From Pyxidicoccus trucidator (GTDB taxonomy: Bacteria; Myxococcota; Myxococcia; Myxococcales; Myxococcaceae): a stretch of 64,000 nucleotides of DNA. Each line of letters starts with the position of its first letter. Position 1 is the first letter of the stretch. Under the pieces are notes generated by a model that made no database searches, was not told the DNA's origin, and saw only the letters and a program-made list of their open reading frames with translations. The translations under genes and the position numbers were made by a program. This document shows positions 1 to 64,000 of the stretch, in pieces. The DNA is taken from positions 1 to 64,000 of the forward strand of contig NZ_JAAIXZ010000013.1 in the NCBI RefSeq assembly GCF_010894435.1, written 5' to 3'.

Positions 1-346
1 ACCTCAGGCGTCCACCGGTCCATGTGCGCTCCTGCCGTGTCCTCGGACCTACCTGCGCACTCTCTGGGCCGACGTCGATCCCCTGTCCCTTGCCTGCTCC
101 CTCGCCCTAACCTGATCGGCGCTCTAGGTGACGTAAGACCCAGGCCCCCTCCCGCGTCAGGTGTCACGCGAGGATTTCGCTGAGACGGGATGTAGCAGCC
201 AGCCGGCAGGAATCTTCCGTCCGTTCAGAACCCGAATTGCGCAATCATTACCCATAATTCCAGTTTCGCCAGAGCGCCCCGGGGGTGGGGTGCATTCGGA
301 TGTTTGTTTTTGTTAACCTCTGTCTCAGCAAGGGGAGGGTGCACGC
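1..346. other. Non-coding stretch at left edge
   Basis: I see no supportable gene here. The right half is less GC-rich than the surroundings. It contains a perfect 10-bp palindrome ATTGCGCAAT at 236-245 inside a wider GAATT...AATTC frame (235-260). It probably carries the promoter of the STAS-like gene at 347, but I could not pick a convincing -35/-10 pair. A strong Shine-Dalgarno (AAGGGGAGG) precedes the ATG at 347. The left 180 bp may belong to a gene or leader outside the window. Confidence 0.5.
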
Positions 347-772
347 ATGTTCGAAGTCACCAACGACATGAATCGCCGTACCGTCACGGTCCGGCTGAGC
401 GGTTTCGTCCGGCCTACGGAGATGAAGGACTTCGTCACCGCCTACAAGACGGCGACGGATGCATACAACGGAGGACGGCACCTGGTGCTCGCGGACATGC
501 GGGGACTGCGGACGCTGGAGCCGGAGTCGGCCAACCTCTTCGGCGAGGTGGTGGCGTACGGCCGGGCGCGGGGCTGCCTGATGTGCGCGCACGTCTCGGA
601 CTCCACCATCTCCCGCCTGCAGACGGCGCGGGTGGCGTCGGAGGCCGCGCCCAACGACCCCATCACCGTGGACTGCGTCTCGCTGGACGAGGCCCAGACG
701 CAGCTCGCCAAGGCGCGCGCGCGCCACTTCCTGGGCGCGGAGCCCGTGGCCGCGATGGCGGCGGGACGCTGA
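347..772 (+). CDS. STAS/SpoIIAA-like protein
   Basis: A 141-aa soluble protein that looks like the myxobacterial STAS/SpoIIAA-like families: an N-terminal beta strand pair, an acidic helix, a central hydrophobic strand reading HLVLADMRGL (about residues 44-54), then alternating helices and strands. No signal peptide or membrane segment is seen. The ATG is preceded by a strong Shine-Dalgarno (AAGGGGAGG), which fixes the start. The gene converges on the Nudix gene, with both stop codons in a shared hairpin. Proteins of this fold usually act as phospho-switch or scaffold proteins; no partner is visible here. The family call rests on fold-like pattern only. Confidence 0.65.
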   Translation: MFEVTNDMNRRTVTVRLSGFVRPTEMKDFVTAYKTATDAYNGGRHLVLADMRGLRTLEPESANLFGEVVAYGRARGCLMCAHVSDSTISRLQTARVASEAAPNDPITVDCVSLDEAQTQLAKARARHFLGAEPVAAMAAGR

Positions 773-805
773 GCCGCGAGTCCCGCTGACGGCGCGGTGA
801 CTCAG
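769..805. terminator. Hairpin spanning two convergent stop codons
   Basis: CTGAG-CCGCG (769-778) can pair with CGCGG (793-797) and CTCAG (801-805), with a 3-nt bulge. The stop of the STAS-like gene (770-772) and of the Nudix gene (802-804, minus strand) both lie in the stem, so it could serve both strands. There is no U-tract, so intrinsic termination is uncertain. Confidence 0.35.
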
Positions 806-1338
806 CCCCGGCGGCGGCGCGCGTCCTCCAGGTAGGCGCGCACCAGTGAGGAGATGGGCAGCCGCAGGGCCGTGTTCAGGTCGATGAACGCGGCCCACGT
901 CACCTCGCGGCGGTCGATGGTGAGCACCGGCTCGGTCTCCACGTCCACCTCCAGGAAGTGGACGTGGTCGTCCTTGTGCTCCTCGAAGCCCACCGTTTCG
1001 AAGACGGGGCGCAGGGTGGCGGGCGCCAGTTGGACGCCCACCTCCTCGCGCAGCTCGCGGGCGCCGCATTGCGCGGGAGACTCGCCCTTGTGGAAGCCAC
1101 CGCCCGGCATGCCGAGGCTGTGCTTGTACGAGTTCTGGAGCAGCAGCACGCGCCCGGCGTGCCACACGCCCACGAAGACGCCGCGCGTCCTGGGGCGGCG
1201 GACGAGCCAGTACACCCACGCCAGCGCGTAGGCGCCCCGGTACGCCGTGCGGGCGAGTGGATCCACCAGCCGATTCAACCCCTCGCCATGGGGAACGTCG
1301 GTCTCCTGCCTGGGGCGGTCATCGGGCGGCTGGGCCAT
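802..1338 (-). CDS. Nudix hydrolase
   Basis: A 178-aa protein with a full Nudix box: G-x5-E-x7-REL-x-EE-x-G-V, seen as GGFHKGE followed seven residues later by RELREEVGV (about residues 79-101). The family hydrolyses nucleoside diphosphates linked to another moiety, using Mg2+ held by the REUxEE glutamates. The N-terminal 45 residues include a short hydrophobic stretch (YRGAYALAWVYWLVRRP) that could be a membrane-associated helix. Substrate cannot be read from sequence. It converges on the STAS-like gene and sits downstream of the RuvC-fold gene on the same strand. Confidence 0.9.
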   Translation of the reverse strand: MAQPPDDRPRQETDVPHGEGLNRLVDPLARTAYRGAYALAWVYWLVRRPRTRGVFVGVWHAGRVLLLQNSYKHSLGMPGGGFHKGESPAQCGARELREEVGVQLAPATLRPVFETVGFEEHKDDHVHFLEVDVETEPVLTIDRREVTWAAFIDLNTALRLPISSLVRAYLEDARRRRG

Positions 1339-1387
1339 GGCCGCATCATGGAGGACGGACGCGCCCGTGTCCCGCGAGGCACGGGCC

Positions 1388-1861
1388 TCAGCGCCGCAGC
1401 TCCGCGGGCACCCTGTCCAGCCAGCCCACCTCCAGCACGGCCCACAGGCCCAGGAGAATCGCCTCCGCGGCGTCGTGCTTCAGCGACGTGGGCTTCGCCG
1501 CGCCGGACCAGCCGATGACCTTGCGCGCGAGCACGTCCGCCGCGTCCTTGGCCAGCGAGCCGCTGCGCTGCTCGCGCGCGTACAGCAGCTTCTCCCGCCA
1601 GTCCTCCGCCGCCACCCGCAGCACGGGCAGCGCGCGACGGGACGCCTCGCGCTCCCACACGTCCGCCACCGGCCCGCCTCCCTCCAGCACCAGCCACGCG
1701 AGCGGCCCCACCCCGTTCAGCACGGACGGCACCGCGCGCTTCAGCCGCGTCTGGGAGCCGAAGTTCTGCGAGCGGTACTCCCGCAGCCGGCCGTCGCGCC
1801 CGTACAGCGCCAGCCCCGAGCGCAGCCCCAGGTCCACCGCGAGCAGCCGCGGCTCCCCCAT
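1388..1861 (-). CDS. RuvC/RNase H-fold protein
   Basis: A 157-aa protein with acidic residues placed as in RuvC-type resolvases: an N-terminal LLAVDLGLRSG strand (catalytic Asp), a central LVLEGGG (Glu), and a C-terminal KHDAAEAILLGLWAV helix (Asp). RuvC family members cut Holliday junctions or act as related nucleases. This is not canonical RuvC by sequence and has no ruvAB neighbours. I chose the ATG at 1861, which follows a purine-rich GAAGGA; a GTG at 1882 would add seven residues and overlap the DUF2378 stop. A nuclease function is inferred. Confidence 0.7.
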   Translation of the reverse strand: MGEPRLLAVDLGLRSGLALYGRDGRLREYRSQNFGSQTRLKRAVPSVLNGVGPLAWLVLEGGGPVADVWEREASRRALPVLRVAAEDWREKLLYAREQRSGSLAKDAADVLARKVIGWSGAAKPTSLKHDAAEAILLGLWAVLEVGWLDRVPAELRR

Positions 1862-1871
1862 GTCCTTCGCC

Positions 1872-2420
1872 TCAGTCTCCACGCCAGGTGAGCCGGTAGG
1901 TGACGTGGTCGTCAGTGAAGGCGCGCACCTCCACCTCGGGCTGCCGGGCCCCCGTGACGCGCAGGCCGGCCAGGAGCACGCCCCGGGTGAGGTAGCGGAT
2001 GGTTCCCGCCTCGTTCATCCAGAGGTCCACCTCCGTGGGAGACACGTCCTCCAGCCGCGTCTCGGTGTAGTTGTTCCCCGAGCGGAACATCTGCCGTGCG
2101 CGGCTCACGCCACGCCGTGGCCCCAGCAACTGAATCACGCCAAAGGCCGCGCGCCCCAGCACCGTCTCCCGGTAGCCCTCCACCATCCGCTCGCCCAGCA
2201 GGCCGTAGCCCACCTCGTCCGGCACGTCCGGGTGCAGCTCGCGCACGGCCACCCGGACGGCGGAGCACCACGTGTCGAAGCCGTAGGCGGGCTGGAGCTT
2301 GCGGTCCAGGTCCACGCCCACCTCCTTCAAGCGCTCCCGGAGCACGGGGCTGACTCGCCCCACGAGACCTCGCAGGAAGAGGCCCTCCAAGGTGTGCTCG
2401 AAAACGAGCTTCTCCGGCAT
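1872..2420 (-). CDS. DUF2378 (TIGR02265) family protein
   Basis: A 182-aa protein of the Myxococcales-restricted DUF2378/TIGR02265 family, recognised by the N-terminal LVFEHTLEGLFLRGL motif and the overall pattern of about 180 residues. Function is unknown; myxobacterial genomes carry many paralogues. The ATG at 2420 starts MPEKLVFEH, the usual family beginning; an upstream in-frame ATG at 2456 would add 12 non-conserved residues. It lies downstream of the RND operon, from which it is separated by a GC-rich hairpin. Confidence 0.85.
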   Translation of the reverse strand: MPEKLVFEHTLEGLFLRGLVGRVSPVLRERLKEVGVDLDRKLQPAYGFDTWCSAVRVAVRELHPDVPDEVGYGLLGERMVEGYRETVLGRAAFGVIQLLGPRRGVSRARQMFRSGNNYTETRLEDVSPTEVDLWMNEAGTIRYLTRGVLLAGLRVTGARQPEVEVRAFTDDHVTYRLTWRGD

Positions 2421-2478
2421 GTTCCCGAGTCTAACCCGGTCCGACAGGAGCCGCATGCGACCCAGGGAAGGAAGGCCC

Positions 2479-2508
2479 CGGGCCCGCGGCAGACACCGCG
2501 CGGGCCCG
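2479..2508. terminator. GC-rich hairpin after RND gene
   Basis: CGGGCCCGCG (2479-2488) and CGCGGGCCCG (2499-2508) form a perfect 10-bp stem with a 10-nt loop just beyond the RND gene stop (minus strand, 2522). No U-tract follows. It is the likely 3' end of the TetR-adaptor-RND transcript. Confidence 0.5.
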
Positions 2509-2521
2509 AGGCTTCACACCG

Positions 2522-5500
2522 TCACGCCGCCCGGCCGGGCCCCTGCTCCACCGCCGGCACCGAGGGCGCGGGAGGCTGCTCCGTGGCGCGGCGGCGGAAG
2601 CGGAGCCGCTCCATGCCGGCGAACACCACCGGCACCACCAGCAGCGTCAGGAACGTGGACGTAATCACGCCGCCAATCACCGTAATCGCCATGGGCGCGC
2701 GGAACTCCGAGCCCACGCCCGTCCCCACCGCCGTGGGCACCATGCCAATCGCCATGGCCGCGCTCGTCATCAGGATGGGCCGCAGCCGGCGAGGTCCCGC
2801 CTTCAGCAGCGCCTCGTCCACCGTGAGCCCCTCGCGCAGGTACTGCAGCGCACCGTCGATGAGCAGAATCGCGTTCTTCGTCACCAGGCCCATCAACAGG
2901 ATGATGCCAATCACCGCGCCCATCGACAGGTGGTAGCCCGTCACCACCAGCCCCAGCAACGCCCCCACCAGCGCCAGCGGCAGCGACACCATGATGGTGA
3001 ACGGGTGCTTGAAGGACTCGAACTGGCTCGCCAGCACCATGTAGATGAAGACGAACGCCAGACCGAAGGCCATGCCGAAGGCGTCGTTCTGCTCGTCCAT
3101 GCTCTTCATCTCGCCGTCGTAGGTGACGGAGTACCCCGGCGGCAGCGGCTGCGCCGCCACGCGCTCCTTCAGCGCCTTCGCGATGTCACCCAGCGCCGCG
3201 CCCTTCCCCTTCTGCGCGTAGACGGCAATCTGCCGCTCGCGGTTGTCGTGCTCGATGACGCTCGGCCCGTCCCGCAGCTCCACGTCCGCCACGTCCGACA
3301 CCGGCCGCAGGCCGTGCGGCGTGTACACCTCCAGCTGGCGCACGCGCTCGGGCGTGGCGCGGTCCTTCTCCGACAGGCGCACGCGGATGTCCGTCTCCGT
3401 GATTCCCTCGCGCAGCTTGGCCACCACGTCGCCGCTGATGGCCAGCCGCAACTGCGTGGCCAGCCCCGCCGCGTTCAGGTCCACGTCGCTGGCCCGCGCC
3501 CGGTCGATGCGCACCTGCATCTCCGGCTTCGGCGGGTTGGACTCCACCCGCACGTCCGCCGTTCCGGGGAGCTCGCGGAGGATGCCCGCGATGCGCTCGG
3601 CCTCCTGGTTGACGCGCCCCAGGTCCGGGCCGGTGATGCGCACCATGATGGGGAAGTAGTCGCCCAGGCCCTCCAGCATCGGCGGGTCCATCAGGTTGAC
3701 CCGCGTGGCCACCAGCGCCGGGGCGAGCCGCTCACGGGCCTCCTCCTTGATGGAGGGGATGCCGCGCTCACGCTCGTGCTTGCCCACCGTGAGCACCCGC
3801 ATGCGCGCCTTGTTCACGTCGCCGTTGGTGCCGACGATGGAGTAGATGTCCGTCACCTCGGGAATACCCTTGAGCAGCGCCTCCGCCTCCGCGGTGCGCG
3901 CCTCCGTCTCCGCCAGGCTGGCCGAGTCCGGCAGCGTCAGGTCCACCAGGAACTGCGAGCGGTCCTCCGCGGACATGAACTCCATGCCCAGCCCGCTGGC
4001 CCCGCCGAAGGACAGCCCCAGCACCAGCCCGGTGATTCCCACCGTGGACCACTTGTGCGCGAGCACCCAGCGCAAGATTCCCTCGTAGAAGCGCTCCGTG
4101 CCCTCCAGGAAGCGGCGCAGCACCGCGGCCACCGCGTTGTCGCGGTGCACCTCGCCCGGCTTGCGCGCCTTCGCCAGCCGCGCCGACAGCATCGGGTCCA
4201 GCGTGAAGGAGATGAACAGCGACACCAGCACCGCCACGGAGATGGTGATGCCGAACTGCTTGAAGAACTGGCCGACGATGCCGGGCATGAAGGCCACCGG
4301 GACGAACACCGCCACCAGCGACATGGTGGTGGCGAGCACCGCCAGGCCCACGTCCTTCGTGCCGTTGGACGCGGCGCTCACCGGGTCCTCGCCCTGCTCC
4401 AGCCGGTGCGTAATCGCCTCGCGCACCACCACCGCGTCGTCGATGAGCAGACCAATCGCCAGCGACAGCGCCAGCAGCGTCATCTGGTTGAGCGTGTAGT
4501 CCAGCGCGTACATGGCGAAGAACGTGCCGATGACGGACGTGGGCAGCGCCAGCGAGGAGATGAAGGTGCCGCGCCCGTCCAGCAGGAACATCAGGATGAT
4601 GAGCACCGCCATGGCGCCGCCGAAGAAGAGCGCAATCCACACCTCGTTCGCGTTCTCCTGGATGAGCACCGACTGGTCGATGAGCAGCGAGGCCGCGAAG
4701 CCCTGCCCCACCGCTGGCGTCATCTCCTCCATGACCTTCTTCACCGCGGAGCTCACCGCCAGGGTGTTGGAGCCCGGCTGCTTCACCACCTCCAGGATGA
4801 CCGCGTCCTTGCCGTTGAGGCGCGCCAGGGTGCGCCGCTCCGCCACGCCGTCCGTCACGGAGGCGATTTCCTCCAGGCGCACCTGCGCGCCCGTGCGGCT
4901 CCTCGCCACCGGTAGCGCGCGAAGCTCCTCCACGTTCTTGAACTGGCCCAGCGAGCGCACCGTCAGCTCGCTGGCCCCCAGTTGGAGCCGGCCCGCCGGC
5001 AGGTCCAGGTTCTCCGCGCCCACGCGCTGGGCGATGGCCAGCGGCGACACACCCGCCGCGCGAGCCTTGTCCAGGTCGATGTCGATTTGAATCTCGCGCG
5101 TGTCACCACCGGTGACGCGAACCTCCGCGGCGCCCTCCAGCTGCGCGAGCGCGGGCTTGATGCGGTCGTCGATGAGCCGGCGCAGCTCCTGCGAGGGAAG
5201 CTGCGCGGACACCGCGTAGGTGAGGATGGGCGTGGCGGCCAGGTCCACGCGGCCGATGACGGGCGCGTCGGCGTCCTGGGGCAGCTTGTTGGCCACGCCG
5301 GCCACCTTGTCGCGCACGTCCTGCACCGCCCTGTCCAACGGCGCGGTCAGCTTGAACTGCACCACCACCGTGCCCAGGTTCTCCCGGCTGAAGGAGTGAA
5401 TCTTGTCCACGCCGCTGATGCCGGCGACGGCGTCTTCAATGGGCTTGACGACCTGCGTTTCAATCTCGCCAGGGCCCGCGCCCCGGTAAACGGTGTTGAC

Positions 5501-5638
5501 CACCACGATGGGGAAGGACACGTCCGGGTACAGGTCCGTGCCCACGCGGCCCAGGCCCATGAGGCCCAGGACGATGAGACAGAGCGACAGCATGGCCGTG
5601 AAGACGGGCCGGCGGATGGAGACGTCGCTGAGAAGCAT
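2522..5638 (-). CDS. RND efflux transporter (HAE1/AcrB type)
   Basis: A 1038-aa inner-membrane proton-driven pump, full length for AcrB-type permeases. It starts [17 protein letters not shown], typical of the family (short cytoplasmic helix, then TM1). The TM4 proton-relay pair is present ([11 protein letters not shown]400/D401) and the TM10 lysine is present in [12 protein letters not shown] (K921). The duplicated architecture of two large periplasmic loops, each followed by five membrane helices, is intact. The adaptor lies 36 bp upstream in the same operon, under a TetR regulator. No TolC-like outer-membrane gene is nearby, so the channel must be encoded elsewhere. Substrate is not predictable from sequence. 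Confidence 0.95.
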
Positions 5639-5674
5639 GGGGAGGCTCCAGGTGGGCCTTGCGAAGGAGAGCGG

Positions 5675-6778
5675 CTACTTCACGGAGACGCGGGTGCCCT
5701 GCGCGAGGCCCGGCGTCGGGTAGTCGATGACGGACTCCAGCGGGGCCGGGGCCAGCACCACCACCTCGCGCTCACGGCGCTCCAGCACCTGCACGTCCAC
5801 GCGGCGCACCTCGCCGGCGGACACCACGAAGACATGGTCCCCATTGCTAGAGGACAGCGCCGAGCCCGGCACCACCTGCGCCGCCTGCGCCTCGCCCATG
5901 GGCAGCACGGCGCGCGCCAGCGTGTGCGCCACGAAGCGGCCTTCCGCGTTGGGGACGGCCAGCTCCACCGGCACGCGGCGCGTGGCCGGGTCCGCGGAGG
6001 GGAGGATGTTGCGCACCACCGCGTCCTCCGTGGAGGTGCGCGCACCGATGGAGTCCACGCGCACCTTGACGCCCGGCTTCAGCCGCGAGCGCATGGACTC
6101 GGCCACCGTCGTCTTCAGGAGCAGCGTGTCCAGGTGCTCCAGCGTGAAGAGCGGCGTGCCCGGGCCCACCGTAGCGCCCGTCTGCTCCGGCGCGTCGATG
6201 ATGGTGCCGGCGAAGGGCGCCCGCAGCTCGTGGCGGCGCCGCGCGGCGCGGGCCTGGGCAAGCTGCGCCTTGGCGGCCAGCACCTGCGCCTGGGCCTGCG
6301 CGGCGGTGGCGGTGGAGGCGCGGTTCTGCAAGTCACTCACCCCGCCCTCCTGCTGGAGCTTCACGTTGCGCGCGGCCACGTCCGCGGCCATGGCGGAGGC
6401 GGCCTCGGCGGCGGCCACTGCGGCCTCGGCGCCGGCCACCTGCGCGTCGGAGATTTCGGAGTCGAGCTGAGCGAGGACGTCACCCTTCTTCACCTGCTGC
6501 CCCTTCGCCACCTTGACGGCGGCGAGCCGGCCGCCCACCTCGAAGCCCACTTGCAGCGCCTGGGCGGGGTAGAGCGTGCCCGTCACCGGCTCGCTGGGCG
6601 CGGCCTGGACGGTGCGCGCGGCGACGACCCTCACGGCCTGCGCGGCCTCGGGCGTGGCGACGGGCACCGGAGCCGAGGAGGCATCCGCCTTCTGGCAGGC
6701 GGACAGCGACAGCGCGGCGGTGGCCAGGCCGACGGCGGCGAGCGCGCGAACAGCGGACGGCTTCCAGGTGGGATTCAC
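5675..6778 (-). CDS. RND periplasmic adaptor (membrane fusion protein)
   Basis: A 367-aa lipoprotein. The signal ends LSLSACQ, giving a lipidated Cys near residue 23. The rest has the order expected of adaptors: barrel-sandwich half (VGGRLAAVKVAKGQQVKKGDVLAQLDS), an Ala-rich coiled-coil hairpin (about residues 95-150), second sandwich half (LRAPFAGTIID), then beta-barrel and membrane-proximal domains. It joins the inner-membrane RND pump to an outer-membrane channel. The start is a GTG at 6778 that overlaps the TetR gene's TGA by four bases (GTGA), with AGAGGA upstream, so translation is coupled to the regulator. Confidence 0.92.
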   Translation of the reverse strand: MNPTWKPSAVRALAAVGLATAALSLSACQKADASSAPVPVATPEAAQAVRVVAARTVQAAPSEPVTGTLYPAQALQVGFEVGGRLAAVKVAKGQQVKKGDVLAQLDSEISDAQVAGAEAAVAAAEAASAMAADVAARNVKLQQEGGVSDLQNRASTATAAQAQAQVLAAKAQLAQARAARRRHELRAPFAGTIIDAPEQTGATVGPGTPLFTLEHLDTLLLKTTVAESMRSRLKPGVKVRVDSIGARTSTEDAVVRNILPSADPATRRVPVELAVPNAEGRFVAHTLARAVLPMGEAQAAQVVPGSALSSSNGDHVFVVSAGEVRRVDVQVLERREREVVVLAPAPLESVIDYPTPGLAQGTRVSVK

Positions 6779-7569
6779 GGGCGTTTCCTCTGGGTGCTGC
6801 GGGTCTTCGCGCGGGCACCGGGCCGGCGCGTGGAAGGGGGTGCGGAACGCGGGGCGCGCGCGGAGGCGGCTCGCGCGGGCGGGGAAGCGGACGTGGAAGC
6901 AGACGCGGGCGGCGAGTCCTGCCGGGGCATGGTGCCCTCCTGGCACAGCCGCTGGAGCGTGCGGGCCCAGGCGGCCAGGTCGGGCTTCTCGCTCAGGCGC
7001 GCCATCCGCTTGGACAGCAACAGGTAGGCCCCGACGATGATGGAGCCGAACAGGTGCGGGTCCATGTCCCGGTCCACCGCGCCCGCCTCCTGCAGGCGCC
7101 GGAAGTCCCGGGCGACGCGCTCCACCTGCGCGTCCGTCACGCGCCACAGCAGGGACTCGAACTCCGTGCCCTGGCTGCCGCTGTCCAGCACCAGCGAGAC
7201 GTCACGGTGGGCCCAGACCCACTCCATGGCCTCCAGGTCGTGCGCGGCCTCCAGCTCGATGAGCTGCTGGTAGCGCTCGCTGCGCTCCTGCCTGTCTTGC
7301 GGCCCGGGGACGCCGCGCTCCGCGAGGAAGCGCTCCACCGACTCCATGCGCCGCGCGTTCAGCGAGTCCAGCCCCGTCTGGAACGCCCCCACCACCTCAC
7401 CGAAGAGCGCCTCCTTCGACGGGAAGTGCAGATAGAAGGCGCCCTTGGACAGCCCACAGGCGGCGGTGATGTCTTCAATCCGCGCGCCGCGCAGCCCCTT
7501 GCGGGCGAACTCCGCCCGGGCCGCGGTCACCAGGGCATTCCGAGCATGAGGGTCCGCGGGACGTGGCAT
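6775..7569 (-). CDS. TetR-family repressor of the RND operon
   Basis: A 264-aa TetR-type regulator. The N-terminal helix-turn-helix reads ARIEDITAACGLSKGAFYLHFPSKEALF (about residues 26-55). The ligand-binding half follows. The last 50 or so residues form an unusual Pro/Ser/Ala/Arg/Lys-rich tail, longer than normal for the family. The ATG at 7569 begins MPRPADPHARNALV. It is first in an operon with the adaptor and pump. Two imperfect palindromes lie in and above its promoter, pointing to autorepression relieved by a pump substrate. Confidence 0.9.
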   Translation of the reverse strand: MPRPADPHARNALVTAARAEFARKGLRGARIEDITAACGLSKGAFYLHFPSKEALFGEVVGAFQTGLDSLNARRMESVERFLAERGVPGPQDRQERSERYQQLIELEAAHDLEAMEWVWAHRDVSLVLDSGSQGTEFESLLWRVTDAQVERVARDFRRLQEAGAVDRDMDPHLFGSIIVGAYLLLSKRMARLSEKPDLAAWARTLQRLCQEGTMPRQDSPPASASTSASPPARAASARAPRSAPPSTRRPGARAKTRSTQRKRP

Positions 7570-7580
7570 GACGGCCGCGT

Positions 7581-7631
7581 TACTAACCCGCCGGTCAGAA
7601 ACAACGCAAATTTGGCTGAACGGCGGGTCAG
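7581..7631 (-). promoter_or_regulatory. Promoter and twin operators of the TetR-RND operon
   Basis: Read on the minus strand, TTGCGT (7604-7609) and TTAGTA (7581-7586) are separated by exactly 17 bp, a plausible -35/-10 pair that leaves a leader of only a few bases before the ATG at 7569. Two related imperfect 16-bp palindromes, CTGACCGGCGGGTTAG (7583-7598) and CTGACCCGCCGTTCAG (7616-7631), have centres 33 bp apart. The proximal one covers the -10 and spacer; the distal one is just upstream of the -35. Binding by the adjacent TetR protein is inferred. Confidence 0.55.
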
Positions 7632-7737
7632 AAACCCACACCGTGCGGCTAATCAGGGATTGAAGCCGGGACGCGGCGGGGGGCCTCGAGGTCCGGAGCG
7701 GAGGTACGCGCCCGGGCCCGCACACCGACACCCACCT

Positions 7738-8439
7738 TCATGGGCTGTCGGGACGGGGCTTCACGGGCGCGGCGAGGGCGGTGCAGAGGGGACAGGCGCT
7801 GGGGCCGTGGGGGACGTCGCGGCGGTGGAGGTCCAGCACGGCGCGGGAGATTTCGGCCAGCTCGCGGCGCACCTCGCGGCGGGCGCCCTTCACCCGGGCG
7901 ATGCGCATGTCGTCGTAGGTGGTCGTCTGGTGGCGCATCCAGGCGATGACGGCGGCCTCGGCGCGGCGCTCAATGGGAATCCGCTCGGTGCGGGCCACGG
8001 TGCCGCTGCCCACGGGGGTGGCGTGGGCGGCGACGAGGACGGCCAGCCGCTTCGCGTGCGCCAGCCACGCCGGGGAGAAGGCGAGGAAGCGCAGCACGGA
8101 GTTGGCGAAGTCCACCTCGTACTGCTCCTGCTCGCGGGCGCGGCGCTCGCGGCCGGCGGCCAGCTTCTTCTCGTAGGCGGGGGTGGCGCGCTCGGAGTCG
8201 AGGACGGCGCGGGCCCGGACGATGTGGGCCTCCGGGGCCCACACCCCACGCGAGAAGAGCTTGCGACCCACCTTCTCCTGCACCGTCCAGGAGGGGCCAG
8301 CGGCCTTCACGCGGCGGGTGAGGCCGGCGTCGCCCGGGGGCAGCAGGGCCCAGCCGTCGGGGACGGTGAGGACGCGGCCGTCCGGGGCGCGCACACGGCG
8401 GGAGTCGCTGGTGGGGCCGACAATCAGGGAGTCAGGCAT
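7738..8439 (-). CDS. DUF2293 domain protein
   Basis: A 233-aa protein. The region around residues 150-215 (RIPIERRAEAAVIAWMRHQTTTYDDM... RREVRRELAEISRAVLDLHR) matches the pattern I know for DUF2293, whose function is unknown. The N-terminal half resembles a small domain with a PDGW(A/L)LLPPGDAGLTRRVK motif. A CPLC motif near the C-terminus could bind metal. It is divergent from RNase Z. Family assignment is by recognition only. Confidence 0.7.
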   Translation of the reverse strand: MPDSLIVGPTSDSRRVRAPDGRVLTVPDGWALLPPGDAGLTRRVKAAGPSWTVQEKVGRKLFSRGVWAPEAHIVRARAVLDSERATPAYEKKLAAGRERRAREQEQYEVDFANSVLRFLAFSPAWLAHAKRLAVLVAAHATPVGSGTVARTERIPIERRAEAAVIAWMRHQTTTYDDMRIARVKGARREVRRELAEISRAVLDLHRRDVPHGPSACPLCTALAAPVKPRPDSP

Positions 8440-8549
8440 GGGAGTGTCAGGGGGGCGGCCTCATAGCACGGGGGCGTCCAACCCTGCTAAATGGCCGCCT
8501 CGCGCCCGAAGCTGGCGCGGGAGGTCCTCTTCGCGTGGGAAGCGCCGGC

Positions 8550-9473
8550 ATGTCCCTCCTCAGGCTCACCTTCCTTGGCACGTCCGCCGCTCAGCCCACG
8601 CTGCACCGCAACCTGTCCGGACTCGCGGTGAAGGCGGACGCGGACCTGCTCCTCTTCGACTGCGGCGAGGGCAGCCAGCGGCAGATGGTGCGCTTCGGCA
8701 CCGGCTTCACCGTGGACGCGGTGTTCTTCACCCACTTCCACGCCGACCACTACCTGGGAATCATCGGCTTCCTGCGCACGCTGGGGATGATGGGCCGCAC
8801 CGAGCCCATGCGCCTGTACGGGCCGCCTCCCGCGAAGCGCCTGCTGCACCAGGCCGTGCACCTGGGCCTGGAGTCCATGGCCTTCCCCATCGAAATCACG
8901 GAGGTGAAGGACGGGGACGTGGTGCAGCGCAACGGCTACGCCATCCACGCGGTGGGCGTGGACCACCGCATCAACGCGCTGGCATACGCGCTGGTGGAGG
9001 ACGACCGGCCGGGGCGCTTCCACCTGGAGAAGGCGCGCGAGTTGGGCGTGCCGGAGGGGCCCAGCTTCGGGAAGCTCCAGAAGGGCGAGCCGGTGACGCT
9101 GCCGGACGGGCGCGAGGTGCGGCCGGAGGACGTGCTGGGCGCGGCGCGCCCCGGGCGCCGGCTGGTCATCTCCGGGGACACGCGCCCCTGCGCCTCCGTG
9201 GTGAAGGCGGCGAAGGACGCGGACCTGCTGGTCCACGAGTCCACCTTCTCCGACGACGAGCAGGAGCGGGCGCTGGAGACGCGTCACTCCACGGCGCGCG
9301 AGGCGGCGCGCGTGGCGAGGGAAGCGGGGGTGCGCCGGCTGGTGCTCACCCACCTGTCCAGCCGGCACGACACCGACCCCGGGAAGCTGCTCACGCAGGC
9401 GCGCGAGGAGTTCAAGGGGCCGGCGGAGGTGGCCTTCGACGGGCTCACCATCGAACTGCCGATGCGGGACTGA
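8550..9473 (+). CDS. rnz: Ribonuclease Z
   Basis: A 307-aa zinc-dependent beta-lactamase-fold endonuclease that removes the 3' trailer of tRNA precursors. The start is at ATG 8550 (MSLLRLTFLGTSAAQPT, the classical RNase Z beginning); a GTG 15 bp upstream is less likely. The zinc-binding THFHADHYLG motif, a GVDHRI strand, SGDTRPC, and a C-terminal LTHLSSRH histidine are all present and properly spaced. Length is normal for the short bacterial form. It converges on a lipoprotein gene; the two stop codons are one base apart. Confidence 0.93.
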   Translation: MSLLRLTFLGTSAAQPTLHRNLSGLAVKADADLLLFDCGEGSQRQMVRFGTGFTVDAVFFTHFHADHYLGIIGFLRTLGMMGRTEPMRLYGPPPAKRLLHQAVHLGLESMAFPIEITEVKDGDVVQRNGYAIHAVGVDHRINALAYALVEDDRPGRFHLEKARELGVPEGPSFGKLQKGEPVTLPDGREVRPEDVLGAARPGRRLVISGDTRPCASVVKAAKDADLLVHESTFSDDEQERALETRHSTAREAARVAREAGVRRLVLTHLSSRHDTDPGKLLTQAREEFKGPAEVAFDGLTIELPMRD

Positions 9474-9474
9474 G

Positions 9475-9999
9475 CTACTCGATCTTCTCGGCCTGGGCCT
9501 TCAGCGCGGAGGCGGAGTCGGTGTCCACGCGCTGGATGAGCTCCCACTCCAGCTCCTCGTCGCGGTTGAAGTTGCCGGTGTCCGTGCGCGGGCCCGCCTC
9601 ATTGAGCTCGGTGGCGCGGCCGGTGGTGTTGTCGGCGCCGCGCGACTCGTTGGTGATGCGCTTCCAGTACTCCAGCGAGCACTGGCCGGGCCCCTTCTGG
9701 ATGCCGCGCACGAGGTAGGCCACGTAGGTGGTGCCCAGGGAGGAGGGAGCGCCCTCCATCTTGAACTCCGTCGAGGCCTCGAAGCCCTCCTTGCCGGCGC
9801 GGAAGGAGTAGCCCCGCTCCTTCAGCAGGGCGAGGGCCTGGGGCCACACCTCGGCGATGGGCTTGCGGTAGACGTGCTCGCGCGCCTTGTCATGGAGGAA
9901 GGCCTCCTTGCGGCGGCCGGCACAGCCGGAGGTGGTGAGGGAGACAGCGGCCAACAGGAGCAGCGCCGTGGCGCCGCGACGGGACAACGACAGGTTCAT
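9475..9999 (-). CDS. Lipoprotein of unknown function
   Basis: A 174-aa predicted lipoprotein: Arg-containing n-region, hydrophobic core (ATALLLLAAVSL) and a lipobox ending TSGC. The mature part has an alternating strand/helix pattern (EVWPQALALLKERGYSF, then a beta-rich stretch and an amphipathic C-terminal helix), like small outer-membrane lipoproteins with a one-domain alpha/beta fold. The ATG at 9999 is chosen because it puts the signal peptide at the N-terminus. No family is recognised. Confidence 0.75.
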   Translation of the reverse strand: MNLSLSRRGATALLLLAAVSLTTSGCAGRRKEAFLHDKAREHVYRKPIAEVWPQALALLKERGYSFRAGKEGFEASTEFKMEGAPSSLGTTYVAYLVRGIQKGPGQCSLEYWKRITNESRGADNTTGRATELNEAGPRTDTGNFNRDEELEWELIQRVDTDSASALKAQAEKIE

Positions 10000-10208
10000 T
10001 CTCAAGACTCCGCGGGAGTGTGAGGTGCCCAACCATCCCCCAACCCCAGGCCCGCCGCCAAGTGCCCCCCGGAATGGTTTCCTGGCGCAAGTGTCTGGAA
10101 CTCACGCTCGCCGTGTGGCCCCGGCGGTGGCTCCAGGCGTCGCGCGGGGCATGACGCTCGCCATTCCCGTGCCCGCCGGGCCCCCGTGAAGCATGATGCG
10201 GCCCAGCG

Positions 10209-10979
10209 ATGATTCCCATCAGCGACGACAACCCGACCCTGCGCACCCCGGTGGTGACGTACCTGCTGCTCGGCGCCATCCTCTTCACCTGGCTGGTCAT
10301 TCAAGGAGCGGGGTTCGATGCCCTCAAGCTCGCGGAGAGCGTGTGCACCTTCGGCATGGTGCCGCTGAAGCTGACCGGCCAGCTCGCCGCTGGCTCCATC
10401 CTGAAGATGGGGGACGGCCTCTCGTGCGGAATCGTTGACCCGACGCTGGACCGCCTCACCCCGCTCACCTCCATGTTCCTACATGGCGGGTGGATGCACC
10501 TCATCGGCAACTGCCTCTTCTTCTGGGTCTTCGGCAACAACGTCGAGGACAGCATGGGGCGCTTCCGCTTCCTCGTGTTCTACCTCGTGTGCGGGCTGGC
10601 CGCGGCGGGGGCGCACGTGCTGGTGGACCCTGCCTCGCCGTTTCCGGCGGTGGGGGCCTCGGGCGCCATCTCCGGCATCATGGGCGCCTACCTCGTGCTC
10701 TACCCGCGTGTGCGGGTGAACATGATTTTCATCCTCTTCATCTTCATCCAAATCATCCCGGTGCCCGCCTGGGCGGTGCTGCTGTGGTGGTTCGTGGTGC
10801 AGGTCATCAGCGGCCTGCCCCAGCTGACGGTGATGGAGCAGGTGTCCGAGGGCGTGGCCGTCTGGGCGCACGTCGGCGGCTTCGTGGCCGGGGTGGTGCT
10901 CATCAAGCTGTTCCGCAACCCGCGCCTCACCGAGCAGCGCACCTCGTGGCGGCACCGGCTGCACCCGGACCATCCGTGA
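10209..10979 (+). CDS. Rhomboid intramembrane serine protease
   Basis: A 256-aa polytopic membrane protein. The catalytic serine lies in GASGAISG (Ser151) and the catalytic histidine in AHVGGFVAG (His221). The conserved HxxxN before them is seen as HLIGN (Asn101), helping form the oxyanion hole. Six hydrophobic segments are visible, plus a cytoplasmic tail ending in basic residues. Rhomboids cut transmembrane helices within the membrane. Substrate is unknown and there is no operon partner. Confidence 0.92.
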   Translation: MIPISDDNPTLRTPVVTYLLLGAILFTWLVIQGAGFDALKLAESVCTFGMVPLKLTGQLAAGSILKMGDGLSCGIVDPTLDRLTPLTSMFLHGGWMHLIGNCLFFWVFGNNVEDSMGRFRFLVFYLVCGLAAAGAHVLVDPASPFPAVGASGAISGIMGAYLVLYPRVRVNMIFILFIFIQIIPVPAWAVLLWWFVVQVISGLPQLTVMEQVSEGVAVWAHVGGFVAGVVLIKLFRNPRLTEQRTSWRHRLHPDHP

Positions 10980-11237
10980 AGTAGGGGCAGGCTCCGGGGC
11001 ACGCCTCCAGAGCCCGTCTCCAGAGCCCGTCTCCAGAGCCCGTCCCAGGCGCCGCCTTCATTGCCTTGCATGCCCCGCGCCTGGAGCACCTGCTTCCAGG
11101 AGGGGGCCGTCGCAATGCCTTGCATGCCAGGGAATGGCCGAGCGGGAAGTCTTGGCCGCCACCGCCGGGTGCGCCAGAGTGCCGCCCGCGAGCCCCGGGA
11201 GCCGGGGCGGAAAACTCCCTGGCGGGTGCGAGGAAAG
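10980..11237. repeat. Intergenic repeats after the rhomboid gene
   Basis: No gene is supported here. Three perfect tandem copies of a 13-bp unit (CTCCAGAGCCCGT) occupy 11005-11043. Further right, two direct copies of TGCCTTGCATGCC (11062-11074 and 11116-11128) flank a hairpin (CCTGGA 11080-11085 / TCCAGG 11095-11100). The last 100 bp should hold the promoter of the amidohydrolase gene. Confidence 0.7.
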
Positions 11238-12929
11238 ATGCTGCGACGACTCGGTGGACTCTTCGGTGCGGTGCTCCTTCTGGCGGCCGTGGCCGGTTGC
11301 ACGAAGCGGGGCCCGGAGGCCGGTGGCGACGCTCCCCCCGCGGGCACCACGGTGTACGTGGCGAGCCGCGTGCGCACGCTGGACGCGGACCGCCCGGTGG
11401 TGGCGGCGCTCGCGGTGCGCGACGGCAAGGTGCTGGCCACGGGCTCGAAGGAGGAGGTGCTGGCCGCCGCGGGTGAGAATGCCCGCGTGGTGGACCTGGG
11501 CGACGCCACCGTGGTGCCGGGCCTCACCGACGCGCACGGCCACCTGTCGGGGCTGGGCAGCGGGCTGGTGACGGTGGACCTGGAGGGCGCGGCCACGAAG
11601 CAGGAGACGCTGGAGCGCGTCGTCTCGGCGCCCCAGACGGCGTACCAGGGCGAGTGGCTCATCGGCAGCGGGTGGGACCAGAACGACTGGCCGGAGAAGG
11701 CCTTCCCCTCGCGGGCGGACCTGGACGCGAAGCACCCGAAGACGCCCGTGGCGCTGAGCCGCGTGGACGGCCACGCGCTGTGGGTCAACAGCGAGGCCCT
11801 GCGGCGCGCGAAGATTACCCGCGACACGAAGGACCCCGCTGGCGGCCGAGTCCTCCGAGGCCCGGACGGCGAGCCCACCGGCATCCTCGTGGACAACGCC
11901 ATGGACCTGGTGTCCGCGGTGCTGCCGCTGCCCACGGACGCGCAGTTCGAGGCGCGGCTCGCCGCGGCGCTCGCCCGGAGCGCCCAGGCGGGGCTCACCG
12001 GCGTGCACGACGCGGGCATGGACCTGCGCACCTTCCGCCTCCTCCAGCGGTGGGACGGCGAGGGGAAGCTGACCCTGCGCATCTACGCCATGGCGGACGG
12101 GCTGACGGCGGACCGCGAGACGTACCTGAAGGAAGGTCCCTTCCAGGGGAAGCTGCTCACGATGCGCGCGGTGAAGCTCATGATGGATGGCGCGCTGGGC
12201 AGCCGGGGCGCGGCGCTGCACCAGGACTACAGCGACGAGCCGGGCCACAAGGGCCTGCTGGTGCTGACGCCCGAGGAGTACGAGCGGCGCGTGCGGGCCT
12301 TCATGTCGAAGGGCTTCCAGGTGTGCACGCACGCCATTGGCGACCGGGCCAACACGCTGGTGCTGGACGCGCTCACCCGCGCGGCCGAGGCCACCGGCTC
12401 GAAGGACGGCCGCCACCGCGTGGAGCACGCGCAGGTGATGCGGCTGGAGGACATCGACCGGCTGGGGAAGAGCGGCTTCATCGCCAGCGTGCAGCCCACC
12501 CACGCCACCAGCGACATGCCCTGGGCGGAGGCGCGCGTGGGCCCGGAGCGCATCCGCGGCGCGTACGCGTGGCAGCGGCTGAAGGCGTCCGGCGCGGTGC
12601 TCGCGCTGGGCAGCGACTTTCCGGTGGAGCGCCCGGACGTGCTCGGCGGACTGTACGCGGCGCGCACGCGGCAGGACGCGCGGGGCCAGCCCGAGGCCGG
12701 GTGGTACGCGGACCAGCGGCTCAGCGGCCAGGAGGCGCTGGAGGGCTTCACCGTGGGCGCCGCGTACGCGTCCTTCGCCGAGGGACAGCGCGGCCAGCTG
12801 AAGCCGGGCATGGACGCGGACTTCGTCGCCCTGTCGGTGGACCCGGTGGACGCTCCCGTCGCCGAGCTTCCCGGCGCGAAGGTGCGCCTGACGGTGGTGG
12901 CCGGCGCCGAGGTCTACCGCGCGCCGTGA
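11238..12929 (+). CDS. Lipoprotein amidohydrolase (Amidohydro_3, YtcJ-like)
   Basis: A 563-aa metal-dependent hydrolase exported as a lipoprotein (hydrophobic core GAVLLLAAVAGC, lipidated Cys around residue 18). Metal-binding and active-site motifs of the amidohydrolase superfamily are clear: GLTDAHGHLSG (first His pair), GVHDAG, KLMMDGALGSRGA, HAIGDRA, VEHAQV and GSDFPVE. The YtcJ-type branch acts on amide or related bonds of small molecules, but the substrate is unknown. The ATG at 11238 follows AGGAAAG; upstream in-frame ATGs lack a signal peptide. It likely works in the periplasm or on the outer membrane. Confidence 0.88.
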   Translation: MLRRLGGLFGAVLLLAAVAGCTKRGPEAGGDAPPAGTTVYVASRVRTLDADRPVVAALAVRDGKVLATGSKEEVLAAAGENARVVDLGDATVVPGLTDAHGHLSGLGSGLVTVDLEGAATKQETLERVVSAPQTAYQGEWLIGSGWDQNDWPEKAFPSRADLDAKHPKTPVALSRVDGHALWVNSEALRRAKITRDTKDPAGGRVLRGPDGEPTGILVDNAMDLVSAVLPLPTDAQFEARLAAALARSAQAGLTGVHDAGMDLRTFRLLQRWDGEGKLTLRIYAMADGLTADRETYLKEGPFQGKLLTMRAVKLMMDGALGSRGAALHQDYSDEPGHKGLLVLTPEEYERRVRAFMSKGFQVCTHAIGDRANTLVLDALTRAAEATGSKDGRHRVEHAQVMRLEDIDRLGKSGFIASVQPTHATSDMPWAEARVGPERIRGAYAWQRLKASGAVLALGSDFPVERPDVLGGLYAARTRQDARGQPEAGWYADQRLSGQEALEGFTVGAAYASFAEGQRGQLKPGMDADFVALSVDPVDAPVAELPGAKVRLTVVAGAEVYRAP

Positions 12930-13093
12930 GCCACCGGCCTGGCAAGTGTCAGCCCGGTGACAGCCGTGCCAACAGTGGGGGTTACACCCTGGATGAAGCG
13001 TTGTGCCTTGAATGCAGGGCTCGGGGTGTGGCACACGCGCGCCATCCTTCTGGACGCACGGCGTTCCGAGACCCACACCCCAGGAAGTGAGCG

Positions 13094-14320
13094 ATGCTTC
13101 GCGAGCGGTTCTATTCGTGGCTGATGCTGCCAGCGCTGCTGTGCGGCTGTGGCCCCACGCAGGAGAGGGACGAGACGACGCCCCTCGGTGAGAGCACGCG
13201 GCCGGTGCTGTATGCGCCCCCCGCGCCGACGAGCGGCAACGTGCTGGACAGCACGGCCTACATGGGCCGGGTGGAGCTGGGAAGCGCGGTGCAGACGCGC
13301 TTCACCACCAACCCCCAGTACCTGTCCTTCGGCTTCAGCGTGCGCGCGGGCGCACAGGTGAAGCTGGAAGTCACACACCTGGGCAGCAGCATGTACCTGG
13401 ACACGGGCCTGTTCGTTTACGGGCCGCGCCAGGCGAACGGCAGCTACGGCACCGTGGCGCTGGCACAGGACGACGACGCGGGCTACGGCCAGCTCAGCAA
13501 GGTGTCCTCGCTGGCGCTGGCGCAGGGCGGCGACTACCTGGTGGTGGCGAGCACCGGCACCGGCGCGGGCAAGCAGTTCCGCCTGCAGTTGGACTGCCTC
13601 AACGGCGTGTGCGCGCCCCAGGTGGACCCGGCGCTGTACGCCACGTGCGACCTGGGCGTGGCCACCAACATCGAGGAGTGTGTCGAGGGCACCGTGGAGG
13701 AGTACGGCGTGTCCGTCGCGAACGCGTACGACACCTGCACCGGCCCGGATGACGCGCATGCCTTCTACCGGGAGGCCTGCCACGGCGGCGGCGCGGCCCC
13801 CGCGTGGTGCCAGGGCGGAGAGACGCAGTTCACCCAGCGCATGTGGCCGGTGTGCCAGGACTTCTACCAGCACTACTACGGCCTCTATTCGCTGACGCTG
13901 TCGTCCCTGCCGGTGCCCACGCGCTCGCAGGCGGACGTGGACGCGGCGAACCTCCAGTGCGGCAACTGGTGCACCAGCGCGCTGGAGACGTTCACCTTCC
14001 CGTGGACGTCCACGGCGGCGCCGAGGCTGGACAAGGTGGCCGAGGCGTACTTCGCGCTGGGGCAGCCCGCCTACCCCTTCGAGTACGTGGGCGAGCTGAC
14101 CTGGGCGCAGTTCGCGGACGAGGCCTCCATGTTCTGGAACTCCCTGCCCCCGGACCTCATGGCGGAGCTGGGCAACGGCACGGAGACGGTGCGCGTCGCC
14201 CACTACCACTTCGAGTACATGCAGGCCCCGAGCGCGATGGAGTGGAACGACCTCTACGTCGTCCTCTTCCCCCAGTCCCACCGCGTGGCGGTGTTCCACA
14301 AGACGTTCTGGGAAATCTGA
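13094..14320 (+). CDS. Lipoprotein of unknown function, Cys-rich
   Basis: A 408-aa predicted lipoprotein (signal peptide ending LLCGC). The first half of the mature protein looks like a beta-sandwich of the PPC/adhesin type (LSFGFSVRAGAQVKLEVTHLGSSMYLDTGLFVYGPR ... GGDYLVVASTGTGAGKQFRLQLDC). The second half has about ten cysteines with Tyr/Phe-rich helices and no family I recognise. ATG 13094 is preceded by AGGAAG. It is followed by a strong hairpin shared with the convergent C45 gene. Confidence 0.75.
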   Translation: MLRERFYSWLMLPALLCGCGPTQERDETTPLGESTRPVLYAPPAPTSGNVLDSTAYMGRVELGSAVQTRFTTNPQYLSFGFSVRAGAQVKLEVTHLGSSMYLDTGLFVYGPRQANGSYGTVALAQDDDAGYGQLSKVSSLALAQGGDYLVVASTGTGAGKQFRLQLDCLNGVCAPQVDPALYATCDLGVATNIEECVEGTVEEYGVSVANAYDTCTGPDDAHAFYREACHGGGAAPAWCQGGETQFTQRMWPVCQDFYQHYYGLYSLTLSSLPVPTRSQADVDAANLQCGNWCTSALETFTFPWTSTAAPRLDKVAEAYFALGQPAYPFEYVGELTWAQFADEASMFWNSLPPDLMAELGNGTETVRVAHYHFEYMQAPSAMEWNDLYVVLFPQSHRVAVFHKTFWEI

Positions 14321-14341
14321 GCGACGCGTCCAGCGCGCCGC

Positions 14342-14378
14342 CGACGCCGGTGTCCTCCATGCGAGGGCACCGGCGTCG
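14342..14378. terminator. Bidirectional terminator hairpin
   Basis: CGACGCCGGTGTCC (14342-14355) and GGGCACCGGCGTCG (14365-14378) pair over 14 bp with one G-U, loop of 9 nt, followed by TCGTTT on the plus strand. It lies between two convergent genes (stops at 14320 and 14384), so it can end both transcripts. Confidence 0.7.
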
Positions 14379-14383
14379 TCGTT

Positions 14384-15436
14384 TCAGGGGGCCGGCGCTC
14401 CGCCGTGGAGCTGGTGCGACGTCCACGTGCCGTGGGCAGGCTCGCCCCAGCACACCCGCACCTCACCCGAGTCCGTGTCCGCCACGAAGCCGGCGATGGT
14501 GCGCTCCCGGCAGATGCTGTCCGGGAACCCCTGCCGGTCCGCGAGGATGCTCCGCACACCGTCCAGGTCCAGCCCCGGACGCGCCAGGCGCTTCCCCGCC
14601 GCGTAGCGCGGCAGGGAGTCCGCCTGCGGGACACCCGCCGCCTTCGCCAGCACCGGGTCCAGGAAGTGATTGGCGTGGACCCAGGCGCCTTCGCGCGTGG
14701 CGTCGGTGATGGCCATGCGCGTGGAGGTCAGCTCCACGTTGACCACCCTGCCCCCTTGCGCGAGCACGCAGTTGCCGCTGCCCCCACGCGGCGTGGCGGC
14801 GAGGAAGTCCAGCGCGGCGTCGATGGACGGCGCGTCCAGCAGCGCCCGCGTCACGAAGTCCATGGGCAGCCCCTGCCCGGCGTCCGGGTCCGGCAGGTAG
14901 TCCATCAGCACCGCCAGCCCCCGCCCGTTCAGCGACGCGGAGCAGCCCGGGAGCGCGTACACGTAGCACAGCGACAGGAAGCGGCCGGGCCGCCTCGCAT
15001 CCGTCACCGTGGCGTCGAGCAGGAACACCTCCTCCGCCACCGGCACCAGCGAGTCCTCCGTGTGGCCTACGAGGATGCCGCCTCGCGGCCCGCGCACGGC
15101 CAGGCTGGTGCAGCCGTGCGCCGCGGAGGGAGCGGGCGGCAGCCCCGCGCTGCTCAGGTACGAGAGCACCTCCAGCGGCACGTCCGCCGCCCGGGCCCAC
15201 GCGCGAAGCTCCGCGAGGTACTCCGGCGTCCACCGCTCGGCGGCATCCAGCGCGGGGGCGATGCGCTCGCGCAGCACCGCCTCATCGATTCCCTCGCGGG
15301 CCAGCCCTTCCAGCGCCGTCCGGGCGCTGACCTGGATGCGCTCGCGGAAGGCACGGCCCACCGCCGCGCCCAAAGCGTCATGGCCACCGGCGACGCGGAG
15401 CACCGGCAGCGTGGCGCCTTCTGGAACACGGGCCAT
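14384..15436 (-). CDS. C45-type autoproteolytic acyltransferase/hydrolase
   Basis: A 350-aa Ntn-hydrolase like the isopenicillin-N acyltransferase (peptidase C45) family. The nucleophile is expected at Cys109 in AHGCTSLAVRG, where self-cleavage would expose the catalytic Cys. GHTEDS, a GNCVLA strand and VHANHF further on fit the Ntn fold. No export signal is present. The family cleaves or forms amide bonds on small acylated compounds. It lies downstream of the DUF4139 gene on the same strand, with a 92-bp intervening segment that repeats its own first 63 bp. Confidence 0.8.
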   Translation of the reverse strand: MARVPEGATLPVLRVAGGHDALGAAVGRAFRERIQVSARTALEGLAREGIDEAVLRERIAPALDAAERWTPEYLAELRAWARAADVPLEVLSYLSSAGLPPAPSAAHGCTSLAVRGPRGGILVGHTEDSLVPVAEEVFLLDATVTDARRPGRFLSLCYVYALPGCSASLNGRGLAVLMDYLPDPDAGQGLPMDFVTRALLDAPSIDAALDFLAATPRGGSGNCVLAQGGRVVNVELTSTRMAITDATREGAWVHANHFLDPVLAKAAGVPQADSLPRYAAGKRLARPGLDLDGVRSILADRQGFPDSICRERTIAGFVADTDSGEVRVCWGEPAHGTWTSHQLHGGAPAP

Positions 15437-15438
15437 GG

Positions 15439-15528
15439 TTACACCCCTCCCGAGCAGCTCGGGGCCAGGTCATGGCCACCGACGACGCGGAGCACCGGCA
15501 ACGTAGCGCCTTCCGGAACACGGGCCAT
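15439..15528 (-). pseudogene. Broken duplicate of the C45 gene 5' end
   Basis: A 29-codon reading frame whose first 20 residues repeat the N-terminus of the C45 protein (MARVPEGATLPVLRV then V for A, GGHD), then nine unrelated residues and TAA two bases before the real ATG at 15436. The duplicated DNA is 63 bp (15469-15531 versus 15377-15439), offset 92 bp, with four differences, three of them silent. It starts four bases after the DUF4139 stop. It may be an expressed leader peptide or a relic. Confidence 0.75.
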
Positions 15529-15531
15529 GGT

Positions 15532-17544
15532 CTACAGCTCCGCCGTGTAGGTCAGGGCCTGGACACGGCGGTTGAGTTGCTCCTGCGCCGCCTGCCGCTC
15601 CTTCGCCACCCGCTCCAGCTCGCGGCCGATGACCTCCAGCCGGTCCTCCTGCTCGTTCAGCTTGGCCACGAAGCGCTCCGCCAGCTCACGCTGGGACGCG
15701 CCGCTCTTCAGCGACTCGATATTGGAGCGGATGCGCTCCTGGTCCGTGAAGAGCTGGGAGCGCTCCGTCGACAGGCGCTGCTCTTCCTGGGCCAGCGCCG
15801 TCACCCGCTCGCGGATTTCCACCACCTCGCGCAGCGCGTCCGCCACCTGCCGGTCGATGTAGCGCGAGGACACGAAGTACGTCACCTCGTCCAGCCCCAC
15901 GTTGGAGATGAGGTACTGGCGCTGACCGCGCGTGCGCTCGACCACCACCAGCTCGTCCTGGGCGGTGGGCGCCAGCTCCCGCTTGAAGCGCCAGAAGCCT
16001 TCCGTCGTCTCCGCGGGCTCCGGCGCATCCTTCATCAGCTCCCAGCCCGTGCGCGGGTGCTCCACGTAGAGCACCTGCGGCCGCGTCGCCTTGTTGCGCA
16101 CGAGGTACTTCGTCTTGCGCACGTGGAAGTACTCCACCACCAGCGTGCCCCGGCTCACCACCGTGCGGAACACCGGCCCGTCCTCCGCCCGGTCCTCCAC
16201 CGACACCACGCACCCCAGCTCCACCGCGTACGGCACGAAGCGCTTGTCGCTGGGCTTCATCGTGTCCAGCATCGCCTCGCCCACGTAGCGCTCGTCCTCG
16301 GACACCGTCACCGGGCCGCCCTCCAGCGTCAGCCCCGTGGTGTTCTTCAGCTCGATGCACGCCATCGGGTTCTTCTCGCGCGTGCTCCGGTTGTAGAGGA
16401 GCACCCGCCGGCCCTCGAAGGGCTTGTGCAGGATGGGCACCAGCGCGCTCTGGTTGCGGTGCACCGTCACCGGCCGGTCCACGCCGTACTCGAAGAGGTC
16501 GCCCACCTCCTTCGTCAGCGTCGTCACCGCCACGCTCTGCTCCATGGCGTCGCGCAGCCGGGGGCCGCCGCCGCCCGCCCCTCCCACGAGCGCCCTCTCC
16601 TTCTCCGCCCGGGCCCTCCGGGGGCCTCCCGGGGCGGCCATGGCCGGCGCGGGAGCCGGCGGCCCCGCAACGGCCACCGCGCCCTCCATCATCCTGTCCG
16701 CGCCGCCGAAGCTCTCCTCCGGAATCACCGGCGCGGCGGCCGCCTCCGTCCGCACCTCCACCACCGGCCGCTTCATGTAGCGGGGGTTGTAGAGGTCGTG
16801 CACGAAGGACACCGGCAGCCCGGCGATGAGCGACAGCCGCACGTCCACCCAGTCCTCGTCACCGGTGTTGTCCACCAGCGCCCAGCCCTGCAGCAGCGGC
16901 GCCTCGCCCTCGTCCAGGAGGATGCGGTAGCTCGTCTTCCATACCGGCGACTCCAGCACGTAGCTGACGAACAGCTCGCGCTCGCCCTGGCCCGCCGTGA
17001 GGATGGCCATCCGCTTGCTGTCCTTCTTGTACGAGGACAGCACCGTGGCCAGGTAGAACTCCAGGTCCTTGCGCACCGCCTCGTCCAGGAACTCCAGCTC
17101 GGAGATTTCCAGCACGTCGAAGGTGCGCAGCGAGCCGCCCACCAGCAGCGACAGGAAGGGGCGCACCACGCTCGTGTCCCCCGCCGCCACCGCCAGCGAG
17201 TCCAGGCCGATGATGGCGCCCTCCACCTGGCCGCCGCCCACGCGAGCCCGCACCCGCGCGCCCTTTATCTGCCCCAGCAGCGCCGTGAGGCTGCCATCCG
17301 CCGGAATGCGGATGGTGGCCTCCGACAGCAATTGCTCCAGCGGCTTCGTGGAGTCGTAGCTCACCGCCGACACCGAGCCGCCCGACAAGTCGAGCACCGT
17401 CAGGGACTTCAGCACGTCGTTCATGTCGCGCGCCTTGAAGTCCAGGTTCAGCGTTTCGTTGCCACTGACCTTTCCGCGGCGCTCGAAGTAGCCGACTCCA
17501 TGCTTGTAGAGGACGACGCGGCGGATGGGCAGGTTCGTGGGCAT
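15532..17544 (-). CDS. DUF4139 domain protein (MuiA-like)
   Basis: A 670-aa protein resembling the DUF4139/mucoidy-inhibitor family. The N-terminal domain has MPTNLPIRRVVLYKHGVGYFERRG and an LDFKARDMNDVLKSLTVLD segment. DUF4139 proper follows (VWKTSYRILLDEGEAPLLQGWALVDNTGDEDWVDVRLSLIAG, about residues 215-257). A Pro/Gly/Ala-rich spacer, a beta-rich section, and a long C-terminal coiled coil (about residues 575-665) complete it. No signal peptide is seen. Function in the family is unknown, possibly envelope-related. It heads an apparent operon with the C45 gene. Confidence 0.8.
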   Translation of the reverse strand: MPTNLPIRRVVLYKHGVGYFERRGKVSGNETLNLDFKARDMNDVLKSLTVLDLSGGSVSAVSYDSTKPLEQLLSEATIRIPADGSLTALLGQIKGARVRARVGGGQVEGAIIGLDSLAVAAGDTSVVRPFLSLLVGGSLRTFDVLEISELEFLDEAVRKDLEFYLATVLSSYKKDSKRMAILTAGQGERELFVSYVLESPVWKTSYRILLDEGEAPLLQGWALVDNTGDEDWVDVRLSLIAGLPVSFVHDLYNPRYMKRPVVEVRTEAAAAPVIPEESFGGADRMMEGAVAVAGPPAPAPAMAAPGGPRRARAEKERALVGGAGGGGPRLRDAMEQSVAVTTLTKEVGDLFEYGVDRPVTVHRNQSALVPILHKPFEGRRVLLYNRSTREKNPMACIELKNTTGLTLEGGPVTVSEDERYVGEAMLDTMKPSDKRFVPYAVELGCVVSVEDRAEDGPVFRTVVSRGTLVVEYFHVRKTKYLVRNKATRPQVLYVEHPRTGWELMKDAPEPAETTEGFWRFKRELAPTAQDELVVVERTRGQRQYLISNVGLDEVTYFVSSRYIDRQVADALREVVEIRERVTALAQEEQRLSTERSQLFTDQERIRSNIESLKSGASQRELAERFVAKLNEQEDRLEVIGRELERVAKERQAAQEQLNRRVQALTYTAEL

Positions 17545-17646
17545 GAGGCGCGAAACTCCAGGAAAGTTGGGAACGGCCAGCCCCCCCGGTGTATCAAGCC
17601 CCGCCAGGGGTCGCGCAATGCCGGCCCCCTCACGAGGTCGCCCCGA

Positions 17647-18912
17647 ATGCGAAAGTCCGCCTCATTCCTGTCCCGCCGCGCCCTGCTGTGCGCGGCCCTG
17701 GTCCTGGGCCCCGGCTGCAAGAGCGTGGAGCCCTCCACCCGCCCCACCGATGGCACCACCCCGGGGCAGGACACAGGTCCGGTATCCGCCCCGGACGCGT
17801 CCACGCCGGGCACCACCACGCCAGAGACTGTCATGCCCGAGCAGACTGCTTCCCCCTGGCAGCGCGCCCGCGTGGGAGACCGCGTGACGTACTCCTTCTC
17901 CGCCAACCGGAGCCAGCCGGGCACCCGGCGTGGAATGAACATTCCTTCCGCCGCGGTGGCCGGCGTGGTGTCGGTGGAGGTGGTGGCGGTGCAGGCGCCC
18001 TGGGTGTGGCTGGGCGTGACCTTCTCGGGGGAAGGGGGCGCCGCGCCGCAGCAGCCGCGCCTGGCCCGCTCGCTGGTGGTGCCGGTGCGCTCGGACGTGA
18101 CGCGCACCCTGGAAGCGCCGCGCGAGGGCACGGAGACCACCGAGCAGCCCACCGCCGCCGACCGCTCGTGGGAGGCGAAGCGCTACATCAATGACAGGCG
18201 CCCGGCGGACGGCCCCCTGGAGAACCGCCTCTACGCGGTGAACCCCGGGCCGCTGTACCTCACCAACGGGCTGCTCGACGCGAGCACCACGCTGTCCGGC
18301 TTCGGCATGGCCGGCGGCACGCAGCTCACCCTGATGGAGGCACGCCTGGGCAACGCGGGCGGCGCCGGCCAGCCGCCCGCCCTGACGCTGCCCATGGGCC
18401 CGGGGGCCTGGTACGACGTGGCAGTGGACTCGGGCGGTGCCGCGTCCACGCAGCGCACGTGCCTGGGCGCCGAGCGCGGCTTCGTCCTGCGCCAGCAGGC
18501 CACCGCGACGGGTGAGGGTGGCACCCAGTGCCAGGACCTGTCGCAGGCGGAAGCACAGCCTCTGGAGGAGGCGCTGCTCGGCCTCATCGACGAGACGGTG
18601 AACGCCCCGCAGTGGCCGCCCCAGGTGGTCGGGGCCGCTCCGGTGACGCGGGCGACGTTGGACCTGAAGGGCCCCCGCGTGACGGTGCTCCAGCTCGAGA
18701 CGAAGGAAGACGTGGGGGGCGTGCCCGGAGGCCGCGTGCAGGCCTTCGCCGCGGACCCGTGGGATGCCGCGCTGGCCGGCCTGCCCCTGGAGGCCCGCTT
18801 CCAGACCCTCAGCGACACCACGTACCGCGCGGCGAAGGGCAGCAAGCGCGAGCCCGTGGACAGCACGAAGCTGGTGGGCTGGGGCACGTGGGTGCCCGGA
18901 ACGAAGCCGTGA
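17647..18912 (+). CDS. Lipoprotein of unknown function
   Basis: A 421-aa predicted lipoprotein: MRKSASFLSRRALLCAALVLGPGC, with lipidation at Cys24. The mature part begins with a Thr/Pro-rich linker (about residues 28-65) and then a domain with RVGDRVTYSFSANRS and VVSVEVVAVQAPWVWLGVTFSG, typical of myxobacterial surface lipoproteins. No known family is recognised. The next gene starts on the overlapping GTGA, so the two are translationally coupled. The divergent neighbour is the DUF4139 gene. Confidence 0.78.
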   Translation: MRKSASFLSRRALLCAALVLGPGCKSVEPSTRPTDGTTPGQDTGPVSAPDASTPGTTTPETVMPEQTASPWQRARVGDRVTYSFSANRSQPGTRRGMNIPSAAVAGVVSVEVVAVQAPWVWLGVTFSGEGGAAPQQPRLARSLVVPVRSDVTRTLEAPREGTETTEQPTAADRSWEAKRYINDRRPADGPLENRLYAVNPGPLYLTNGLLDASTTLSGFGMAGGTQLTLMEARLGNAGGAGQPPALTLPMGPGAWYDVAVDSGGAASTQRTCLGAERGFVLRQQATATGEGGTQCQDLSQAEAQPLEEALLGLIDETVNAPQWPPQVVGAAPVTRATLDLKGPRVTVLQLETKEDVGGVPGGRVQAFAADPWDAALAGLPLEARFQTLSDTTYRAAKGSKREPVDSTKLVGWGTWVPGTKP

Positions 18913-19229
18913 CGCTGGCCCTCTACGTGGTGGCCATTGAAGTGGAGCCCGGCGCCGAGGCGGCGTGGAACCGCTGGCACGAGGACGTCCACGTGCCGGA
19001 GGTGCTCCGCGAGCCGGGCTTCCGCTCGTGCCACAAGTGGCGCGACACCGAGCCCGCGACGGACGGCTGGGTCCGGTATGTGTGCCACTACGAGCTGACG
19101 GAGCTGGACGCGGTGCGGCGCTACGCGAGCAGCGACGCCGCGAAGCGGCTGAAGGAGGAGTCCCTGACGCGCTTCGGCACCGTTACCCGTTACGCGCGTC
19201 AGGTCCTCACCGAGGTGAAACGTTTCTGA
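18909..19229 (+). CDS. DUF4286-like small protein
   Basis: A 106-aa protein beginning at a GTG that overlaps the preceding TGA by four bases. ALYVVAIEVEPGAEAAWNRWHEDVHVPEVL and the C-terminal half look like the DUF4286 ferredoxin-like (dimeric alpha-beta barrel) family: strand, helix with W-x-x-W-H-x-x-x-HxPxxL, then strand and helix (VRYVCHYELTELDAVRRY). Function of the family is unknown; it may be a small-molecule or oligomerisation module. The GTG start is supported only by overlap and homology-like pattern. Confidence 0.72.
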   Translation: MTLALYVVAIEVEPGAEAAWNRWHEDVHVPEVLREPGFRSCHKWRDTEPATDGWVRYVCHYELTELDAVRRYASSDAAKRLKEESLTRFGTVTRYARQVLTEVKRF

Positions 19230-19255
19230 TTCTTGGGAAGTGGGTTTCCCAAGAA
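19230..19255. terminator. Perfect hairpin between convergent genes
   Basis: TTCTTGGGAA (19230-19239) and TTCCCAAGAA (19246-19255) make a perfect 10-bp stem with a 6-nt loop, starting on the base after the DUF4286-like stop. It faces the convergent GNAT gene (stop at 19281). No clear U-tract. Confidence 0.6.
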
Positions 19256-19280
19256 GGCACCGTGACTGGGAGCGGCCCGC

Positions 19281-19853
19281 TCAAGCGGAGAGGGCCGCCG
19301 AGAGCCCCCGGAGGTGAGGACGGGCGCTGGGGGCCATGAGGAAGTGGCCCTTCGGTTCAGCGGGCAGGTCCAGGCGCAGACAGACGTGGCCGGCGGGCGT
19401 CGCCGCGTCGCTCGCGGTGGCGAGGGACTCCCGGGCGCGGAAGCCCATGGACTCCAGCACGCGGCGCGCGGTGTCGCCGCCTTCCCGGACGAACGCCTCC
19501 ACGTGGCGGAGGCCGTCGAGGCGGACGCCCCGGCGGATGGTCTCCGAGGCCGCCCAGTGGCCCGCGCCGGCGAGCCGGTACGGGGCCGCCACCGCGCAGC
19601 TCAGCCGGGCGTAGCGTGCCTCGCGGCGGATGTTGGAGAGCGCGGCGAGGCCGATGATGCCAGAGCCCTTCTCCGCGACGGCGAACAGCCGCGTGTCCTC
19701 GGCGGCGCTCCACCTTCCGGGAGTACGGGTGCCCGTCTCCGGACGCCACCACCAGAACACCTCGCCGATGTCCGGGTCCTCCAGCAACAGACTCACCGCC
19801 CCCGAGATGGCGCTTCCCGCGACCTCGATGGGAATCAGTTGGCGCTCACGCAT
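19281..19853 (-). CDS. GNAT acetyltransferase
   Basis: A 190-aa protein with a GNAT pattern: a beta-rich N-terminus (LFAVAEKGSGIIGLAALSNIRR), the acetyl-CoA-binding loop seen as VAAPYRLAGAGHWAASETIRRGV, the HVEAFVREGGDTARRVLESMGF helix-strand, and a C-terminal strand. It is likely a ribosomal-protein-like N-acetyltransferase of the RimJ type, substrate unknown. ATG 19853 is chosen; GGGGGA lies upstream. A good match to a sigma-54 -24/-12 element lies at 19881-19896. Confidence 0.8.
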   Translation of the reverse strand: MRERQLIPIEVAGSAISGAVSLLLEDPDIGEVFWWWRPETGTRTPGRWSAAEDTRLFAVAEKGSGIIGLAALSNIRREARYARLSCAVAAPYRLAGAGHWAASETIRRGVRLDGLRHVEAFVREGGDTARRVLESMGFRARESLATASDAATPAGHVCLRLDLPAEPKGHFLMAPSARPHLRGLSAALSA

Positions 19854-19880
19854 TGGTCCGTCCCCCTGCGCACTCAGGAC

Positions 19881-19896
19881 TTCAAGGGACGTGCCA
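19881..19896 (-). promoter_or_regulatory. Candidate sigma-54 promoter of the GNAT gene
   Basis: On the minus strand, TGGCACGTCCCTTGAA matches the sigma-54 consensus TGGCACG-N4-TTGC at all seven -24 positions and three of four -12 positions. The usually invariant C of the -12 GC is A, which weakens it. The predicted start would lie about 19 nt upstream of the ATG, with a GGGGGA ribosome site between. Confidence 0.3.
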
Positions 19897-20007
19897 TTAT
19901 TCAAAGCCGGTGAAGCGGGCAGACAGCCTGACTGCGCACGCGCTCCACGGGGTTTCGCGTCGGAGAGTGACGCGGATGCTTGTCGACGGGACGCGAGGCC
20001 CGCGGGC

Positions 20008-20069
20008 CCGGCCCGGGAGCGAAGTCCCGGGCCGGAAGCCGCGGCGCTGAAGCTCCGGTGCTGAAGCTC
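20008..20069. repeat. Hairpin and 14-bp tandem repeat after ohr
   Basis: CCGGCCCGGGA (20008-20018) pairs with TCCCGGGCCGG (20025-20035), an 11-bp stem with loop GCGAAG. Next to it, two 14-bp tandem copies (CGGCGCTGAAGCTC and CGGTGCTGAAGCTC, 20042-20069) differ at one base, and run into a degenerate third that overlaps the ohr stop. The hairpin probably ends the ohrR-ohr transcript, but lacks a U-tract. Confidence 0.45.
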
Positions 20070-20074
20070 TGGCG

Positions 20075-20512
20075 CTACTCCGCGACGGAGAGCTTCACGT
20101 CGATGTTGCCGCGCGTGGCCTTGGAGTACGGGCACACCTCGTGGGCGGCCTCCATCAGCTTCTGGGCCTCCTCGCGGGGCATGCCGGGGAGGATGCCCTT
20201 CAGCGCCACCGCCAGGCCGAAGCCGCCGTCCGGCGTCTTGCCGATGGTGACGTCGGCGGTGATGCCCACGCCCTCGCCCAGCGTCTTGCCCTGCATGCGA
20301 GCCACGAGGCGCAGCGCGCCCTCGAAGCAGGCGGAGTAGCCGGAGGCGAAGAGCGTCTCCGGGTTGGCCTTCGCACCGCCCGGGCCACCCATTTCCTTGG
20401 GCAGGGCAAGCGGCAGGTCGATGACGCCGTCGGCGGACTTCACGTGGCCGCTGCGGCCGCCGTGGGTGGTGGCGGTGGTGGTGTACAGGGGGCTGACGGA
20501 AACGGGGGCCAT
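20075..20512 (-). CDS. ohr: Organic hydroperoxide resistance protein Ohr
   Basis: A 145-aa thiol peroxidase of the Ohr/OsmC fold. Both redox cysteines are in place: Cys62 in FASGYSACFEGAL and Cys127 in AHEVCPYSKATRGN, with Arg20 and Glu52 as expected for the active site. The enzyme reduces organic hydroperoxides using lipoylated proteins. Length matches the family. It lies 22 bp downstream of the MarR-type regulator on the same strand, so it is co-transcribed with ohrR. Confidence 0.93.
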   Translation of the reverse strand: MAPVSVSPLYTTTATTHGGRSGHVKSADGVIDLPLALPKEMGGPGGAKANPETLFASGYSACFEGALRLVARMQGKTLGEGVGITADVTIGKTPDGGFGLAVALKGILPGMPREEAQKLMEAAHEVCPYSKATRGNIDVKLSVAE

Positions 20513-20534
20513 GGAGTGCTCCTATGAAATGGAA

Positions 20535-20990
20535 TTACTTCGAGGGTTCAGATTGGGACTTCGACAGCATCGCGAACAGGCGTTGGACGTCACGGCGCAG
20601 GCGTGACAGCTCCTCCAGCGACAGGCCCATCTTGCAGACCATCGCCTCGGGAATGACCACGGCCTTGCGGCGCAGGGCGCGTCCCTGCGTCGTGAGGTGG
20701 ACATGCACCGAGCGCGCGTCCTCGGTGGAACGTTCCCGCTTCACCATCCCCTGGGCCTCCAGCCGCTTCAGCAGCGGCGTGAGCGTCCCGGAGTCGAGGA
20801 ACAGCCGCTCCCCGAGCTCCTTCACCGTCACCCCATCCGTCTCCCACAGGACCAACATCACCAGGTACTGCGGGTACGTCAGGCCCAGCTTCGACAGCAG
20901 GGGTGCATACGCCTGGGTCACCGCCCTCGCCGCCGCGTAGAGCGGGAAGCAGAGCTGCGCGTCCAGTTTGAGCGAGTCATCCACCGACAT
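20535..20990 (-). CDS. ohrR: Peroxide-sensing MarR-family repressor OhrR
   Basis: A 151-aa MarR protein with an N-terminal peroxidatic cysteine (LDAQLCFPLYAA, Cys14), in the position of B. subtilis C15 / Xanthomonas C22. A second cysteine (Cys119, EAMVCKMGL) is near the resolving position, so this looks like the two-cysteine type. The winged helix is SGTLTPLLKRLEAQGMVKRERSTEDARSVHVHLT. The ATG at 20990 is favoured; the predicted transcript would begin at about that base, leaving essentially no 5' leader. An upstream in-frame ATG at 21008 would place the promoter inside the coding region. Confidence 0.92.
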   Translation of the reverse strand: MSVDDSLKLDAQLCFPLYAAARAVTQAYAPLLSKLGLTYPQYLVMLVLWETDGVTVKELGERLFLDSGTLTPLLKRLEAQGMVKRERSTEDARSVHVHLTTQGRALRRKAVVIPEAMVCKMGLSLEELSRLRRDVQRLFAMLSKSQSEPSK

Positions 20991-20996
20991 GGCCAA

Positions 20997-21025
20997 TAAG
21001 TAGGGCACAATTTAATTGTGCGCAA
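20997..21025 (-). promoter_or_regulatory. ohrR promoter with perfect palindromic operator
   Basis: On the minus strand, TTGCGC (21020-21025) and TACTTA (20997-21002) are spaced 17 bp. The perfect palindrome GCACAATTTAATTGTGC (21005-21021) sits in the spacer and touches the -35. It matches the known OhrR site pattern (TACAATT-AATTGTA type). The ATG at 20990 is seven bases after the -10, so the mRNA is predicted to be leaderless. Confidence 0.75.
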
Positions 21026-21036
21026 TCAATTCAGAC

Positions 21037-21086
21037 AAAAAAAAGCGGCTCCCGGGCGCCGCGAGGGGGCGCGGCGGCCGGGAGCC
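21037..21086 (-). terminator. Intrinsic terminator of the subtilase gene
   Basis: A 17-bp stem (21047-21063 with 21070-21086, one mismatch, 6-nt loop) is followed on the minus strand by an uninterrupted run of eight T (21037-21044). This is the clearest intrinsic terminator in the window and lies just beyond the subtilase stop, next to the ohrR promoter. Confidence 0.9.
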
Positions 21087-21106
21087 TGGGGGGCGCGAAC
21101 GGGGGT

Positions 21107-22336
21107 TCAGCGCCCGGAAACAGTCTGGGTGTTGGCCTGGGCCCTGGCGGCGGCGATGGCGGCCTCCAGGTCCAGCTTGCCGCTGGTGCTCACCTTGCCC
21201 TTGAGGTCGGAGTCCACCTCCACCGTCTTCACGAGCAAGTCCCGCACCTGGGCGGCGGTGAGGTCGGGGTTCTCCGCGAACATGCGCGCCGCGGCGCCCG
21301 CCACCGTCGGGGTTGCCATGGAGGTGCCGCTCATCTCCTCCCAGCCGCCGCCCGGCACGGTGCTCAGCACGTCCTCGCCCACCGCGGCCAATTCCACCAC
21401 CTTGTCGCCGTGGGAGGAGAAGCGCGCCAGCTTGTCGTTGTTCTTGTCCATGGACGCCACGGTGAGGACGTTGGGCAGGTCCAGGTTGGCGGGCATGTCC
21501 GCCACGTCGTTCAGGTTGCTGCCGTTGCCGTTGGCGGTGGCAGCCACCAGGAGGATGTCCGCGTCGGCCAGCTTCTGCACCGCCGCCTTCCAGCGAGCCT
21601 GCGAGGCCGCGTCGGGGTACTCGTTCCCGAAGCTGGCGTTGACGGCGCGGATGTTGACGCCCTGCTCCGTCTTGAGGTTCACCACGTAGTCCACGCCGCG
21701 CTCGAAGTTGGTGAGCAGGTCGGCCCCGTCGTACAGGCCGCCGACGCTGAGCACCTTCGCCTTGCCCGCGGCCACGCCGGTGTTGCCCTCGCCGTTGTCC
21801 TCGGCGGCGATGATGCCCGCCACGTGCGTGCCGTGGTCCGTGCCCTGGCCGCGCATCACGTCGCCGCTGTTGAACCCGACGTTGAAGCCGTGGATGTCGT
21901 CCGCCACGCCGTTGCCGTCGTTGTCCTTCCCGTCACCGGCCACCTCGCCCGGGTTGGTCCACATGGCGTCGTCCAGGTCCGAGTGCTTGAAGTCCACGCC
22001 GCCGTCGAACACCGCTATCACCGGGTCTCCGGACGGGCGGGGCTTCGACGTCTCGCCATCCACCAGGGGGCGCACCGAGACGTGGCCGGAGCCGAAGGAG
22101 AAGGCCGAGGCCGGAAGCGCGCCGGGGGCCTGCTCCGGACGCAGGCCCGTGGGCCGGTCCACGAAGTTGGAGGCCCTGCGCGAGCCCCCCGCGTCGAAGC
22201 CGTCCGAGCCGCCCTGGCCCGCGGGCAGGGCCGCCGCACGGGGCGCGGCCGGGGTGGCAGGGGCCGCCGGACGGGACACTTCCGAGGCGCGGGCGGGCTG
22301 GGAGACGGGCGAGAGGGGCTTGCGGGTGACGTCCAT
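21107..22336 (-). CDS. Subtilisin-like serine protease (S8)
   Basis: A 409-aa protease with the full catalytic triad: Asp111 in AVFDGGVD, His168 in DHGTHVAG and Ser339 in SGTSMATP. The asparagine of the oxyanion hole is in VAATANGNGS. A Ca-binding-type loop (DGKDNDGNGVADDIHG) separates Asp and His, typical of subtilases. The first 100 residues are Pro/Ala/Ser-rich and contain no recognisable Sec signal, so the export route or cytoplasmic role is unclear. It may be a self-processing zymogen. Strong terminator downstream. Confidence 0.9.
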   Translation of the reverse strand: MDVTRKPLSPVSQPARASEVSRPAAPATPAAPRAAALPAGQGGSDGFDAGGSRRASNFVDRPTGLRPEQAPGALPASAFSFGSGHVSVRPLVDGETSKPRPSGDPVIAVFDGGVDFKHSDLDDAMWTNPGEVAGDGKDNDGNGVADDIHGFNVGFNSGDVMRGQGTDHGTHVAGIIAAEDNGEGNTGVAAGKAKVLSVGGLYDGADLLTNFERGVDYVVNLKTEQGVNIRAVNASFGNEYPDAASQARWKAAVQKLADADILLVAATANGNGSNLNDVADMPANLDLPNVLTVASMDKNNDKLARFSSHGDKVVELAAVGEDVLSTVPGGGWEEMSGTSMATPTVAGAAARMFAENPDLTAAQVRDLLVKTVEVDSDLKGKVSTSGKLDLEAAIAAARAQANTQTVSGR

Positions 22337-22520
22337 GGTGAGTCTCCGGGGGGCGCGGAAGTGGCTCAGACACCCTCATTATCGCACCTCGCATTACAAA
22401 GTTTCCTCCCCGCACACATTGTCGGTCTTTATCCGCTCCGGGACGGGTCCTCCCGTCGTGGTACAGGGCGGCGCGCGGCCCCATCCAGGAGGGACGGGCC
22501 GGGCGAGGACGGGAGAACGG
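22337..22520. promoter_or_regulatory. Divergent promoter region, subtilase / HipA-like gene
   Basis: The segment between the two divergent genes is less GC-rich, notably 22376-22436. GATAAT on the minus strand (around 22378-22383) is a possible -10 for the subtilase gene. No confident -35 or operator was identified for either direction. Confidence 0.3.
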
Positions 22521-23306
22521 ATGCTGAGGACAGTCACGGCCACGCGTTACGTGACGCCCCTGCGGGAGGGGGGCTCGCTGCCCGCCATCCTCGAGGCGGA
22601 CGACGCGGGGCTGTATGTCGTGAAGTTCCGGGGCGCGGGCCAGGGCGCCAAGGCGCTCATCGCGGAGCTCATCTCCGGCGAATTGGCGCGGGCGTCGGGC
22701 CTGCGCGTGCCGGAGGTGGTGCTGGTGGAATTGGACCCCGCGCTGGGCCGCAACGAGCCGGACTCCGAGATTCGCGAGCTGCTCAAGGCGAGCGCGGGCC
22801 TCAACCTGGGCCTGGACTACCTGCCGGGCTCGGTGACGTTCGACCCGCTGGCGGGCCCCTTTCCGGATGCCGCGCAGGCGTCCGCCATCGTCGGCTTCGA
22901 CGCGTTCGTCACCAACGTGGACCGCACGCCGAAGAACCCCAACATGCTGAGCTGGCACCGGGACTTGTGGCTCATCGACCACGGGGCGTCGCTCTACTTC
23001 CACCACTCGTGGGAGGACTGGGAGGAACGCAGCCAGAGCCGCTTCGGCCCCATCAAGGACCACGTGCTGCTGCCGTGGGCCAGCGCGCTGCCCGGCGTGG
23101 AGGCGGCCCTGCGCGCGGCCCTCACGCGCGAGGTGGTGGAGCGCACCATCGCCGCCATCCCCGAGGCGTGGCTGACGGGCACCGAGTCCCCCTTCCCCAC
23201 CGCCGACGCCCACCGCGCGGCGTACGTCACCTGGCTGCTGCGGCGCGTGGACGCGCTGCCGGCCTTCCTCGAGGAGGCGGCCCGTGCCCGCGCCCAGCTC
23301 GTTTGA
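22521..23306 (+). CDS. HipA-like kinase domain protein
   Basis: A 261-aa protein with a HipA-like protein-kinase fold: a lysine strand (LYVVKFRGAGQGAKALIAELISGELARASGL), a catalytic loop NVDRTPKNPNML (Asp and Asn as in HipA) and a metal-binding LIDHGASLYFHHSW in place of DFG. It lacks the HipA N-terminal lobe and the usual HipB antitoxin neighbour. Instead it overlaps the start of a DUF3037 gene by 23 bp, a pairing I recall from other genomes. Substrate unknown. ATG 22521 follows GGGAG. Confidence 0.8.
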   Translation: MLRTVTATRYVTPLREGGSLPAILEADDAGLYVVKFRGAGQGAKALIAELISGELARASGLRVPEVVLVELDPALGRNEPDSEIRELLKASAGLNLGLDYLPGSVTFDPLAGPFPDAAQASAIVGFDAFVTNVDRTPKNPNMLSWHRDLWLIDHGASLYFHHSWEDWEERSQSRFGPIKDHVLLPWASALPGVEAALRAALTREVVERTIAAIPEAWLTGTESPFPTADAHRAAYVTWLLRRVDALPAFLEEAARARAQLV

Positions 23307-23691
23307 CTACGCCATCATCCGCGTCGTCCCCCGCGTGGAGCGCGAGGAGTTCATCAACGTGGGCGTCGTCCTCTTCTGCACCACCCAGCGCTTCCTGGGC
23401 GCGCGCGTGGAATTGGACGAGGCGCGGCTGACGGCGCTCGCTCCGGACGTGGACCTGGACGCCGTGCGAAGCCACCTGGAGAGCTTCCGCCGCGTCTGCG
23501 AGGGCGGGAAGGACTCCGGGCCCATTGGCCGGCTGCCCCAGAAGGAGCGGTGGCACTGGCTGGTGGCGCCGCGCAGCACCGTCATCCAGACGGGGCCGGT
23601 CCACTCGGGGCTGTGCCACAACAACGTGGAGCCGCGGCAGGCGCTGGAGCACCTGCTGGACACCGTGGTCCGGGTGAAGCGGTCCGCATGA
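23284..23691 (+). CDS. DUF3037 domain protein
   Basis: A 135-aa protein beginning at a GTG inside the end of the HipA-like gene. FDYAIIRVVPRVEREEFINVGVVLFCTTQRFLGARV and the C-terminal VHSGLCHNNVEPRQALEHLLDTVVRVK are characteristic of DUF3037. Function is unknown; the overlap with a HipA-type kinase gene suggests that the two proteins work together. Confidence 0.82.
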   Translation: MPAPSSFDYAIIRVVPRVEREEFINVGVVLFCTTQRFLGARVELDEARLTALAPDVDLDAVRSHLESFRRVCEGGKDSGPIGRLPQKERWHWLVAPRSTVIQTGPVHSGLCHNNVEPRQALEHLLDTVVRVKRSA

Positions 23692-23945
23692 CGCGCCGCC
23701 CGGGCTCGAGCCCGGCAGGTGGGCAGGTGGGCAGGCGGGCAGGCGGGCCCTGGGTGTCCTCCCGGGCAGGAGCGCCCGGGGACGCGAAGCGACGGAAGCG
23801 GGGCTGTCCGGAGCGGCCCCCGGGGACGGGACGCACCGGGGAGCAGGCGGCCAGATGTCCGGAATGTCCACCGGGCCACGAGAGAGCCCGGCACCCTGGC
23901 GGCGCGGTTGGTAGTTTCACCGTACGGCCCCGGCCTGCACTCCGT
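23692..23945. repeat. Intergenic palindrome and 8-bp tandem repeat
   Basis: No gene is supported. CCGGGCTCGAGCCCGG (23700-23715) is a perfect 16-bp palindrome 9 bp after the DUF3037 stop. It runs directly into four tandem copies of GGCAGGTG/GGCAGGCG (23714-23745). The rest is GC-rich and holds the presumed promoter of the EEP gene at 23946. Confidence 0.6.
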
Positions 23946-24926
23946 ATGAACGACTCCGCATTGCGAATCGCCACGTACAACGTCCGCTACTTCGGCCACA
24001 TGCTGCGTGGGCTCGCGAGCACCGTGGGCCCCAAGCGAAGGGTGGCCGCCGCGCTGTCCTCGTTGGATCCGCTGCCGGACGTCGTCTGCCTGCAGGAGGT
24101 GGAGACCTCCTCGCTGCGCAGCACCATCGCCCACCGCCCCAAGCAGCCAGGGGAGACCCAGCTGGCGGCCTTCATGGAGCGCATGGTGGAGACCTTCGGC
24201 GCCCAGGCGCGGGACATGCCCTACGAGGCGTTCTACTTCCGCGCCCACAACTACAAGTTGGGCGAGGTGTCGCTCTACACCACCGGGCTGGCGGTGCTCG
24301 TCAACACGCGCACCCTCCAGGTGGACACGCACAACGTGGACGCGCCCCAGCACATCACCCACCACCACGTGCGGCGGCTGAAGGACCGAAAGCAGAGCCG
24401 CATCTGCGCGCACATGCGCCTGGTGCGGCGCTCGGACGGGCGCGGCTTCCACATCTTCAACACCCACCTGAGCCTGCCCACCCCGTTCTCGAAGGAGTTC
24501 TGGGCGACGAAGGACAAGATGGGCTGCGGCGTCAACCAACTGCACGAGGCGCGCTCGCTGGCGGAGTTCATGCGCACCCTCTCGGGGAATGAGCCCTACA
24601 TCGTCTGCGGGGACTTCAACTCGCCGCCGGCCTCACCGGTGTTCCGCTACCTCACCGGCGACGCGTGCCTCACCTGCGCCCAGGCCGCCGTGGGGCAGAT
24701 AGACCCGAGCGCCACTCGCGGCTTCCCCACCGCCGGCTTCATGCACATGCGCATGCACCTGGACCACATGTTCTCCGGCGGGGGCGTGCGCTGGCTGGAC
24801 ACGCAGGAGACCTGCCCGTTCGGGGATACCGCCAGTCGCTTCCACGGGCTGTCCGACCACATGCCCATCATCGCCCGCTTCACGCTCGACAGCGCGCCCG
24901 GCGCGGCCGTGCCCTCGACGGGGTGA
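23946..24926 (+). CDS. Endonuclease/exonuclease/phosphatase family protein
   Basis: A 326-aa EEP-fold metal-dependent phosphodiesterase. Motifs: RIATYNVRYFG at the N-terminus, VVCLQEVETS (metal-binding Glu), FHIFNTHLSLP (His), IVCGDFNSPPASPVF (Asp/Asn), and the C-terminal GLSDHMPIIARF (Asp-His). No export signal. Family members include nucleases, inositol phosphatases and sphingomyelinases, so the substrate is not resolvable. Confidence 0.88.
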   Translation: MNDSALRIATYNVRYFGHMLRGLASTVGPKRRVAAALSSLDPLPDVVCLQEVETSSLRSTIAHRPKQPGETQLAAFMERMVETFGAQARDMPYEAFYFRAHNYKLGEVSLYTTGLAVLVNTRTLQVDTHNVDAPQHITHHHVRRLKDRKQSRICAHMRLVRRSDGRGFHIFNTHLSLPTPFSKEFWATKDKMGCGVNQLHEARSLAEFMRTLSGNEPYIVCGDFNSPPASPVFRYLTGDACLTCAQAAVGQIDPSATRGFPTAGFMHMRMHLDHMFSGGGVRWLDTQETCPFGDTASRFHGLSDHMPIIARFTLDSAPGAAVPSTG

Positions 24927-24947
24927 CGCCAGGCGCGAGGGCGGGCC

Positions 24948-25460
24948 TCACTGGAGCGCCGCGCCCTCGCCTTCCTTCTTCATCAGGAAGGTCACCTTGC
25001 CGTCCGGCTCCAGGTAGGCGAGGCGCACCTTGCGGAGGGACTCGGTGCCTTGCTCGCGCAGGCGGCTCAGCAGCTCGTCGCGGGACATGAGGCTCTTGCG
25101 CAGGTTGACCTCGTTGACCTTCCCCTCGCGCACCAGCTCCACCGGCTTGCCGTTCAGCACCACCGCCGCCTTCTTGCTGCGCATCGCGAGCCACGAGAAG
25201 AAGCGGTCCCATGCCCCCAGCGTGCCCAGCGCGAGGAAGGCGGTGGTCAGCGAGGTATCGTCGGCCACGATGCTCTTGCGCAGGCACACGGAGATGATGA
25301 GCAGCACGACGATGTCGAAGGTGGAGGAGCGCCCGAACTCCTTGCGTCCGGTCAGCCGCAGCACCAGCTGCGCGAAGAAGTAGACCGCGCTGGCACGGAA
25401 CATCACCTCGAAGGGGTTCAGGTCCGGCGTCCAGAGTCCCTGCCAGTCAAAAGGCGCCAT
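24948..25460 (-). CDS. DUF421 (YetF-like) membrane protein
   Basis: A 170-aa protein with three hydrophobic segments (FEVMFRASAVYFFAQLVLRL, TFDIVVLLIISVCLRKS, TTAFLALGTLGAW) and a cytoplasmic C-terminal domain (KKAAVVLNGKPVELVREGKVNEVNLRKSLMSRDELLSRLREQG). This is the DUF421/YetF arrangement, including the family's LNGKPVELVREGK-type strand. Function unknown, linked in other bacteria to envelope and spore properties. It converges on the EEP gene. Confidence 0.85.
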   Translation of the reverse strand: MAPFDWQGLWTPDLNPFEVMFRASAVYFFAQLVLRLTGRKEFGRSSTFDIVVLLIISVCLRKSIVADDTSLTTAFLALGTLGAWDRFFSWLAMRSKKAAVVLNGKPVELVREGKVNEVNLRKSLMSRDELLSRLREQGTESLRKVRLAYLEPDGKVTFLMKKEGEGAALQ

Positions 25461-25546
25461 GTCCCCAAGATGGACACAGCCCCCCGGGCCATGGCGCGCC
25501 CGGCAGTGAAGCAGGCGGGCGGCAGCTTCCTCCCGGGCGGGGGCGC

Positions 25547-26413
25547 TCAGCCCTCGCCAGTGAGCGCCCGCTCGACGGTCTCCCAGGCGTCCAGGATTTC
25601 GCGGGTGCGGAGCTCGGCCAGCGCGTGGAACTCGGGCGCCAGGTGGGCCACCTTGTCCGGGTGGTACTGCGAGATGAGCGTCCGGAAGGCCCGGCGCGCC
25701 TCGTCCAGCGGCGTGTCCCGGGAGATGCCCAGCACCGTCCACGCGTCGCGCACCGCGGGCCGGGGGGGAGGAGGAGGCACGCGCGTGCCCCGGGGCGGAG
25801 TGGCTTCGTCGTCCGAGGAGGCCCACGGGCCGGTGTCGCGGGCGCCAGTGCTGCGCGTGCCAGAGTCTCGCGCTCCGGGGCGCCGGGCCCCTCCCTCCCA
25901 GGCGAACTCTTCCTCTTGTTGCGGGCCCATGCTGGCGGGCCGTCGAGGTGAGCGAGGCGCGGGCTCCGGGCGACGGCGGCCGGGGCGCCGCTCGGGGTCC
26001 GGAGGGGGCACACGCGGGGTGAGGCGGCTGAGCGCCTCCTGGAGGAACCAGAGGTCCTCGACCGGGGTGCCGTGCTTGCGCACCACCGCGCGCGGGCGGC
26101 CGTCCTCCAGCAGCAGGTAGCCCGTGGAGGCGGCGTAGGCGTCGTCCCGACTGGCCGGGTAGAGCCGGTCGCCCAGGTCTCCCAGGGGGTCCCTCCACAT
26201 GCCTTCCGTGGTGCCCTCGTCGGCCACCAGGACCTGGGACAGTACGTCCCCGTGGAGGCGCTCCAGCGTGGCGAAGGGCTCGCGCGCCCCGGGCAGGCGC
26301 ATGCCCGGCCCGTGCCGCACCCCCGTCACGAGCAGCAGCCCGCGCGTCCCGTCCACCCGGGCGAAGAGCGCCTCACGCACCTGCTTGTCGGAGAAGAAGA
26401 GGACGGACTGCAC
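25547..26413 (-). CDS. J-domain (DnaJ-like) fusion protein
   Basis: A 288-aa protein from a GTG start. The C-terminal 70 residues form a J domain (DAWTVLGISRDTPLDEARRAFRTLISQYHPDKVAHL) with an intact HPD motif, so it should engage an Hsp70. The N-terminal 130 residues look like a small alpha/beta domain with thioredoxin-like features (TGYLLLEDGRPRAVVRKHG) but no CxxC. A Pro/Gly/Arg/Asp-rich linker separates the two. No signal peptide. The N-terminal domain could be a client-recognition module. No dnaK is nearby. Confidence 0.78.
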   Translation of the reverse strand: MQSVLFFSDKQVREALFARVDGTRGLLLVTGVRHGPGMRLPGAREPFATLERLHGDVLSQVLVADEGTTEGMWRDPLGDLGDRLYPASRDDAYAASTGYLLLEDGRPRAVVRKHGTPVEDLWFLQEALSRLTPRVPPPDPERRPGRRRPEPAPRSPRRPASMGPQQEEEFAWEGGARRPGARDSGTRSTGARDTGPWASSDDEATPPRGTRVPPPPPRPAVRDAWTVLGISRDTPLDEARRAFRTLISQYHPDKVAHLAPEFHALAELRTREILDAWETVERALTGEG

Positions 26414-26531
26414 GGTGGCACACAGCCTACCTTCTGGGCGTGGGGTCGCGACCGATACCCGACGCTGGAGTCCCCTTTCGTTGACTCCCGCTCGACGGTG
26501 GCGCGGCCTTGCGGAAGAGTCGATACCGCTT

Positions 26532-29156
26532 ATGCGCTGCTGCCACCGTCACGCGTCCGAGTCTGCTCCGTCCGACCTCCACCCCTTCTCCCTCCCCGGC
26601 GCCACCGAGCACTACGCCGCAGAGCGGCCCGTCCGAGCCGAGCACGTCCGCATCGAGCTGGACCTGGACTTCGACCAGCGGCGCATCTCCGGCGTCTGCA
26701 CCACCCGCGTCTCCGCCGTCCGCGCCATCTCCACCGTCACCTTCGACGCGGTGGACCTCGACGTCTCGCGCGTCCTCGTCGACGGGCACACCGCGCGCTT
26801 CTCCAACTCCGGCGCCCATGTCCGCGTCGAGCTGCCCGCGTCACTCGACGCCGGCCACGCGTGCGAGGTGGCCATCCACTACGCGGGCCGCCCCCGCCGG
26901 GGCCTCCACTTCTGGGGGCCCGACGCCGGCTACCCGGACCGCCCCCGCCAGGCGTGGACACAGGGACAGGACATCGACGCGCGCGCGTGGTTCCCCAGCC
27001 TGGACACCCCCGCCCAGAAGGCCACCTCCGAGGTCATCGCCTCCTTCCCCGCGGAGATGACCGCCCTCTCCAACGGCGTCCTCGTGAGCGACCACACCGA
27101 CGGCGCCCGCCGCACCCAGCACTACCGCATGGAGCAGCCCGTCTCGCCCTACCTCGTCACCCTCGCCGTGGGCGAGTTCGAGGAGGCCACCGACTCCGCC
27201 GGCAACGTGCCCCTGCGCTACCTCTTCCCCAAGGGCCGCCGCGAGGACGCCCTGCGCTGCGTGCGCCGCACCCCGAGCATGGTGCAGGCCTTCCAGCACC
27301 TCACCGGCGAGCCCTTCCCGTGGAGCGGCTACGCCCAGGTCTTCCTCACCGAGTTCATCCTCGGCGGCATGGAGAACACCACCGCCACCAGCCTCACCGA
27401 CTCCGTCCTCCACGACGCCCGCGCCCGGCCCGACTACAACGCCGAGCCCCTCATCTCCCACGAGCTGGCGCACCAGTGGTTCGGCGACCTGCTCACCTGC
27501 CGCGACTGGCCCCACGGCTGGCTCAACGAGGGCTTCGCCACCTGGTGCGAGGTCTTCTGGAAGGAGCACGCCGACGGGCAGGACGAGGCGGACCAGCACC
27601 GCGGCACGCAGCTCGAGGGCTACCTGGGCGAGGTGCGCGAGCGCTACGCCCGCCCCATCGTCGCGCGCCGCTTCCATGCGCCCATGGACGTGTTCGACCG
27701 GCACCTTTATGAAAAAGGAGGCCTCGTCCTCCACGAGCTGCGCCGCCGCCTGGGGGACGCGCTCTTCCTGCGTGCCCTGCGCCACTACGTCGCCCGCCAC
27801 CGCCACGGCGCCGTGGAGACGGTGGACCTGGTCCGCGCCTTCGAGGAGGCCACCGGCCACAACCTGGACGGCTTCTTCGACCAGTACGTCTTCGCCCCCG
27901 GCCACCCGGAGCTGAAGGTGGAGGTCCGCTACGAGGCCGAGGACGCCCGCCTGCGCCTCAAGGTCCGCCAGACGCAGCGCACCGACGCCGGCACGCCCGT
28001 CTTCCGCCTGCCCCTGGACGTGTGCGTCACCGCCGACGGCCGCGACACGCTCCACCGGCTGGAGGTGACGGACGCGGAGCACTCGTTCCTGCTGCCCTGC
28101 GCCGCCGCGCCGTCGCAGGTGCGTGTGGACCCGCGCCGCGACGTGCTCGGCACGCTGGACGTGGACAAGGCCGCCGGCCTCTGGCTGGAGGAGCTGCGCG
28201 CCGCGCCGGAGTCCCGCGCCCGCACCGAGGCCGCCGTCGCCCTGGGAAGGCACGGGGGCTACCGCTCCGTGCAAGCCCTGGGCACCGCGCTGGAGGACAC
28301 GCGCCTCTTCTGGGGCACCCGCGCCGCGTGCGCGAAGTCGCTGGGCCGACTGCGCACTCCCGAGTCCCGCGCGCGGCTGCTGGCCGCGCTGTCCACCGAG
28401 CACCCCCGCGTGCGCCGCGCCGTGGTGGCCGCGCTGGGCGAGTTCCGCAGGGACTCGGAGGTGACGGCCCGCCTGCGCGCCCTGGTGGAAGGGGGCGACG
28501 ACAGCTACTTCGTGGAGGCCGAGGCCGCGCGCAGCTACGGCAAGGTGCGTGCTCCGGACGCGGTGGCCGTGCTGGAGGCCGTCTCCACCCGGCCCTCCTT
28601 CCAGGACGTCATCGCCGTGGGCGCGGTGGACGGGCTCGCCGAGTCGCAGGACCCGGCCGCCTTCCCACTCGTCGCGGCGCGCACCGCGTACGGGCAGCCC
28701 CGCTTCCTCCGCCGCGCCGCCACCACCGCCGTGGCGAAGCTGGCCGAGGTCGCCGGCCGCAAGCGCGAGGCGGTGGACCTGCTGTCGGAGCTGCTGAGAG
28801 ATCCGCTGTTCCGGGTGCAGATGAGCGTCTTCGAGGCGGGGCGCGCGCTGGGCGACCGGCGGCTCATCCCCGCGCTGGAGGGGACGCCGCTCGAGGACCC
28901 GCGCGCACGCCGCGCCGCCCGCGAGACGGTGCGGGCCCTGCGCGAGGGCGAGCCGCAGGCCCGCGAGGTGGCCGCGCTGCGCGAGGAGCTGGACCGGCTC
29001 AAGGAGGAGACGCGCGCGATGCGGGAGCGGCTGGAGGGGCTCTCGCTGAAGCGCCAGGAGCCGCCGACGCCGCGAGGTGGTGGCTCGAAGCCTTCTCGCG
29101 CGAAGGGCACGGCCCGCGCGAAGCCCGCCGCGAAGAAGCAGCCGAAGCGGAGGTAA
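26532..29156 (+). CDS. M1 family aminopeptidase with HEAT-like repeats
   Basis: An 874-aa zinc aminopeptidase. GGMENTTATS is the substrate-binding motif; HELAHQW (His310, Glu311, His314) with Glu333 in LNEGF gives HEXXH-x18-E. After the catalytic and bundle domains, residues about 550-800 form HEAT-like repeats (ARTEAAVALGRHGGYRSVQALGTAL and similar). The protein ends in a coiled coil and a Lys/Ala/Arg-rich tail. M1 enzymes remove N-terminal residues from peptides. No signal peptide is seen. ATG 26532 follows GGAAGAG; upstream in-frame codons read through non-conserved sequence. Confidence 0.9.
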   Translation: MRCCHRHASESAPSDLHPFSLPGATEHYAAERPVRAEHVRIELDLDFDQRRISGVCTTRVSAVRAISTVTFDAVDLDVSRVLVDGHTARFSNSGAHVRVELPASLDAGHACEVAIHYAGRPRRGLHFWGPDAGYPDRPRQAWTQGQDIDARAWFPSLDTPAQKATSEVIASFPAEMTALSNGVLVSDHTDGARRTQHYRMEQPVSPYLVTLAVGEFEEATDSAGNVPLRYLFPKGRREDALRCVRRTPSMVQAFQHLTGEPFPWSGYAQVFLTEFILGGMENTTATSLTDSVLHDARARPDYNAEPLISHELAHQWFGDLLTCRDWPHGWLNEGFATWCEVFWKEHADGQDEADQHRGTQLEGYLGEVRERYARPIVARRFHAPMDVFDRHLYEKGGLVLHELRRRLGDALFLRALRHYVARHRHGAVETVDLVRAFEEATGHNLDGFFDQYVFAPGHPELKVEVRYEAEDARLRLKVRQTQRTDAGTPVFRLPLDVCVTADGRDTLHRLEVTDAEHSFLLPCAAAPSQVRVDPRRDVLGTLDVDKAAGLWLEELRAAPESRARTEAAVALGRHGGYRSVQALGTALEDTRLFWGTRAACAKSLGRLRTPESRARLLAALSTEHPRVRRAVVAALGEFRRDSEVTARLRALVEGGDDSYFVEAEAARSYGKVRAPDAVAVLEAVSTRPSFQDVIAVGAVDGLAESQDPAAFPLVAARTAYGQPRFLRRAATTAVAKLAEVAGRKREAVDLLSELLRDPLFRVQMSVFEAGRALGDRRLIPALEGTPLEDPRARRAARETVRALREGEPQAREVAALREELDRLKEETRAMRERLEGLSLKRQEPPTPRGGGSKPSRAKGTARAKPAAKKQPKRR

Positions 29157-29243
29157 CGCCTCGACAGTCCGACACGGACGCGTTGAACCCGTGAAGCCCG
29201 TACCGGGGTAGCGCCCGCTCTCCCGCCCGGCTCGCGGACGTAC

Positions 29244-29283
29244 CGGACCCCCGCCTCCGGTGTGTGTCGGGAGGCGCGGTCCG
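29244..29283. terminator. Hairpin downstream of M1 aminopeptidase
   Basis: CGGACC-CC-CGCCTCC (29244-29258) pairs with GGAGGCG-C-GGTCCG (29270-29283): 7 bp plus 6 bp with a small internal loop and an 11-nt apical loop. No U-tract. It could end the M1 transcript or sit in the leader of the histidine kinase. Confidence 0.4.
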
Positions 29284-29397
29284 CGCTCCGGATGGCTACC
29301 TGTATGGAAAGGGGACGCGCCCTCCGCGTTTCGCGTTGCGGGCCCCCATGTCCCAGCACGCCGGCCAGCTTGGGGCCGAGCGGGCCCAGGGGAGCAC

Positions 29398-31341
29398 ATG
29401 GCCGGAGCCACAGACGAGCTCAGTGCGTGGCTGGACGCCGCCGTGGACCCATTCGTGGCCTGCGACGCCAATGAGCAGGTGCGCGTCATCAACAGCGCCG
29501 CCGAGCGTCTGCTTGGCTGGAAGCGCGCGGAGCTGCTGGGCCAGCCCGTCTCCCGCCTCTTCCCCCAGCGCCTGCACGAGTACGCAGGCAGGAGCCTGCT
29601 GCGCTACCTGCTGTCCCGCCGCGACTCGCTCGGAGGACGCGCCACCCGCGTGCTCGCGCGGCGCAAGGACGGAGTGGAAATCCTGGTGGAGCTCACCGTG
29701 GGCGCCAGCAGACAGGGCGCCGACGAGCGCATCGTCATCAACTTCCGGCGCCTGCACGAGGTCATCGACACCGTCAGCGAGCCGGTGGAGCACCTGCTCC
29801 ACCCGCGGACGGACGCCGCCCCCGAGCACAGCGGCAACGGGGACTCGCTCTACCGCGTCGTGGTGGAGAACGCGCCGCTGGGCATCTTCCACTTCGACAC
29901 CACGCCCGTCATCACCGCCTGCAACGACTTGTTCGTGCGAATCATCGGCACGCCCAAGCGCATCCTCGTGGGCCTCAACCTGTTCTCCATCCGCGACGAG
30001 CACATCATGCGGTGCGTGCGCGAGACGCTCGCCGGGCAAGGCTCCGACTACGAGGGCGAGTACCGCTCCGTCACCTCCGGGAAGGCCACCCCCGTCCACG
30101 TGCGCTTCGCCGCCTGCTACGACGAGCAGGGCCGCGTGGAGGGCGGCGTGGGCATCGTCGAGGACATCACCGAGCGGCGCCGCACCGAGCACGAGCGCGA
30201 CGAGAGCCTCGCCCAGCTCTCCACCCTCTTCCGCACCGCGCCCATCGGCCTGGGCTTCCTGGACACGGACCTGCGCTACGTGCGCGTCAATGACATGCTG
30301 GCCGACATCAACGGCAGCCCGCCCGAGGCCCACACCGGCCGCCACCCACGTGACGTGCTGGGCCCCCTCGGTGACTCGGTGGAGAGGCTCATGCGCCGCG
30401 TGTTGGAGACGGGCAAGTCCACGGAGAAGCGCTCGACCACCACCCAGGAGCTGGGGATGCCCGGGCCCATCCGCCACCTGGCCGGCAGCTTCTACCCGGT
30501 GCGCGCGGCGGACGACCGCGTGCTGGGGGTGGGGGTGCTGATTGAGGACATCACCGACAGCAAGCTCGCCGACGAGGAGCGAGGGCGCCTGTACCACGAG
30601 GCGCAGGAAGCCATCCGCGTGCGCGACGACTTCCTCTCCATCGCCTCGCACGAGCTGAAGACGCCCCTCACCCCGCTCAGCCTGCGGCTGGCCACGCTGG
30701 AGCGCCGGATGGAGCGCGGCGAGCACGTGGACCCGTCCACCCTGCGCCACGCCCGCCAGCACCTGCTGCGCATCACCGGCCTCATCAATGATTTGCTGGA
30801 CGCGTCGCGCATCGAGGCGGGGCGGCTCGCGCTGCACCCGGAGGCCACGCGGCTGGACAGCCTCGTGGAGCACGTCCTCCAGGCCATGGACGGCCACCGC
30901 GGCGCCCATGTCGTCCACTACGACAAGCCGGAGCAGCCCGTGCTGGTGCGGGCCGACCCGTACCGGCTGGAGCAGGTCATCGCCAACCTGGTGGAGAACG
31001 CCTTCAAGTACAGCCCCGACGGCGGCACCATCCGCGTGGAGCTGCGCTCGCGCGGCGAGCTGGCGGTGCTGTCGGTGACGGACCCGGGCATCGGCATACC
31101 CCCGGACCAGCAGAAGCTGCTGTTCGACCGCTACTTCCGCGCGCGCAACGTCTCCTCCCGCTCCTATGGCGGGCTGGGGCTCGGGCTCTACATCAGCCGG
31201 GACATCGTCGAGCGACACGGCGGCCGCATCTGGGTGGAGAGCGAGGTGGGCCGGGGCTCCACCTTCCACGTCGCCCTGCCCCTGCTGACGGGCGCCACCA
31301 CGCAGCCGCCTGTCGAGCAGCCGGACCGGCACGTCCACTGA
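29398..31341 (+). CDS. Cytoplasmic PAS-domain histidine kinase
   Basis: A 647-aa sensor kinase with no membrane segments. PAS-like domains at about residues 8-120, 150-260 and 270-390 are followed by HisKA (phospho-acceptor His418 in FLSIASHELKTPLTPL) and HATPase_c (N-box NLVENAFKYSPDGG, G1 DPGIGIP, G2 GGLGLGLYIS). No receiver domain and no response-regulator gene is adjacent, so it is an orphan kinase as is common in myxobacteria. The ATG at 29398 follows GGAG. Confidence 0.93.
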   Translation: MAGATDELSAWLDAAVDPFVACDANEQVRVINSAAERLLGWKRAELLGQPVSRLFPQRLHEYAGRSLLRYLLSRRDSLGGRATRVLARRKDGVEILVELTVGASRQGADERIVINFRRLHEVIDTVSEPVEHLLHPRTDAAPEHSGNGDSLYRVVVENAPLGIFHFDTTPVITACNDLFVRIIGTPKRILVGLNLFSIRDEHIMRCVRETLAGQGSDYEGEYRSVTSGKATPVHVRFAACYDEQGRVEGGVGIVEDITERRRTEHERDESLAQLSTLFRTAPIGLGFLDTDLRYVRVNDMLADINGSPPEAHTGRHPRDVLGPLGDSVERLMRRVLETGKSTEKRSTTTQELGMPGPIRHLAGSFYPVRAADDRVLGVGVLIEDITDSKLADEERGRLYHEAQEAIRVRDDFLSIASHELKTPLTPLSLRLATLERRMERGEHVDPSTLRHARQHLLRITGLINDLLDASRIEAGRLALHPEATRLDSLVEHVLQAMDGHRGAHVVHYDKPEQPVLVRADPYRLEQVIANLVENAFKYSPDGGTIRVELRSRGELAVLSVTDPGIGIPPDQQKLLFDRYFRARNVSSRSYGGLGLGLYISRDIVERHGGRIWVESEVGRGSTFHVALPLLTGATTQPPVEQPDRHVH

Positions 31342-31439
31342 AGCCTCGTCACCTCGAGGTTCGCAAAAAGTACAGACCCCGCTGTCTTCCATCCGTCCAC
31401 AGGACAGGGGAAGCGCCCGGATTTGCACGCTCCCGGTGC

Positions 31440-31455
31440 TGGCATGGCGGCTGCT
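31440..31455 (+). promoter_or_regulatory. Candidate sigma-54 promoter
   Basis: TGGCATGGCGGCTGCT has the sigma-54 core GG-N10-GC (31441-31442 and 31453-31454) with TGGCAtG at -24 and cTGCT at -12. The predicted start would be about 30 bp upstream of the small gene at 31497. Sigma-54 promoters are common in Myxococcus, but a 16-bp match can occur by chance in GC-rich DNA. Confidence 0.35.
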
Positions 31456-31496
31456 TCGTCCCGGGGTGGGAGGATGGACCCACAAGGATGGAAACC

Positions 31497-31664
31497 ATGA
31501 CGACGGACACGCCCGCATTGACCCGTGACAATGAAGGTTGGCTCGTTCGCGTGAGGATGGGCGGACGCATCCAGGAGGTGCGCTGCACCACCGAGAGTCA
31601 GGCACGCTACTTCGCCGCGGTGCTGGCGATGAACCCGCCCAAGCCCTCGAAGCTGCGCCACTAG
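31497..31664 (+). CDS. Small protein, 55 aa
   Basis: An ATG-to-TAG frame of 56 codons preceded by AAGGATGG. The product starts MTTDTPALTRDNEGWLVRVRMGG, continues IQEVRCTTESQARYFAAVLAMNPP and ends KPSKLRH. The amphipathic pattern (strand WLVRVRMGG, strand, helix ESQARYFAAVLAM) looks like a small folded domain rather than random GC-rich sequence. It sits 9 bp upstream of the DUF3616 gene ATG. No family is recognised. Confidence 0.6.
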   Translation: MTTDTPALTRDNEGWLVRVRMGGRIQEVRCTTESQARYFAAVLAMNPPKPSKLRH

Positions 31665-31673
31665 ACTGCGCGC

Positions 31674-32783
31674 ATGGAACAGCCCCAGCTCCTTGGACGC
31701 CTGCTGCTGAAGTTCGACGATGATGCCGCCGCGGTGCCGGAGGACCTGTCCGCCGCCGCGCGCGCACCGGACGGCAGCGTGTGGGTGGCGTCCGATGAAC
31801 ACGGGGTGCTGCACCGGCTGAGCCCCGAGGAGCCTCGCATCTTCTCCCATCAGCAGCGCCATGACGTGGCGGGACTGCTGGGGGTGGCGGGCGGCGAGGA
31901 GATGGACATCGAGGCGCTGGACCTCCAGGGCGACCACCTGTGGCTCGTCGGCTCGCACAGCGCCGTGCGCAAGAAGCCCAAGGGCAAGGGCGCGCAGAAG
32001 GACCTGGCCCGGCTGGCCACCGTGGAGCACCAGCCCGCGCGCTTCATGCTGGCGCGCATGCCCCTGCCCGCGGTGGAGGGCAAGGACAAGGCCCCGAAGG
32101 ACGAGGGCGCGAAGAAGCGCGTCGCGAAGAAGGGCGCGGCGAAACTGGAGCCCTCGGGGAAGGGCAGCCCGCTGGTGGAGTTGCTGCGGCGCGACGAGCA
32201 CCTGGCGCCCTTCCTCGTGCCCGCGGGCCGGGGCGCTCCGCCCGGAGCCCTGGGCATTCCCAGCAAGGACAACGGCCTGGACATCGAGGGGCTCGCCGTC
32301 CACGGCGACCGCGTCTTCCTGGGGCTGCGCGGCCCGGTGCTGCGCGGCTGGGCGGTGATGCTGGAGCTGGAGGTGGAGGATGCCGGCAACGGCTTCCTCG
32401 AGCCGAAGCGCAGGAAGAAGGGCGGCGGGTACCGCAAGCACTTCCTCCAGTTGGACGGGCTGGGCATCCGCGAGCTGAGCCGGCACGGGAATGATTTGCT
32501 CATCCTCGCCGGGCCCACGCTGCCGCTGGACGGCACCATCCGCCTGTACCGGCTGCACAACGGACTGAGTCTCACCGAGGACTCCATCCATGAGCAGGCT
32601 CCCGGAGATTTGGAGCCGCTCTTCGACGTGCCCCGCTCGGAGAAGTCGGACCACGCCGAGGGCGTGGCCCTGTTCTCCTACTTCGAGAAGGACGACTCGG
32701 TCCTCATCGTCTACGACTCGCCCTCCAAGCAGCGCCGCTACGGGCCGTGCGGCGTGCTGGCGGACGTGTTCCGGCTGTTCTGA
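31674..32783 (+). CDS. DUF3616 domain protein
   Basis: A 369-aa protein that fits DUF3616, probably a beta-propeller: DLSAAARAPDGSVWVASDEH at the N-terminus, EMDIEALDLQGDHLWLVGSHS, GLDIEGLAVHGDRVFLGLRGPVLRGWA, and the closing SDHAEGVALFSYFEKDDSVLIVYDSP. A Lys-rich insertion (about residues 95-165) interrupts it. No signal peptide. Function is unknown. The last 45 bp around its stop are repeated at 33376-33420 as part of a tandem duplication. Confidence 0.8.
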   Translation: MEQPQLLGRLLLKFDDDAAAVPEDLSAAARAPDGSVWVASDEHGVLHRLSPEEPRIFSHQQRHDVAGLLGVAGGEEMDIEALDLQGDHLWLVGSHSAVRKKPKGKGAQKDLARLATVEHQPARFMLARMPLPAVEGKDKAPKDEGAKKRVAKKGAAKLEPSGKGSPLVELLRRDEHLAPFLVPAGRGAPPGALGIPSKDNGLDIEGLAVHGDRVFLGLRGPVLRGWAVMLELEVEDAGNGFLEPKRRKKGGGYRKHFLQLDGLGIRELSRHGNDLLILAGPTLPLDGTIRLYRLHNGLSLTEDSIHEQAPGDLEPLFDVPRSEKSDHAEGVALFSYFEKDDSVLIVYDSPSKQRRYGPCGVLADVFRLF

Positions 32784-32831
32784 AGGCGCGCGCTCAAGGC
32801 ACGCCGTCGGGGCACCTTTCCGTGAGACGTG

Positions 32832-33296
32832 TCAGACGCCGGGCCGGGGGATGAGCGGGCCGCCCACCTGGCCGCTGCTCAACGAGACGAAGTCCGTATC
32901 GGTGCCCGGGTCCTGCGCGATGACACGGAGGTCCTCGGCAATCCGCGCGTTCAGCAGGTCCAGGTCGCCGCGGCTCTTTTCGCCAGACACGTAGAACATC
33001 AGGCACTGCGAGCGCAGGTCGAAGCCGAACGCGAGGAAGGCATCCGCATCCGCCGGGTCGGTGACGACGAAGGTGTACGCGCTGAGCAGCTGGGACGTGG
33101 CCGGGTAGAGGGCGCCGCCCGGGGCCAGGCTGGCGATGGGAGTCGGCTCGGGGGACACCCCGGCCGGTGCGACGGAGAGGCCGCCAGCGCAGGGGGTGGA
33201 CATCAACCAGCGGCTGCCCTCGTCGATGGGGTCGAAGGCGAAGGCGGCGGTGGGCACGGCGAAGGCCAGCAGCAAGGCATGACGGATGGGCTTCAT
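32832..33296 (-). CDS. Secreted protein of unknown function (shortened paralogue)
   Basis: A 154-aa protein with a Sec signal (MKPIRHALLLAFAVPTAAFA) but no lipobox. It is a diverged tandem copy of the gene at 33418: both share YPT(S/G)(Q/A)...LRSAY-like, VTDPA...AFGFD, FYVSG and SGQVGGP(L/I)(I/L)P(R/Q)PGV. This copy stops right after PGV, lacking the last 20 residues of the paralogue, and lost the lipidation Cys. Function unknown. Confidence 0.72.
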   Translation of the reverse strand: MKPIRHALLLAFAVPTAAFAFDPIDEGSRWLMSTPCAGGLSVAPAGVSPEPTPIASLAPGGALYPATSQLLSAYTFVVTDPADADAFLAFGFDLRSQCLMFYVSGEKSRGDLDLLNARIAEDLRVIAQDPGTDTDFVSLSSGQVGGPLIPRPGV

Positions 33297-33375
33297 GGCG
33301 TGAGACCTCGGTTCAAGGGTGAGGTACTGACGCGACCGGCCCCGGGAAGCTGACCATGACGGCCTGACGGAGACC

Positions 33376-33420
33376 GCGTGCTGGCGGACGTGTTCCGGCT
33401 GTTCTGAAGGCCCGCGCTCA
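33376..33420 (+). repeat. Duplicated 3' end of the DUF3616 gene
   Basis: These 45 bp repeat 32752-32796 with a single difference and include the last nine codons and stop of the DUF3616 gene (VLADVFRLF then TGA). The offset is 624 bp. The fragment marks the join of a tandem duplication that also copied the neighbouring minus-strand gene and its promoter. The TCA in its end also serves as the stop of the gene at 33418. Confidence 0.9.
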
Positions 33421-33987
33421 CCGCATGTAGAGCTGCATCTGGTAGGTGTTGTTCCACGCCACCTTCCACGCGCCCTCGTGGACACCGGGCTGCGGGAGGA
33501 TGGGTCCCCCCACCTGGCCGCTCATGCCCCACGAGAAGCTGGAGTCGGTGCCGGTGTCCTGCTCCAGGTTGTCGAGGTCGGTGGCGAGCTTGATGAGCAG
33601 CAGGCGCAGCTCGCGCGCGTTCTGGCCGGATACATAGAACACCTGGCGCTGGGCCTTCACGTCGAACCCGAACGCCAGCCAGCTTCCCGACGGGCTGGCC
33701 GGGTCCGTCACGATGACGGTGTACGCGCTGCGCAGGCCGGCGCCCGTCGGATACAGCGGCGACGTGTCATAGGAGGACAAGGGCGTGGGGCGGCTGGTGG
33801 ACGAGCCCGGCGCGGCGGGGATGCTGCTGGGGCAGTAGTTGGGGATGGGGGGCGGCGGCGTGGTGGTGGCCGCCTGCGACTGCGCGTCCATCTCAGCCGA
33901 CTCCATCTGGGCCAGGTCCGGGTCGACGTTGCAGGCGGTGGCGGACAGGGCGAAGGCGGCAAGCAGCGAGAAACGGAGGGACTTCAT
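33418..33987 (-). CDS. Lipoprotein of unknown function
   Basis: A 189-aa predicted lipoprotein: MKSLRFSLLAAFALSATAC with lipidation at Cys19, followed by a Thr/Pro-rich linker. The mature domain (TPLSSYDTSPLYPTGAGLRSAYTVIVTDPA...) is shared with the gene at 32832, its diverged tandem copy. It has a 20-residue C-terminal extension with several Trp and Tyr (HEGAWKVAWNNTYQMQLYMR). The upstream sequences of the two paralogues are also related (GACCTCGGT...AAGGGTGA). Function unknown. Confidence 0.75.
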   Translation of the reverse strand: MKSLRFSLLAAFALSATACNVDPDLAQMESAEMDAQSQAATTTPPPPIPNYCPSSIPAAPGSSTSRPTPLSSYDTSPLYPTGAGLRSAYTVIVTDPASPSGSWLAFGFDVKAQRQVFYVSGQNARELRLLLIKLATDLDNLEQDTGTDSSFSWGMSGQVGGPILPQPGVHEGAWKVAWNNTYQMQLYMR

Positions 33988-34092
33988 GGTGTGGACCTCG
34001 GTGTGAAGGGTGACACGTGTGGCGTTGCCGGCGCTGGGGCGCCGGGTGGGTGAGGGAAACAGCGACTGGAAGTGAGGCGTGCCGCGGGCGGG

Positions 34093-37089
34093 CTATTCGA
34101 AGACGACCACGGTCTTCACCCAGCTGTCGGGGCGTGCCGCGAGGGCCCGCATGCGCTCGTCCCGGAGCGCGATGGCGGCGGGGGCACCGGCGCGGATGCG
34201 CTCCATGACGCGCTCGAAGAAGGGCCCGGCCTCGGCGTCCGGGATGTCGATGGGAGAGGCGAGGACGGCGCGCGCGCCCGCCTCCGCGAAGGCGATGGGG
34301 AGACTCCACGGCGCGTGGAGATAGGGCGCGGTGCGCGCGGCCCGGCAGGCGCCGAGCACCACCACCGGTGCGCCCTTGAGCTTCTGCCGCCGCACCTCGC
34401 CCGCGGTGAGGGCATAGCGGCCGTCCGTCTCCGGGGCCATCACCAGCAGCGACGCGTCCGACACGCCGAGGTTCACCAGGCCGTGCGCGTGGATTTCCAC
34501 CTCGGTGGCGTCCACCAGCTCCGCCAGCAGTCGCGACGGCGTGGCCGCGGCGCCCGTCAGCTCCACCCGGCGGGCCGAGGCCGCGCCCGACAGCTCCCAG
34601 CCGCGCAGCCGGGGCAGGTTCAGCGAGGCCGGCGCCTCAACGTCGTGCACCACCAGGGGCCGCGGGGCCGTCACCGCCGGCGCCATCCGCTTCGCGCCCG
34701 TGTGGTAACTCCAGGCCAGCTCCGGCGGCAGCAGCCCCGCCTGCCCGTGGACGGCGTAGCGGGCGAAGACGCGCACGTGCTCGCAGGGCTTCAGCGCCCC
34801 CACCATCGCCTCCGGCACCAGCTTCTTCACGTCGAAGTCCGGCGAGCGGCGGCTCGCGTCGTAGTGGCCCAGCAGGTCCCCACCCGGCCCGCGCGCCACC
34901 ACCAGGGTGCGCTCGTCGTGCACCTCCACGCCCAGCTCGCACCGCTCCGGCGTCCCGGCGCCGGACTCCTCCGCGAAGAGGGAGAGCGCCCCGGCCCAGT
35001 CCCGCGCCCTGCCCGCGTCGAGGATGAGCGACGAGTAGCTGTACGCGCGTGCCTTCCAGGCCACCGGGTCCTCGGAGCCCAGCCGGTTGCCCTCGGCGAT
35101 GGCCTGGCGCAGCAGCGCGCGGCCCGCTTCACGCTCCCGCTCGATGACGGCGCGGCCCTCGACATGGGTGGCGAGCACGCGCTCCCCGGGGCGCAGCAGG
35201 CCGGAAGCCTCCAGCTTGCGCAGGCCGTCGCGCAGCGCCTCCACGTCGCCCGGGCGAGGGTCCAGCCGGGCCAGGTCCGCCTGCACGAAGGCGCCGTTGA
35301 TGAAGAAGGGCACGTCACACGCGGGGGCGTGCTCCAGCTCTTCGCGCGCCTCCTTCGGATGCAGGGCGAAGACCTGCATCGCCGCCAGCCCCTCCTGCAC
35401 CTGACGCCGGGCGGCGCACCGGCCATCCCGCGCGGCCTGCTCGCCCAGGTACGCCCGGGCCAGCGCGAAGGCGTTGCGGTAGCGCGCCACGTTGCCCAGC
35501 ACCATCAGCAGGTCCGACTGCTGCATCCACTCCTGCCCCTGCCGCGCCACCTGGAGGCCCGCCACCGCGTGCTCGCGCGCCTCCACCAGCCGGTGCTCCT
35601 CCGTGTAGATGTGGGCGAGCACGTATTCCATCTGCCCGCAGCGGTAGGCCGCCTTCGCCGCGTGGCACTCCGGCAGCGCGCGCAGCAGCCGAGCCTCGGC
35701 GCCCGCCAGGTCCCCGCGCGCATACTCCGCCCGGGCCGCCTCGCGCTCCGCGTTGAGCATGAGCCATGGGTCGCCCACCGCCTTCGCGGCCTTCGTGTAC
35801 TCGGGCAGCCGCGCCGGCAACTGGCCCGTCAGGGGCAACACGCCCAGCAGGATGTCCGAGTGCTCCGAGGCGGCCAGCTCGCGCGCGTACGCGTCCAGCC
35901 CCGAGGCGTCGAAGGTGCCCAGCAACACCTGGCGGAAGCGCTCCGCCAGCGGCCCCCGGCGCTTGAAGTCCAGGCTGGCCACGTGCGAGACGCGGCGCTC
36001 CAGCGCGTCACCGCCGTAGTGCGCATCCAGCAGGCGCGCCAGCGGCAGCAGCGCCTTCACGGCTTCCGCGGACGGGGCCGCCCAGAGGGCCGTGTTGAGG
36101 GCGTTGCGCGCCGAGCCCGGCACCGAGCGCGCCAGCGGCTCCGGAATGAGCGTTCCTTCCAGGGCCAGCGCCTTGCCCGCCTTCTGCGCGTCGTCCCACG
36201 TCCCCCGCTGGCCATCCAGCCGACGGCGCAGGGCCGCCGCGCGCTCCTTCGCCTCCTCCGCCCAGCCCGGCTCACGCAGCGCCGCCACCGCGTCGAACGC
36301 GTCGGCCGCCACCGCGTCCAGGCCCAGCTCCCGCAGCACCAGCGCGCGGTTCCACAGCGCCTCCGGGTGCTGGGGGTGCTTCTCCAGCACGCCGTCCAGC
36401 AGGATGAGGGCCTCTTCCAGCTCCCCCTTCGTCAGCGCCACCACCGCCCTGTCGCTGTCCACGTCCGGCGAGGCCGGCGCGCGCTGGAGGTACTCCGCGG
36501 CCTGCTCCCCCTCGCCGCGCAGCAGGTGCCCCGTGGCCAGGCCGTGGAGGTCCCCCGCCTCCTCCAGCTTCGCCAGCTCCCGCAGCGGCACCAGTTCCCT
36601 GGGGCGCTCGTCGCCGGAGCGCAGCACGCCGTAGGGCCGATGCGCGCTGGCGCCGTCCCAGCTCAGCCGCGCCTCCAGCGAGCGCGTGGGCGCCAGGGCC
36701 AGCACGTTCTGCCCCGACTCCACTCCCGGCAGGCCCGGCCCGCGGAACACCACCAGGACCAGCACGGCCGCGAGCGAGCCCGTCAGTGCAACGGCCGCCA
36801 CCAGGTTGCGCCGGCGGCTCCAGGCGGGACGAAAGGCCCGCGAGGGCGCGGCGTCGCGGGAGGGCATTCCCCCCGGCTGCGAGGGCCGCGCGACTTCGGC
36901 CTCCTTCGCCTCCACCTCCGCCAGCCGCCCCCCGAGCGCCTGGAGCTGGAGGATGTCTTCCAGGTCGGACTGGCACTGCGTGCACGTGCCCAGGTGGACG
37001 CGGAAGGTGTCCGCCTCCTCCGGGGACAGCTCGCCGTCCGCGAAGGCCTGGACCTGGTCGTGGATGTCCATGGGCTCCAGCGCGCTCAT
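34093..37089 (-). CDS. Membrane anti-sigma factor with TPR and CHAT domains
   Basis: A 998-aa protein. Residues about 10-45 form a zinc-binding anti-sigma domain (H32-x3-C36-x2-C39 in HLGTCTQC). A single membrane helix follows (about 95-115). Residues about 165-600 carry helical TPR-like repeats (EEALILLDGVLEKHPQHPEALWNRALVLRELG). The C-terminus is a CHAT caspase-like domain with catalytic His869 in EIHAHGLVN and Cys915 in VVLGACRAAR. If the N-terminus is cytoplasmic, the CHAT domain lies in the periplasm. The ATG overlaps the ECF sigma stop (ATGA), so the two are made together. Likely holds the sigma factor until a signal or proteolysis frees it; the protease role is inferred. Confidence 0.88.
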   Translation of the reverse strand: MSALEPMDIHDQVQAFADGELSPEEADTFRVHLGTCTQCQSDLEDILQLQALGGRLAEVEAKEAEVARPSQPGGMPSRDAAPSRAFRPAWSRRRNLVAAVALTGSLAAVLVLVVFRGPGLPGVESGQNVLALAPTRSLEARLSWDGASAHRPYGVLRSGDERPRELVPLRELAKLEEAGDLHGLATGHLLRGEGEQAAEYLQRAPASPDVDSDRAVVALTKGELEEALILLDGVLEKHPQHPEALWNRALVLRELGLDAVAADAFDAVAALREPGWAEEAKERAAALRRRLDGQRGTWDDAQKAGKALALEGTLIPEPLARSVPGSARNALNTALWAAPSAEAVKALLPLARLLDAHYGGDALERRVSHVASLDFKRRGPLAERFRQVLLGTFDASGLDAYARELAASEHSDILLGVLPLTGQLPARLPEYTKAAKAVGDPWLMLNAEREAARAEYARGDLAGAEARLLRALPECHAAKAAYRCGQMEYVLAHIYTEEHRLVEAREHAVAGLQVARQGQEWMQQSDLLMVLGNVARYRNAFALARAYLGEQAARDGRCAARRQVQEGLAAMQVFALHPKEAREELEHAPACDVPFFINGAFVQADLARLDPRPGDVEALRDGLRKLEASGLLRPGERVLATHVEGRAVIEREREAGRALLRQAIAEGNRLGSEDPVAWKARAYSYSSLILDAGRARDWAGALSLFAEESGAGTPERCELGVEVHDERTLVVARGPGGDLLGHYDASRRSPDFDVKKLVPEAMVGALKPCEHVRVFARYAVHGQAGLLPPELAWSYHTGAKRMAPAVTAPRPLVVHDVEAPASLNLPRLRGWELSGAASARRVELTGAAATPSRLLAELVDATEVEIHAHGLVNLGVSDASLLVMAPETDGRYALTAGEVRRQKLKGAPVVVLGACRAARTAPYLHAPWSLPIAFAEAGARAVLASPIDIPDAEAGPFFERVMERIRAGAPAAIALRDERMRALAARPDSWVKTVVVFE

Positions 37090-37742
37090 GTGCCCTCCGC
37101 CTCGCCCGGGGGCTGGGGCATCAACAGTTCCTTCAGCTTGCGACGCGCGCGGATGAGGCGCGTGCCCACCGTGGCCTTGGGGATGCCCAGGCGCTCGGCG
37201 ATTTCCACATACGAGCGGTTCTCCAGCGCGTGGAGCCGGTACACCGTGCGGAACTCCTCCGGAATCTTCTCCAGCGCCTCGCGCAGCTGCTCCGGGCTGA
37301 TGGAGGCCCACGCCGGGGCGGCCTCCACCTCGGGCGCGGCGATGCGCTCCTCCATGTCCTCGGCGGACACGTCCGCGCGGCGCTCCCGGGTGCGCGAGCG
37401 GCACCGGTCGATGAACAGGTGGTGGAGGATGGTGAGCAGCCACGCGCGCCCGTCCGTCCCCACCTTGTACCGGGCCAGGTTGCGCAGACCGCGTTCGAAG
37501 GTGTCCTGGACGAGGTCCCGGGCGTCGGTGGCATTCCCACACAGGCGCATGGCGGTGGCATGCAGCGCCGCCTCATGCTCCCGGGCGAATGCCGCGAACC
37601 ACCGGCTGTCCAGGGTCGGCGATGAAAGGGGCCTGCTTTCCACTCGGGGTGCAGGCTGACCCGTCCCGTCCTTGCCCGTCAAGCTCCGCGACAGCAGGGA
37701 GCCGGAGAAGAGAGAGGATGGTTGCAGGGCGAAAGCGTCCAT
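37086..37742 (-). CDS. ECF sigma factor
   Basis: A 218-aa sigma-70-family ECF factor. Region 2 is DARDLVQDTFERGLRNLARYKVGTDGRAWLLTILHHLFIDRCRSRTRERR (about residues 72-121); region 4 is LEKIPEEFRTVYRLHALENRSYVEIAERLGIPKATVGTRLIRARRKLKELL. Its gene ends in the ATGA overlap that starts the CHAT anti-sigma gene. A 45-residue N-terminal extension precedes region 2. It should recruit RNA polymerase to stress or envelope genes when released. Confidence 0.93.
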   Translation of the reverse strand: MDAFALQPSSLFSGSLLSRSLTGKDGTGQPAPRVESRPLSSPTLDSRWFAAFAREHEAALHATAMRLCGNATDARDLVQDTFERGLRNLARYKVGTDGRAWLLTILHHLFIDRCRSRTRERRADVSAEDMEERIAAPEVEAAPAWASISPEQLREALEKIPEEFRTVYRLHALENRSYVEIAERLGIPKATVGTRLIRARRKLKELLMPQPPGEAEGT

Positions 37743-37886
37743 GGCGGTCGCTCTCTCAACGACACCCCCCTCCCATCTTCCCGGGGAGGATTTTTCCGAG
37801 CATTTTCCGCCCTCCGTGCGGGCAGCCGGACGGGCGCTCCAGGAGCCCGCTCCCGTCGAGGGGACTGGCGGGTGTCCCGCCCGGGC

Positions 37887-38435
37887 CTACGCGTTGCGGC
37901 GGACGATTTCGGCGTTCAGCACGTTGGCGAAGCCCACCCAGGCCAGGTAGGGCGCCACCAGCCACGCGGCGGGGCGGTCCACGTTGCGGGTGGTGGCGAC
38001 ATAGGCGCCGATGCTCCCCAGCAGCGCGGCGTTGTCCGCCAGCGCCCGGCGCGGCTGCTGCTTGCCGAAAAAGAGCCAGGACCAGGCGGCGTTGAGGCCC
38101 AGCTGCACGCCCCACCAGGCCAGCGCCTTCGAGCGGGACGCCCCCGCGGGCGCCGTCCACACGCGCCAGCCGGAGATGGCGATGAGGCCGTACAGCACCG
38201 TCCACACCGGGGCGAAGACCTTGGGCGGGGGCTGGAAGGAAGGCTTGCTCAGGCGCCTGAACCAGAGCGAGTCCGCGGAGCTCTGTCGCCCGCCAAACAC
38301 CGCCGCGCCCAGGGTGAGCGCGCCGAAGGTGCCCAGCGCCACCACCGACTCGGTGCGCAGCGTGGGGTTGAGGGCCGTGCGCTTCACGGGGCCCGGCACC
38401 GTCCGAGTCGTCGGCTCCAGCGTCGTCGGTTCCAT
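37887..38435 (-). CDS. tspO: TspO/MBR family membrane protein
   Basis: A 182-aa membrane protein of the tryptophan-rich sensory protein / mitochondrial benzodiazepine receptor family. The signature KPSFQPPPKVFAPVWTVLYGLIAISGWRVW and the C-terminal LAWVGFANVLNAEIVRRN are conserved, with five hydrophobic segments. The N-terminal 30 residues are Thr/Pro-rich. TspO proteins bind porphyrins and related molecules and act in stress sensing. Divergent from the DUF924 gene. Confidence 0.88.
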   Translation of the reverse strand: MEPTTLEPTTRTVPGPVKRTALNPTLRTESVVALGTFGALTLGAAVFGGRQSSADSLWFRRLSKPSFQPPPKVFAPVWTVLYGLIAISGWRVWTAPAGASRSKALAWWGVQLGLNAAWSWLFFGKQQPRRALADNAALLGSIGAYVATTRNVDRPAAWLVAPYLAWVGFANVLNAEIVRRNA

Positions 38436-38563
38436 TCCGCATCCTCCCGGGGGCCCGGACGCCCCACTGTCCGCTGGAAGGTGGTACCGGCCTTCCCGCG
38501 ACGCCAGTGTGGTGGCCTCCGGTATACAAAGGAGGTCCCCCCTTCAAAGCCCGGAGGCGTCTC

Positions 38564-39154
38564 ATGGTGAGCGCGGAGGAAGTCCTCGGCTTCTGGTTCG
38601 GCACCCCAGCGGACCCCGTCCGCAACCCCGCAAGTGCCCGGCCGCGAGCGCAGTGGTTCGAGCGGGACGCGGACTTCGACGCGGAGTGCCGCCGCCGCTT
38701 CCTGGACGCCCACGAGGCCGCCGCGTCCGGGAAGCTGCACGCGTGGAAGGAGGAGCCGCGGAGTGCCCTGGCGCTGCTGCTGCTGCTGGACCAGTTCCCG
38801 CGAAACCTCTTCCGGGGCACCCCCCGGGCCTTCGCCACGGACGCGCTGGCGCGCGGGGTGGCCCGCCATGCGCTGGCGCGAGGGCTGGACACGACGCTGC
38901 CGCCGGTGTGGCGGTGGTTCATGTACCTGCCCTTCGAGCACAGCGAGGAGGTCCATGACCAGCGGCTGGCCGTGGCCCTCTTCGAGATGCTCGCGCTGTA
39001 CCACCCGGGCAGCCAGGAGCCGCTCGACTACGCCCGGCAGCACCGGGACGTCATCACCCGCTTCGGCCGCTTCCCCCACCGCAACGTGGCGCTGGGGCGC
39101 CCGTCGACCCCGGAGGAAGAGCGCTTCCTCCAGGAGCCGGGCTCGTCGTTCTGA
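38564..39154 (+). CDS. DUF924 family protein
   Basis: A 196-aa protein recognised by its start (MVSAEEVLGFWFGTPADP), LLLLDQFPRNLFRGTPRAFATD and the FMYLPFEHSEEVHDQRLAVALFE stretch, all typical of DUF924, a TPR-like all-helical family of unknown function. A clear Shine-Dalgarno GGAGG precedes the ATG at 38564. The gene converges on the ferritin-like gene (stops at 39154 and 39170). Confidence 0.88.
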   Translation: MVSAEEVLGFWFGTPADPVRNPASARPRAQWFERDADFDAECRRRFLDAHEAAASGKLHAWKEEPRSALALLLLLDQFPRNLFRGTPRAFATDALARGVARHALARGLDTTLPPVWRWFMYLPFEHSEEVHDQRLAVALFEMLALYHPGSQEPLDYARQHRDVITRFGRFPHRNVALGRPSTPEEERFLQEPGSSF

Positions 39155-39169
39155 GCAGGGTGGACGGAC

Positions 39170-39913
39170 CTACACCCTGGGAGTGAGGGGGGTAGCCTCG
39201 GCCCTGGGCACCGGAGTCGCGCGCGCCTCCAGGGTGATGCCCGCGGACAGCCAGTTGCGCACCATCGTCAGGTGCTCGGCCTCCGCGTCCAGGGCGAGCT
39301 GGAAGCGGGCTGCCAGGGTGTCATGGCCCAGGCCCCGCGCCAGCTCGATGAGCAGCTCCCAGCCCGCGTTGTCCGTCAGCTCCGCCACCAGCAGCGCGTG
39401 CAGCGTGTCGCGCAGGTTCATCCTCGGGTCGGCGACCACCGCGGGCAGGCCCATGGAGGCCACCGCCGCCACGTCCGCGCAGGGCGTCACCGCCGTGGGG
39501 TCCGCCCCCAGCTTCACCAGGGCCTCGCTGACGAGGCCGAAGTGGGACAGCTCGTCGTTGAGGATGCGCTGCAGCCCCTCCGTGGTGGGGCCGCCCTCCC
39601 AGCTGCCGAGCACCTCGTGCTTGGCGAGGGCGCCCTGGTAGAGCCGGACGCCGGAGCGCTCGAAGGCGGCTCGCTCGCCCAGCTTGTCGATGAAGACGGT
39701 GGGCTTGGAGCCCTTGAGGCTGGCCGGTGGCGGCACGCTGCCGAGGCCCTTCGACTCCACCGCGTACTGCTGGCGCACCTTGAGGAGGAGCGAGTCGTCC
39801 CCCAGGTGGCTGGGCTGACGCGCCTTCGCGGCCTGGATGATGTCCGCGCTGTCCACGGGCGAGGTGGCGATGCCCGTCTTGTTCATGCCGATGTCGCTGG
39901 TCGTCTTCTTCAT
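39170..39913 (-). CDS. Ferritin-like protein
   Basis: A 247-aa protein with four helices and diiron-ligand motifs in ferritin order: GERAAFERSG (Glu), NDELSHFGL (ExxH), LLVAELTDNAGWELL (Glu) and DAEAEHLTMV (ExxH). It starts one base after the stop of the larger ferritin-like gene, so the two are translationally linked. No encapsulin or bacterioferritin gene is nearby. Function may be iron handling or oxidation, but is not known. Confidence 0.8.
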   Translation of the reverse strand: MKKTTSDIGMNKTGIATSPVDSADIIQAAKARQPSHLGDDSLLLKVRQQYAVESKGLGSVPPPASLKGSKPTVFIDKLGERAAFERSGVRLYQGALAKHEVLGSWEGGPTTEGLQRILNDELSHFGLVSEALVKLGADPTAVTPCADVAAVASMGLPAVVADPRMNLRDTLHALLVAELTDNAGWELLIELARGLGHDTLAARFQLALDAEAEHLTMVRNWLSAGITLEARATPVPRAEATPLTPRV

Positions 39914-39914
39914 G

Positions 39915-41120
39915 TCAGTGAACCTTCTTTCCCTCGAGCACCGAGCCCATGCGCTGCGCGCGCGCGGCGAGCTCCGTCCCGGGAGTCCATTGGTAGCCGG
40001 CCGCCACCGTCTCGGAAGGCGAGCCCTCGGAGTTGAGCTGGTCGCGGTAGACGAAGGAGCGGTGGTCTCGTGGCAGCTCCGCCATGCGCACGTAGTCCGG
40101 CCCGTTGGAGGCGAGGTCCTCCTCCTGGTTCAGCGTCTTGCGGACGAACTCGCGGTGCTCCTTGAAGCCGATGGGCTCCGGCAGCGTCTTCGGGAGGATT
40201 TCCGCCGCGTCGCGGCCCTCCACCTGCTGGAAGAGCTGAACCATGTGGTGGAGCTGGCCCAGCTCATAGTCGGTGAAGCGCTGCCAGAGCGCCTTGATGA
40301 GCGGGTTCTTCTCGTACGCGAGGCACGAGTAGAAGTTGTAGACCTGCATGCACTCGTGCATCACCAGCTTCTCCAGGATGGACTCGCTCGGGTCCAGCAG
40401 CGACTCGTACATGGAGGTGTGCTGCTCCTCGATGGCGGCAATCTCCGCGTAGAGCTGGCGCGCCACCGGGTCGGAGAAGAACGGGCCCACCGTCATGTAG
40501 TAGTCGTGCGTCTGGTTCTCGGCCGCGGTGATGCTCATCGCGTGAATCTTGGTGAGCGGCGCCGCGGTGCGCTTGTCGTACGGCCGGCGCAGGTCATCCA
40601 GCGGGTAGCGGTGCTCCACCGACGTGGGGCGGCCGGGGATGATGTCCGTATAGGACTGGGTGATGTTGTTGGGGTCCTTCCCCTCCAGCCTGTCGTAGAG
40701 GGCGCCGTACCGGTACAGGTGGTCGAAGTCCTCCAGCAGGCCGAAGCGATACGTCTGGGCCAGGTACGGGTCCGGCTCGCGCAGGGCGACGCTGGCCGTC
40801 ACTTCAATCGCCACCTGCTCGAAGCCGAGCGTGGTCTCCAGCGGCGTCTGGTCCGCGGGGTTGAGCCAGTTGATGGTCGTCTGCTCGAACTGTTCCACGC
40901 GGCGGACCAGGGCGAGCTGCTCGCGGAGGTCCCGGTTCATGCGGGCGATGGCGTGCTTGGTGCGCAGCGCGTCCGCCATGATGCCGTTCATGTAGATGAC
41001 GCACACGCGGGTGAAGGCGTCATCGTCCAGCTTGCTGTAGGGCCGCTGGACGAGGTCCTTCCACGTGAAGACCTGTCGGTCGAGTGGGACGCCTTTTTCC
41101 TTGAGGATGTCCAAGGCCAC
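39915..41120 (-). CDS. Large ferritin-like-fold protein
   Basis: A 401-aa protein starting at GTG 41120, chosen because an AAAGGAGG Shine-Dalgarno sits six bases upstream; the ATG at 41168 has none. The middle carries Glu/His helices in ferritin style (IAAIEEQHTSMYESLLD, EKLVMHECMQVYNFYSCLA, DYELGQLHHMVQLFQQVEG), so it looks like a diiron or ferritin-like superfamily member. No signal peptide. Function unknown; the smaller ferritin-like gene follows with a 1-bp gap. Confidence 0.75.
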   Translation of the reverse strand: MALDILKEKGVPLDRQVFTWKDLVQRPYSKLDDDAFTRVCVIYMNGIMADALRTKHAIARMNRDLREQLALVRRVEQFEQTTINWLNPADQTPLETTLGFEQVAIEVTASVALREPDPYLAQTYRFGLLEDFDHLYRYGALYDRLEGKDPNNITQSYTDIIPGRPTSVEHRYPLDDLRRPYDKRTAAPLTKIHAMSITAAENQTHDYYMTVGPFFSDPVARQLYAEIAAIEEQHTSMYESLLDPSESILEKLVMHECMQVYNFYSCLAYEKNPLIKALWQRFTDYELGQLHHMVQLFQQVEGRDAAEILPKTLPEPIGFKEHREFVRKTLNQEEDLASNGPDYVRMAELPRDHRSFVYRDQLNSEGSPSETVAAGYQWTPGTELAARAQRMGSVLEGKKVH

Positions 41121-41435
41121 GTCGGCCTCCTTTGCGCGGGGCGGTGGAAGGCCTCGTGCCTTCCGCATCGGCGCTTAAGGTCCGAACGGTGTGGGAGGGC
41201 GGCAAACCCTGTACGGGACGCCGCCCGTGCGCCGCCAGGGGCTGCGGTGGCTTGCCCCCATGGCCGCCTTGGACGAAGGGCCAATGTGCCTGGCCGCTCG
41301 CTGGGACGGCATGTCACGACTCCAGGAGGTTTTCCGGGAACACGGGGATGCAGGGCGGCGCGGACAGGTGACGGCTGCCGGCCCGGGCGGGGACTGGGGT
41401 AGTGTGAAACACAGCACGCATCGCAAGAGGGGGCC

Positions 41436-43859
41436 GTGGCAGGCGAGCGCTGGAAATTGATGCGGTTGCGGTGGCGCAACCACTGGCGGCTGATGCTGGG
41501 CGTGGCGGTGCTGGCCACCACGCTCGCGGCCGTCTGCGAGTGGCTGGGCGACACGCTGGGCGGCTGGCTGGAAGAGGCCGAGCGCGGCGCCTACGACAAG
41601 ACTGTCACCAGCTTCACCGCGGGCCGCGAGAAGTCGCCGCGGGTGGTGGTGCTGGCCATCGACCAGCCGAGCCTGGACGGCATCCGCGCCAACCCGCAGT
41701 ACGCGCGCAACTTCGGCAACTGGCCCTACAGCCGGAACCTGTGGGCGCGCATCGTGGAGCAGCTCGAGGCCGAGGGCGCCCGCGCCATCGTCTTCGACGC
41801 TGTGATGGACGAGCGCTCCACGGACCCCGCCATGGACCTGGCCTTCGCGCAGGTGCTGCGCGACACACGGGTGCCCTTCTTCCTGGGCGTGTCCACCCAT
41901 GCGGAGGCAAAGCCCCTGCCCCGCGCGGACTTCAGCACCCCGCTGTCCGAGCCGGGCGCGCCGCCTTCACCTGGCGCCGCGCCCGTGGCCTCGGCCGAGG
42001 ACGGGCTGCCCGCCGAGGCCCTGCCCTCCACGGACGACACCGGCGAGTTCCCCGAGGAGGGCGCGACGGACGAGTTCCAGGACACGGAGGACGCGGACGC
42101 CTTTCCGCCCGTCTCGCCCGAGCTGATGGCGCGCGCCCTGGCCTTCCCGGTGCGCGCGGAGGGCCACGCGGTGGTGCTGCTGGCCCACGAGTCCGTGGAC
42201 GGAGTGAAGGAGCCGCTCTACCCGGTGCCTCCCATCCCCGCGCTGGTGGGGGCCATGGACGGCTTCGGGCTGGTGGACCATGAGACGGACCCGGACGGGT
42301 TCATGCGGCGCACGCGCTTCGTGTACACGGACGGCGTCAACACGTACCCGACGCTGCCGGTGCGGGTGGCGGCGGGCGTGCTGGGCGCGAGCGAGGTGGT
42401 GCTGTCCGGGCGCACGCTGCGGCTGGGCACGCGCACGTACGCGGTGGACGCGGAGGGCGGCACGGGCATCGACTACGGCGGCGAGTTCCACGAGCGCTTC
42501 AACCTGGTGTCGCTCATCAAGGTCCTGGACGCCTGGGCGCTGCGCAACCAGGGCCAGCCCACGGGGCTGCCGCCGGGCCTCTTCCAGGACAAGGTGGTGG
42601 TCATCGGCGGCAACGCGGTGGGGCTCAACGACGTGAAGGCCACGCCCTTCTCCCCCGCCGAGCCCGGCGTGGTGAAGCAGGCGGTGGTGCTGGACTCGCT
42701 GCTGGGCGACGGCCGCTTCCTGGCCCAGGCGCCCTTGTGGATGAGCCTCGCGCTGGTCTTCCTCGTGGCGCTCACGTCCGTGGTGCTGCTGATGACGACG
42801 CGGTGGACGCCGCTGGAGATTGCCTGGCCGCTGGCGCTCTACCTCGGCATGCACTTCGTGACGGGCCCCATCCTCGCGAAGACGGGGACGTACCTGCTCA
42901 CCGCCCTGCCCTCGCTGGCGGGCATGCTGGCCAGCGTGGCCGCGGTGGCCTTCAACCACCTGGTGGCCAACAAGGAGGCGGAGTTCATCCGCCAGGCCTT
43001 CAGCCGCTTCATGGAGCCGAAGCTCGTGGAGCAGATGATTTCCGAGCGCGCGCTGCCCCGGCTGGACGGGGAGAATGTCGAAATCACCGCCTTCTTCAGC
43101 GACATCCGCGGCTTCTCCACCTTCAGCGAGCGCTTCAAGGACGACCCGCGCAACCTGGTCCGCATCCTCAACACGTATCTGACGCGAGTGAGCGGAGCGC
43201 TGCTGAAGGAGGGGGCGTGCCTGGACAAGTACATCGGCGACGCGGTGGTGTGCCTCTTCGGCGCGCCCATGCGCCAGGCGGACCACGCGCTGCGCGGCTG
43301 CCGGGGGGCACTGGCGGCGAAGGCGGAGGTGGACCGGCTGCGCGCGGAGTTCAGCGCGCAGGGGATGCCGGACGTGTACACGCGCATCGGCGTCAACACC
43401 GCGGTGAACTTCGTGGGCAACTTCGGCAGCGAGCAGCTCTTCAGCTACACGGCCATCGGCGACGGGATGAACCTGGCCGCGCGGCTGGAGGGCGCGAACA
43501 AGGCGTATGGCTCGGTCATCATGATTGGCCCCCGCACGTACGAGCTGGCGAAGGAGCACATCGAGACGCGGGAGCTGGACCGGGTGCGCGTGGCGGGCAA
43601 GACGGAGGCCGTCACGGTGTACGAGCTGCTGGCGCTCAAGGGCGGCCTGGACGCGCGCAAGCGGGTGACGGTGGAGCGCTACCACGAGGCGCTGGCGCTC
43701 TACCGCGCGGCGCGCTTCGAGGAGGCCGCGGCGGTGCTGGAGGCACGACGGTTGGAGGACCCGGAGGACGGGCCCACGCAGGCGCTGCTGGAGCGCTGCC
43801 ACAAGTACGCCAAGACGCCCCCGCCGGAGTTCGACGGGGTGGCGAGCCTGGACAAGTGA
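41436..43859 (+). CDS. CHASE2-domain class III adenylate cyclase
   Basis: An 807-aa receptor-type cyclase. TM1 (about 17-35) is followed by an extracytoplasmic CHASE2 domain that is split by a long acidic Pro/Glu/Asp-rich insertion (about residues 165-235). Three membrane helices (about 430-510) lead to the catalytic domain. Metal Asp556 (FFSDIRGFSTF) and Asp602 (YIGDAVVCLFG) are present. Lys598 and Thr672 (YTAIGD) match the ATP-selecting residues of class IIIb adenylate cyclases. The C-terminal tail looks helical. The GTG at 41436 follows AAGAGGGGG. Confidence 0.9.
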   Translation: MAGERWKLMRLRWRNHWRLMLGVAVLATTLAAVCEWLGDTLGGWLEEAERGAYDKTVTSFTAGREKSPRVVVLAIDQPSLDGIRANPQYARNFGNWPYSRNLWARIVEQLEAEGARAIVFDAVMDERSTDPAMDLAFAQVLRDTRVPFFLGVSTHAEAKPLPRADFSTPLSEPGAPPSPGAAPVASAEDGLPAEALPSTDDTGEFPEEGATDEFQDTEDADAFPPVSPELMARALAFPVRAEGHAVVLLAHESVDGVKEPLYPVPPIPALVGAMDGFGLVDHETDPDGFMRRTRFVYTDGVNTYPTLPVRVAAGVLGASEVVLSGRTLRLGTRTYAVDAEGGTGIDYGGEFHERFNLVSLIKVLDAWALRNQGQPTGLPPGLFQDKVVVIGGNAVGLNDVKATPFSPAEPGVVKQAVVLDSLLGDGRFLAQAPLWMSLALVFLVALTSVVLLMTTRWTPLEIAWPLALYLGMHFVTGPILAKTGTYLLTALPSLAGMLASVAAVAFNHLVANKEAEFIRQAFSRFMEPKLVEQMISERALPRLDGENVEITAFFSDIRGFSTFSERFKDDPRNLVRILNTYLTRVSGALLKEGACLDKYIGDAVVCLFGAPMRQADHALRGCRGALAAKAEVDRLRAEFSAQGMPDVYTRIGVNTAVNFVGNFGSEQLFSYTAIGDGMNLAARLEGANKAYGSVIMIGPRTYELAKEHIETRELDRVRVAGKTEAVTVYELLALKGGLDARKRVTVERYHEALALYRAARFEEAAAVLEARRLEDPEDGPTQALLERCHKYAKTPPPEFDGVASLDK

Positions 43860-43880
43860 GCTGAAGGAAGGACGGGACTC

Positions 43881-44474
43881 ATGGGTATGAGGACGAGAGC
43901 AACCCTCACCGCGGCCGTGCTGGCGCTGGGCCTTCCGGGCGTGGCGGCGGCCGTGAAGCCGGGCGAGTCGCTGTACGTGAAGGCGAAGAACACGCGGGTG
44001 ATGGAGAGCCCGTCCCCCACCGTGAATGTGGTGGTCATCCTCCAGCCGGGGGAGCAGGTGACATGGGAGGGCGGGGACGCGAAGAACAAGCAGTGGCACC
44101 GGGTGACGGCGCCGGGCGGGAAGAAGGGCTTCGTGTTCCAGACCAACCTGTCCACCACCGCGCCCAGCATGGAGCTGGTGACGGACAAGGGCGGCAAGCA
44201 GCGGGTGGACCCGAAGAAGTTCGTCGCCAGCGGCGCCGCGGTGAAGGCGCTCAGCCCCGGAGCCGAGAAGTACGGCAATGGCAAGGAAGGGGACTACGCG
44301 AAGGCCGTCGCGGACATCAAGGCGCTGGAGGACCTGGCCAAGAAGCTGACGACCCAGGACATCTCCCGCCACGTGGCGGAGGTGGGGCTGTTCCCGGTCG
44401 TCGGCCCCAGCGACAAGGTGGCGAAGTCCACGCCGACGAAGGCTCCCGCGTCTGGGAAGAAGGGGAACAAGTAA
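43881..44474 (+). CDS. Exported SH3-like domain protein
   Basis: A 197-aa protein with a Sec signal peptide (MRTRATLTAAVLALGLPGVAAAV). The mature N-terminal part resembles a bacterial SH3 fold (SLYVKAKNTRVMESPSPTVNVVVILQPGEQVTWEG...WHRVTAPGGKKGFVFQTNL). A Lys-rich C-terminal tail follows. Bacterial SH3-like domains often bind peptidoglycan. Its stop overlaps the start of the M48 gene by one base (TAATG), so the pair likely works together in the envelope. Confidence 0.8.
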   Translation: MGMRTRATLTAAVLALGLPGVAAAVKPGESLYVKAKNTRVMESPSPTVNVVVILQPGEQVTWEGGDAKNKQWHRVTAPGGKKGFVFQTNLSTTAPSMELVTDKGGKQRVDPKKFVASGAAVKALSPGAEKYGNGKEGDYAKAVADIKALEDLAKKLTTQDISRHVAEVGLFPVVGPSDKVAKSTPTKAPASGKKGNK

Positions 44475-45493
44475 TGGGCCTGCGACTGACGGTGCTCGCG
44501 GCGCTGGGCGTGGGCGTGCTGGCGGCCCCCTGTGGCGGCTTCAACGCCAACAACCTGACCAAGGGCGCGAACGTGCTCGGGAAGGCGGGCGACACGGCGG
44601 AGAAGATGGGGGACTGCAAGAAGCTGGATGTCGACCCCAGCGTCAGCGAGGAGTACGCCCTGGGCGGCGCCCTGGCCATCCACTTCGTGCAGCGCGGCGG
44701 CGGGCTGCTGCTGGAGAAGCCCCGGGAGCCGGGCGACAAGAGCAAGGTGCGCCGGCCCGGCGAGGCGCTGCACGACTACATCAACGTCGTGGGGAAGAAC
44801 CTGGCGGCGCAGTCGCAGCGGCCCACACTGGAGTGGACGTTCGGCGTGCTCGGCGACACGAAGCAGTTCAATGCCGTCTCCGCGCCCGGGGGTTACGTCT
44901 TCATCTCTCGGAAGGTGATTGAGACGGTGGAGAACGAGGGACAGCTCGCCGGCGTGCTGGCGCACGAGATTTCCCATGTGGTGCTCAAGCACGCCATCCG
45001 CCAGTACAACGAGGTGAAGGTGAAGACATGCAAGGCGGTTGCCGTGGGCGAGGCTTTCCTGTCGCCGGGCGCGGTGGCCGCCCTGTCCGCGGGCAAGCAG
45101 GGTGACGGCACGCTGGACCTGGACAAGGAGCCCAGCTTGCTGGGCAACCTCGCGGAGAAGACCGTCGACACCTTCGACAACGGCAACCCGCCGGAGCTGG
45201 AGGACGAGGCGGACCGGATGGCCGCCCGGCTGATGCTGTCCGCAGGCTATGACCCGGATGACTACCGCCGGCTCATCGCCAAGACGACGGAAGAAACCAG
45301 ACTGGCGAATCACCCGAAGAAGGCGGAGCGGGTGAAGAAGCTCGTCGCCTACATCAAGACGCTGAAGGACAACGAGGGGGAGTTCCAGGAGCTCACCACC
45401 GAGGGGCTCCACTCGCCGCCGCTGAAGACCTCGGCGCTGGCCGCCCTCAGGGGCAGCACCGCCACCGGCGTGGCGAAGGACGGCGTGAAGTAG
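44474..45493 (+). CDS. M48 family metalloprotease
   Basis: A 339-aa exported protease. LAHEISHVVLKH gives the HEXXH zinc site, and ELEDEADRMAARLM supplies the third ligand Glu, as in M48B/Oma1-HtpX-like periplasmic peptidases. NAVSAPGGYVFISRKVIETVENEGQLAGV is the typical preceding strand-helix. The N-terminus is a signal peptide; the LAAPC could be an atypical lipobox. It shares a start-stop overlap with the SH3-like gene. Likely an envelope quality-control protease. Confidence 0.88.
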   Translation: MGLRLTVLAALGVGVLAAPCGGFNANNLTKGANVLGKAGDTAEKMGDCKKLDVDPSVSEEYALGGALAIHFVQRGGGLLLEKPREPGDKSKVRRPGEALHDYINVVGKNLAAQSQRPTLEWTFGVLGDTKQFNAVSAPGGYVFISRKVIETVENEGQLAGVLAHEISHVVLKHAIRQYNEVKVKTCKAVAVGEAFLSPGAVAALSAGKQGDGTLDLDKEPSLLGNLAEKTVDTFDNGNPPELEDEADRMAARLMLSAGYDPDDYRRLIAKTTEETRLANHPKKAERVKKLVAYIKTLKDNEGEFQELTTEGLHSPPLKTSALAALRGSTATGVAKDGVK

Positions 45494-45510
45494 CGGTGCG
45501 GCCGGGGCGC

Positions 45511-45535
45511 GCTCCGGAGCAGCTTGCTCCGGAGC
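45511..45535. terminator. Hairpin between M48 gene and pomX
   Basis: GCTCCGGAGCA (45511-45521) and TGCTCCGGAGC (45525-45535) form a perfect 11-bp stem with a 3-nt loop. It lies between the convergent M48 (+) and pomX (-) genes. No U-tract. Confidence 0.55.
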
Positions 45536-45545
45536 CTGGGCCCTA

Positions 45546-45616
45546 CAGCGCACCGTGGCCTGGCTGGCGTCCCGCGGGCACCCAGCGCCTCGCGGGCTTC
45601 CAGCAGCCCGGCGCGC
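45546..45616 (-). repeat. Degenerate copy of the pomX 3' end
   Basis: The 71 bp immediately after the pomX stop repeat the last 75 bp of pomX (45618-45692). The terminal 21 bp are identical; the first 40 bp match at 33 positions; a 4-bp gap lies between. The copied codons would read (E)RAGLLEAREALG and later ASQATVR, versus ERAELLEARKALE and LSQATVR in pomX. It is outside the gene and looks like a partial tandem duplication. Confidence 0.8.
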
Positions 45617-46831
45617 TCAGCGCACCGTGGCCTGGCTGAGCGCGCGGTGCACGGACTCCAGCGCCTTGCGGGCCTCCAGCAACTCGGCGCGCTCGGCGGT
45701 GAGCGAGGCCACCTGCTGGGCCAGCACGTCGCGCTCGCCCTGGAGCGCGTCCACCGTGCGGCGCAGCGAGGTCGACTCGTCCTTGGCGGACTCCAGCTCA
45801 CTGGCGAGCCGCTCCTCCTCGGCGAGGCTGTCCACGAGGGACTGCTTGCCGCGCGCCACCTCGTCTTCCAGCGTCTGCCGCTCGCGGGCCGCGGCCTGCA
45901 GCGCCTGCCGCGTCTCCTGGAGGGACAGGAGCGCCTCGTCGCGCTCACCCTCCAGCGCGGACAGCTCGCGCTCCAGGTCGGCCAGCAGCTTCACCCGGCC
46001 TTCCATTTCCGCGGACAGCCGGCGCGCCTCGTCCATGCGCAGCCGGGCTTCCTCGGTGGCCTTCTCCGCCTGGCGGCGAGACACCTCGAGGTCCTGCGTG
46101 AGGGAGAGGTTGAGCGCCTTCACCTTCACCAGCTCGGCCTGGAGGTGGGTGATGCGCTCCACCGCGCGCTGGCCCGCCTCGGCGACGGTGGCCGGCAGCG
46201 GCTCCGGGCGGGGATTCTCGCGCACCGCCTTGAGGCGCGCCTTCAGGCGCTCGCGCCGCTCGGCGGAGTCCTGGGTGTCGTCGCGCGGCGGGGCGGGCGT
46301 CTGCACCTCCACCTCCGCGGGCGGAGCCTCCACGCGGGCCACCGGCTCGGCGATGGTGGCGGTGACGTGGGGCAGCGAAGCGTGGGCGGAGGCCTGCGTC
46401 ATGGGGTGCGCCTCCGGCTGTCCGGCCGCGAAGCCGTCCAGGTGGAGCGCCGCAGGCGGCGCGGCGAAGGTGACGGGCGCGGCGGGCGCCGTGTCGAGCA
46501 GGGCCTCGGGGGCCGGCGACGCATAGGTGACGGACTCCGCGTGCCGCGCCGCTTCAGCGGCGACGTACGCGGCGCCTGACTCCTGCGCACGCAGGGCCGC
46601 GTCCATCGCCTCGGCGGCGGTGGGGCGCGGGGCGCGGGCACGCTCGATTCGGGCGCGCACCTCGGCGGACAGGTCAGGGGCCTCGGCGGTGGGGGCCGAG
46701 TCGGAGTCGACGAGGGCCTCGGGCTCGGCGGGAGCGGAGGGCTCCGCCGCCGGGTCGATGAGGCCGGTCAGCGCACCCAGACGGAGCCGGGGCTTGGCGC
46801 GGGACACGTTTTGTTCGAAGGCTTTCTTCAT
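45617..46831 (-). CDS. pomX: PomX, cell-division-site scaffold
   Basis: A 404-aa protein, the published length of M. xanthus PomX. The first 22 residues (MKKAFEQNVSRAKPRLRLGALT) form the conserved PomZ-activating peptide with Lys13 and Arg15, which are needed for that activity in M. xanthus. Residues about 25-195 are Ala/Pro/Glu-rich and disordered; residues about 200-404 are a long coiled coil. PomX forms a cluster at midcell, recruits PomY and PomZ and guides FtsZ. It is last in pomY-pomZ-pomX, 8 bp after pomZ. Confidence 0.95.
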   Translation of the reverse strand: MKKAFEQNVSRAKPRLRLGALTGLIDPAAEPSAPAEPEALVDSDSAPTAEAPDLSAEVRARIERARAPRPTAAEAMDAALRAQESGAAYVAAEAARHAESVTYASPAPEALLDTAPAAPVTFAAPPAALHLDGFAAGQPEAHPMTQASAHASLPHVTATIAEPVARVEAPPAEVEVQTPAPPRDDTQDSAERRERLKARLKAVRENPRPEPLPATVAEAGQRAVERITHLQAELVKVKALNLSLTQDLEVSRRQAEKATEEARLRMDEARRLSAEMEGRVKLLADLERELSALEGERDEALLSLQETRQALQAAARERQTLEDEVARGKQSLVDSLAEEERLASELESAKDESTSLRRTVDALQGERDVLAQQVASLTAERAELLEARKALESVHRALSQATVR

Positions 46832-46839
46832 GGCGGTTC

Positions 46840-47799
46840 TCAGCCGGCCTGCTGGGTGCCCTTCTTCGGGGCTGCGGCTGCCGCGGCGACCAGGCGCGGC
46901 AGGATGTTGTCAATCATGGCCTGGATGTCGCTGGCCCCCTTGGACGTGGGGTCCGCGACGAACACCGGGCGGCCTTCACTGGAGGCCTGCGCGAACTTGG
47001 TGCACTGCCGGATGATGGTGGGCAGCAGGAACTCCGGGTAGTGCGTCTGCAGGGCCTCCAGCGCTTCCTTCGCCAGCTTGAAGGTGGCGTTGAAGGAGTT
47101 GACCACGATGAAGACGTGGTCGAGCACGTGGTTGAGGTCCTCCTCCAGGCTCTGCACCGTTTCGAACAGCAGCTTGAGGCCGTGGAAGGACAGGAAGTCC
47201 GCGAGCACGGGGACGAACAAGTCGTTCGCCGCCATCAGCGCGTTGAGGTTGAGCAGGCCGAAGGACGGAGGCGCGTCGAAGACGACGACGTCGTACTGGG
47301 CCTCCACGTCCTTGAGGGCGTTGCGCAGCTTGAACTCGCGGCCGGACATCGGCATCAGCGCGAGGTCCATGGTGGACATGGTGAGGTTGGAGGGGACGAA
47401 GTCCAGGTTGGGCAGGGTGGACTTCTGGATGACCTGGGCCAGCGGCGTCTTGCGGACGAGGACGTCCAGGAGCGTCTTCTCGAAGTCCTCGCCCTCGTAG
47501 CCGAGGCACTTGGTGGCGTGGCCCTGGCTGTCCAGGTCGATGAGGAGCACCGCGTAGCCGAGCTCCGCGAGGCGCCAGGCGTAGGAGGTGGACAGGGACG
47601 TCTTGCCGGTGCCGCCCTTGAAGTTGAGGAAGAGCTGACGGCGGTGGCCCAGGCGCGCGGGGAAGGCGTTCAGCGTGGTGCGCAGCTCCCAGATGTCATC
47701 CGGGGTGTAGATGTCCTTCCGCGACTCCGGCGGAATCTGCTTCGGGGACACGCCGAGCATCTCGGCCACCTGCTTGGAGCTGTACGTCGGCGCTTCCAT
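46840..47799 (-). CDS. pomZ: PomZ, ParA-type ATPase of the Pom system
   Basis: A 319-aa ParA/MinD ATPase. The deviant Walker A is KGGTGKTS (61-68; G62 and K66). Asp90 is in LIDLDSQG, and Lys268 in RQCTKFAQ; G62, D90 and K268 are the residues mutated in M. xanthus to block dimerisation, hydrolysis and DNA binding. An N-terminal MerR-like segment (SSKQVAEMLGVSPKQIPPESRKDIYTPDDI) precedes the ATPase. PomZ dimers bind DNA and carry the PomX/PomY cluster toward midcell. Forty bp separate it from pomY. Confidence 0.96.
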   Translation of the reverse strand: MEAPTYSSKQVAEMLGVSPKQIPPESRKDIYTPDDIWELRTTLNAFPARLGHRRQLFLNFKGGTGKTSLSTSYAWRLAELGYAVLLIDLDSQGHATKCLGYEGEDFEKTLLDVLVRKTPLAQVIQKSTLPNLDFVPSNLTMSTMDLALMPMSGREFKLRNALKDVEAQYDVVVFDAPPSFGLLNLNALMAANDLFVPVLADFLSFHGLKLLFETVQSLEEDLNHVLDHVFIVVNSFNATFKLAKEALEALQTHYPEFLLPTIIRQCTKFAQASSEGRPVFVADPTSKGASDIQAMIDNILPRLVAAAAAAPKKGTQQAG

Positions 47800-47839
47800 G
47801 GACGACCCTTCGCAAGACGTGCGGAACGGCTACCTTGCC

Positions 47840-49867
47840 TCAAGCGGCGAAGTATTTGTGCCCCCTTCGGACCACGGCTCCCCGGGCGGACAGGAGGGTG
47901 AGCGCCTCCTGGGCAAGCTCCGAGGGGGCCGACAGCGCGACGGCCAGCTCGACGAGCGAGCGACCTCGCACCGCCGTGCGGACCTCCGCCAGCATCCGGG
48001 TGCAGAGCGCCTCCACGGGCGAAGACGTCGGACGGCTCGCGGCGCGCGGCTCGGCGGGAGCAGGCGGGGGAGCGGAGGCTCGCGGCGCGGCGGCGGGCTG
48101 GCCGGGCACCGCGCCCATGGCGACGAGCGCCGCCTGCACGGGTGAGAGACGGGAGGCTGGAGCCGCGGCCTGGGGAAGCGGGGCGGTGGGCGGCACGGCG
48201 CGGACAGGAGACGCGGGAGGCGGCGTCGAGGAACCGGCGCGGAGGTTCGGCGCGGGAGGCGGCGTCGTCGGAGAGCCGGCGCGGAGATTTGGCGCGGAGG
48301 CCCCGGAGGCAGCCTGCGCGTGGCCCACGGTGGCGACGGCGTAGACAGGCTGCGCGGCCGAGCCCTGCACCGCGCCGACCAGGACCTGCACGGGCACACC
48401 GTTCGAGGCGGCCACGGCCTGCACCGGCACACCACCCGCTGCCACGGTGACAGGCCTCGCGGACGCCCCACTCGACGCGGCGGCCATGGTCTGCACCGGC
48501 ACACCCACTGCGGCGAGCTGCACCGGAGCCACCACCACGGGACGGGGCTGCTCCAGCCGGGCCCTCACGGGCTTCATGGGCAGCGTCGCCAGGCGGCGGA
48601 TTTCGCGGCGGCGGTGCGTGTCGTCCAGGTCCACCACCGCGGACACATCGTGCCCGAGGATGCGCGACAGGCTCTGCGCGGCGGCCTTGCGCACGCGGGG
48701 CTCGCGGTCCGCCAGCGCGCCGAGCAGCAGCGTGCGCGCGTTCTCCCCGGCGCCGGCCCCGAGCGCCAGCGCCGCCAGGGCGCGCGCCTCCGGATCCGCG
48801 TCGTGGATGGCTTCCTCGCCCAGCCGGCGCGCCGTCTCGCCCTCCAGCCCCAGCGCCAGCAGCGACGCGCGGCGGCGCACCGAGCGGTCCGGATCCTTCA
48901 TCGCCTGCGCCAGGTGCGGCGCCGCGTCCATCGGCGACAGCGACAGCATCGCCTTCAGCGCGGCGATGCGCACCTCGGGCACCGGCGACGCCAGCAGCGG
49001 CGACACCACCGACGCGCCCTGCTCACGGCTCAGCGAGGCGAACGCCTGGAGCAGCGCCACCTGCGCGACGGAGTCCGTCTCCGCGTGCAGCGCGGCGGCC
49101 AGCGCGGGCGCGGCGGCGGGCTGGGCCAGGGCCTTGAGCCGCTCGGCGGCGCGCACCCGGGCGGCCGCGTCCTGCGCGGACAGCTCGCGCACGGAGAAGC
49201 CGAAGAGCGTCTCGTCCGTGGTGCTGCCGAAGCCCGCGTGCGCGGACAGCTCCGCGTGCTGCGCCGCGCTCACGCCCAGCCGGCCCGCCGCAAAGAAGCG
49301 CTGCGCCTCGCGCGCCACCGGCGACAAGCCCTCGCTGCCCCTCTCCGACTCGCGCTCCGAGGCCACGGGCGGCTCGCTGTCCGAGGAGACGCGGGCCTGA
49401 GGCCGCAGCGGCACGGCCGGCCCGCGCACGGGAGGCACCACCACGCCGTGGGCCACCGGCCCCGCCTCGCCGCGCAGTATCACCTCGCTGCGAAGCTGGG
49501 AGATGAACGAGGCCAGGTCGAGCCCCAGGTCGTCGTCCTCCTCGGCGCGCTCCTGCGCGGACGAGCGGATCCGACTGGCATCCAGCAGCTTGTCCATGAG
49601 CTGGTGCCGCTCGCCGCGCAGCGCCTGGTTGAGCCGGGTGAGCTCCTCGCGGTCGGCCTGCATGCGGCTGATGCGGACTTCCAGCTCCGCCACCTCGCGC
49701 CGCAGCTCCAGCTCGCGCTGGTGCGTCTCCGCCAGCTCACGCCTCAGGTGCGCCATCTCCTCGCGCGTCGAGTCCAGCTCGCCATGGAGCTGCTCCGCGC
49801 GAGCCTCGAAGTAGACGATCTTTTCGAGTGCGCTCTTGAGCAGCGCGTCCGGACGCTCGTCGCTCAC
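47840..49867 (-). CDS. pomY: PomY, division-site condensate protein
   Basis: A 675-aa protein that fits PomY (682 aa in M. xanthus): N-terminal coiled coil (about 5-105), HEAT-like repeats (about 235-410, e.g. APHLAQAMKDPDRSVRRRASLLALGLEG), then a Pro/Ala-rich disordered region. The disordered part contains repeated GVPVQ and APNLRAGS motifs. The last 60 residues (PVEALCTRMLAEVRTAVRGRSLVELAVALSA...GAVVRRGHKYFAA) look like a winged helix. The start is a GTG at 49867. It is the first gene of the cluster. In M. xanthus PomY bridges PomX and PomZ and nucleates FtsZ assembly. Confidence 0.92.
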   Translation of the reverse strand: MSDERPDALLKSALEKIVYFEARAEQLHGELDSTREEMAHLRRELAETHQRELELRREVAELEVRISRMQADREELTRLNQALRGERHQLMDKLLDASRIRSSAQERAEEDDDLGLDLASFISQLRSEVILRGEAGPVAHGVVVPPVRGPAVPLRPQARVSSDSEPPVASERESERGSEGLSPVAREAQRFFAAGRLGVSAAQHAELSAHAGFGSTTDETLFGFSVRELSAQDAAARVRAAERLKALAQPAAAPALAAALHAETDSVAQVALLQAFASLSREQGASVVSPLLASPVPEVRIAALKAMLSLSPMDAAPHLAQAMKDPDRSVRRRASLLALGLEGETARRLGEEAIHDADPEARALAALALGAGAGENARTLLLGALADREPRVRKAAAQSLSRILGHDVSAVVDLDDTHRRREIRRLATLPMKPVRARLEQPRPVVVAPVQLAAVGVPVQTMAAASSGASARPVTVAAGGVPVQAVAASNGVPVQVLVGAVQGSAAQPVYAVATVGHAQAASGASAPNLRAGSPTTPPPAPNLRAGSSTPPPASPVRAVPPTAPLPQAAAPASRLSPVQAALVAMGAVPGQPAAAPRASAPPPAPAEPRAASRPTSSPVEALCTRMLAEVRTAVRGRSLVELAVALSAPSELAQEALTLLSARGAVVRRGHKYFAA

Positions 49868-50283
49868 GACCTCAACATCCCTCCCCGCGAGGCGCGATGC
49901 ACCCCCGGCTCCGAGTCACCGGAGGCCTGCACCGGTCTCCCGGTACCCACCGGGGCGCCCAACCTACGTCAGACCTCCCGCCTTCGTAAACCCCGGAAAC
50001 ACCAGGGCTTTTCCTGACGGCACCGAGCGCAGCATTGACAACGCCGCGCAGGCCGATTTTTCGGCCTTCGCGCCGCCGCCCACCCACGCGCGGGGTGTCC
50101 TCGCCGGGCGGAAAACCCGGCCGATTCCGGACGCTTCCACACGCCTTCCCGGATGCACCGGAATGTCAGACCCGACTCGTAGTCTGTGTTCCACGAGGCA
50201 GCCAACGGCAGTCACTTCTCCCCGGTGTCTCTCCGCCTGAAGGCGGGGGGTGAAGCCCTCTTTTCGACAGGTTTCCGCACGCC
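49868..50283. other. 416-bp divergent intergenic region, pomY / XRE gene
   Basis: No gene is supported. A perfect hairpin AGGCCGA-TTTT-TCGGCCT is at 50050-50067. TTGACA at about 50035 looks like a -35 but lacks a -10 at the right distance. The region should hold the promoters of the pom cluster and of the XRE gene. Confidence 0.5.
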
Positions 50284-50643
50284 ATGGAACAACGACTGGC
50301 AACCATCATTGGAAACGCAGTCCGCGCGGCGCGGCAGCGGCTGGAGCTGACCCAGGCCGACGTGGCCGAGCGCGTCGGCATCGCCACGGAAGTGTACGGC
50401 CGCCTCGAGCGCGGCCACATGCTGCCCAGTGTCCGCACGCTCAGGAAGCTGTGCCTCGTCCTCAACTGCTCTTCGGACGTGCTGCTCGGCATGGCCGGAG
50501 TGGAGGGCGCGCCCGCGCTGGCGGAAGACCCGCCGGAGTACCGCGAGCGCCCCGAGGTGAGGCGCCTCTTGCGCACGGTGCGCAAGCTGGACGCGCCGCG
50601 CCTGCGCCTGCTCGGGCAGGTGGCGCACGCGCTGGAGAACTGA
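50284..50643 (+). CDS. XRE-family helix-turn-helix protein
   Basis: A 119-aa protein with a Cro/CI-type HTH at residues about 8-65 (VRAARQRLELTQADVAERVGIATEVYGRLERGHMLPSVRTLRKLCLVLNC). The C-terminal half is charged and helical and has no known domain. It probably regulates itself or a neighbouring gene. Two hairpins follow its stop. Confidence 0.85.
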   Translation: MEQRLATIIGNAVRAARQRLELTQADVAERVGIATEVYGRLERGHMLPSVRTLRKLCLVLNCSSDVLLGMAGVEGAPALAEDPPEYRERPEVRRLLRTVRKLDAPRLRLLGQVAHALEN

Positions 50644-50700
50644 CGTCCCGAAGTCGGGACGCGGCTCGAGCCCCCTCTTCCAACCCACACGGAAGAGGGG
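50644..50700. terminator. Two tandem hairpins after the XRE gene
   Basis: Hairpin 1: CGTCCCG (50644-50650) with CGGGACG (50655-50661), loop AAGT, starting one base after the stop codon. Hairpin 2: CCCCTCTTCC (50672-50681) with GGAAGAGGGG (50691-50700), a perfect 10-bp stem with a 9-nt loop. No U-tract follows either one. Confidence 0.5.
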
Positions 50701-50845
50701 AGCCAGAGTGGACTCGGCCCGGGGCGGGGGGGACCCCGGGACGCGTCGGCAGAGGGGGAAACGACAGGGCGTATTTCGCCTTGGTGCAAGCACTTGGCGC
50801 GTGGAGTGAAGCGGCGCCGGGCTGGCAGGCGTACCAAGAGTCTTC

Positions 50846-51745
50846 ATGACTCGCGTCCGCCCGCCACTGCCCACCTTCGACTTGCCGCAGCTCGCGGTTC
50901 ATGCGCTGTGGTGGGTGTGGTTCCCCTCCTTCATCCTGAGCTGGGACGCCCTGGGAATCGCGGGGCGCCTGGGGATGTGCGTGCTGGGCTGGGCGGTGCT
51001 GTTCTGGAACTACGCCGTCCTGCACAACCACATGCACGTGTCCACGGCCCGGCCGAAGCTGGCCAACTGGGTGGTGTCACGCTCGCTGGGCATGGCCTGC
51101 GGCTTCCCATACCGCGGCTACTACATCCACCACTTCAACCACCACCGGTACAACGACGGCCCCGGGGACTGGGGCCAGCGTCGTCCAGGTGAGGGCGCGC
51201 TGCGTTACTGCGTGCGCTCGGCGCTGACGCCCTGGTTCTGGCCCTTCGAGACGGTGGGCCAGGTCTGGCGGTGGGCGGGAAAGCGCAACCAGCGGCTGGA
51301 GCTGGTGGTGGACTTCCTGGTGGTGGACGGCACGCTGCTGGCGCTCATCCTCTGGAGGCCGGCGCTCGGGCTGGCGTGGTGGGGGGTGCTGCTGGTGGGG
51401 CAGGTCTGCATCCTCTGGCTGAACCTGGCGGCCCACTTCGAGACGGACTCCGGCCAGCGAGACGCGCTGGGCAATACTTCTACGTCCCACCTGTACAACC
51501 TCTTCTTCTTCAACGCGGGCTACCACCAGGCCCACCACCTGAAGCCCCAGACGCCCTGGTACGAGCTGCCGGAGACCACTCGGGAGCTCGCCGCCTCGTC
51601 CCTGGTGCGGCCGGCGCTCATCACTCCGCTTTCGCCCATTAATCCGTTCTGGGTGGCGCGAATCGTAAAGCGCTATTCTGCCGAGCCGTGCGATCCGCAG
51701 ACGGCCTCGACGATTACCTCAGGGACCCCCTCGGCCGTTACGTAG
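50846..51745 (+). CDS. Fatty-acid desaturase family protein
   Basis: A 299-aa integral-membrane protein with the three His boxes of membrane desaturases: HNHMH, HHFNHHR and HQAHH. Hydrophobic helices flank them. Such proteins insert double bonds into lipid acyl chains or carry out related oxidations; the chain specificity is not readable. Its end overlaps the next gene by 58 bp, so the AraC-type regulator may be co-transcribed. Confidence 0.87.
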   Translation: MTRVRPPLPTFDLPQLAVHALWWVWFPSFILSWDALGIAGRLGMCVLGWAVLFWNYAVLHNHMHVSTARPKLANWVVSRSLGMACGFPYRGYYIHHFNHHRYNDGPGDWGQRRPGEGALRYCVRSALTPWFWPFETVGQVWRWAGKRNQRLELVVDFLVVDGTLLALILWRPALGLAWWGVLLVGQVCILWLNLAAHFETDSGQRDALGNTSTSHLYNLFFFNAGYHQAHHLKPQTPWYELPETTRELAASSLVRPALITPLSPINPFWVARIVKRYSAEPCDPQTASTITSGTPSAVT

Positions 51746-52566
51746 TCGGGGAAGGCTTCCTGCATTGGTACGCCTCCGCGGACCTCTGCGGCTTCATTCT
51801 GTGGGGGCGTCCGGGTGAGTCGCAGGTGCGGCGGCTCGTCCAGGTGCTGGACGTGGAGCTGGCGCCCGCGAAGCCCCATGCCTCGCTGGTGGACGCGCGC
51901 CGGCTGGAGGCCGCGGACCCTTCCGCCTTCGCGGTGCTGGTGAAGTACATGCAGCCCAGGGAGAAGGCCTTCAGCACGTCCGTGTTGAGGCAGGCCCTGC
52001 TGCGTCCGGAGGGAGTCGTCGGCGCGGTGGTGGGGGGCTTCTACACGCTGCTGTCCGGGGCGTACCCCAGCCGCGCCTTCAGCGACCCGGCCCAGGCGCT
52101 GGAGTGGCTGGGGCACCCGGAGGCGCTGGCGGCGCCGCTGCTGGCGGAGCTCAACGGTCTGGTAGCCGAGGCCACCGGCCAGTCGCCGCTGCTGCGCGAG
52201 CTGCACCAGGTGATGAAGAGCAAGCTGCCGGACGTCAACCTGTCGGACGTGGCCCGGGAGATGGGCATGTCCGAGCGGACGCTGCAGCGGCGGTTGAAGG
52301 AGGGCGGCACGTCCTTCCAGGCGGAGCTGAACGCCGTGCAGGTGCGCATGGCGCAGTCGCTGCTGCTGGAGACGGACATGAAGCTCACCGCGGTGGCGGT
52401 GGAGGTGGGCTGCGCCTCGCTCCAGCACTTCAGCAGCCTGTTCCGCAAGGTGGTGGGCGCGTCGCCCAGCTCGTGGCGGGACATGCAGCAGGGGAAGACT
52501 TCCGCGCTGGAGGCGGTGGCGAGCGCCCGGGGCGACGAGGACGAGGCGCCGGAGCCTCCTCCGTAG
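51688..52566 (+). CDS. AraC-family transcriptional regulator
   Basis: A 292-aa protein. The C-terminal 110 residues are an AraC DNA-binding domain with two HTHs (LSDVAREMGMSERTLQRRLKEGGTSFQAEL and TAVAVEVGCASLQHFSSLFRKVVGASPSSWR). The N-terminal 180 residues have no recognised sensor domain. A GTG at 51688 lies within the desaturase gene, giving a 58-bp overlap. The overlap suggests a role in lipid-desaturation control. Confidence 0.85.
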   Translation: MRSADGLDDYLRDPLGRYVVGEGFLHWYASADLCGFILWGRPGESQVRRLVQVLDVELAPAKPHASLVDARRLEAADPSAFAVLVKYMQPREKAFSTSVLRQALLRPEGVVGAVVGGFYTLLSGAYPSRAFSDPAQALEWLGHPEALAAPLLAELNGLVAEATGQSPLLRELHQVMKSKLPDVNLSDVAREMGMSERTLQRRLKEGGTSFQAELNAVQVRMAQSLLLETDMKLTAVAVEVGCASLQHFSSLFRKVVGASPSSWRDMQQGKTSALEAVASARGDEDEAPEPPP

Positions 52567-52766
52567 CTCCGTGCCCAGGCGGCTCGGACCGGGCCGCGTG
52601 CGGATCCGAGCTTGTCGCACCGCACCGAAGCAGCCGGAGGGCGGCGGACGGACAGCCCCGGTGCGTTGGGCTGGCAGGGCCCGGGGCCGTCGCTTAGATT
52701 CACCCCATGCCCAAGCAGACCTCTCCCCCCTGAGCCTCACGCCGCTGGACGGCGGTACTGCTGGCG

Positions 52767-53927
52767 GTGGCCTTCATCGATGAGCTCGCCACCGGTGTCG
52801 TTCCGTCCGGTGCACCGGAGCTCCTGAGCGCCTTCGACCTGACGCCCGCACGGGCGGCGGGTTGGACACTGTTTGCCTTCCAGGTGCTCGGCGCGGTGCT
52901 CGAACCGCCGCTGCTCGCACTGGCGCATGGCCGCCGCCAACGGGGCATGCGGGCGGCGGGCCTCGCGATGATGGCGCTCACCACCCTGGCGGCGGCGCTC
53001 GCGCCTTCGTACTGGCTGCTGCTGGCGGCGCTGGCGCTCTATGGCCCGGCGAGTGGCCTCGGCGTCAACCTGGCCCAGGCGGCGCTCGTGTCCGGGAATC
53101 CCGAGCGGAGCGAGGCGGTGCTCGCGCGCTGGACGCTGCTCGGGCTCGCGGGAGACCTGCTGGCGCCGCTCGCGCTGGCCGCGTCGGTGGCGCTGGGGTT
53201 TGGCTGGCGGGGTGCGCTGTTCGCGGTGGCCGCGCTCGCGGCGCTGGAGGCGGCGGCCACGCTGCGAACGGGCGGCGCCGGAGAGGCCGAAGAGGAAGAG
53301 GAGCCCGAGGGCTCCCTGCGCGAGGCGCTGCGCACCGCCGTGAGCTGCCGGCCGATGCTGGCGTGGTCGGCAGTGGTGGTGCTGTGCGGGTTGATGGACG
53401 AGGTGCTCGTCGCGTTCGGCACGCTCTTCCTGGCCGGACGCCTGGAGGCCACTCCCACGGACCGGGCCGCCATCCTCTCCGCCTGGGTGGTGGGTGGCAT
53501 CCTCGGCACGGCGCTGCTCGAGCGCTACGCGTCACGCTTCCGTCCGTCCACGCTGCTGGCCGTCACGGGGGTGGGGTGCACCGTCGCCTACGCGGCGTGG
53601 CTGGCGGCGACGACGTGGCTGTCCAGCGCGGTGGCGCTCGGAGTCGCGGGGGTCTTCGCCTCCGCCCACTACCCGCTGCTGAAGGCCCGGGCCTTCGCGG
53701 CCCTTCCCGGGCGTCCGCACCTCGTGCTCGCGATGGGCTCGCTCCTCGGCTGGCTGGACCTCGCGTTGCCGCTCATCGTCGGCGCGGTGGCAGACGGGCC
53801 GGGACTCTTCGCGGCCATGCTCGTCCTGCTCGCCCAGCCTGTCGGCGTGCTGCTGTCAGCGCTCGCGGCCCGCCGTGGCGAGCGGAGAAACCCTGACGCG
53901 CGCCATACGGTGCTTCCAGAGGACTGA
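52767..53927 (+). CDS. MFS transporter, start disrupted by in-frame TGA
   Basis: A major facilitator-type membrane protein (386 aa from GTG 52767) with about 11 hydrophobic segments and no known substrate signature. Reading upstream in the same frame gives ATG at 52707, MPKQTSPP, then TGA at 52731-52733, then ASRRWTAVLLAVAFIDELATG, a normal MFS first helix. So the natural start is likely 52707 and the TGA (one C-to-T change from CGA) interrupts it. The remaining frame starts inside TM1. It may be a pseudogene or use an internal start. Confidence 0.7.
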   Translation: MAFIDELATGVVPSGAPELLSAFDLTPARAAGWTLFAFQVLGAVLEPPLLALAHGRRQRGMRAAGLAMMALTTLAAALAPSYWLLLAALALYGPASGLGVNLAQAALVSGNPERSEAVLARWTLLGLAGDLLAPLALAASVALGFGWRGALFAVAALAALEAAATLRTGGAGEAEEEEEPEGSLREALRTAVSCRPMLAWSAVVVLCGLMDEVLVAFGTLFLAGRLEATPTDRAAILSAWVVGGILGTALLERYASRFRPSTLLAVTGVGCTVAYAAWLAATTWLSSAVALGVAGVFASAHYPLLKARAFAALPGRPHLVLAMGSLLGWLDLALPLIVGAVADGPGLFAAMLVLLAQPVGVLLSALAARRGERRNPDARHTVLPED

Positions 53928-53946
53928 CGCCCGCCGCGGGGGCAGA

Positions 53947-54127
53947 GGTCAGGCGGAACGAGCATTCCTTCCGGGCGTACTCTCTCCGGACCGGCGTGTC
54001 CTCGGGAGACGTCGGGCCATGCAGGCTCCCTGGTCCCGAGGCCACACGAGCCAGGGGCCAGGTGGAACGAACATTCCTTCCGGCCCTACCCCCTCCGGGC
54101 TGGCGCGTCCCCGGCAGAGGTCAGGCC
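53947..54127. repeat. Two 72-bp imperfect direct repeats after the histidine-kinase gene
   Basis: Copies at 53947-54018 and 54056-54127 are 58/72 identical (14 differences), offset 109 bp. The distal copy overlaps the stop of the minus-strand histidine-kinase gene (54121). Both contain GGAACGA(A/G)CATTCCTTCCGG. A 20-bp match with one difference to this motif also occurs inside the lipoprotein gene at 17931-17950. The repeats lie between the convergent MFS and histidine-kinase genes. Confidence 0.75.
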
Positions 54128-55455
54128 GCGCCCTGCCGCACCGTGCCGGGCAGGAGCAGCGTGAAGCGGGCGCCGCCCTCCTGGCGGTTCTCCGCCACCA
54201 GCGTGCCCCCGGCGCGCGCTACGTACTCGCGGCACAGCGCCAGTCCCAGGCCGGTGCCCTTGCCCGGGGGCTTGGTGGTGAAGAAGGGCTCGAACAGGCG
54301 CGACAGCGCGGTGGTGGGAATGCCCGGGCCGTTGTCCTCCACGTCCAGCCGCACGCCCGCCGGAGTCAGGGTGGCACGGAGGACGACGCGCGCCGGGCGC
54401 CGTTGCTCCGCCGCGTCCAGCGCATCCGCCGCGTTGAGCAGCAGGTTCACCAGCACCTGCACCAGGTGGCGCTGGCTGATGCGCACCCTTGGCAGCTCCG
54501 GGGCCACGTCCCGCACCACCTCGCCCAGGCTGCGCAGCCGCACCGAGGCCAGCCGCTGCGCCTCGGCCACCGCGTCGTCCACCGCGCAGTGCTCCTCCGC
54601 CTCTGACGTGTCGCGCGAGAAGCGCCGCAGGTCCGCGACAATCTGCTGGATGCGCTGCACGCCCTGCTGCGTCTCCTCCAGCACGCGCCGCAGCTCCTCC
54701 ACGTCCGGCGCCTGCTCGCGCAGCTCCTCTCCCAGGAAGCCCAGGTTGGACTTCACGTAGGCCAGCGGGTTGTTCACCTCGTGGGCCACGCCCGCCGCCA
54801 GCTTGCCCAGCACCGCCAGCCGCTCCATCTCCGCGCGGTTGCGCTCGGCCTGGGCGCGCAGCCGCTCGCTCTCCGCCAGCCGCTGCAGCGCCTCCACGCG
54901 CTCCCGGTCCGCCTCGCGCTCCGCGTCGCGCAGGCGGCGGAACGTCCGCCCACCGTACGCGGATATCCATGCGACGAAGGCGAAGGAGAAGACCTGCGAC
55001 AGCGTCACCTGGAACGACGCGCCGGACCACCAGCACGTCAGCAGCAGTGACACCAGCGTCAGCACACAGGCCACCAGCGTGGGCTTCCGGTGCCCCGGCG
55101 TGAAGACGGCGATGATGAGCGGCACCGCGTAGAGGCCGGGGAAGAAGGGACTGGAGATGCCCCCGGTGAAGCGGATGTCGAACATCAGCGCGATGAGGCT
55201 GATGAAGGCAGCGAGCGCGCTGGTAGACCTCGCCGCCAGCCACCGGGCACCCACCGCTATCCCCAGCGCGATGAAGACGGCGCTCCACGCGGCGTGGACG
55301 ACGAGGACCTCTGGAATCACCCGGCCGAGCGTCAGCGGGTGCGAGGCACCGGAGAGCAGGAACCCCACGGCGCAGAGCAGGTAGTTGCGCCGCCGCAGCC
55401 GCACTTCGGCCTTGAGCTCCGTGGGCGGCAGGGAAGTGAGGGCGGCCTTGCGCAA
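54121..55455 (-). CDS. Membrane sensor histidine kinase
   Basis: A 444-aa kinase with five or six hydrophobic segments in the first 170 residues, a coiled-coil linker, HisKA (His225 in LAAGVAHEVNNPLAYVKSNL), and HATPase_c (N-box NLLLNAADAL, G1 DNGPGIP, G2 GKGTGLGLAL). The HEVNNPLAYV H-box is typical of NtrB-like/HPK4 kinases, which often partner sigma-54 activators. No response regulator is adjacent. Confidence 0.9.
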   Translation of the reverse strand: MRKAALTSLPPTELKAEVRLRRRNYLLCAVGFLLSGASHPLTLGRVIPEVLVVHAAWSAVFIALGIAVGARWLAARSTSALAAFISLIALMFDIRFTGGISSPFFPGLYAVPLIIAVFTPGHRKPTLVACVLTLVSLLLTCWWSGASFQVTLSQVFSFAFVAWISAYGGRTFRRLRDAEREADRERVEALQRLAESERLRAQAERNRAEMERLAVLGKLAAGVAHEVNNPLAYVKSNLGFLGEELREQAPDVEELRRVLEETQQGVQRIQQIVADLRRFSRDTSEAEEHCAVDDAVAEAQRLASVRLRSLGEVVRDVAPELPRVRISQRHLVQVLVNLLLNAADALDAAEQRRPARVVLRATLTPAGVRLDVEDNGPGIPTTALSRLFEPFFTTKPPGKGTGLGLALCREYVARAGGTLVAENRQEGGARFTLLLPGTVRQGAA

Positions 55456-55614
55456 GGAAGCGGTTCCTGGTGTCGGGAGGCGAAGACCGGGGCCTGGTTC
55501 AGCGCGCGCCGCGCGGCCGGACGGGCCAGGTGCCGCGGCTCGGAGGCCTTGCGGCCGGGGAAGTCCGCCAGGAGCGCGGTCGGCGCGTCTGCGGGGCGAA
55601 GTAGAGCTTCAGCA
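55456..55614. other. 159-bp spacer, histidine kinase / PLD genes
   Basis: No gene is strongly supported. An ATG that overlaps the PLD stop (TGATG) opens a 38-codon frame on the minus strand (MLKLYFAPQTRR...), which lacks coding support beyond its start. The promoter of the histidine kinase presumably lies here. Confidence 0.3.
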
Positions 55615-56241
55615 TCAGCGGGTCTCCGAGGTGTGGCGCCTCAAGCGGCGAGCCTTCCCCAACCGCACGCCGCCACGCGGGCCCCGCTTTTCCGCCATCC
55701 GCACGCTGGCAGGCAAGATTGGGTCAGGGCAGACCGCGCGCAGGCGACACGTGCGGCACTCGGCGCCGCTCCACACCGCCTCGTAGAGCGCCGTCACCCG
55801 GTCGATGACGTCGAAGTCCTCGGTGACGAAGCCCAGCTCGAAGTTGCGCACCGTGTCGCCCTTGGCCCCCAGCCCCGCGCCCGTGAGGTTGGCGCTGCCC
55901 AGGTAGGCCCACGCCCCGTCCACCACCACCGCCTTGAAGTGCACGCGCGGGCACACCTTGAGGCCCAGCCCACCCGCGACGAGCCGCGCCTGCTTGTCGA
56001 AGGCGGCGCGGAAGGGCCGGCTGGGCAGCTCCGCGTGCAGCAGCCGCAGCGCCACGCCTTTCGCGGCCAGCTTGTCGAGCACCTCCACCAGCGGGACGAA
56101 GCGGCCCCCGTGCTCCACGAACATCGCCTTCACGTTGGCCGTGGCAATGCACACCGACTCGCGCGCGTGGAGCAGCTTCTCCAGCACCACCTCCCGGTAC
56201 AGCTCGCTGCCCGACAGGAGCTCCGCTTCGATGGGACGCAT
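55615..56241 (-). CDS. Phospholipase D-like domain protein
   Basis: A 208-aa protein with a single HKD motif (VHFKAVVVDGAWAYLGSANLTG, about residues 101-122), so it likely works as a dimer like Nuc-type PLD endonucleases. A Cys-x2-Cys...Cys cluster (AECRTCRLRAVCPDP) follows and could bind zinc or iron-sulfur. No signal peptide. It could be a nuclease or phospholipase; the substrate is unresolved. Confidence 0.82.
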   Translation of the reverse strand: MRPIEAELLSGSELYREVVLEKLLHARESVCIATANVKAMFVEHGGRFVPLVEVLDKLAAKGVALRLLHAELPSRPFRAAFDKQARLVAGGLGLKVCPRVHFKAVVVDGAWAYLGSANLTGAGLGAKGDTVRNFELGFVTEDFDVIDRVTALYEAVWSGAECRTCRLRAVCPDPILPASVRMAEKRGPRGGVRLGKARRLRRHTSETR

Positions 56242-56310
56242 GCCTCACAGCCTCGCACACCCACCCACACCCAGCCAGTCGCCGGCCAGCCCTCCCCCAT
56301 GGCGCGCAAA

Positions 56311-56366
56311 TGACCGCAAGTCACTTGACGACTGACCAGGGGTCACCTACATATGACTCATGGTCA
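56311..56366 (+). promoter_or_regulatory. Promoter with three phased TGAC-N5-GTCA operators
   Basis: TTGACG (56325-56330) and TACATA (56348-56353) are spaced by exactly 17 bp. Three 13-bp TGAC-N5-GTCA palindromes are at 56311-56323, 56333-56345 and 56354-56366; their centres are 22 and 21 bp apart, that is two helical turns. They lie upstream of the -35, in the spacer, and over the start codon. The ATG (56360) is seven bases after the -10, so the mRNA should be leaderless. Repression by the adjacent TetR protein is inferred. Confidence 0.8.
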
Positions 56367-57040
56367 GCAACACGGCGGCGAAGGTGAAGCGGGCCCTGCC
56401 CCAGCGAGCGAGGAAGGACGAGGACAAGGAGGCGCGGCGCCGGCTCATCCTGGAAGAGGCGCTGACGCTGTACCAGGCCACCTCGTACGCGGACGTGAAG
56501 ATGGCGGACGTGGCGGAGCGGGCGCAGCTCGCGAAGGGGACGGTGTTCCTCTACTTCCCCACGAAGGAGGCGCTGTTCCTGGCGCTGCTGGAGGACCTGC
56601 TCTTCGCGTGGTTCGCCCGGCTGGACGGGCTGCTGGAGCATGGCGAGGGCCGGTGGACGGGCCCCCGGCTGGCGCGCACGGTGGCCGAGTCGCTGGAGGG
56701 CGAGGAGTCGCTGACGCGGCTGCTGGCGATGCTGCAGACGGTGCTGGAGCAGAACGTGACGGCGGAGCAGCTGCGGCCGTTCAAGGAGCGGCTCCTGGGG
56801 GCGCTGCTGAGCACCGGAGCGCGGGTGGAGCAGCGGCTGTCCTTCCTGAAGGACGGAGACGGCCCGCGCTTCCTCGTCCACCTGCACGCGCTGGTGACGG
56901 GCCTGCGGCAGATGGCGGACCTGGCGCCCGTGACGCGCGAGGTGCTCGCGCTGCCCCACATGGCCCCGCTGAAGGTGGACTTCACCGCCGAGCTGACGAC
57001 CGCCCTCGCCACCCTGCTGCGCGGGCTGGAGTCCCGCTGA
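56360..57040 (+). CDS. TetR-family regulator of aldehyde dehydrogenases
   Basis: A 226-aa TetR protein with an N-terminal HTH (MADVAERAQLAKGTVFLYFPTKEALF, about residues 48-73) and a helical ligand-binding domain. The first 25 residues are basic. Its own promoter carries three phased operator-like palindromes, the third overlapping the start codon, so it likely represses itself and the aldehyde dehydrogenase genes that follow on the same strand, responding to an aldehyde or fatty compound. Confidence 0.9.
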   Translation: MVSNTAAKVKRALPQRARKDEDKEARRRLILEEALTLYQATSYADVKMADVAERAQLAKGTVFLYFPTKEALFLALLEDLLFAWFARLDGLLEHGEGRWTGPRLARTVAESLEGEESLTRLLAMLQTVLEQNVTAEQLRPFKERLLGALLSTGARVEQRLSFLKDGDGPRFLVHLHALVTGLRQMADLAPVTREVLALPHMAPLKVDFTAELTTALATLLRGLESR

Positions 57041-57096
57041 GCCCCCTTCCCTTTCGTGGTTCCCACACGTCTTCTGTCCCGAATCCGGAGCAACCC

Positions 57097-58551
57097 ATGC
57101 TTGAAGCCGTTGCCTCTCCCGTCGACACGAAGCCCTCCGCCGAAATCCAGCGCCTGCGCTCGGCCTTCGAGGCCCAGCGCGCGCACCGGTGGACGATGTC
57201 GCGCACCACCGCCGCCGAGCGGATTGCCCGCCTGAAGCGGCTGCGCGAGGCGATTCTGGCCCGGCGCGCGGAGCTGGCGGACGCCATCCACCGCGACTTC
57301 CGCAAGCCCGCCATGGAGGTGGAGCTGACGGAGGTGCACCCCACGCTGGAGGAGCTGAACCACACGGTGAAGCACCTCAAGTCGTGGATGAAGCCCACGC
57401 GCGTGGGCACGCCGCTCTTGCTGGCGGGCTCGTCCAGCCACGTGCGCTACGAGGCGCGCGGCGTGGTGCTCGTCCTGGCGCCGTGGAACTACCCCTTCCA
57501 GCTGATGCTGGCGCCGCTGATTGCCGCCATCGCCGCGGGCAACACCGTCATCTGCAAGCCGAGCGAGAAGACGCCGAACACCTCGCGCTTCCTGGCGCGG
57601 CTGGTGAAGGACGTCTTCCCCGAGAATGAAGTGGCCCTCTTCGAGGGCGGCGCGGAGGTCGCGGAGGCGATGCTGGAGCTACCCTTCGACCACATCTTCT
57701 TCACCGGCAACCCGCGCATCGGCCGGAAGGTGATGGAGGCCGCGGCGAAGCACCTGGCCAGCGTGACGCTGGAGCTGGGCGGCAAGTCGCCCGTCATCAT
57801 CGACGAGACGGCGGACCTCACCGCGACGGCCGAGCGGATTGCCTGGGGCAAGTTCATCAACGGCGGCCAGACGTGCGTGGCGCCGGACTACATCTTCGTC
57901 CACGCGTCGCGCGAGCGCGCGTTCCTGGACGCGCTGAAGGCGGTCATCACCCGCTTCTACGGCGAGACGGAGACGGAGCGGCAGGCGAGCCCGGACTTCT
58001 CGCGCATGGTGGACCCCGTGGCGTGGCGGCGGGTGAAGGACCTGGTCGACCGCTCGGTGGCCGTGGGAGCGAAGGTGGAGGTGGGCGGGGCGGCGGACGG
58101 GCCCTCGCGCTACGTGTCCCCCACGGTGCTGTCGGGCGTGAGGGCGGACATGCCCATCATGGAGGGCGAAATCTTCGGCCCCGTGCTGCCGGTGATGACC
58201 TACGAGAAGCGCGAGGACGTCTACACCCACATCCAGGCAGGCGGGAAGCCGCTGGCGCTCTACGTGTTCAGCCAGGACAAGCGGAACGTGGAGGACGTGT
58301 TCCGGAACACCACGTCCGGCGGGGCGGTGGTGAACAACGTCCTCATCCACGTGGCCAACCCCAACCTGCCGTTTGGCGGGGTGGGAATGAGTGGCCTGGG
58401 GAACTACCACGGCGTCTACGGCTTCAAGACTTTCAGCCATGAGCGGGCCGTGACGGTTCAGTGGATGAAGTCGCTCGCTTCGGTGTTCTTCCCGCCGTAT
58501 CGCGGAAAGGCGCAGGAAATGGCCTCCCGCGCGACCCGGCTGATGGAGTAG
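57097..58551 (+). CDS. Aldehyde dehydrogenase 1
   Basis: A 484-aa NAD(P)-dependent aldehyde dehydrogenase of the class-3/fatty-aldehyde type. Catalytic Cys260 in GGQTCVAPDY, general-base Glu226 in LELGGKSPV, and the APWNYPFQL and FFTGNPRIG cofactor motifs are all present. The C-terminal FSHERAV...FFPPYRGK tail is typical of the long-chain aldehyde branch. It follows the TetR gene by 56 bp and precedes a paralogue by 59 bp. Confidence 0.93.
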   Translation: MLEAVASPVDTKPSAEIQRLRSAFEAQRAHRWTMSRTTAAERIARLKRLREAILARRAELADAIHRDFRKPAMEVELTEVHPTLEELNHTVKHLKSWMKPTRVGTPLLLAGSSSHVRYEARGVVLVLAPWNYPFQLMLAPLIAAIAAGNTVICKPSEKTPNTSRFLARLVKDVFPENEVALFEGGAEVAEAMLELPFDHIFFTGNPRIGRKVMEAAAKHLASVTLELGGKSPVIIDETADLTATAERIAWGKFINGGQTCVAPDYIFVHASRERAFLDALKAVITRFYGETETERQASPDFSRMVDPVAWRRVKDLVDRSVAVGAKVEVGGAADGPSRYVSPTVLSGVRADMPIMEGEIFGPVLPVMTYEKREDVYTHIQAGGKPLALYVFSQDKRNVEDVFRNTTSGGAVVNNVLIHVANPNLPFGGVGMSGLGNYHGVYGFKTFSHERAVTVQWMKSLASVFFPPYRGKAQEMASRATRLME

Positions 58552-58610
58552 GCAAGAAGGCCGGTTCGGGCGGTGTTCTCACCAGGGACACCGCCAGGAG
58601 GAGCCGGTCC

Positions 58611-60050
58611 ATGCACGTGGTGAAGCTGGCGGAAGAGCGGATGCCCGAAGGCGTGCGGGAGGCGTTCGACCGCCTCCAGGCGCGCCGCTGGGAGGTGGCG
58701 AGGCGCGGGGCGAAGGAACGGCTGGCCCGGCTGGAGAAGCTCAAGGAGCTCATCGTCGCGCGGCGGGAAGCGCTGGCGGACGCCCTCTACGCGGACTTCC
58801 GCAAGCCCCGCGCCGAGGTGGAGGCCACGGAAGTCATGCCGGTGCTCCAGGAACTGGTGCACGTGCAGAAGCACCTGAAGGGGTGGATGAAGCCCCGGAA
58901 GGTGACGACGCCGCTGATGCTCACCGGCACCTCCAGCCACGTGCAGTCCGAAGCGCGGGGCGTGGTGCTGGTGATGGCGCCGTGGAACTACCCCTTCAAC
59001 CTGCTGGTGTCGCCGCTGGTGGCGGCGGTGGCGGCGGGCAACACCGTGCTGTGCAAGCCGAGTGAGAAGACGCCGAACACGGCGCGCTTCCTGGCGGAGC
59101 TGCTGCGCGACGCGTTCCCCTCCGACGAGGTGGCGGTGGTGGAGGGCGGCCCCGAGGTGGGCGAGGCGCTCTTGCGGCTGCCGTTCGACCACTTCTTCTT
59201 CACGGGCGGGCCGCGCGTGGGCCGGCGGGTGATGGAGGCGGCGGCGAAGCACCTGGCCGGGGTGACGCTGGAGCTGGGCGGCAAGTCGCCGGTGGTGGTG
59301 GACGCGACGGCGGACGTGGAGACGACGGCGGAGCGCGTGGTGTGGGGGAAGTTCCTCAACGCGGGGCAGACGTGCATCGCCCCGGACCACGTGTGGGTGC
59401 ACGCGTCGAAGGAGGAGGCGCTGCTGGCGGCGATGAAGTCCGCGCTGGAGCGCTTCTACGGCAAGTCCGAGGAGGCCCGGCGGGCGTGCCAGGACTTCTG
59501 CCGGCTGGTGGATGACGGGGCCTTCAAGCGGGTGCGCGGGTTGATGGACCGCACGGTGACGGCGGGGGCTCGGGTGGTGATGGGCGGAGGGGTGGACGCG
59601 GAGACGCGCTACATCGCGCCCACGGTGCTCGCGGACGTGATGCCGGATGCGCCCATCATGGAGGAGGAGATTTTCGGGCCGGTGCTGCCGGTGCTCCGGT
59701 ACGAGTCGCTGGACGACGTGGTGGCCCACGTGCGCGCGGGTGGCAAGCCGCTGGCGCTCTACGTGTTCAGCCAGGACGAGGCGACGGTGGAGCGGCTCCT
59801 GCGCGAGACGAGCGCGGGCGGCACGTGCATCAACACCGTGGTGCTGCACAACGCGAACCCGAACCTGCCCTTCGGCGGAGTCGGGCAGAGCGGCGTGGGC
59901 GCGTACCACGGGGAGACGGGCTTCCGGACGTTCAGCCACGAGCGCGCGGTGCTGCGACAGGGCCGCACGTCCCTGGCGCACCTGTTCTTCCCGCCGTACA
60001 CGGGCAAGGCGCAGAAGCTGGCGCGGCTGGCGAGCCGGCTGTTCGAGTAG
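58611..60050 (+). CDS. Aldehyde dehydrogenase 2
   Basis: A 479-aa paralogue of the preceding gene, with Cys255 in AGQTCIAPDH and Glu221 in LELGGKSPV. The two proteins share most conserved blocks (APWNYPF, KPSEKTPNT, NPNLPFGGVG) but differ throughout, so the duplication is old. An AGGAGG Shine-Dalgarno precedes the ATG at 58611. Likely in one operon with the TetR and the first dehydrogenase, together oxidising aldehydes of fatty or aromatic origin. Confidence 0.92.
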   Translation: MHVVKLAEERMPEGVREAFDRLQARRWEVARRGAKERLARLEKLKELIVARREALADALYADFRKPRAEVEATEVMPVLQELVHVQKHLKGWMKPRKVTTPLMLTGTSSHVQSEARGVVLVMAPWNYPFNLLVSPLVAAVAAGNTVLCKPSEKTPNTARFLAELLRDAFPSDEVAVVEGGPEVGEALLRLPFDHFFFTGGPRVGRRVMEAAAKHLAGVTLELGGKSPVVVDATADVETTAERVVWGKFLNAGQTCIAPDHVWVHASKEEALLAAMKSALERFYGKSEEARRACQDFCRLVDDGAFKRVRGLMDRTVTAGARVVMGGGVDAETRYIAPTVLADVMPDAPIMEEEIFGPVLPVLRYESLDDVVAHVRAGGKPLALYVFSQDEATVERLLRETSAGGTCINTVVLHNANPNLPFGGVGQSGVGAYHGETGFRTFSHERAVLRQGRTSLAHLFFPPYTGKAQKLARLASRLFE

Positions 60051-60157
60051 CGGGGCACGCGAAGCGAGGCGGCCGGGGCGGAGTATGAAATGGTCTCCCC
60101 CCGGGCCCGTACAGCCTGGGCGGACCCTTTCGCGGGAGTCTTGCTGGTGAGCAGCAC

Positions 60158-60739
60158 ATGACCGACACGCCCTCGCCCTCGCCCTCCGCCGACGCGGCGC
60201 TGCTGTCGCGGCTGCCCGCGGTGCTGCACCCGCACCGGAACCTGCTCACCTACTACGCGCTCACGTCGCTCCTCGCGGGCCCGGGCTTCCCCATCCTCCT
60301 GCTGTACCAATTCTTCCGGTTCAAGACCCTGCGCTACGAGCTGGACGCGGAGGGCATCACCGTCCGGTGGGGCATCCTCTTCCGCCGCGAGGTCTCCCTC
60401 ACCTACGCCCGCATCCAGGACATCCACTTGTCCAGCAACGTCGTGGAGCGCTGGCTCGGACTCGCCAAGATTCAGGTGCAGACGGCCAGCGGCAACTCGC
60501 AGGCGGAAATCACCATCGAAGGGTTCCAGGCCTTCGAGGCCATGCGGGACTTCCTCTATTCGAAGATGCAGGGGGCTCGCGACCGCACGCTGCCCGCCAC
60601 TCGCGACGCCGCGCAGGCGCTTGCCCCGGGCTCGGAGGACGCGCTCACCTCCACGCTCCGCGAGGTCGCCGCCGAGGTGCGTGCGCTCCGGCTCGGCCTG
60701 GGCGGCACGTCGACGCCTCCGGAGAAGACGGATGGCTGA
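60158..60739 (+). CDS. PH-like (DUF304/bPH2) membrane protein
   Basis: A 193-aa membrane protein with two hydrophobic segments near the N-terminus (LLTYYALTSLLAGPGFPILLLYQFF) and a bacterial pleckstrin-like domain (LRYELDAEGITVRWGILFRREVSLTYARIQDIHLSSNVVERWLGLAKIQVQTASG). A disordered tail ends it. It overlaps the next gene by 8 bp; the two encode related bPH2-type proteins, as usual for paired DUF304 genes of unknown function. Confidence 0.85.
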   Translation: MTDTPSPSPSADAALLSRLPAVLHPHRNLLTYYALTSLLAGPGFPILLLYQFFRFKTLRYELDAEGITVRWGILFRREVSLTYARIQDIHLSSNVVERWLGLAKIQVQTASGNSQAEITIEGFQAFEAMRDFLYSKMQGARDRTLPATRDAAQALAPGSEDALTSTLREVAAEVRALRLGLGGTSTPPEKTDG

Positions 60740-61493
60740 CCAGCCGCATGCGTGGCTCCTCCGACTGCTGAAGGTCCCTCCCCCGCCGGAGATTCCGCAG
60801 GGCGAGGTGCGCGTCTTCCGCTCCGCTCCCGCGCATCGGCACTATCAGCTGATCCGCTGGGGACTGCGGCAGGTGGGGCTGGTGGCGGGTCTGATTTTCG
60901 GTGCGCTGTTCATCGCCTCCGTCGTCCCGCGCATCGGACATCCACTCTCGGAGAAGATTGGCTGGGGCCTGGAGGCGCTCGCGTGGCTGGGCTTCATCGC
61001 CCAGTTCCCCATCGGCTTCCTCGTCGCTCGGATTGATTACGAGTTCCGCTGGTACATCCTCTCCGACCGCAGCCTGCGCATGCGCGAGGGCCTCGTCTCC
61101 TTCCAGGAGAAGACGATGACCTTCGCCAACATCCAGCAGGTCTCCATCCACCAGGACCCCCTCCAGCGCCTGCTCGGCATCTCCGACGTGAAGGTGGAGA
61201 CCGCTGGCGGCGGTGGCTCACGAGGCTCCGGCAGCTCGGACTCCGGGCACGGTGAGCACCTGCACGAGGCGCGCTTCCGCGGCGTCAGCAACCCCGGGGA
61301 GATTCGCGACGTCATCCTTGCCCGCGTGCGCATGCACCGTGACACCGGACTGGGAGAGGCTCACACGGTGGAGCCCGTGACAACTGTCACCGCGTCCACG
61401 GCCGCGCTCGACGCCGCGCGAGAGCTGCTCACGGAGATGCGCGCCCTGCGGCAGGCGCTCCCGCCACGCCAGGGCCCGGCACCTACCGAGTAG
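60732..61493 (+). CDS. PH-like (DUF304/bPH2) membrane protein, second of pair
   Basis: A 253-aa protein with two hydrophobic segments (VGLVAGLIFGALFIASVV, GLEALAWLGFIAQFPIGFLVA) followed by a bPH2 domain (IDYEFRWYILSDRSLRMREGLVSFQEKTMTFANIQQVSIHQDPLQRLLGISDVKVETAGG) and a helical C-terminus ending LRQALPPRQGPAPTE. The last 48 bp, stop included, are repeated once directly downstream (61500-61547). ATG 60732 overlaps the preceding gene by 8 bp. Function unknown. Confidence 0.85.
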   Translation: MADQPHAWLLRLLKVPPPPEIPQGEVRVFRSAPAHRHYQLIRWGLRQVGLVAGLIFGALFIASVVPRIGHPLSEKIGWGLEALAWLGFIAQFPIGFLVARIDYEFRWYILSDRSLRMREGLVSFQEKTMTFANIQQVSIHQDPLQRLLGISDVKVETAGGGGSRGSGSSDSGHGEHLHEARFRGVSNPGEIRDVILARVRMHRDTGLGEAHTVEPVTTVTASTAALDAARELLTEMRALRQALPPRQGPAPTE

Positions 61494-61547
61494 CTCCCGC
61501 TGCGGCAGGCGCTTCCATCTCGGCAGGACTCGGCACCTGCCGAGTAA
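61446..61547 (+). repeat. Duplicated 3' end of the second PH-like gene
   Basis: The final 15 codons plus stop (61446-61493) are repeated at 61500-61547 after 6 bp. The second copy reads LRQALPSRQDSAPAE then TAA, versus LRQALPPRQGPAPTE then TAG. Four residues differ and the stop changed identity. The copy lies outside the gene and has no start codon of its own. Confidence 0.85.
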
Positions 61548-61616
61548 CGCCCCGATGCGATACGTGCGCCCAGGGCGCGGCGTGGCTCGGGGCCTCGCCG
61601 CGCCGGTGGCGCTTGC

Positions 61617-63239
61617 TCAGCTGCGCAGGCCGGGGGCTTCGTGGCCCGTGCGCGCCACGTACTCGGTGTAGCCGCCGCCGTACTGGTGGATGCCCTCGGG
61701 CGTCAGCTCCAGCACGCGGTTGGACAGCGCGCCCAGGAAGTGCCGGTCGTGCGAGACGAACAGCATGGTGCCCTCGTACCGCGACAGCGCGGTGATGAGC
61801 ATCTCCTTGGTCGCCATGTCCAGGTGGTTGGTCGGCTCGTCGAGCACCAGGAAGTTCGGCGGGTCGAAGAGCATCTTCGCCATGACCAGTCGCGCCTTCT
61901 CACCGCCCGACAGCACGCGGCACTTCTTCTCCACCTCGTCGCCGGAGAAGCCGAAGCAGCCGGCCAGCGCCCGCAGCGAGCCCTGCCCCGCGCGGGGGAA
62001 CGCATCCTCCAGCGACTGGAACACCGTGCGCTCGCCGTCCAGCAGGTCCATGGCGTGCTGGGCGAAGTAGCCCATCTTCACGCTGCCACCCAGGGCCACC
62101 GTGCCCTCGTCCGGCTGCGTGGAGCCCGTCACCAGCTTCAGCAGCGTGGACTTGCCCGCGCCGTTGACGCCCATGACACACCAGCGCTCCGTGCGCCGCA
62201 CGAGGAAGTCCAGGCCCTCGTAGATGCTCCGGTTGCCGTAGCCCTTATGAACGCTCTTCAGGCTCACCACGTCCTCACCGGAGCGCGGCGCCGGCAGGAA
62301 CTCGAACAGCACCGTGGTGCGGCGCTTGGGCGGCTCCACGCGCTCAATCTTCTCCAGCTTCTTCACGCGGCTCTGCACCTGCGCGGCGTGCGAGGCGCGT
62401 GCCTTGAAGCGCTCGATGAACTTGATTTCCTTCGCGAGCATCGCCTGCTGGCGATCGAACTGCGCCTGCTGCTGCTTCTCGTTCTGCGCCCGCTGCTGCT
62501 CGTAGAACTCGTAGTTGCCCGTGTACGTCGTCAGCGAGCCACCGTCGATTTCGATGACCTTGTTGACGATGCGGTTCATGAACTCGCGGTCGTGCGAGGT
62601 CATCAGCAGCGCGCCCTCGTAGCCCTTGAGGAACTCCTCCAGCCAGATGAGGCTCTCCAGGTCCAGGTGGTTGCTGGGCTCGTCGAGGAGCATGGCGTCC
62701 GGACGCATCAGGAGGATGCGGGCCAGGGCCACGCGCATCTTCCAACCGCCCGACAGCGCGCCCACGTCGCCGTCCATCATCTCCTGGCTGAAGCCCAGGC
62801 CCGCGAGGATTTCCCGCGCCCGGCCCTCCAGGGCGTAGCCACCCAGCTCCTCGAAGCGCCCCTGGACCACGCCGTAGCGCTCGACGAGCTTGTCCATGTT
62901 GTCCGCCTGGTCCGGGTCCCCCATGGCGGCTTCCAGCGCCTTCATCTCGGCGGCCACGGAGCTGACCGGGCCGGCGCCGTCCATGACCTCGGAGGCCGCG
63001 CTGCGGCCCTGCATCTCACCGACGTCCTGGCTGAAGTAGCCGATGGTGACACCCCGGTCGACGGCCACCTGGCCCTCGTCGGGGTGCTCCTGGTTCGTAA
63101 TCATGCGGAACAGGGTCGTCTTGCCGGCGCCGTTCGGACCGACCAGGCCCACCTTCTCGCCTTTGTGGAGCGCCGCGGAGGCCTCGATGAAGAGGATCTG
63201 CTGGCCATTCTGCTTGCCGATGTTGTCGAGACGGATCAT
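61617..63239 (-). CDS. ABC-F family ATPase (YbiT-like)
   Basis: A 540-aa soluble protein with two ABC cassettes: Walker A GPNGAGKTT and GVNGAGKST, signatures LSGGWKMRVALA and LSGGEKARLVMA, Walker B LLDEPSNHLD and VLDEPTNHLD. The linker between them (FDRQQAMLAKEIKFIERFKARASHAAQVQSRVKKLEKIE) is the P-site tRNA interaction motif type. Length and layout match the YbiT/ABC-F group that acts on ribosomes. No membrane domain, so it is not a transporter. Confidence 0.92.
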   Translation of the reverse strand: MIRLDNIGKQNGQQILFIEASAALHKGEKVGLVGPNGAGKTTLFRMITNQEHPDEGQVAVDRGVTIGYFSQDVGEMQGRSAASEVMDGAGPVSSVAAEMKALEAAMGDPDQADNMDKLVERYGVVQGRFEELGGYALEGRAREILAGLGFSQEMMDGDVGALSGGWKMRVALARILLMRPDAMLLDEPSNHLDLESLIWLEEFLKGYEGALLMTSHDREFMNRIVNKVIEIDGGSLTTYTGNYEFYEQQRAQNEKQQQAQFDRQQAMLAKEIKFIERFKARASHAAQVQSRVKKLEKIERVEPPKRRTTVLFEFLPAPRSGEDVVSLKSVHKGYGNRSIYEGLDFLVRRTERWCVMGVNGAGKSTLLKLVTGSTQPDEGTVALGGSVKMGYFAQHAMDLLDGERTVFQSLEDAFPRAGQGSLRALAGCFGFSGDEVEKKCRVLSGGEKARLVMAKMLFDPPNFLVLDEPTNHLDMATKEMLITALSRYEGTMLFVSHDRHFLGALSNRVLELTPEGIHQYGGGYTEYVARTGHEAPGLRS

Positions 63240-63558
63240 GTGCGTGCGAGGGGGCCCGGAAAGCGGGTGCGGGCGCCCTTATGCCATGTAGGGCGCCACG
63301 GGAAGAATGTTCCGAACCTCCCGAAGGCGGGTTCTCTTTCCGGAGGCAGGCGGGCGGGCGGGCTCCCGGTGGAATGGCAGGGAGACCCACACCCCGCTCG
63401 GCCCCATCCCGGCCGGGCACGGGCACGGCCCCCGGGCGTCCTCGAAGGCCGGGCTCACGCGGAAATCCCCGCTCGGGGGCGGGCGCTTCCGCAGGACTGT
63501 CCACACTCGGGGCCGAGGCGCGCGCCCTGGCCTCGGCGCGTGGCGTAGAGTCCTCGCC
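63240..63558. other. 319-bp divergent intergenic region
   Basis: No gene is supported. It contains GAATGTTCC at about 63305-63313, a GGCGGGCGGGCGGG run around 63350, and GC-rich sequence. It should hold promoters for the ABC-F and B3/B4 genes. Confidence 0.4.
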
Positions 63559-64000
63559 GTGCTGACCGTCGACCCGCATCCCTCCCTGGACACGCTGGCC
63601 TTCACCACCGCATTCCCCGCGCCGCTGGGCTCGCTGCCCTCGCCGGAGTGGCTGGTGGCCCTGCTCAAGCCCGGCGCCTCCGCCCCCTTCTCCAGCGACG
63701 ACGCCGTGCGAGGCACCGTCCGCGACATGCTCCGCCACGGCGGCTACAAGCCCACCGGGCGCGGCAAGCCCGCCTCCGAGTACCTCGTGCGCGCCTCGGG
63801 TGACGGCTCGCTCGGCTCCATCAACACCGCCGTCGACGCCTGCAACGCCGTGTCCCTGCACAGCGGCCTGCCCATCAGCGTCGTGGACCTGGACCGCGCC
63901 CGCGCACCCTTCCGCGTCGGTATTGCCCCCGCCGGCTCGCAGTACGTGTTCAACGCCTCCGGGCAGAGCATCGACCTGGAGGGGCTGCTGTGCCTCTTCG
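63559..64000 (+). CDS. B3/B4 domain protein, cut by window edge
   Basis: The first 147 codons of a gene that continues past the right edge, from GTG 63559. The sequence (SINTAVDACNAVSLHSGLPISVVDLDRARAPFRVGIAPAGSQYVFNASGQSIDLEGLLCLF) matches the B3/B4 domain found in phenylalanyl-tRNA synthetase beta chains and in stand-alone proteins. Stand-alone forms may act as tRNA-editing or amino-acid-binding proteins. Divergent from the ABC-F gene. No stop codon is seen in frame. Confidence 0.82.
   Translation, partial: MLTVDPHPSLDTLAFTTAFPAPLGSLPSPEWLVALLKPGASAPFSSDDAVRGTVRDMLRHGGYKPTGRGKPASEYLVRASGDGSLGSINTAVDACNAVSLHSGLPISVVDLDRARAPFRVGIAPAGSQYVFNASGQSIDLEGLLCLF

Follow-up and report, generated by a model that had tools for sequence, protein, structure and literature searches.

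The window, a stretch of 64,000 nucleotides from the soil myxobacterium Pyxidicoccus trucidator (contig NZ_JAAIXZ010000013.1 of RefSeq assembly GCF_010894435.1, positions 1 to 64,000), encodes on its reverse strand an ECF sigma factor followed by a transmembrane anti-sigma factor (Table 1). The two genes had been annotated as coupled, and this was confirmed at 37086-37089, where they share an ATGA overlap (GGCACATGAGC, read from the window). The anti-sigma factor was found at 74-89% identity over residues 1-998 in 12 other genomes of the genus and, because these carry it at full length, the architecture is not due to chance. An orthologue of the sigma factor is present in 14 of 27 genomes of the genus, this one counted. 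Directly downstream of the anti-sigma gene, beyond the coordinates of the initial annotation, lie a conserved companion gene and a second copy of it; the second copy is 46% identical to the first and matches the companion HMM with an E-value of 3.4e-28.

Table 1. Features of the sigma/anti-sigma operon and the adjoining companion genes
Feature	Position	Strand	Details
Predicted sigma-recognised promoter, CGGGAAGAT-N13-CGTT	37758-37783	-	ends 15 nt before sigma ATG
ECF sigma factor	37086-37742	-	218 aa; Pfam Sigma70_r2 6.7e-15, r4_2 3.3e-14
Transmembrane anti-sigma factor, DdvA family	34093-37089	-	998 aa, ATG at 37089
Zinc anti-sigma domain, residues 8-40 (H32, C36, C39)	36970-37068	-	Pfam zf-HC2 1.8e-08
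Membrane helix, residues 96-114, predicted N-terminus inside	36748-36804	-	mean hydropathy 2.7; sole strongly hydrophobic segment
TPR-like alpha-solenoid, residues 169-709, cysteine pairs 475/484 and 558/591	34963-36585	-	
CHAT domain, residues about 717-998, cysteines 717/769	34096-34941	-	Pfam CHAT 802-986, 5.6e-17
His869, predicted catalytic	34483-34485	-	aligned to DdvA H862
Cys915, predicted catalytic	34345-34347	-	aligned to DdvA C907
Companion lipoprotein, 189 aa	33418-33987	-	lipobox-like LSATAC by eye; no Pfam match
Second, shorter companion copy, 154 aa	32832-33296	-	signal-peptide-like N-terminus, lipobox absent (by eye)

The residues singled out by the initial annotation (H32/C36/C39, His869, and Cys915) were found at their assigned positions in the translation, and Pfam, hydropathy, and the AlphaFold model agree on a zinc domain, one membrane helix, a TPR-like part, and a CHAT domain. 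Residues from about 169 to 709 are alpha-helical in the model (mean pLDDT 88.9); the best Pfam TPR match covers residues 213-270 and falls under TPR's own cut-off. Structure prediction had been proposed as a check on the CHAT domain, and the predicted fold matched 8rot_A as well as the proteases Csx29, separase, and gingipain, these three with Z-scores of 16-20. By fold and His/Cys dyad the protein is assigned to the clan CD caspase-like CHAT proteins, with predicted peptidase activity.

The initial annotation knew of no characterised system with this architecture. It is, however, already known, judging by homology, from DdvA of Myxococcus xanthus (PDB 8ROT, 8RW5, and 8RLZ), which shares the whole layout of zinc domain, single membrane helix, TPR solenoid, and CHAT from one end to the other and has a cryo-EM structure and a sigma gene directly upstream, where the overlap is one base. 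The cryo-EM entry is titled 'transmembrane anti-sigma factor DdvA', and the title of 8rw5 describes it as dimeric. In a phmmer search residues 11-998 of the window protein matched DdvA 7-991 with an E-value of 1e-123, and 369 of 954 aligned positions (39%) are identical; the PDB entries 8rot and 8rw5 were matched at an E-value of 1e-123 too. The model superposed on 8rot_A over residues 121-998 with a Z-score of 45.3 and an rmsd of 4.1 (869 residues aligned, 36% identity). In the alignment with DdvA, H32/C36/C39 pair with the zinc ligands H28/C32/C35 and H869/C915 with the dyad H862/C907, and the DdvA cysteines 470/479/709/763 match the four cysteines that are invariant in the family (below). 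By full-length homology, domain order, and the upstream sigma gene the window protein is a DdvA-type anti-sigma factor, predicted to inhibit its sigma factor. The setting differs: DdvA lies among CBASS-type genes, whereas a lipoprotein gene comes after the window member, for which a regulon of exported proteins is predicted. For a III-B CRISPR system in M. xanthus, control by an ECF sigma/anti-sigma pair has been reported, and we take the pair to be DdvS/DdvA. According to one account, DdvS is active once DdvA is inactivated, and the signal is stated there to be unknown (PMC4374960).

Two further systems, as described in the literature, are related in outline. The Csx29-Csx30-CASP-sigma system (Craspase, type III-E CRISPR) also ties a TPR-CHAT protease to an inhibitor-held sigma factor, and in the fold comparison Csx29 (Z about 20) ranks second only to DdvA. 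In Craspase the protease, anti-sigma factor, and RNA sensor are separate, whereas the zinc domain and CHAT of the window protein are in one membrane protein. In CalpL-CalpT-CalpS a sigma factor is likewise freed by proteolysis of its anti-sigma factor, but CalpL is a SAVED-Lon protease that is switched on by cA4 and has no CHAT domain. A literature search, with subscription journals mostly outside its scope, returned neither a report on the 8ROT structure nor a CHAT-bearing anti-sigma factor among the matches listed, the nearest of which was the Craspase work.

The search for similar zinc-domain proteins beside ECF genes, another proposed check, bore out the association. Among 71 family genes, 54 encode a zinc domain (H, C, and C at three aligned positions) and 17 encode CHAT without one; the 17 include a gene cut by a contig end (L082), whose lack of a zinc domain is thus uninformative and which was excluded from alignment A1. 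Immediately upstream, 53 of the 54 zinc-domain members have a sigma gene, compared with 0 of the 17 zinc-less ones. Cys36 and Cys39 are present in 39/39 rows of A1 having a residue there. The window protein and DdvA fall in separate clades. Ten members are found in the P. trucidator genome itself. CHAT is absent from 6 of the 54 zinc-domain members, whose tie to neighbouring CHAT genes is biased by the fact that most come from loci fetched for such a gene; the search of the P. trucidator genome gave one CHAT-less member, adjoining a zinc-less CHAT gene. At two split loci (L051 and L078) the zinc domain and CHAT are encoded on separate proteins. The dyad is intact in all 65 CHAT-bearing members, even though identity to the window protein is just 41-58% in 48 of the 54 other rows of A1, and this intactness favours catalysis.

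The predicted topology, with CHAT outside the cytoplasm and the sigma-binding part inside, was upheld by two features. The N-terminal side of the helix is richer in Lys and Arg in 37 of 39 zinc-domain members, the two sides being equal in the other 2; in the window protein 5 such residues lie within 15 residues before the helix and 1 after. Among zinc-less members, whose starts are uncertain, a bias placing the N-terminus inside was not found, with more Lys and Arg before the helix in 3 of 16. The second feature is the cysteines. Cys475/484/717/769 occur in 55/55 rows of A1, forming two invariant pairs, and Cys558 and Cys591 co-occur: at the exact A1 columns 48 rows have both, 7 neither, and 0 a single one, and with two columns of slack the figures for 65 members are 54, 11, and 0. 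The invariant and co-occurring pairs therefore support disulfides and an extracytoplasmic CHAT domain. From these features we infer that the CHAT-bearing part is probably outside the cytoplasm.

Upstream of the sigma gene, CGGGAAGATGG and CGTTG with the spacing GGAA-N16-CGTT are present in 10/10 aligned orthologous regions. The exact pattern GGGAAGAT-N12-TCGTT was found in 14/14 genomes of the genus with the sigma factor and 0/13 without it, compared with 0/27 for a reversed-pattern control; the genomes that share the sigma factor and the motif are related, so the 14/13 split does not represent 27 independent events. Carriers of the two tend to have larger genomes. The window alone gave one match, which equals the chance expectation. 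Allowing up to one mismatch, the P. trucidator genome has 14 sites, compared with 3 for the control. Only 6 of the 14 carriers have the exact pattern upstream of the sigma gene itself; the other aligned sigma upstream regions keep CGGGAAGATGG and CGTTG and lack the T before CGTT. Of 42 exact sites examined, 6 lack a coding start within 180 nt; the sole site of one genome (G071) is one of these. Several sites precede exported hydrolases. An exported-like N-terminus, judged by a hydrophobicity rule and credited to a cluster if any member passed, was found downstream of the motif in 12 of 18 non-redundant clusters compared with 104 of 440 background genes (p 1.3e-4). The motif also lies upstream of a zinc-less TPR-CHAT gene of one clade (L043) at 10 of the 11 loci examined, 4 exactly and 6 with one mismatch, a count that leaves out the zinc-less TPR-CHAT relatives in G055, G071, and G079. 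These sites suggest a sigma regulon of mainly exported proteins; the motif could instead belong to a co-inherited factor.

The architecture, the homology to DdvA, the conservation of dyad and cysteines, the order of the genes, and the correspondence of the motif with the sigma factor were computed directly. The conservation of the dyad, the cysteine pairs, the sigma linkage, the companion gene, and the co-occurrence of motif and sigma factor are findings added here. We think it likely that the locus encodes an ECF sigma factor and a DdvA-type transmembrane anti-sigma factor whose extracytoplasmic TPR-CHAT sensor works with a lipoprotein and governs a regulon of exported proteins. In this model the cytoplasmic zinc domain would bind the sigma factor and hold it inactive, one helix would cross the inner membrane, and the disulfide-stabilised TPR-CHAT part outside, probably a dimer as in DdvA, would sense a signal together with the lipoprotein from the next gene. 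Binding by the zinc domain, dimerisation, and the role of the companion in sensing are all predicted here. Once the anti-sigma factor is inactivated, the sigma factor would transcribe the operon that encodes it from a promoter resembling GGGAAGAT-N12-TCGTT. Its other targets would be a further TPR-CHAT protein, which is anchored in the membrane and has no domain for binding sigma, and genes chiefly for exported proteins, of which several are proteases or hydrolases of other kinds. Our preferred guess for CHAT is a true cysteine peptidase acting on the companion or the TPR-CHAT partner, after which sigma binding would be lost through further proteolysis or a conformational change.

The alternatives differ in what CHAT does. 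In the first, which we rate somewhat below an even chance, CHAT cuts other exported proteins, the companion lipoprotein foremost, and a change in the TPR solenoid rather than self-cleavage frees the sigma factor. By HMM search the companion follows 30 of the 65 CHAT genes, whether these have the zinc domain (21/48) or not (9/17), and 0 of the 6 CHAT-less family genes; at L051 and L078 it comes after the CHAT gene and not after the sigma/anti-sigma pair. The other 35 CHAT members, however, have no companion detectable by HMM, and the companion of the DdvA clade has no signal peptide by eye, which is at odds with an extracytoplasmic partner. Of the 43 companion HMM frames, eight are tied to no family gene: six (L105-L110) come from overlapping loci and duplicate, with the same E-values, genes that are counted elsewhere, one (L120) is from a locus fetched for a family match missed by the gene caller, and the remaining one is L051:1675-3528. 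A fold search of the companion model, which is weak (mean pLDDT 56.8), gave no match in the PDB at an E-value of 0.001 or better.

Tentatively, and with slightly more doubt, CHAT might cleave the chain that carries it, or the other chain of the dimer, close to the membrane, with follow-on proteolysis freeing the sigma factor. Such a one-protein switch would fit the universally intact dyad and the fold shared with Csx29, separase, and gingipain, and proteolysis of anti-sigma factors is an established mechanism, the CHAT example being Csx29-Csx30-CASP-sigma. There is also a conserved juxtamembrane stretch at about residues 131-152, with R141 in 55/55 rows of A1. R141 and most of this motif are, however, kept in 9 aligned CHAT-less zinc-domain members and in zinc-less CHAT members, and residues 131-150 are well predicted in the model (block pLDDT 79 and 90), so the motif looks structural. 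As a self-cleavage site it is unsupported, given that CHAT-less members retain it. The 17 CHAT members without zinc domain and upstream sigma gene nevertheless keep the dyad; because these exist alongside 6 zinc-domain members without CHAT, CHAT is not simply a built-in blade for sigma release.

A non-catalytic CHAT domain that binds a ligand or peptide, with site-1 and site-2 proteases freeing the sigma factor as in RseA, seems unlikely. The order sigma factor, membrane anti-sigma factor, exported protein resembles RpoE-RseA-RseB, in which the third is an exported modulator and RseA is not known to have a protease domain of its own. RseA is reported to be cleaved by DegS. The zinc-domain members entirely without CHAT would also fit a sensor of this kind, but retention of both catalytic residues in 65/65 members at such low overall identity argues against it.

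DdvA and the paralogues close to it have SMODS nucleotidyltransferase, SAVED-CHAT, C25 peptidase, E1-E2, and JAB genes as neighbours. In the window, between 26.5 and 43.9 kb, PADLOC gave no match for the anti-sigma factor or for 8 of 10 further proteins, and no CBASS or CRISPR model matched any of the 11; nor, with respect to the Cas7-11 and Csx30 partners that mark Craspase, did PADLOC and Pfam find a CRISPR gene among the proteins nearest the operon. The two matches were a marginal one to the kinase domain of a histidine kinase (1.7e-05) and one of the Pycsar cyclase model (5.4e-20) to only the cyclase domain of a protein about 4 kb away (41460-43859), by Pfam an ordinary CHASE2-guanylate cyclase. 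A defence module controlling CRISPR or CBASS like DdvS/DdvA, to which the genes around DdvA and this cyclase might point, is very improbable here given the separate clade, these scans, and the exported hydrolases behind several motif sites.

Returning to the preferred model, a more elaborate version, which we regard as possible but doubtful, is a two-layer extracytoplasmic caspase-like circuit. CHAT catalysis would couple sensing to sigma release with the lipoprotein as substrate or brake, and the sigma factor would induce a sigma-blind TPR-CHAT protein with its own lipoprotein together with exported hydrolases; if true, this might serve prey attack or envelope turnover. Several such modules are present in each of dozens of related genomes, and DdvA is the only characterised one found. 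The companion, the split zinc and CHAT proteins, the likely disulfides, and the predicted promoter and its targets make the sensor testable. Caspase-like control of sigma factors, seen in cytoplasmic defence systems, would also be extended to the cell envelope.

Although the initial annotation knew of no characterised system with the architecture of this anti-sigma factor, that view was not borne out. A search of PDB sequences with the window protein matched residues 11-998 to 8rot and 8rw5 (E 1e-123), and the zinc domain matched 8rlz, titled 'Antisigma factor DdvA'. Structure comparison gave Z-scores of 45.3 for 8rot ('Cryo-EM structure of the transmembrane anti-sigma factor DdvA') and 44.9 for 8rw5 ('Symmetry expansion of dimeric transmembrane anti-sigma factor DdvA'). 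The ZAS-TM-TPR-CHAT architecture is not new. The gene encoding the 8rot/8rw5 sequence was found in genome G076 (100% over 534 aa), directly behind a sigma gene. End-to-end alignment of the window protein with DdvA showed 369 of 954 positions to be identical, with the zinc ligands, the CHAT His/Cys dyad and four cysteines coinciding. The window clade lies apart from the DdvA clade in a midpoint-rooted FastTree phylogeny built from 61 sequences aligned over their TPR-CHAT part. The ECF pair that controls the III-B CRISPR system of M. xanthus is presumably DdvS/DdvA. Regulation of that system by an ECF sigma/anti-sigma pair is mentioned in a passage of PMC11237760, which cites Bernal-Bernal 2018.

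The operon and the anti-sigma protein had otherwise been observed correctly and described well. The zinc ligands (H32, C36 and C39) and His869/Cys915 are at the positions specified, and the ATGA overlap is seen at the junction of the sigma and anti-sigma genes. Pfam matched zf-HC2 and CHAT. Structure prediction, suggested for the CHAT domain, gave a confident AlphaFold model (mean pLDDT 88.9, with a value of at least 90 for 744 of 998 residues) containing an alpha-solenoid and the CHAT domain. The window has two copies of the small downstream companion gene; at each orthologous locus examined in other genomes a single copy was found. A TspO/MBR gene lies immediately upstream of the sigma gene on the same strand, and is found in 10 loci of the genus.

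Features of the window operon and its surroundings
Feature	Position	Strand	Remark
ECF sigma gene	37086-37742	minus	
Anti-sigma gene	34093-37089	minus	998 aa; start overlaps sigma stop codon
Companion, first copy	33418-33987	minus	small exported-looking protein
Companion, second copy	32832-33296	minus	shorter; also exported-looking
TspO/MBR gene	37887-38435	minus	
CHASE2-guanylate cyclase	41460-43859	plus	cyclase domain matches PADLOC Pycsar cyclase model, 5.4e-20

Family members were matched in 70 of 96 genomes in a family-level search (E 0.001) and in 68 of 195 in a phylum-level search (1e-10), 66 of the latter coming from the same taxonomic family and two from another family of the same order. 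The two relatives identified by name are Myxococcus and Pyxidicoccus. The organism's own genome has ten, counting the window's and one without CHAT; two further weak matches there were rejected as other TPR or CHAT proteins. The suggested genome search for zinc-domain-plus-CHAT proteins beside ECF genes yielded 48 of the 71 family genes tallied, all 48 with a sigma gene directly upstream. Six have the zinc domain without CHAT (sigma gene directly upstream in 5/6) and 17 have CHAT without the zinc domain (0/17), L082 among these being truncated by a contig end. At the split loci L051/L078 and L048/L087/L123/L124/L125, a zinc-less TPR-CHAT gene is close to a CHAT-less anti-sigma gene. On the above tree, presence of the zinc domain requires three changes by parsimony. 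One paralogue group (L045, L084, L086, L089, L090, L093, L095 and L100) has a gene of ~446 aa close downstream, the sole one tested (L045) being an M24-type metallopeptidase. A family of ~320-aa proteins occurs near zinc-less TPR-CHAT genes (L046, L048, L072, L087, L097, L098 and L102); the sole one tested (L046) matched Cupin_8 (4.1e-07).

Lysine and arginine are more numerous before the membrane helix than after it in 37 of 39 zinc-domain members and equal in two; the bias is absent among zinc-less members (3/16 in the family alignment, A1). Cys475, Cys484, Cys717 and Cys769 are present in 55/55 sequences of A1. Cys558 and Cys591 occur together in 54 of 65 members and are both missing from 11, with neither ever alone, when two columns of slack are allowed; at the exact A1 columns the figures are 48/55 and 7/55. 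These conserved sets are likely disulfides, and because the cysteines are read in this way the TPR-CHAT part would lie outside the cytoplasm. Both residues of the dyad are retained in all 65 CHAT-bearing members, a conservation that argues for CHAT catalysis.

When 9,731 open frames were searched with an HMM for the lipoproteins encoded downstream in the window clade, it recovered its own members and then 12 extra frames to E 0.14 (two genes counted twice in overlapping loci), each immediately following a family gene. Iteration raised the companion frames to 43. With the iterated HMM a companion was found downstream of 30 of 65 CHAT genes (21/48 with the zinc domain, 9/17 without), was not detectable behind the other 35, and was found behind none of six CHAT-less genes. 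The DdvA gene also has one (L117:7926-8273). As judged by eye, companions of the window clade are lipoproteins and those of the DdvA clade lack a signal peptide. The companion is the first candidate for a substrate or brake. A companion-like stretch also occurs inside a long frame with no adjoining CHAT gene (L051:1675-3528, minus strand).

Just 5' of the sigma start, CGGGAAGATGG and CGTTG are common to ten orthologous upstream regions, with the spacing GGAA-N16-CGTT. The loose pattern did not reach significance in the window taken by itself (one match, against 0.89 expected). Of the 27 genus genomes, 14 contain the exact pattern, GGGAAGAT-N12-TCGTT, and none contains its reversed control. Precisely those 14 also have a sigma orthologue (E 1e-45 or better), although the genus genomes are related and the match therefore does not represent 27 independent trials. 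In 6/14 the pattern precedes the sigma gene itself. Downstream DNA was examined for 42 of the 44 exact sites, the other two ending 16 nt before the sigma gene; a coding start within 180 nt was missing at 6/42. An exported-like N-terminus was predicted for 12 of 18 clusters of downstream genes (sigma and TPR-CHAT removed, a few own-genome one-mismatch sites added) versus 104 of 440 background genes (p 1.3e-4). Pfam was run on 17 motif-site proteins, of which 16 are encoded downstream of a site and the other by a second gene. It identified a trypsin-like lipoprotein, an M23 peptidase with BTRD1 repeats, a carbonic anhydrase, a matrixin, a poly-gamma-glutamate hydrolase, a met-zincin, an endonuclease/phosphatase and, as the second gene at its site, an astacin-like protein; one protein matched DUF6345 below its cut-off and eight had no match. 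Ten of the 11 loci examined for the L043 clade also have the motif upstream of the clade's zinc-less TPR-CHAT gene, exactly in G057, G058, G059 and G069 and with one mismatch in G000, G054, G056, G062, G064 and G065; it was not found there in G068.

DdvA is located inside a CBASS-like island: at its locus (L117, 1459-13190) two SMODS nucleotidyltransferases (cyclases), a SAVED-CHAT protein, a C25-like peptidase, E1-E2 and JAB flank DdvS/DdvA. A C25-like peptidase is also found downstream of DdvA-clade paralogues (L047, L049, L118, L119 and L121), a gene set reminiscent of SAVED-CHAT protease cascades, with a CHAT-SAVED gene near L047 and a CHAT-nSTAND1 gene near L049. The order at these five loci is sigma, anti-sigma-CHAT, companion, peptidase, the companion in some being a tandem of two domains. 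Around the window operon, Pfam found an M1 peptidase, a PAS histidine kinase, DUF3616, TspO, DUF924 and the CHASE2-guanylate cyclase; PADLOC matched the kinase (1.7e-05), the cyclase domain and nothing else among the proteins scanned.

Bernal-Bernal and colleagues reportedly suggested that the extracytoplasmic C-terminal domain acts as a sensor. From homology to DdvA and the motif, the zinc domain would hold sigma and, once inhibition is lost, sigma would transcribe its own operon and exported targets; the TPR-CHAT part outside the cytoplasm would sense. The existence of modular splits argues for a role of CHAT beyond the release of sigma. The evidence that merits attention lies at the level of the family, namely the likely disulfides, the companion, the split forms and the predicted regulon.
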